17,904 nt of DNA, taken from assembly GCA_946479475.1 (NCBI GenBank), contig CAMLGG010000092.1, positions 1-17,904 of the forward strand, given 5' to 3'. Origin of the DNA: an uncultured Ideonella sp. (GTDB lineage Bacteria; Pseudomonadota; Gammaproteobacteria; Burkholderiales; Burkholderiaceae). The notes under the pieces are model-generated. The model was not told where the DNA came from and did not search any database. It was given only the letters and a program-made list of their open reading frames with translations. This document shows positions 1-17,904 of this stretch, piece by piece. The position numbers and the translations under genes were made by a program. The stretch's first letter is position 1. Each line of letters begins with the position of its first letter.

Positions 1-1198
1 TTACTGCTTCTCGAACGCGGTGTTGGCCACCACCTTGCCCCAGCCGTCGGTGCTCATGGCCCAACTGCTCGGCCTGGTCCAGCAGGGCCTTGGCGCGCGG
101 GTTGTTGCGACGCAGCTGCAACCACGCCAAGCGGACAATGCAGCTGGCGTACTCCTCGACGGCCCGCATGCGGTCAGGATGTGTCGCCTCGCCGATGATC
201 CGCCGCAGGCAGTCGACCGCTTCCTCGTAGCAGGCGAAGGCCCGGTCACGGTCGCGCGTCTCGTGAAAGCGCGCCAGAGCCGCATGGGCGACGCCCAGGA
301 GCAAAGGATCGGCGAGGTCGTGCGCTTGCCGCAGGGCGCGACGCAGGGTCTCCTCCTCGCGCGCACTCTCATGCCGATAGCGCCAGATCTGTGCGCGGCG
401 CAGCGAGAACTCGAATCGCTCGGACGGTGACAGGGCCGTCTCGGCCTCGAAGGCTTCCAGCAGAGCGTCGCTCTCGGGCGACCCGGCGACTTCGGTGCCA
501 TGGTGATGCAGCGCGTCGAAGAAGCCCGCCGGGTCTTGTGCCTGCCAGAAGTGCCACAACGCATCCTCCACCCTGGCGGCGAGCAGAGCCGCTCGGGCCT
601 GTGCACGGTGCCACTGCGGCCAGCCGCCAGCGGGGGGCGGCAAGAGCCGGAGCTCGGCGTTCGCTGCCCGGCGCAACAGCAGTTTCTGCAGTCCGGTGGG
701 GGCCGGTTCGGCAAAAACATCGACAAACTGGCGGCGTCCCTTGTCCAGGTAGCGGTAGAGCGTGCTGTGCCCCACCGCCCACAGGCCGCACAGGTTCTCG
801 ATCGGGGCTTCCTCCGTGCGCCGGTGGTAGCGCGCAGGGAATGACGGCACCGCCAGGAAGCCATGGTGGCAGGCAGTGGCAAGCAGGGGCCGCCAGCTTG
901 TACTCGCCAGCCACGCATGGTCGTCGATGCCCTCGAGGCCCGGGAGTCGATCCGGCCGCAGCTGCGACAGACCCCAGCGCATCAACACCAGCAGCGACAG
1001 CGTGACCCGGCGCGGTGCCGGAGGCAGATCGCCGACGGTGCCCATCACCGTATCCAGCCATTGCGTGGCGAGCAGGCGGCGCAAGCTCGCGTGGCGATCG
1101 GGCAACTCGCCCAGGCTGCCACGCCGGTGGGCATTCAGGCCCGCGACGAGCAGTGCTTCGACCGTCCGGCGGGAGATGTGCGAGCGAGGCGAGGGCAT
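1..1198 (-). CDS. Unrecognised protein with HTH-like segment and TPR-like C-terminus; open at left edge, probable frameshift near its 3' end
   Basis: An uninterrupted frame of 399 codons starts at the ATG at 1198, preceded by a GAGG ribosome site and an in-frame TGA four codons upstream, and leaves the window at position 1. I do not recognise the family. Residues 1-120 are helical and rich in Leu and Arg. Residues about 128-162 (IENLCGLWAVGHSTLYRYLDK core) resemble a helix-turn-helix followed by a basic helix. Residues about 195-380 form Ala/Leu/Arg-rich helical pairs resembling TPR repeats (for example AFACYEEAVDCLRRI). Third-position G/C is strong up to about codon 380 and then collapses. 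Between 57 and 1 the adjacent frame takes over with G/C at essentially every third position and ends in TAA at 3-1. The natural protein therefore probably ends at position 1 through a one-base shift. It lies head to head with the peptidase gene at 1398, so a regulatory or partner role is possible but unproven. Confidence 0.6.
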   Translation of the reverse strand, partial: MPSPRSHISRRTVEALLVAGLNAHRRGSLGELPDRHASLRRLLATQWLDTVMGTVGDLPPAPRRVTLSLLVLMRWGLSQLRPDRLPGLEGIDDHAWLASTSWRPLLATACHHGFLAVPSFPARYHRRTEEAPIENLCGLWAVGHSTLYRYLDKGRRQFVDVFAEPAPTGLQKLLLRRAANAELRLLPPPAGGWPQWHRAQARAALLAARVEDALWHFWQAQDPAGFFDALHHHGTEVAGSPESDALLEAFEAETALSPSERFEFSLRRAQIWRYRHESAREEETLRRALRQAHDLADPLLLGVAHAALARFHETRDRDRAFACYEEAVDCLRRIIGEATHPDRMRAVEEYASCIVRLAWLQLRRNNPRAKALLDQAEQLGHEHRRLGQGGGQHRVREAV

Positions 1199-1397
1199 AC
1201 GACTGCCTCAGTCTAGGGGGGCGAGCGGCGGCCCGGACGCGAATCGTTCAGCGATCGTCTGGCGACGGCGGCTTTCAGCGCTCCAGACATGCGTGGGGAT
1301 GGTAATGGCTGCGACGTAAGGTGCGAGTGCCGTTGCGCGCCGCGACTGCAGGTGCCTGCTCGCGCCCATTCATCCAACCCATGAGGAGAACACCGCC

Positions 1398-3014
1398 ATG
1401 AGCCTACCCAATCTTTCCGACACCGGGACCCGAACCGAAGGTGTGGTGCTGGCTGTCTATGCCCCCTTTGGTTCCGACGAAGTGCTGAGCAGTTTCCCCG
1501 ACAACCTCACGACTTCGGTGCAGGCCCATCCGCTGGTCGCTGCGCTGAAAGGGGTGGCCCAGGCGGGTGTCCACGTCGTGGCCCTGATCGACCGGGTGGA
1601 AGACAACTCCTGGCTGGTCGACATCCCGGCAGGGCAGCCCGAAGCGATCCAGATCGTCTCCCGATGGAAGCATGACTTCTCCTCGGAGCGCACGCTGGCC
1701 GGCCTGATCGCCCAGGCGCACGAGCGCTGCCCGCGGGCGGCCCTGGTCCTCGCCCTGGAGGGCCACGGCGCGGGGTACCTGCCTGACGTGAACCGGCGTA
1801 ACCTGACCTGGAGCCGGGCGACCGAGACGGGGAAGTTCGAGTGGCACTTCTCGGACAAGGACTGCGCACCCGTGCATTCGGATGGCAGCCCGGTGTTGCC
1901 CGGCGGCTTCCCGGGATTGCCCGGTGGCTTTCCCGGCCTGCCCGCCAACAGCACCTACCTGTCCACATGGCAGCTGGGCGAAGCCCTCCGAATGGCCCGC
2001 GACCTGGGCGCTCCTCGCGCCGGGGTGATCCACTTCAACAACTGCTTCAACCTGTCGGTCGAGGTGCTGCATACCGTGGCGCCGTACGGCGTCTGCGCCG
2101 CCGGCTACAGCAACTACAACTTCTTCACCTCCGGCGCAGCGTACCCGGCGGTCTTCCAGCGACTGCAGCAGGCTGGCACGGCGACGTGCCAGCAATTGGC
2201 CGCCTGGTTCGCCGAGGAGAACCACAAGGCGCTGACCGCCAAGCCGCGCCATCCCACGGTGGGCGGAGTGGTCGAGCTTTCGCGCATGGCCGGCATTGCC
2301 GACGGCGTGGACCGCCTGTCCGATGCCTTGCTCAAGGCCTTGCAGGGCGCCGCGCCCGGTGATCGACCCCTTCTGGTCGGCCTGATCCGCCAGGCCATCC
2401 TGGACGCCCAGCAATACGACTCCGAGCCCGGCTGGGACCTGGAGGCGCCCGACCAGCTCACCGACCTGCGCAGCCTGGCCGCGATGCTGCAAAAGCAGGC
2501 CGCGGGCTACCCGGCCATCCAGAACGAGGCCGCCGGGCTCGTCAAGCTGTTGGACGGGATCAAGGCCTATGGCGACGACGACGTGCCTTGGATGGACGAG
2601 ACGAACATCATCCGCTGGGATTTCCGCTCGCCCCTGCTCGCGATGAACATCTTCCTGCCGGATCCGCTGCGCGACGGCGTCTGGGATTGGCGCTCGACCT
2701 ACTACGTCGACGTGAACCCGGACCAGAAGGCGCCGCTGCAGCGGGGAGTGATCGACTTCCTCAAGGACACCACCTGGGTCGACTTCCTCGTCGAGTACCA
2801 CAAGGACGTGCCCTTCAAGTCCTTCCACGTCGGCTCCATCCCGCGCCTGCCGGGCTTCAATCCGCGGGCCGAGCCGGTGCCGCCGGAGGGCAAGCCGCCG
2901 GGCGGTGGGGAGGACGGTGGCGACCGTTGCGGCCGGCCGCGCCAGCCCTGGCCGCTGGGCGCGATCGCGCGCCGGCTGCTCGCCTGGCTGGAGCGGCACG
3001 GGGAGCGCACCTGA
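1398..3014 (+). CDS. Clostripain-like (peptidase C11) cysteine peptidase
   Basis: The 538-residue protein has no signal peptide or membrane span, so it is probably cytoplasmic. The start is fixed by GAGGAGAA upstream of the ATG. The N-terminus reads as a clostripain-type caspase fold: strand VVLAVYAPFG, strand VHVVALIDRVEDNSW (58-72), strand ALVLALEGHGAG (115-126) supplying the likely catalytic His123, and VIHFNNCFNLSVEVLH (210-225) supplying the likely catalytic Cys216. Family C11 members cleave after basic residues and often self-process; whether this one does is not visible. Between His and Cys lies an unusual tandem LPGGFPG repeat (167-180). Residues 300-480 are a helical region followed by an aromatic-rich C-terminal domain. 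The last 40 residues are Gly/Pro-rich and then a cationic amphipathic helix. Downstream is a strong hairpin; upstream is a divergent HTH/TPR-like gene. A broader caspase-clan relative is the main alternative. Confidence 0.72.
   Translation: MSLPNLSDTGTRTEGVVLAVYAPFGSDEVLSSFPDNLTTSVQAHPLVAALKGVAQAGVHVVALIDRVEDNSWLVDIPAGQPEAIQIVSRWKHDFSSERTLAGLIAQAHERCPRAALVLALEGHGAGYLPDVNRRNLTWSRATETGKFEWHFSDKDCAPVHSDGSPVLPGGFPGLPGGFPGLPANSTYLSTWQLGEALRMARDLGAPRAGVIHFNNCFNLSVEVLHTVAPYGVCAAGYSNYNFFTSGAAYPAVFQRLQQAGTATCQQLAAWFAEENHKALTAKPRHPTVGGVVELSRMAGIADGVDRLSDALLKALQGAAPGDRPLLVGLIRQAILDAQQYDSEPGWDLEAPDQLTDLRSLAAMLQKQAAGYPAIQNEAAGLVKLLDGIKAYGDDDVPWMDETNIIRWDFRSPLLAMNIFLPDPLRDGVWDWRSTYYVDVNPDQKAPLQRGVIDFLKDTTWVDFLVEYHKDVPFKSFHVGSIPRLPGFNPRAEPVPPEGKPPGGGEDGGDRCGRPRQPWPLGAIARRLLAWLERHGERT
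1896..1937 (+). repeat. Two tandem 21-bp units encoding LPGGFPG inside the peptidase gene
   Basis: Units at 1896-1916 and 1917-1937 encode identical LPGGFPG heptapeptides, followed by a partial LP. The four base differences between the units (unit positions 9, 15, 18 and 21) are all at third codon positions and silent. The repeat lies in the loop between the putative catalytic His and Cys. Confidence 0.85.
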
Positions 3015-3103
3015 AATTAGGGGGGTGGATGGCCGCCCTATCGTCTGGTTTTCGTCTTGTCTCTTGAGCCGATCGACGCCTGGCGTGCATCGAAACGGGA
3101 AGG

Positions 3104-3132
3104 CCGGCACGGTGCAATCCACACCGTGCCGG
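3104..3132 (+). other. Strong 11-bp perfect hairpin between the peptidase and the small-gene pair
   Basis: The arms CCGGCACGGTG (3104-3114) and CACCGTGCCGG (3122-3132) are perfectly complementary around the 7-base loop CAATCCA. The hairpin lies 90 bases after the peptidase stop and 84 bases before the next start. There is no T-tract after it, so it may be a terminator without a tract, an mRNA-stabilising element or a protein-binding palindrome. Confidence 0.6.
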
Positions 3133-3216
3133 ACGGGAATCCCGCCGGCCCGCCAGGCCAGGCGCCGCCCCACGCGGCACCGATCACTGCAGATTGCACA
3201 GGAAGGAAGAGAGACC

Positions 3217-3549
3217 ATGAACACGCTCGAAGACATGCTGCTCGCCGAACAGGCCCGCTGCCGCCAGCTGGCCCGCGAGTACGCCGAGCTCGGCACCGCC
3301 GCCGCCTTCGCCCGCGCCCTCATCGAGGAGTGCCTGCGTGCCGCCGAGGAGGCCATCCAGTCCAGGCACCTGGTCGCCATGCAGCGGGTGCTCGAACGGC
3401 TGCTGCGCTTCCAGACGCTGAACCACCTGGCCATCCAGATCTCGCACGGCACCCAGCAGGCGGCCCCGGCCCAGCGCCAGCCCTCGGCCTGGCAGCGCCG
3501 GCCGGTGCGGATGCAGGAGCAGTTCTTCACCTGGACGCGAGCCGCGTGA
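3217..3549 (+). CDS. Small all-helical hypothetical protein
   Basis: This encodes 110 residues. The ATG at 3217 is chosen because the purine-rich Shine-Dalgarno stretch GGAAGGAAGAGAG lies just upstream and good codon bias begins here; the frame is open further upstream without coding character. Residues 1-75 are Ala/Glu/Arg/Leu-rich and should form long helices, perhaps a helical hairpin or coiled coil, with Cys15 and Cys38. Residues 76-110 are Gln/Pro/Arg-rich and probably disordered, ending in an aromatic stretch (QEQFFTWTRAA). There is no signal peptide or membrane span. I recognise no family. It is followed after 12 bases by a small membrane protein gene, so the two are probably co-transcribed. 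Confidence 0.6.
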   Translation: MNTLEDMLLAEQARCRQLAREYAELGTAAAFARALIEECLRAAEEAIQSRHLVAMQRVLERLLRFQTLNHLAIQISHGTQQAAPAQRQPSAWQRRPVRMQEQFFTWTRAA

Positions 3550-3561
3550 GCCGGGGCTGCC

Positions 3562-3747
3562 ATGAACGCATTGCTCACACCCGAAATGGCGGTCTGGGCG
3601 CCCGAAGACGCCGTGCCCGACCAGCCCGAGCAGGCCCTCGCGGCGGCCGACCGCCAGGCGGCGCGGCTCGGCGGGGTGGTGGTCGCGGTCGCGCTGATGT
3701 CGGCCCTGGCCGCCACGGTGCTTTCGCTGTTCCCGATCGCTGGATGA
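3562..3747 (+). CDS. Small single-span membrane protein, hypothetical
   Basis: This 61-residue protein has a soluble acidic and Ala-rich N-terminus (residues 1-35) and one hydrophobic segment at about 38-59 ([20 protein letters not shown]) ending almost at the C-terminus, as in a tail-anchored inner-membrane protein. It starts 12 bases after the stop of the helical protein at 3217-3549, suggesting co-translation. No family is recognised. A small tail-anchored partner for the helical protein is one reading. The short length keeps confidence moderate. Confidence 0.5.
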
Positions 3748-3865
3748 ATATCGACGCTGTCTGAACGACGCTGACAGGGAGAGAGACCGGGGCGGACGCG
3801 TCACAAGCGCGCCGCCCCGCGTCCATAGAATCCCGGGGTTTCCCTCCATCACCGGACGCCCCGCC

Positions 3866-5095
3866 ATGCCCGTCAATCTCGCCGCCCCCGATCCGACTTC
3901 CCTCGCGCCCGTCGCCGGGGTGAGCCTGGGCATCGCCGAAGCCGGCATCCGCAAGGCCAATCGCAAGGACCTGGTCGTCGTGGAGCTGGCCGAGGGCGCG
4001 GCCGTCGCCGGCGTCTTCACCAGCAACCGCTTCTGCGCCGCGCCGGTGCAGGTCTGCCGCGAGCACCTGGCCGGCGGCCAAGGCATCCGCGCCATCCTCG
4101 TCAACACCGGCAATGCGAACGCCGGCACCGGCGCCGACGGCTTGGCCCGCGCCCGCCGCAGCTGCGCCGCGCTCGCCTCGCACCTGGGCATCGCGCCCGA
4201 GCAGGTGCTGCCTTTTTCCACCGGCGTGATCATGGAGACGCTGCCGGTCGACCGCATCGAGGCGGGCCTGGCCGCCGCGCTGGCCGATCGTTCGCCGGCG
4301 AACTGGGCCCGGGCCGCTGAAGGCATCATGACGACGGACACGCTGCCCAAGGCCGCCTCGCGCACCTTGACGATCGGCGGGCGCGAGGTCCACGTGACCG
4401 GCATCTCCAAGGGCGCCGGCATGATCCGGCCCAACATGGCGACCATGCTCGGCTTCGTCGCCACCGATGCCGTGGTCGAAGCCGGCCTGCTGCCGGGGCT
4501 GGTGAAGGCCGCGGCGGACGAGTCCTTCAACCGCATCACCATCGACGGCGACACCTCGACCAACGACTCCTTCGTGCTGATCGCGACGAACCAGGCCGGC
4601 CACCCGCCCATCACTTCGCTCTCGAGCCCCGAGGGCCAGGCGCTGCAGGCGGCCGTTTTCGAGGTGGCCCGCGAGCTGGCCCAGGCGATCGTGCGCGACG
4701 GCGAGGGCGCGACCAAGTTCATCACCGTCCGCGTCGAAGGCGGTCGCAACGAAGCCGAGTGCCAGCAGGTGGCCTACGCCATCGCCCACTCGCCGCTCGT
4801 CAAGACGGCCTTTTTCGCGAGCGACCCGAATCTCGGCCGCATCCTCGCAGCCGTGGGCTATGCCGGCATCACGGACCTGGACCAGTCGCTCATCGACCTG
4901 TACCTCGACGACGTGCACGTCGCGCGAGAAGGCGGCCGCCATCCCGCCTACCGCGAGGAGGACGGCCAGCGCGTGATGAAGCAGCCCGAGATCACGGTGC
5001 GGGTGGACCTGCACCGCGGCAGCGCGAGCGCGACGGTGTGGACCTGCGACCTCTCGCACGACTACGTCAGCATCAACGCCGACTACCGGTCCTGA
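3866..5095 (+). CDS. argJ: Bifunctional glutamate N-acetyltransferase / amino-acid acetyltransferase ArgJ
   Basis: ArgJ moves the acetyl group from N-acetylornithine to glutamate, recycling it in cyclic arginine biosynthesis; the bifunctional forms also use acetyl-CoA. The 409-residue length is typical for the family. The precursor cleaves itself into alpha and beta chains before a conserved Thr. Here the motif [16 protein letters not shown] (182-197) places that nucleophile at Thr193, with cleavage after Ala192. Other family signatures are [11 protein letters not shown] (51-61), NTGNANAGTG (80-89), the oxyanion-hole region STGVIME (118-124), and [10 protein letters not shown] in the beta chain. 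The ending [10 protein letters not shown] matches the family. It is cytoplasmic. A 118-base spacer separates it from the preceding small gene and 84 bases from the importer operon, so it probably has its own promoter. Whether it accepts acetyl-CoA cannot be read from the sequence. Confidence 0.97.
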
Positions 5096-5155
5096 GCCGG
5101 CGCGGCAAGGCCGAAAGCCGCATCAGCATCTTCAGCCCGTTGCTCCTATAGTCGC

Positions 5156-5173
5156 CTCTCCACCAATGGAGAG
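5156..5173 (+). promoter_or_regulatory. Hairpin that would pair with the Shine-Dalgarno site of the binding-protein gene
   Basis: CTCTCCA (5156-5162) and TGGAGAG (5167-5173) are perfectly complementary around CCAA. The right arm contains the GGAGAG ribosome site for the ATG at 5180, so folding would hide it. Whether the fold controls translation is inference. Confidence 0.45.
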
Positions 5174-5179
5174 CAGACC

Positions 5180-6007
5180 ATGAAGAAGAGCATCCGATTG
5201 CTGGCCGCGGCGTTCGTGGCGGCCCTCGCGCCCCTGGCCGCTCACGCCGACCAGGTCGCCGACGTCAAGGCCAAGGGCGAGCTCGTCTGCGGCGTGCTGG
5301 GCACCGACGACCCCTTCAGCTTCGTCGACCCGAAGTCGCGCGAGATCGTCGGCTACGAGGTCGACCTGTGCAACGCGATCGCCAAGAAGCTGGGCGTGAA
5401 GACCTCGCTCAAGCAGCTCGCCGTGGCTGCCCGCGTGCCCGAGCTCCAGCAGGGGCGGGTCGACATCCTCGCCGCCTCGCTCACGCACAACAAGGAGCGG
5501 GAGGCCCTGATCGACTTCTCGCTGTCGACCTTCATCACCGGCCAGAAGGTCATGACCAAGAAGGCCAGCGGCATCACCGAGCCCTCGCAGCTGGCCGGCA
5601 AGAAGGTGCTCACCGTCAAGGGCTCCACGATGGAGCAGAACATCAAGAAGGCCGTGCCCGCAGCCGAGATCGTCTCCTTCGACAACAGCCCGCAGGCCTT
5701 CCTCGCGCTGCAGCAGGGCAAGGGCGTGGCGTACGTGAACGACGAGACTTCGCTGATCGACGATTTCAGCAAGCTCGGCCCGGCGCAGAAAGACTACGTG
5801 ATCCTGCCCGCCAGCATCAGCACCGAGCACCTCGCGCTCGGCCTGAAGAAGGGCGAGGCCGGCATGAAGACGCTGGTCGATGGCGTGCTGCGCGACATGG
5901 AGAAGTCAGGCGAGGCCGACAAGCTCTTCGCCAAGTGGTTCGGCCCGCAGACCAAGATGAAGTTCCCGTCGCGGCCCTTCAAGTACGAGACCGACAAGAT
6001 CGATTGA
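5180..6007 (+). CDS. Polar amino acid ABC transporter, periplasmic substrate-binding protein (GltI-like)
   Basis: This 275-residue family 3 solute-binding protein captures an amino acid in the periplasm and delivers it to the permease pair encoded next. A Sec signal peptide is clear: MKKSIR, a hydrophobic stretch, and AHA at 21-23 with likely cleavage before Asp24. Lobe motifs include DDPFSF (43-48), GYEVDLCNAIAKKLG (58-72), VPELQQGRVDILAASLT and REALIDFS. The C-terminal MEKSGEADKLFAKWFGPQTKMKF resembles the end of glutamate/aspartate binding proteins such as E. coli GltI. Cys37 and Cys64 could form a disulfide. Ligand by similarity is glutamate/aspartate or a related polar amino acid; the sequence does not settle it. 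The gene is first in a four-gene operon, and its ribosome site lies in a small hairpin. Confidence 0.93.
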   Translation: MKKSIRLLAAAFVAALAPLAAHADQVADVKAKGELVCGVLGTDDPFSFVDPKSREIVGYEVDLCNAIAKKLGVKTSLKQLAVAARVPELQQGRVDILAASLTHNKEREALIDFSLSTFITGQKVMTKKASGITEPSQLAGKKVLTVKGSTMEQNIKKAVPAAEIVSFDNSPQAFLALQQGKGVAYVNDETSLIDDFSKLGPAQKDYVILPASISTEHLALGLKKGEAGMKTLVDGVLRDMEKSGEADKLFAKWFGPQTKMKFPSRPFKYETDKID

Positions 6008-6019
6008 CGCCGCCGCGGC

Positions 6020-6718
6020 ATGGCGGATTTCGACCTGGCCCTGCTGACCACGGGGCCCTACCACGCGCAGCTGGTCGCGGGCTTCTGGCTCTCGCTCAAG
6101 CTCGCGGCCGGCACGCTGGTGCTGGCGCTGCCCCTGGCGCTGGTGGTCGCGGTGCTGCGCCTGACGCCTTCGCGCCTGCTGTCGGGCCTGGGCTTCGGCT
6201 TCGTCGAGGCGATCCGCAACGTGCCGCTGCTGGCGCACATCCTGTTCTGGTACTTCGGCGCGCCCGAGCTGCTGCCGGAGGGCCTCAAGCAGTGGCTGTA
6301 CCAAGGGAACATCGAGGTCGCGGCCGCGGTGATCGCCCTCACGCTCTACACCGCGGCCTACATGTCCGAGGACATCCGCAGCGGCGTGCGCAGCGTGCCG
6401 CGCGAGCAGCTCGAGGCGGCGCGCGCGCTGGGCTTCGGGTTCTTCGCCAGCATGCGGCTGGTCGTGCTGCCGCAGGCCTTGCGCATCACCGTGCCGCCAC
6501 TCATCTCGCAGACGCTGAGCCTGTGGAAGAACACCAGCATGGCGATGGTGGTGGGCGTGGCCGAGCTGCTCTACCAGGCGCAGCAGGTCGAGAGCGCGAC
6601 CTTCCGCAGCTTCGAGTCCTTCGCCTTCGCGACGGTCTCCTACCTGCTCGTGTCGCTGTTGATCACGGGCCTCGCGGTGTCCTACGAGCACCGCGTGCAC
6701 GGTGCACGTCACCACTGA
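6020..6718 (+). CDS. Amino acid ABC transporter permease (GltJ-like)
   Basis: This 232-residue inner-membrane permease of the HisM/GltJ type forms one half of the translocation channel. It has about five hydrophobic spans (roughly 20-45, 60-80, 95-120, 150-175 and 200-222). The EAA loop that contacts the ATPase is visible as REQLEAARALGFGFFASMRLVVLPQAL, and the family motif EAIRNVPLLAHILFWYF precedes it. The gene starts 12 bases after the binding-protein stop. The next permease gene begins immediately after its TGA. The paired, non-identical permeases suggest a heterodimeric channel. Confidence 0.93.
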   Translation: MADFDLALLTTGPYHAQLVAGFWLSLKLAAGTLVLALPLALVVAVLRLTPSRLLSGLGFGFVEAIRNVPLLAHILFWYFGAPELLPEGLKQWLYQGNIEVAAAVIALTLYTAAYMSEDIRSGVRSVPREQLEAARALGFGFFASMRLVVLPQALRITVPPLISQTLSLWKNTSMAMVVGVAELLYQAQQVESATFRSFESFAFATVSYLLVSLLITGLAVSYEHRVHGARHH

Positions 6719-6719
6719 C

Positions 6720-7442
6720 ATGGCAGAGCTGATCCAGGACTACTGGCTCTACTTCCTGGTCGGCCAGTACCCCAACGGCCCGCTGGGCGGCCTGGCCCTG
6801 ACGCTGGTGCTCGCGTCGCTCGGCTTGCTGCTCGCCTTCCCCATCGGCCTCGCCCTGGCCCTCGCGCGCGTGAGCCCGATCCGCGCGCTGCGCTGGCCGG
6901 CGATGGGCCTGATCTACGTGGTGCGCGGCACGCCGCTGCTGATGGTGGTGTTCTGGGCCTACTTCCTGATCCCGAGCCTCACCGGCGTCAAGACCAGCCA
7001 GTTCGCCACGATGCTGGCGGCGCTGGTCGTCTTCGACGGCGCCTACCTCGCGGAGATCATGCGCGCCGGCATCCAGGGCTTGCCCAAGGGCCAGATGGAA
7101 AGCGCGCGCTCCTGCGGCCTGAGCTGGCTGCAGGCCATGCGGCTGGTGATCCTGCCGCAGGCGCTGCGCAACATGCTGCCCTCGCTCATCAACCAGTTCG
7201 TCTCGACGATCAAGGAGACCTCGCTGGGCTACGTGGTGAGCCTGGCCGAGGTGTCCTTCATCGCCTCGCAGATCAGCGCGCAGGTGCTGACCCGCCCCGC
7301 CGAGATCTACGGCGTGCTGGCGCTGACCTACTTCATCCTGTGCTTCGGGCTTTCGCGCTGGGCCTTCTGGCTCGAGCGCCGGCTCGCGCGCCGCCGCACG
7401 ACCGTGCCGGCGGCCGAACAACCTCCGGTGCCCGCCGCATGA
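6720..7442 (+). CDS. Amino acid ABC transporter permease (GltK-like)
   Basis: This is the second inner-membrane permease, 240 residues from the ATG at 6720, one base after the upstream stop. A GTG at 6702 would add six residues and overlap the previous gene; neither start has a clear ribosome site, and ATG is preferred because translational coupling fits. The EAA loop reads [28 protein letters not shown]. The family motif [22 protein letters not shown] lies before it and [16 protein letters not shown] after it. The C-terminus is a short basic cytoplasmic tail ([10 protein letters not shown]). The stop overlaps the ATPase start as ATGA. Confidence 0.93.
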
Positions 7443-8188
7443 TCGAGCTGCAGTCCGTCAACAAGTGGTTCGGCGATTACCACGCCCTGGTCGAAGTGAG
7501 CGGCGCCGTCGCGAAGGGGCAGGTGGTCGTGGTGTGCGGGCCCTCGGGCTCCGGCAAGTCGACGCTGATCCGCACGCTGAACCGGCTGGAGCTCATCCAG
7601 TCGGGGCGCATCACGATCGATGGGCAGGACATCCACGCTCCGGGCCTCGACATCAACGAGTTCCGCTCGCACATCGGCTTCGTCTTCCAGCAGTTCAACC
7701 TGTTCCCGCACCTGTCGGCGCTGGGCAACTGCACCCTCGCGCCGATCCAGCTTCGACGCGTGAAGCCGGCCGAGGCGCGCGAGCGCGCGATGGCCCTGCT
7801 GGAGCGCGTGGGCCTGGCCCACAAGGCGAACGCCATGCCGCACGAGCTTTCGGGCGGCCAGCAGCAGCGGGTGGCGATCGCGCGGGCGCTGGCGATGCAG
7901 CCGCCGCTGATGCTTTTCGACGAGCCCACGAGCGCGCTCGATCCGGAGATGGTGGGCGAGGTGCTGCTGGTGATGCGCGACCTGGCGCGCGACGGCATGA
8001 CCATGGTCTGCGTCACGCACGAGATGGGCTTTGCGCGGGAGGTTGCCGACCGCGTCTGGTTCATGGACGCAGGCCAGGTGCTCGAGCAGGCCGAGCCGGC
8101 CGAGTTCTTCAACCGCCCGCAGCATCCGCGGGCGAAGAAGTTCCTGTCGGACATCCGCTCCCCGTTCGAACAGGGCGAGCGCGGCTGA
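7439..8188 (+). CDS. Amino acid ABC transporter ATP-binding protein (GltL/ArtP-like)
   Basis: This 249-residue cytoplasmic ATPase drives the importer. All nucleotide-binding motifs are present: Walker [10 protein letters not shown] (34-42), Q-loop [10 protein letters not shown] (82-91), signature ELSGGQQQR (136-144), Walker B LMLFDEP (157-163), D-loop SALD, and the switch His194 in [16 protein letters not shown] and [14 protein letters not shown] are typical of the polar amino acid importer subfamily. The ATG at 7439 overlaps the permease stop (ATGA); an open frame upstream has no coding support. The stop at 8186-8188 abuts the stop of the convergent bactofilin gene. Confidence 0.95.
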
Positions 8189-8201
8189 CTACTCGCTCGC
8201 C
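8174..8201. terminator. Shared hairpin over two abutting stop codons (candidate bidirectional terminator)
   Basis: GGCGAGCG (8174-8181) pairs perfectly with CGCTCGCC (8194-8201). The 12-base loop contains both the TGA of the ATPase gene (8186-8188) and the stop of the convergent bactofilin gene (8189-8191). No T-tract follows on either strand, so terminator function is inferred from position only. Confidence 0.45.
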
Positions 8202-8605
8202 GGGACGTCCATGTCGCCGCGGAACTCGATCTTGCCGCGCAGGCGGGCGCGGGGGTGGATGTCGATCAGGGCGTCGTAGAGCGCGTCGCCGAGCAGGGTG
8301 GCCGAGCCGGTGAGCTCCAGCGTCTTGCGGGCGATCACCGTGCCGCGCACCTTGCCTTCGATCAGCACATGGTCGGCCTCGATGGTCGTGCCCTCGACGA
8401 CGCCTGTGGCGCCGACGTGCACCGTGCCGCCTGTCTCGAGCCGGACGTCGCCCTTGAGCCAGCCGTCGACCTTGAGGCCCAGGTCGACCTTGGCGCTGAA
8501 CGTTCCCTCGAACTGCGCGCCTTCGGCGACCAGGCTGGAGATGTTGTTCAGCTGCTCGGCCGGCACCAGGCGGGCCGGTGCGCGGTGGTTGTCAGAGCCG
8601 TTCAC
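8189..8605 (-). CDS. Bactofilin family protein (third of three)
   Basis: Bactofilins are small beta-helix proteins that self-assemble into filaments near the membrane and position envelope enzymes. This 138-residue protein has a short tail (1-22) followed by the repeating pattern of short strands with Gly turns typical of DUF583: VAEGAQFEGTFSAKVDLGLKVDGWLKG (split over 26-52), GTVHVGATGVVEGTTIEADH, IEGKVRGTVIARKTLEL, and GSATLLGDALYDALIDIHPRARLRG. The start is a GTG at 8605 with GAGGAG upstream, one base after the stop of the membrane gene before it, so translation is probably coupled. It is the last gene of the five-gene cluster. Confidence 0.85.
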   Translation of the reverse strand: MNGSDNHRAPARLVPAEQLNNISSLVAEGAQFEGTFSAKVDLGLKVDGWLKGDVRLETGGTVHVGATGVVEGTTIEADHVLIEGKVRGTVIARKTLELTGSATLLGDALYDALIDIHPRARLRGKIEFRGDMDVPASE

Positions 8606-8606
8606 G

Positions 8607-8951
8607 TCAGGGTTCTCCTCGCGGGGTGGGGCCAGGGGCGGAGGGCGATTTTGCCTGAGTGCCCGCGGCAGAAGCGGCCCCGTTCACCAATGTTTGCAGC
8701 CGAGCGGGCAGCGGGTGTTCTCGCCACCACAGGGCCCAGCCCAGCTCGGCCAGGATCAGCAGCGGCAGCGTCCAGATCGTCAGCTTGTACAGGCCGAAGG
8801 CGAACCAGCGCATGCGCACGCGCCTGCGAGCGACGCTGGTGTTGCGCTGGGCGGAGCGGGCCAGCGCGGCGCGGCGCAGCTCGTCACTGGTGGCGACGGC
8901 GCGGGTCGGCTGCGGCGGCGTGCCTTCCTCAGCGGACGGGTCGGCCGGCAT
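8607..8951 (-). CDS. Small single-span membrane protein in the bactofilin cluster
   Basis: The protein has 114 residues: a Pro/Glu/Thr-rich N-terminus (1-22), a basic helix (about 24-47, with RRAALARSAQ and ARRRVRMR), a single hydrophobic span at about 49-77 rich in Trp, and a Pro/Ala/Ser-rich tail (78-114). The positive charges before the span suggest the N-terminus is cytoplasmic. No family is recognised. Its start overlaps the end of the preceding bactofilin gene by 23 bases and its stop is one base before the next bactofilin start, so it is firmly embedded in the operon. A membrane anchor or adaptor for bactofilin filaments is an inference from this placement. Confidence 0.72.
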   Translation of the reverse strand: MPADPSAEEGTPPQPTRAVATSDELRRAALARSAQRNTSVARRRVRMRWFAFGLYKLTIWTLPLLILAELGWALWWREHPLPARLQTLVNGAASAAGTQAKSPSAPGPTPRGEP

Positions 8952-9465
8952 CGCCTTCCGGGCGCACGCGCTCCAGCTGGGCGTTCAGGTCGGCGCCGTT
9001 GACCTGCAGGTGGGTGTAGCGGATGCGGCCCGAGACACTGGCCGTGTCGTGCAGCGAGACCCGACCGCCGGCGGCATCCAGCGTGCCGACGGCCTGGCCG
9101 AGCACCGAGATGTTGCGGGCGCGGATGTCGCCCACCACGGTGCCCGTCTCGGTGATCGTGACGTGGCCGCTGCCCGCGCCCTGAAGCTCGACGTCGCCCT
9201 GCACCTCGCCGGCGATGGTCAGCGAGCCCTCGATGCGGGCACTGCCGACGAAGGACAGGCCCTCGCCGAGGGTGGACACGCGCGCCGCGGTGTCCGCCGC
9301 CGGCGTCACGGCCTGCATGCGGGGCAGCAGGGTGGGGATGCGGTCGACCTCCGGCATCGGCTGGCCCATCGGCACGTGGACCTGGACCTCCGGCGCGGTG
9401 CTCTCGCCGGTCGCTTCGTTCGGTACGCCTTCGTCAGGCACGCGGGATTCGTCGTCGTTGGCCAT
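8929..9465 (-). CDS. Bactofilin family protein with long N-terminal tail (second of three)
   Basis: The protein has 178 residues. Residues 1-60 are acidic and Pro-rich and probably disordered (MANDDESRVPDEGVPNE at the start). Residues about 64-165 carry the bactofilin beta-helix pattern: LGEGLSFVGSARIEGSLTI, AGEVQGDVELQG, VTITETGTVVGDIRARNISV, LGQAVGTLDA and SGRIRYTHLQV. Bactofilins usually have such a core flanked by flexible tails, the N-terminal one often contacting the membrane. The GTL/GDI/GRI spacing marks the successive turns. The gene follows the first bactofilin after 30 bases and overlaps the downstream membrane gene by 23 bases. Confidence 0.88.
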   Translation of the reverse strand: MANDDESRVPDEGVPNEATGESTAPEVQVHVPMGQPMPEVDRIPTLLPRMQAVTPAADTAARVSTLGEGLSFVGSARIEGSLTIAGEVQGDVELQGAGSGHVTITETGTVVGDIRARNISVLGQAVGTLDAAGGRVSLHDTASVSGRIRYTHLQVNGADLNAQLERVRPEGDAGRPVR

Positions 9466-9495
9466 GGTGGAGCGGCAGGCGCGGAAGAGGGGGCG

Positions 9496-9930
9496 TCAGT
9501 CACCGTGCAGGATGGGCAGCGACTGGCCATGGCGCAGGGTGCGAAACGGACCCTGCAGGACCGCCCCATCATACATGCGCAGTTTGGTGGCGATGAGCGT
9601 GCCGGTGCTGACGCCGGTGCTGGCCACGTAGGCCGTGCCCTGGCACTCGATCTCGGTGCCTTCGTCGACGTCGTCCTCGGTCTCGGTGGCTTCGCCGAGC
9701 TGGCCCAGCAGGTACAGGTCGCCCAGGATGCGAAAGCGCCCGATCAGCCGGGCGTCGTGCCAGACGACGAGGCGCCCGGCGATCTCGCCGACGCCCTGCA
9801 GCGTGCCCTGCAGCAGCAGGCCGCCCTTGAAGAGGAAGTCGCCCGCCAGCACCGTGTCGGCCGCGATGCGGTTGACGATGTTCATCTTCACCGGGTCGAT
9901 GACCAGCGTGTCCTGGGTCTTGTCGAGCAA
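9496..9930 (-). CDS. Bactofilin-like protein with an acidic internal insertion (first of three)
   Basis: The protein has 144 residues with beta-helix-like repeats: ADTVLAGDFLFKGGLLLQGTL (24-44, split here), VGEIAGRLVVWHDARLIGRFRILGDLYLLG (47-76), and after residue 93 YVASTGVSTGTLIATKLRM and LQGPF. An acidic segment at 80-93 (EATETEDDVDEGTE) interrupts the repeat, which is unusual for this fold. The best start is a TTG at 9930, with GAGGG eight bases upstream. The same frame is closed by the stop of the preceding gene at 9966-9964, and no ATG or GTG lies between. The match to the family is weaker than for its two neighbours, so it could be a diverged paralogue. Confidence 0.72.
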   Translation of the reverse strand: MLDKTQDTLVIDPVKMNIVNRIAADTVLAGDFLFKGGLLLQGTLQGVGEIAGRLVVWHDARLIGRFRILGDLYLLGQLGEATETEDDVDEGTEIECQGTAYVASTGVSTGTLIATKLRMYDGAVLQGPFRTLRHGQSLPILHGD

Positions 9931-9963
9931 TCGTCGGCCCTCGGTTGAAGTACTCGGCGGCGG

Positions 9964-10296
9964 TCAGCGCGCGAAGCGCTCGAAGATCCACCACAACAGC
10001 GCGCTCCACAGCGCCAGGATGCCCGCCAGGCCCAGCACCATGAGCCTGCGGCGGGCGCGGGCCAGGGCGTACGTGGACACCGGACGGCCCATGCCCGCAT
10101 CGCCCTGCAGGGGCGAGACGAGGCCGCGCGCGGCGTGGCCCAGCAGCTCGGCCTGGGCCTCGAGCAGGTGCAATTTCAGGCCGCGCGCCGGCTCCCGGCG
10201 GATGCCGGTGCTGGGGCCCATTTCCACGACGACAGGCTCGCCCACCACCTGCTCGGTGAAGTAGCGATCGATCGCCTCGCGGTCCTGGCCCTCCAT
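9964..10296 (-). CDS. Small membrane protein opening the bactofilin cluster
   Basis: The protein has 110 residues: a soluble N-terminal part (1-75), a basic stretch ARARRR (79-84), and one hydrophobic span at about 85-105 ending in IFERFAR at the C-terminus. It has no signal peptide and appears tail-anchored with the bulk in the cytoplasm. No family is recognised. It is the first gene of the five-gene cluster, 33 bases before the TTG-start bactofilin gene. Its architecture (soluble, basic patch, single Trp-containing span) parallels the second membrane protein of the cluster at 8607-8951, suggesting the two do related jobs, perhaps tethering filaments. Confidence 0.68.
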   Translation of the reverse strand: MEGQDREAIDRYFTEQVVGEPVVVEMGPSTGIRREPARGLKLHLLEAQAELLGHAARGLVSPLQGDAGMGRPVSTYALARARRRLMVLGLAGILALWSALLWWIFERFAR

Positions 10297-10352
10297 GGCC
10301 GTGAATTATGGGTGATGGCGTGGGCCTCCCTACCTTGCACGACGCAGGCGGC

Positions 10353-10382
10353 TTGCCTCGCCGGAGGCGCCGCTGCTAGGAT
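10353..10382 (+). promoter_or_regulatory. Possible sigma-70 promoter for the MFS exporter
   Basis: TTGCCT (10353-10358) and TAGGAT (10377-10382) are separated by 18 bases and point toward the exporter gene. The spacing and the -10 box are acceptable; the match is not strong enough to be certain. Confidence 0.35.
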
Positions 10383-10422
10383 GCGCCCTCGCATTCGCGT
10401 TGCCCAACCAGCCCCCTTTCCG

Positions 10423-10512
10423 ATGAAGCCCTCCCTCGCCATCAACCGACGCTGCTGCGGTCACCGACCGGCAGTCGCGTTCGTCGTCATGGCGGGAGAG
10501 ATCCCGCACTAG
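10423..10512 (+). CDS. Possible short leader ORF, 29 residues
   Basis: ATG at 10423 to TAG at 10510-10512, reading MKPSLAINRRCCGHRPAVAF followed by VVMAGEIPH. It lies about 35 bases after the predicted transcription start and 161 bases before the exporter ATG. An in-frame ATG at 10381 would add 14 codons but overlaps the predicted -10 box. No good ribosome site is visible. The GAGA-tetraloop hairpin covers its last codons. It could be a regulatory leader peptide or simply chance. Confidence 0.22.
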   Translation: MKPSLAINRRCCGHRPAVAFVVMAGEIPH

Positions 10513-10673
10513 CGGCACCTCGGCCTTCCGCCCAGTCGTACGGGCGTTCCGCCGGGCCCCCTCGGCGGAAGAATCGGATTCACCGGCCCCTCCTTCTTTC
10601 GCTGTTTTTGCTCTCGCGGGCCTTGCCTTACCCAGGCGAGGCGCCCGCCGTGGCCGAGAAAGTCGAGCGACCC

Positions 10674-11990
10674 ATGAGGTCCTGGATCCAGGAACTGAGA
10701 AACCGCTTCAGGCTCGCGCCGCAGGACCTGCTGCGCGACGCGGTGTACCGCCGCCTGTGGACGTCCATCCTGATCAGCTCGCTGGGCGGCCAGGTGACGA
10801 TGCTGGCGCTGCCGCTCACGGCAGCCGTGCTGCTGCAGGCCACGCCGACGCAGATGGGCCGGCTGACGGCGATGGAGATCGCGCCGTTCATCCTGTTCTC
10901 GCTGCCCGGCGGCGTCTGGCTGGACCGGGTGCGCAAGCTGCCGGTGTATGTGGCGGGCGAGACGCTGCTGGCGTTCACCGTTGCCAGCGTGCCGCTGGCC
11001 TGGTGGCTGGGCTGGCTGGCGATGCCGTGGCTGTACGCCGTGGCCTTCACGATCGGCACGGTCTACACCGTGGCCGGCTCGGCCGCGCAGGTGGTGCTGA
11101 CGCAGGTCGTGCCGCGAGAAAGGCTGGTAGAGGCGCATGCCAAGAACTCGCTGGCCAGCTCCGGTGCCGAAGTGGCCGGGCCGGGTGTCGCGGGCGCGCT
11201 GATCCGCCTGCTCGGCGCGCCGGTGGCGCTGCTGGTGGATGCGGTGGGCCTGGTGAGTTCGGCGCTGATCCTGCGCGGCATCCACGTCGTCGAGCAGCGC
11301 GAGCCGCAGAGCGGCGCCTCCGCGTTCTGGGCCGATCTGGTCGCCGGGCTGCGCTTCGTCGTCCGTCAGCGGCTGCTGGTCGCACTGGCGGTGTGCGTGG
11401 GCACCTTGCAGATGTGCCACCACGCCGCGCTGGTGGTGCAGATCCTGTTCGCCACGCGAGTGCTCGGCATGGGCGAGCAGGCCGTCGGCCTGAGCTATGT
11501 GGGGCTCGGGATCGGCACCGTGGCGGCAAGCCTGCTGGGAGACCGCATCAGCCGCCGCGTCGGCCCGGGACCGTGCCTGGTGATGGGCTTCGCGATCAGT
11601 GGCAGCGGTTGGGCGCTGTTGTCGGTGGCTCCGGTCGGCGCGCTGGGCGTGGCAGCCTTCGTGGCGATGCTGTGCCTGTTCGGGCTGGGCGCGGTGCTGG
11701 TCTTCATCAACTTCCTGGCCCTGCGCCAGGCGGTGACGCCAGCGCCGATGCTGGGCCGGATGACGAGCACGATGCGCTGGCTGACCCTGCTGCCGGCCGG
11801 CCCCGGGGCACTGCTGGGCGGCTGGCTGGGTGACCACGTCGGGCTGCGGGCAGCGCTGGCCTTCTCGGGTGTGACGGCGATGCTGCTTTCGCTGTTCGCC
11901 TGGCGCTGGGCGACGATCCGCGGGGTGCGCAGCCTGCCGCAGCAGCCGCGCGCCGTGGGGACCGAGGCCCTGGCCGAGGCGACCCTCTGA
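10674..11990 (+). CDS. MFS transporter, EntS-like exporter family
   Basis: From the ATG at 10674 the protein has 438 residues and about 11-12 hydrophobic spans, typical of the major facilitator superfamily. It resembles the enterobactin-exporter/macrolide-efflux branch (MFS_3). The N-terminal SILISSLGGQVTMLALPLTA and the loop 2-3 motif GVWLDRVRK (80-88) are characteristic, as is the conserved VVPRERLVEAHAKNSLASS segment with GPGVAGALI after it. It should use the proton gradient to expel a small molecule; the substrate is unknown. The frame extends upstream to a TTG at 10608 and a GTG at 10650, but the extra 22 residues look unlike the family, which starts shortly before the first span. A long structured leader lies upstream, and it converges on the GloVer gene. 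Confidence 0.88.
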   Translation: MRSWIQELRNRFRLAPQDLLRDAVYRRLWTSILISSLGGQVTMLALPLTAAVLLQATPTQMGRLTAMEIAPFILFSLPGGVWLDRVRKLPVYVAGETLLAFTVASVPLAWWLGWLAMPWLYAVAFTIGTVYTVAGSAAQVVLTQVVPRERLVEAHAKNSLASSGAEVAGPGVAGALIRLLGAPVALLVDAVGLVSSALILRGIHVVEQREPQSGASAFWADLVAGLRFVVRQRLLVALAVCVGTLQMCHHAALVVQILFATRVLGMGEQAVGLSYVGLGIGTVAASLLGDRISRRVGPGPCLVMGFAISGSGWALLSVAPVGALGVAAFVAMLCLFGLGAVLVFINFLALRQAVTPAPMLGRMTSTMRWLTLLPAGPGALLGGWLGDHVGLRAALAFSGVTAMLLSLFAWRWATIRGVRSLPQQPRAVGTEALAEATL

Positions 11991-13200
11991 GTCCCGCGGG
12001 CCGGTGCAGCCGGCCCCCGGGGGCTCCCGCCCGGCGCAGGCGCGAAAGCACGCCCGCGCCCCCCCCGCCCCCCCCCGGGGTGGGGCCGGAGAGCCCGCCC
12101 ACCCCCCCCCAGCCCCCCGCGCCCACCGGCGTCGCCCCGCCCGCGCCGGTGCCGTCGAAGCGGTGGAGCAGGCTCACCTTGCCCTTGCGCGTCATTCGGA
12201 AGACGGTGCCGTAGCTCTGGGGCGCGTCCCCGCCCTCGACCGTCGTGCCGTACAGCGCGCCGTCCGAGCCCTCGACCAGCGCGCAGCGCGGGTAGGCGCC
12301 GTCGTTGTCGCCCCCGGCGAAGTGGTGCAGGGCGGTGAACTTGCCGTTTGCAGTGACGCGATAGGCCACGCCGCGGCCGAAGGCGCCGCCGCCCGAGGTC
12401 ACGCCATAGAGATGGCCGTCGCTGCCCAGCACCAGCGACCCGCCGGGGCCGCTGCCGTCGAAGGCCTGGCCGAGCACCTTCACGACCTCGAAGCCGCTGC
12501 CATCGGTGTTCAACCGGAAGATGGTGCCCTTGTTGGCGCCGCCGCCGAAGGGGTTGGTGCCCCAGAGCTTTCCGTCGGGCCCGAAGACCAGGGCCGACTC
12601 GCAGCCGCTGCCGTCGCCGCCCGCGAATCGATGCAGTTCCTTGACCTTGCCGTTGTTCGCATTGAAGCGGTAGACCGAGTCACGCGTCGTCCCGTAGAAG
12701 ATGCCGGGCTTGCCTTCGACGAGCGCCCCCTGGGGCGAGAAAAGGTTGCCGTCCCCGGTGAACTCGCAGCGCATGGCCACCGCTTCAGCGCTGTCGACCG
12801 TGAAGATCGTGCCCCGGAAGGCCTCGCCGCCGAAGGAACTGGTGCCCCACAGCAGACCGTCCTGGCCCATGACCAGGCCGGATTCGGGTGCAGAGGGGCC
12901 GCTGTCGCTGTAGGCGAAGTTCTGCAGCACGGCGAAGCTGCCGTCGCCGGGCGACCAGCGGTAGAGCGTGCCCAGCCCCTGCTCGCCTCCTGCTGCATGC
13001 AGCCCGTAGAGCATGCCGTTGCTGCCGAAGGTCGGGCTGCCGACGGCGCGGGAGCCTTCCTCCCAGGTGAAGCCATGCAGGGCCTCGAACGTCCAGCCGG
13101 CGCTGTTCGCCGAGGCGGTGCGGGGGAGGGCGAGGGCGGCCGTCGCGCCGGCCAGGCCTAGCAGCGCCTGGCGGCGGGAAAGGGAATGCGGAGCGTGCAC
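11707..13200 (-). CDS. Tat-exported GloVer-repeat protein with degraded 3' end
   Basis: The GTG at 13200 has AGGAGG five bases upstream. Residues 1-32 are a twin-arginine signal: SRRQALLG, a hydrophobic Ala/Leu stretch, then ASAN. The mature part is a tandem array of roughly 50-60-residue repeats of the type found in choice-of-anchor GloVer proteins: GTLYRW (77-82), GTIFTV (130-135), SVYRF (175-179), GTIFRL (225-230), GVAYRV (277-282), GTVFRM (331-336). Each follows an LYGTT/LWGT-like motif. A beta-propeller-like secreted protein of unknown function is likely. The last repeat (361-388, 12120-12037) is degraded to Gly runs. From about 12035 the frame continues to 11707 antisense to the MFS gene with no coding character. 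The natural stop was probably near 12000-12035, so the 497-codon frame overstates the protein. Confidence 0.75.
   Translation of the reverse strand: MHAPHSLSRRQALLGLAGATAALALPRTASANSAGWTFEALHGFTWEEGSRAVGSPTFGSNGMLYGLHAAGGEQGLGTLYRWSPGDGSFAVLQNFAYSDSGPSAPESGLVMGQDGLLWGTSSFGGEAFRGTIFTVDSAEAVAMRCEFTGDGNLFSPQGALVEGKPGIFYGTTRDSVYRFNANNGKVKELHRFAGGDGSGCESALVFGPDGKLWGTNPFGGGANKGTIFRLNTDGSGFEVVKVLGQAFDGSGPGGSLVLGSDGHLYGVTSGGGAFGRGVAYRVTANGKFTALHHFAGGDNDGAYPRCALVEGSDGALYGTTVEGGDAPQSYGTVFRMTRKGKVSLLHRFDGTGAGGATPVGAGGWGGVGGLSGPTPGGGGGGAGVLSRLRRAGAPGGRLHRPAGLRGSPRPGPRSPRRAAAAAGCAPRGSSPSARRTAKAASPSHPRRPALPAARRGHPASRPAVPRGRPAAGSASASCSSSGPASALASPPGAGPGS
11998..12016. terminator. Hairpin after the MFS gene (candidate terminator)
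   Basis: GGGCCGG (11998-12004) pairs with CCGGCCC (12010-12016) around TGCAG, eight bases after the MFS stop and close to the expected natural end of the convergent GloVer gene. No T-tract follows, so the function is inferred from position. Confidence 0.4.
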
Positions 13201-13287
13201 GGAGGCCTCCTGGAGTGTGGTGGGGCGGCATGCTGGGCAAGGCGGCCCGCCTCAACCATCCCTAACCGGACTTGCAACCGAAGATGG

Positions 13288-13316
13288 TTGACGAGGCACT
13301 CACTGATAAATATGAT
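13288..13316 (+). promoter_or_regulatory. Sigma-70 promoter of the TetR gene
   Basis: TTGACG (13288-13293) and TATGAT (13311-13316) are separated by exactly 17 bases, a near-consensus arrangement that stands out in this GC-rich DNA. Predicted transcription starts near 13323, giving a short leader before the ATG at 13340. Confidence 0.75.
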
Positions 13317-13327
13317 GTGCATCATAT
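13310..13327 (+). promoter_or_regulatory. TetR operator, site 1 (autoregulatory)
   Basis: ATATGATG-TG-CATCATAT is a perfect 8-bp inverted repeat around TG. It covers the -10 box and the predicted transcription start, so a bound repressor would block its own gene. A closely related 18-bp site precedes the SDR gene. Confidence 0.8.
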
Positions 13328-13339
13328 AAAGCGATCGCC

Positions 13340-13933
13340 ATGAGCCGCCCCCCCAACGCCCGCAAGGAAGAGACCCACGAGCGCATCCTCGAGGTCGCTG
13401 CCCGCGCCATCCGGCGGCAGGGCTACGGCGGGGTGGGCGTGGCCGAGGTGATGAAGGAGGCCGGCCTCACCCACGGCGGCTTCTATGCCCACTTCGACTC
13501 GCGGGAGGCGCTGCTGGTCGAGGCCCTGGAACGCGCGGGCCGGGACAGCGTTGCCGCGGTGTCCCGCGCCGCCGAGGCCCGGCGCGGCAAGGGCGTCAGT
13601 GCCTTCCGCGCGCTGGTCGAGGCCTACCTCGATCCGGCCCACGCCGATGCGCTGGACAGCGGCTGCCCGGTGGCAGCCCTCGGCTCCGAGATGGCACGCC
13701 AGAGTCCGGCGCTGCGCGAAGCCTCCGCCGCCAGGGTCGAGGCCCTGGTTGGGGTCATCCGGGCCGTCCTGCCGCGCGGCGGCCGGTCCGCCGCGATCGT
13801 GGTCGCCAGCACGCTGGTCGGCGTGCTGCAGCTCGCCCGCGCGATGGGCGATGGGCCGGACAGCCGCGCCGCGCTGGCCGCGGCCCGCAAGTCCCTGATC
13901 CAGCAGTTCGACGAGCCTTCCGCCGCCGACTGA
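13340..13933 (+). CDS. TetR/AcrR family transcriptional repressor
   Basis: This 197-residue DNA-binding protein is the usual length for the family. The N-terminal domain shows the classical helix-turn-helix: ERILEVAARAIRRQGYGGVG, then VAEVMKEAGLTHGGFYAHFDSREALLVEAL (34-63). The C-terminal ligand and dimer domain contains LDSGCPVAALGSEMARQ (106-122), a motif shared by many TetR members, with Cys109 as the only cysteine in the protein. The ATG at 13340 follows a short leader, and the ribosome site is weak. Identical-length palindromes precede this gene and the following SDR gene, so it very probably represses both. The inducing ligand is unknown. Confidence 0.93.
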   Translation: MSRPPNARKEETHERILEVAARAIRRQGYGGVGVAEVMKEAGLTHGGFYAHFDSREALLVEALERAGRDSVAAVSRAAEARRGKGVSAFRALVEAYLDPAHADALDSGCPVAALGSEMARQSPALREASAARVEALVGVIRAVLPRGGRSAAIVVASTLVGVLQLARAMGDGPDSRAALAAARKSLIQQFDEPSAAD

Positions 13934-13975
13934 AAGCAGGCGGCATGCGCGGTCCCGCTTTCCGTTCGTCCTCGA

Positions 13976-13993
13976 ATATGACGCTTGTCATAT
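13976..13993 (+). promoter_or_regulatory. TetR operator, site 2 (upstream of the SDR gene)
   Basis: ATATGAC-GCTT-GTCATAT is a perfect 7-bp inverted repeat. Aligned with site 1 it shares ATATGA at the left and TCATAT at the right with the same 18-bp length. Both sites are followed by AAA or AAACC. It ends 30 bases before the SDR start. Confidence 0.78.
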
Positions 13994-14023
13994 AAACCCC
14001 GTCCCCCAACCCTGGAGACCCTC

Positions 14024-14728
14024 ATGAAGATCGACAACGCCGTAGCCCTCGTCACCGGTGCCAACCGCGGCATCGGCCTGGCCTTCACCCGCGAGCTGCT
14101 GGCCCGCGGGGCCCGCAAGGTCTACGCCGCGGCACGAGACCCGGCGAGCATCACCTTGCCTGGCGTCGAGCCGCTGCGCCTGGACGTCACGAAGCCGGAG
14201 GAAGTGGCAGCGGCGGCCGCCCACGCGGGCGACGTCACGCTGCTCGTCAACAACGCCGGCGTCGCCGAGGTCGGCGGCTTCCTGGCGGCCGACAGCGACA
14301 AGGTCGCGCGCCGCCAGTTCGAGACCAACTTCTTCGGCATGCTGCGCATGAGCAAGGCCTTCGCGCCCGCCCTGGCTGCCAACGGCGGCGGTGCCATCCT
14401 CAACGTGCTTTCGATCGTGTCGTGGATCAACGGCGGGCAGCTCGCGGCCTATGCGGCCAGCAAGTCGGCCGCCTGGTCGCTGACGAACTCGCTGCGCCAC
14501 GAGCTCAAGGCGCAGGGAACACAGGTGCTGGGCCTGCACATGGGCTTCGTCGACACCGACCTGGTGCGCGCCATGGACGTCGAGAAGACCAGCCCCGAGC
14601 TGATCGTCCGCCGCGCCCTCAACGCCCTGGAATCCGAGCTGGAGGAGGTGCTGGCCGACGAGCTCACCATGCGCGTCAAGCTCGGCCTTTCGGCCGAAGC
14701 GGCGAGCTACCTGCCGGCGCGCGCCTGA
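14024..14728 (+). CDS. Short-chain dehydrogenase/reductase (SDR), TetR-controlled
   Basis: This 234-residue cytoplasmic oxidoreductase is of the classical SDR type. The nucleotide-binding motif TGANRGIG (11-18) and NNAG (76-79) are present. The catalytic tetrad can be read as Asn102 (ETNFFG), Ser130 (LNVLS), Tyr143 and Lys147 (YAASK). Arg38 after strand two (AAARDP) suggests a preference for NADP(H). The ATG at 14024 has GGAGA upstream; an earlier in-frame start at 13985 would lie inside the operator and is rejected. It follows the TetR gene by 90 bases with an operator in between, so it is the likely main target of that repressor. The substrate is unknown; a small carbonyl compound or alcohol is only a guess from the family. 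Confidence 0.93.
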   Translation: MKIDNAVALVTGANRGIGLAFTRELLARGARKVYAAARDPASITLPGVEPLRLDVTKPEEVAAAAAHAGDVTLLVNNAGVAEVGGFLAADSDKVARRQFETNFFGMLRMSKAFAPALAANGGGAILNVLSIVSWINGGQLAAYAASKSAAWSLTNSLRHELKAQGTQVLGLHMGFVDTDLVRAMDVEKTSPELIVRRALNALESELEEVLADELTMRVKLGLSAEAASYLPARA

Positions 14729-14734
14729 GCCGCT

Positions 14735-15465
14735 TCAGCCGGGCGGAAAGCGATCCACCGCATCCGTGATGATGCCGTCGATGCCGAGCGCGAGCAGGGC
14801 ATCGGCGGCGGGGCGATCGTTGACGGTATAGACCAGGGCGCGCAGCCCGGCCTGGCGGAGCTTGCCGAACAGCGACGCGTCCATCAGCCGGTGGTTGGTG
14901 ATGGCTGCCACGCAGCCCAGCTGCAAGGCAGCATCCAGCCAGCCCGGCCAGTCCTTGTCGACGAGCAAGGCGCGCTGCAGGCTTGGCGCGGCCTCACGGG
15001 CGCCCAGCAGCGACTCGGGCCGGAACGACGACAGCAGAGGCGGCCGATCGCTGCCGGCCCACAGCCGCCGGACCTCCTGCGCGACGATCCGACCGGTACG
15101 CTCCTCGTCGCCCTCGGTCGGCTTGATCTCGAGGTCGAGCCAATGGCCGTTGGCCCGCATCCAGCCCGCCACCGAGGCCAGGCTGGCCGGCGGCTCGCCC
15201 GCGTACGCCGGGCTGTGCCAGCCGCCGGCATCCAGCAGGGACAGCTCGCTCCAGGAGAGGTCGGCGGCCCGCCCGCGGCCGCTGGTCGTCCGATCGAGCG
15301 TGCTGTCGTGAAGCAGGAAGGGCAGGCCTTCCGCCGAAAGCTTGACGTCGCATTCGAAGGCGCGGTAGCCATGCGAGGCGCCGAGCCGGAAGGCCGCCAT
15401 CGTGTTCTCGGGCGCGAGCTTGCCGGCGCCGCGGTGGGCTATCCAGCGAGGGAAGGCCCAGGCAT

Positions 15466-15469
<4 letters not shown>
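14735..15469 (-). CDS. ugpQ: Glycerophosphodiester phosphodiesterase
   Basis: The enzyme hydrolyses glycerophosphodiesters to sn-glycerol-3-phosphate and an alcohol. It has 244 residues and no signal peptide, matching the cytoplasmic UgpQ type. Visible active-site residues of the GDPD family are His12-Arg13 (IAHRGAG), Glu21-Asn22 (PENT), Glu39 and Asp41 (FECDVK), His54 ([11 protein letters not shown]), and Glu114/Lys116 (LDLEIKP). The C-terminal [24 protein letters not shown] is typical of the family barrel end. The ATG at 15469 overlaps the stop of the ATPase gene (ATGA). It converges on the SDR gene with only 6 bases between the stops. Confidence 0.95.
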
Positions 15470-16530
<1,061 letters not shown>

Positions 16531-16546
16531 GGGGTATGCGTTCTCG

Positions 16547-17395
16547 TTATTTCTCGGCGTCGACCAGGCCCTTGACGAACCACTTCTGCATCAGCAGCAC
16601 CACCAGCGCCGGCGGCAGCATGGCCAGCATCGCGGTGGCCATCACGAGAGGCCACTCGGTCAGCGCGTCGCCGCCGACGATCATCCGCTTGATGCCGATG
16701 ACGGCGGTGTACATGCTCTCGTCGGTGGTGATCAGCAGCGGCCAGAGGTACTGGTTCCAGCCGTAGATGAACTGGATGACGAACAGGGCGGCGACCGAGG
16801 TGGCCGAAAGAGGCAGAAGCACGTCGAAGAAGAAGCGCATCGGACTGGCGCCGTCTATCCGGGCGGCCTCGGTCAGTTCGTCGGGCACCGTCATGAAGAA
16901 CTGGCGGAAGAGGAAGGTGGCGGTGGCCGAGGCGATCAGGGGCAGGGTGAGGCCGACGTACGAATTCAGCAGCGAAAGGTCGGACACCACCTTGAAGGTC
17001 GGAATGATGCGCACCTCCACCGGCAGCATCAGCGTCACGAAGATCATCCAGAAGAAGGTGCGCCGCAGCGGGAAGCGGAAGTAGACGATGGCGAAGGAGG
17101 CGATGATCGAGATGGCGATCTTGCCGACCGCGATCATCAGCGCCATCGCCAGGCTGTTGAGCATCATCCGCGCCACCGGGGCGGCGGCGCCGCGGGTGGA
17201 GCCGCCGGTCAGCACCTGGGCGTAGTTCTCCAGCAGGTGGCTGCCGGGGGTCAGCGGCATGGGCACCGCCAGCACTTCCTCGAGCGTGTGCGTCGAGGCG
17301 ATGAAGGTGACATACAGCGGGAAGGCGACGACGGCCACTGCGGCGATCAGCAGCACGTGGGTGAGCAGGTCCAGGCCCTTGCGGTTCTCGATCAT
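16547..17395 (-). CDS. ugpE: sn-Glycerol-3-phosphate ABC transporter permease
   Basis: This 282-residue inner-membrane permease of the MalG type has about six hydrophobic spans. The first is residues 11-32 ([20 protein letters not shown]) and the last is near the C-terminus, which ends [10 protein letters not shown] as in UgpE. The EAA loop that contacts UgpC is [22 protein letters not shown]. The periplasmic segment [16 protein letters not shown] (residues about 48-63) is typical of UgpE. The ATG at 17395 lies 7 bases after the ugpA stop, so the two permeases are translationally coupled. Confidence 0.93.
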
Positions 17396-17402
17396 CCGGC
17401 CC

Positions 17403-17904
17403 TCACCCGTACTGCACCCGACGCTCGACGAAGCGGAACTGCACCACCGTCAACGCGATGACGATCGCCATCAGGATCACCGACTGGGCAGACGAGCCGC
17501 CGAGGTCGGCCGACTTCACGCCGTCGGTGTAGACCTTGTAGACCAGGATGTTGGTGGCCTGGGCGGGGCCGCCGGCGGTGGTGGCGTCGATCACGCCGAA
17601 GGTGTCGAAGAAGGCGTAGACGATGTTGACCACGAGCAGGAAGAAGGTCGTGGGCGACAGCAACGGGAACACGATGGTCCAGAACCTGCGCATCGGGCTG
17701 GCGCCGTCGATCGCCGCCGCCTCGATCAGCGAGCGCGGGATGGCCTGCAGGCCGGCGAGGAAGAACAGGAAGTTGTAGCTGATCTGCTTCCACGTCGCGG
17801 CCATCACCACCAGCAGCATGGCCTGGTCGCCCTGCAGCACCCAGTTCCAGTCGATGCCCATCTGGCGCAGGCTGTAGCTGACGATGCCGATCGATGGCGC
17901 GAAC
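17403..17904 (-). CDS. ugpA: sn-Glycerol-3-phosphate ABC transporter permease, 3' part (runs off right edge)
   Basis: The frame is open to the right edge; 166 residues before the stop are visible. An ATG at 17861 is internal, since coding continues upstream of it as [14 protein letters not shown]. The EAA loop reads [20 protein letters not shown] with [11 protein letters not shown] after it, the MalF/UgpA arrangement. Hydrophobic spans lie around 17830-17740 and 17670-17610, plus a last one near the C-terminus ([15 protein letters not shown]). The C-terminal RFVERRVQY matches UgpA. The missing N-terminal half and the expected ugpB lie beyond the window. Confidence 0.92.

Follow-up and report, generated by a model that had tools for sequence, protein, structure and literature searches.

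A conserved five-gene cassette of three bactofilins and two single-span membrane proteins, a candidate membrane-held scaffold in Burkholderiaceae

Gene content and layout

In a contig of an uncultured Ideonella sp., the minus strand of positions 8189-10296 of the window (the whole 17,904-nucleotide stretch of DNA that was analysed) carries, according to the ORF list, the genes for MP1, BacA, BacB, MP2 and BacC. Three of these are bactofilins (PF04519) and two are single-span proteins. The cassette and its surroundings are laid out as follows.

9964..10296, minus strand: MP1, single-span protein of 110 aa, candidate BacA tether (ORF and 28 homologues)
9496..9930, minus strand: BacA, divergent bactofilin of 144 aa with a TTG start (PF04519, E 1e-7)
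8929..9465, minus strand: BacB, bactofilin of 178 aa (PF04519, E 9.7e-18; orthologues, alignment)
8607..8951, minus strand: MP2, single-span protein of 114 aa, candidate BacB/BacC tether (17 homologues)
8189..8605, minus strand: BacC, bactofilin of 138 aa with a GTG start (PF04519, E 6.2e-18; alignment)
10608..11990, plus strand: MFS transporter (PF07690), flanking backbone gene outside the system, divergent from the cassette
3866..5095, plus strand: argJ (PF01960), flank
1398-3014: clostripain-family (Peptidase_C11) gene

The original prediction of three distinct bactofilins with two single-span proteins was borne out by Pfam, BLASTP and hydropathy. Its "overlapping operon" holds for BacB and MP2, whose genes overlap by 23 nt, but not for the other junctions, which are gapped by 1 nt (MP2/BacC), 30 nt (BacA/BacB) and 33 nt (MP1/BacA). 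Promoter and terminator scans of positions 8000-10700 gave nothing exceeding shuffles. The predicted lack of a peptidase likewise stands for the five genes, in a Pfam and NCBIfam search, with the Peptidase_C11 gene lying about 5 kb away; no M23 peptidase adjoins the cassette, the window flanks being the MFS gene on one side and the ABC transporter/argJ region on the other.

The bactofilins and their predicted membrane partners

All three bactofilins pass the Pfam cut-off for PF04519 of 27.9 bits (32.6 for BacA, 64.7 for BacB, 65.3 for BacC), and their mutual divergence is large, with BLASTP E values of 0.088 (BacA/BacB), 8e-4 (BacA/BacC) and 1e-6 (BacB/BacC). In a tree each forms a single group (support 100/98, 87/74 and 98/95 for BacA, BacB and BacC), and they are three old, separate subfamilies. 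BacA, with 130 homologues (the best 120 of the 130 being listed), has a conserved N-terminal DTLxIDPxxMNxxNR motif and a stretch without strands at residues 75-92. BacB conserves LGxAMP at the N-terminus and QVNGADLNAxLERV at the C-terminus, and BacC conserves ARLVPxExLxxISSLIAEGA and HPRARxRGKxEYRG at the corresponding ends. The evidence for the fold is a structure model for BacA and sequence matches for BacB and BacC. The AlphaFold2 model of BacA is beta-rich (pLDDT 89.5), and its second-ranked Foldseek match is the Thermus bactofilin filament 6rib_A (probability 0.99, E 0.022, TM 0.64 by target); the first by E value is a protease (probability 0.85), and there was no match at E 0.001. On this model BacA is predicted to have the beta-helix fold.

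Bactofilin polymers are nucleotide-independent, and the C-terminal polymerisation residue is Phe in Thermus and Caulobacter. At the presumed equivalent site, placed by alignment for BacA and by eye for BacB and BacC, Phe never occurs: BacA has Leu, Val or Met in the 68 of 77 sequences read by pattern, BacB has Leu in 58 of 61, and BacC has Val, Leu or Ile in 58 of 59. The idea that the absent Phe signals obligate hetero-polymers was dropped, as Ile is found there (by eye) in the canonical bactofilin of loci L003 and L004 as well.

That separate canonical bactofilin starts with MWFKF[RK]K in both sequences read (L003 and L004). Among cassette bactofilins scoring at least 120 bits, an N-terminus resembling such a membrane-targeting peptide (MTS) could be reached in 0 of 78 BacA, 2 of 61 BacB (from alternative starts) and 0 of 60 BacC sequences, and all three are thus without the usual peptide. 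The BacA start (MLDKTQD in the window, MFDKTLD in L001) resembles it in part, with a hydrophobic residue at position 2 and lysine at 4, yet Asp at 3 and 7.

Neither MP1 nor MP2 matches any Pfam or NCBIfam family above cut-off. Hydropathy scans, with a span set at a segment mean of at least 1.6, found one segment in 70/76 MP1 (two in 1/76) and in 47/59 MP2; the remaining 5/76 MP1 and 12/59 MP2 have no segment above this usual threshold, an observation that counts against a role as anchors. Positive charge is greater before the best segment than after it in 76/76 MP1 and 58/59 MP2, and this bias favours a predicted orientation with the N-terminal side inside for both. MP1 combines an N-terminal YFTEQVVG (predicted cytoplasmic), a basic stretch RARRR and a Trp-rich C-terminal span, and the motif [TSC]xx[IV][IV]G is present in all 78 MP1 calls. 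The MP1 model has a helix at 75-109 and block pLDDT above 90 over residues 81-110, with low confidence outside the span (mean 67.5); the median dN/dS of MP1 is 0.21. In MP2, conserved columns over 59 sequences define a pre-span motif, ExLRxxAL..S..R...V.RRR..RW, also predicted to be cytoplasmic. The "parallel design" originally seen in the two proteins extends to their single span but not beyond it, since MP1 ends soon after the span (median 6 aa) whereas MP2 has a tail of median 81 aa. A conserved C-terminal KEP in MP2 falls on a Shine-Dalgarno-like sequence that precedes bacC, and its reading as a protein motif was rejected.

Conservation, neighbourhoods and variation

With MP1 as bait the cassette had seemed rare (2 loci in a contig scan, and 8/399 family genomes, of which 6 were clear and 2, G284 and G060, marginal). 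This picture was rejected: MP1 diverges fast, so that it underestimates the spread, and BacA as bait was found in 20/399. The original prediction had made conservation of gene order its own test, and the order extends well past the source strain, being complete in 58 of 76 orthologous loci and replaced by an alternative order in none. Because so many loci retain it in full, with median dN/dS values of 0.12-0.31 across the five genes, the conserved order is more than chance, and the cassette is inherited as a fixed unit in several related bacterial groups.

At least three neighbourhoods contain the five-gene order: MFS/argJ, FemAB-like/ppa, and a third in L045 and L046. The MFS flank is common to L001, L002, L040-L042, L044 and others, while argJ adjoins the cassette in L001 and L002 and is separated from it in the window by an amino-acid ABC transporter operon. 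Of 50 Hydrogenophaga loci, 48 have a co-directional FemAB-like gene (PF04339, 455 bits) upstream. Together with the finding that several studied bactofilins affect shape, this gene could suggest a scaffold that places peptidoglycan enzymes and so produces curvature or local growth zones. However, the FemAB-like gene is followed directly by ppa in 10/11 Hydrogenophaga loci where strong BacA is absent, which marks it as backbone; other genera have different neighbours, and the Pfam/NCBIfam search found no wall enzyme in the cassette, leaving a cell-wall or shape device a rather doubtful reading. The identified neighbours are backbone genes that vary between genera, and a functional link to FemAB-like or argJ/MFS was dropped.

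One Hydrogenophaga site occurs in three states, with five genes (36), with MP1-BacA only (11 genomes, at least two origins, the same neighbours on either side) or empty (10 of the 11 checked). On the strength of these states, MP1-BacA appears to be the core, with BacB-MP2-BacC as the add-on. Searches of 30 genomes without the full set found none of BacC, BacB or MP2 at orthologue level: for BacC, orthologues reach 124-246 bits with the model used; the best BacB match had 84 bits versus 160-223 in three control genomes; and MP2 gave two matches of 22 bits versus 29-121 in the three controls. Lower-scoring paralogous pairs resembling BacB and BacC (71-84 and 74-104 bits) do stand next to each other, with BacA absent from the neighbourhood, in G116:C2, G845:C22 and G857:C282. 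G857 lacks any BacA match; BacB-BacC relatives can therefore exist without BacA. Some anchoring sets are incomplete (L043 without MP2, L070 without MP1, L058 with BacA only). BacA was found in 15/16 genomes of an Ideonella-type genus and 50/67 of Hydrogenophaga, and the module is accessory, since whole genomes of the same genus are without it.

Since the site is constant within a genus, part of this conservation is simple synteny, as would be expected of tandem duplicates co-retained through descent beside two small membrane proteins with no relation to the filaments. Such an ordinary paralogue neighbourhood is very improbable, given that the five-gene order persists at different sites across genera, that BacB, MP2 and BacC are jointly absent in two separate clades, and that the MP1 motif accompanies BacA relatives even on plasmids.

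A candidate scaffold and its known counterparts

The conserved order, the separate subfamilies, the absent MTS and the bitopic partners that nearly always co-occur make a scaffold with dedicated anchors the best reading, although being inherited together is not in itself proof of contact. We put at roughly 60% the probability that the cassette encodes a hetero-bactofilin scaffold that dedicated bitopic proteins, in place of the usual N-terminal targeting peptide, hold at the inner membrane. MP1 would be the membrane tether of BacA, and MP2 that of BacB and/or BacC; the three bactofilins would co-assemble or stack on BacA as the foundation, and the scaffold would most likely serve to mark or position some cargo on the cytoplasmic side of the membrane. 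The predicted hetero-filament with dedicated anchors is upheld to this extent, but the stalk, sheath and curvature functions suggested with it have no support, the neighbours being variable backbone genes. A literature search found no published description of the five-gene cassette, which looks like an unstudied internal scaffold.

Parts of the arrangement have counterparts elsewhere. The CcmA complex of Helicobacter pylori has Csd7 as a second transmembrane partner. Non-enzymatic transmembrane proteins such as Csd5 belong to this shape complex, in which CcmA works with peptidoglycan enzymes, according to the available part of PMC9507126; the likeness to MP1 and MP2 is one of description. For Caulobacter, the available part of PMC12448750 reports that PbpC binds BacA through its first 13 residues and that the PbpC anchor can replace the MTS. 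There too the partner is bitopic, with a conserved short peptide on the cytoplasmic side and a basic stretch ahead of its span, and it binds the polymer and can anchor it. PbpC is a cell-wall synthase, whereas searches of MP1 and MP2 revealed no enzyme domain, and Caulobacter BacA, unlike the cassette bactofilins, carries a targeting peptide itself. In Hyphomonas and Rhodospirillum, as in the cassette, the bactofilin gene overlaps or adjoins that of its bitopic partner, LmdC, which binds bactofilin via a cytoplasmic N-terminal region (PMC10945521, in part); LmdC is an M23 endopeptidase, and the cassette is without such an enzyme. Rhodomicrobium vannielii also has several bactofilins, BacA, BacB and BacC, which interact and of which one needs another for localisation; dedicated membrane proteins were not seen in the available part of PMC10259793, and one of the bactofilins has a cadherin-like domain.

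The closest precedent is the Myxococcus xanthus bacN-bacO-bacP operon, overlooked when the initial account described bactofilins as usually single, paired or accompanied by a peptidase. In the available part of PMC5703909, three bactofilins and two further ORFs form a putative operon, the products co-assemble, and BacP carries the site for the ParB-like adaptor PadC, whose gene follows bacNOP. Three bactofilins in one operon are thus shared, but the cassette partners are bitopic membrane proteins in place of a ParB-like adaptor. Counterparts of MP1 and MP2 were not seen in that part of the article, and the likeness is one of operon make-up.

This precedent also bears on a DNA-positioning role in the manner of BacNOP-PadC, in which the scaffold would organise a ParABS complex or one for plasmid segregation, and the chromosomal cassette would tether that complex to the membrane. 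A plasmid search with the window BacA as query gave no match. BacA relatives stand just before TraB and a PRTRC ParB gene on Hydrogenophaga and Polaromonas plasmids, and the fetched stretch of all 7 paralogous loci holds a ParB-type gene (directly downstream and ParB-like in L123 and L124, with HTH_ParB at E 3.4e-7 for L124; a PRTRC ParB relative in L059 and L125-L128). Against this, four ParB-type queries, PadC not among them, matched 0/76 orthologous loci at E 1e-3, some with short flanks, compared with 7/7 paralogous loci; the latter, as plasmid-type backbones related to one another, do not count as independent cases, and their bactofilin may be a co-opted part. DNA positioning is accordingly an unlikely role for the chromosomal cassette. 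On conjugative plasmids, the MP1-like N-terminal motif sits on a different, longer protein directly upstream of the BacA relative, and the MP1 profile is weak (6 to 39 bits) on PRTRC-type plasmids. A speculative extension would be a two-tier tethered platform with interchangeable adaptor peptides (MP1 for BacA, MP2 for BacB/BacC), the adaptor-BacA pair being recruited by conjugative plasmids as a bactofilin-based DNA anchoring system that attaches complexes for partition or transfer (ParB, TraB) to the cell envelope.

In summary, the cassette as a candidate hetero-bactofilin scaffold bears on two questions in the field, namely the way in which bactofilins get to the membrane and the existence of filaments composed of more than one bactofilin, and it yields two short candidate bactofilin-binding motifs. 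Natural variants with five genes, two or none at a single chromosomal position within a genus make the core and add-on roles testable by gene removal, and the possible use of the same parts by conjugative plasmids beside ParB and TraB genes offers a further lead.

The cassette in the window

The five open reading frames of the cassette were recovered in the order MP1, BacA, BacB, MP2 and BacC, with the following features around them.

1398-3014: clostripain-family (Peptidase_C11) protein
5180-6007: solute-binding gene of an amino-acid ABC transporter operon (PF00497; other operon genes assigned by eye)
8189-10296, minus strand: MP1, BacA, BacB, MP2, BacC
11707-13200, minus strand: repeat-containing protein whose N-terminus looks Tat- or signal-like (weak beta-propeller lyase family match only)

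The PF04519 cut-off was passed by BacA (32.6 bits), BacB (64.7) and BacC (65.3). Pairwise BLASTP alignment among the three is minimal, and each forms a single group in a tree of 54 sequences, with modest support for BacB and long branches for the paralogue rows, which upholds the original prediction of three distinct bactofilins. MP1 and MP2 matched no family above cut-off. The proposed overlapping operon stands as a tightly packed row, with 33 nt between MP1 and BacA, 30 nt between BacA and BacB, and 1 nt between MP2 and BacC, but only one pair, BacB and MP2, actually overlaps (23 nt). The bacA start is a TTG at window 9930, as is that of the listed ORF of the relative in reference contig L001, and this rare start may provide dose control of BacA. 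A Shine-Dalgarno-like AGGAGAA lies within the final MP2 codons, immediately before the bacC GTG start (window 8605-8630); the C-terminal KEP/GEP of many MP2 relatives may be this signal.

The reference contigs L001 and L002 have the same five-gene order, flanked by an MFS gene and argJ. In the window, argJ is separated from the cassette by the ABC operon (5180-8188), absent there in both contigs; its final gene and bacC are convergent, with 0 nt between stop codons. The C-terminal third of the 11707-13200 protein has an odd-looking composition and may contain a frameshift.

Distribution and gene order

Protein-database homologues at E 1e-3 numbered 28 for MP1 and 17 for MP2, and 130 were found for BacA, the best 120 of them listed; named sources among those listed included Ideonella, Burkholderiales, MAGs of Vitreoscilla and a single MAG labelled just Pseudomonadota. 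For Ideonella sp. DXS29W and a Vitreoscilla MAG, the MP1-to-MP2 locus-tag gap is 15; with tags normally rising by five per gene, this amounts to three genes, matching the spacing in the window. The BacA profile (E 1e-12) found 20 of 399 genomes evenly sampled from the GTDB family, and a wider BacA alignment (E 1e-10) found 2 of 399 in a sample of the order, G001 and G116, neither new. G116 is Hydrogenophaga sp. PBL-H3, by its identical plasmid. BacA is common within the genera of G382 (15/16 genomes), G033 (3/4) and G343, i.e., Hydrogenophaga (52/67, with strong BacA of at least 197 bits in 50 and a weaker paralogue alone in 2).

Examination of 83 loci gave 76 orthologous loci, one per genome (the window, L001, L002, L040-L058, L069-L122), and seven paralogous loci (L059, L123-L128). 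The complete MP1-BacA-BacB-MP2-BacC order on a single strand was present in 58 of the 76, including L112, whose BacC call is weak (130 bits), and none had the genes in a different order; conservation in relatives, the check proposed earlier, thus extends beyond one strain. MP1-BacA alone was seen in 14 loci, of which L071, L109 and L122 stop at a contig edge, leaving 11. Partial loci were L043 (without MP2), L070 (without MP1) and L058 (BacA alone), and a six-frame check (>10 bits) found neither MP1 in L070 and L058 nor MP2 in L043; L121 is cut by a contig end after BacB. Median pairwise dN/dS, computed with our own script for pairs with dS 0.2-1.5 and at least 70% identity, was 0.21 for MP1 (45 pairs), 0.17 for BacA (522), 0.19 for BacB (139), 0.31 for MP2 (14) and 0.12 for BacC (796), with a highest single value of 0.79. 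By these values the small proteins MP1 and MP2 are genuine genes.

Core, add-on and plasmid relatives

The 50 Hydrogenophaga loci (36 five-gene, 11 pair, 3 interrupted by contig ends) are bordered on one side by a FemAB-like gene (PF04339) in 48 and on the other by ppa in 46, the latter recognised by similarity to a single ORF that had been named by eye. In all 11 pair loci ppa starts 25-125 nt past the BacA domain, and the tree requires that the pair state arose twice or more. The FemAB-like gene is also present in 11 of 17 genomes without strong BacA, with ppa directly next in 10; no cassette gene was found at E 0.001 in these 11 stretches (2.7-4.2 kb).

A search for the remaining genes covered 30 genomes that lack the complete cassette: the 11 with the pair, the 17 without strong BacA, G324 and G791. 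The BacC model matched in 29, never above 75 bits except for 101 (G116 plasmid) and 104 (G845:C22), compared with 124-246 for orthologues and 47-52 for canonical bactofilins on this model; by profile score, orthologue-level BacC was not found in the 30. The best BacB matches were 84 (G116:C2), 73 (G857:C282) and 71 bits (G845:C22), the remainder being at most 51, with 160-223 in three control genomes, and MP2 gave two 22-bit matches (controls 29, 106 and 121). The pair loci, together with this lack of an orthologous block in the 30 genomes, argue that MP1-BacA is the core and the orthologous BacB-MP2-BacC block an add-on. Adjacent BacB-like and BacC-like genes lacking a BacA neighbour occur on a Hydrogenophaga plasmid (G116:C2; L138 7285-8425), in G845:C22 and in G857:C282, and G857 has no BacA match at all; relatives of the BacB-BacC pair can therefore stand alone.

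The paralogous loci L123 (3364-6120) and L124 (3632-6554) have MP1-BacA-BacB-BacC-like genes followed directly by a ParB-like gene, with MP2 undetected in both modules; a protein upstream in L124 is weakly similar, below cut-off, to an integrating-element protein. A PRTRC ParB relative is nearby in the other five (L059, which is Hydrogenophaga plasmid NZ_CP044976, and L125-L128), and ParB queries had no matches in the orthologous chromosomal loci. On the conjugative plasmids NZ_CP044976 (L137 9313-10756) and Polaromonas NC_007949 (L139 7062-8408), a longer protein that resembles MP1 at its N-terminus is directly upstream of a BacA relative, after which come TraB and PRTRC ParB genes. Such plasmid-type BacA relatives were found in 5 of 72,556 plasmid records, two being the same plasmid. 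The MP1 link is weak at the far end because profile scores of the longer proteins fall from 38.7 (L125) and 17.5 (L128) to 11.4 (NZ_CP044976) and 6.0 bits (NC_007949). The likeness is confined to the N-terminal part, the pattern expected of an adaptor peptide.

Proposed membrane link and assembly

A separate ordinary bactofilin (87-99 bits) is found in 18 of 19 genomes (not G382) and in G001 and G002. In L003 and L004 it begins MWFKF[KR]K, fitting the usual N-terminal membrane-targeting peptide, and in L004 (564-1866) it follows a DUF6776 protein gene downstream of an rpsI-like gene, possibly a further bactofilin-partner pair. Of the in-frame starts of BacA, BacB and BacC in the cassette, just two alternative BacB starts yield such a peptide; the window BacA N-terminus, MLDKTQD, bears partial likeness to it. 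The AlphaFold2 model of BacA is beta-rich (pLDDT 89.5). Against the PDB nothing reached E 0.001; a Thermus bactofilin filament ranked second by E (0.022) and first by probability (0.99; TM 0.64 by target), and a protease was first by E (probability 0.85). MP1 and MP2 mostly have one span with positive charge on the preceding side, and confidence in the MP1 model is restricted to the span. The motif [TSC]xx[IV][IV]G occurs in 78/78 MP1 calls and, with the two residues before it, in 77/78 versus 4 of 15,600 shuffles.

No such cassette was found described in titles and abstract openings of the open-licence bactofilin literature, among the matches listed, nor in the same scope for Burkholderiales and groups within it, plasmid partition/PRTRC, or anchors and operons. 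Two published studies describe bitopic proteins that bind bactofilin polymers through short cytoplasmic tails: PbpC, in which 13 residues bind with a KD of 4.9 uM and whose anchor, when overproduced, can substitute for the targeting peptide (PMC12448750), and LmdC (PMC10945521). MP1 and MP2 resemble tails of this type, minus the enzyme part. Hetero-assembly of BacA, BacB and BacC is suggested by their co-inheritance and by the BacNOP precedent (PMC5703909). Through the resemblance to PbpC and LmdC, the cassette is read as a bactofilin scaffold that MP1 and MP2 would tether as dedicated membrane anchors.
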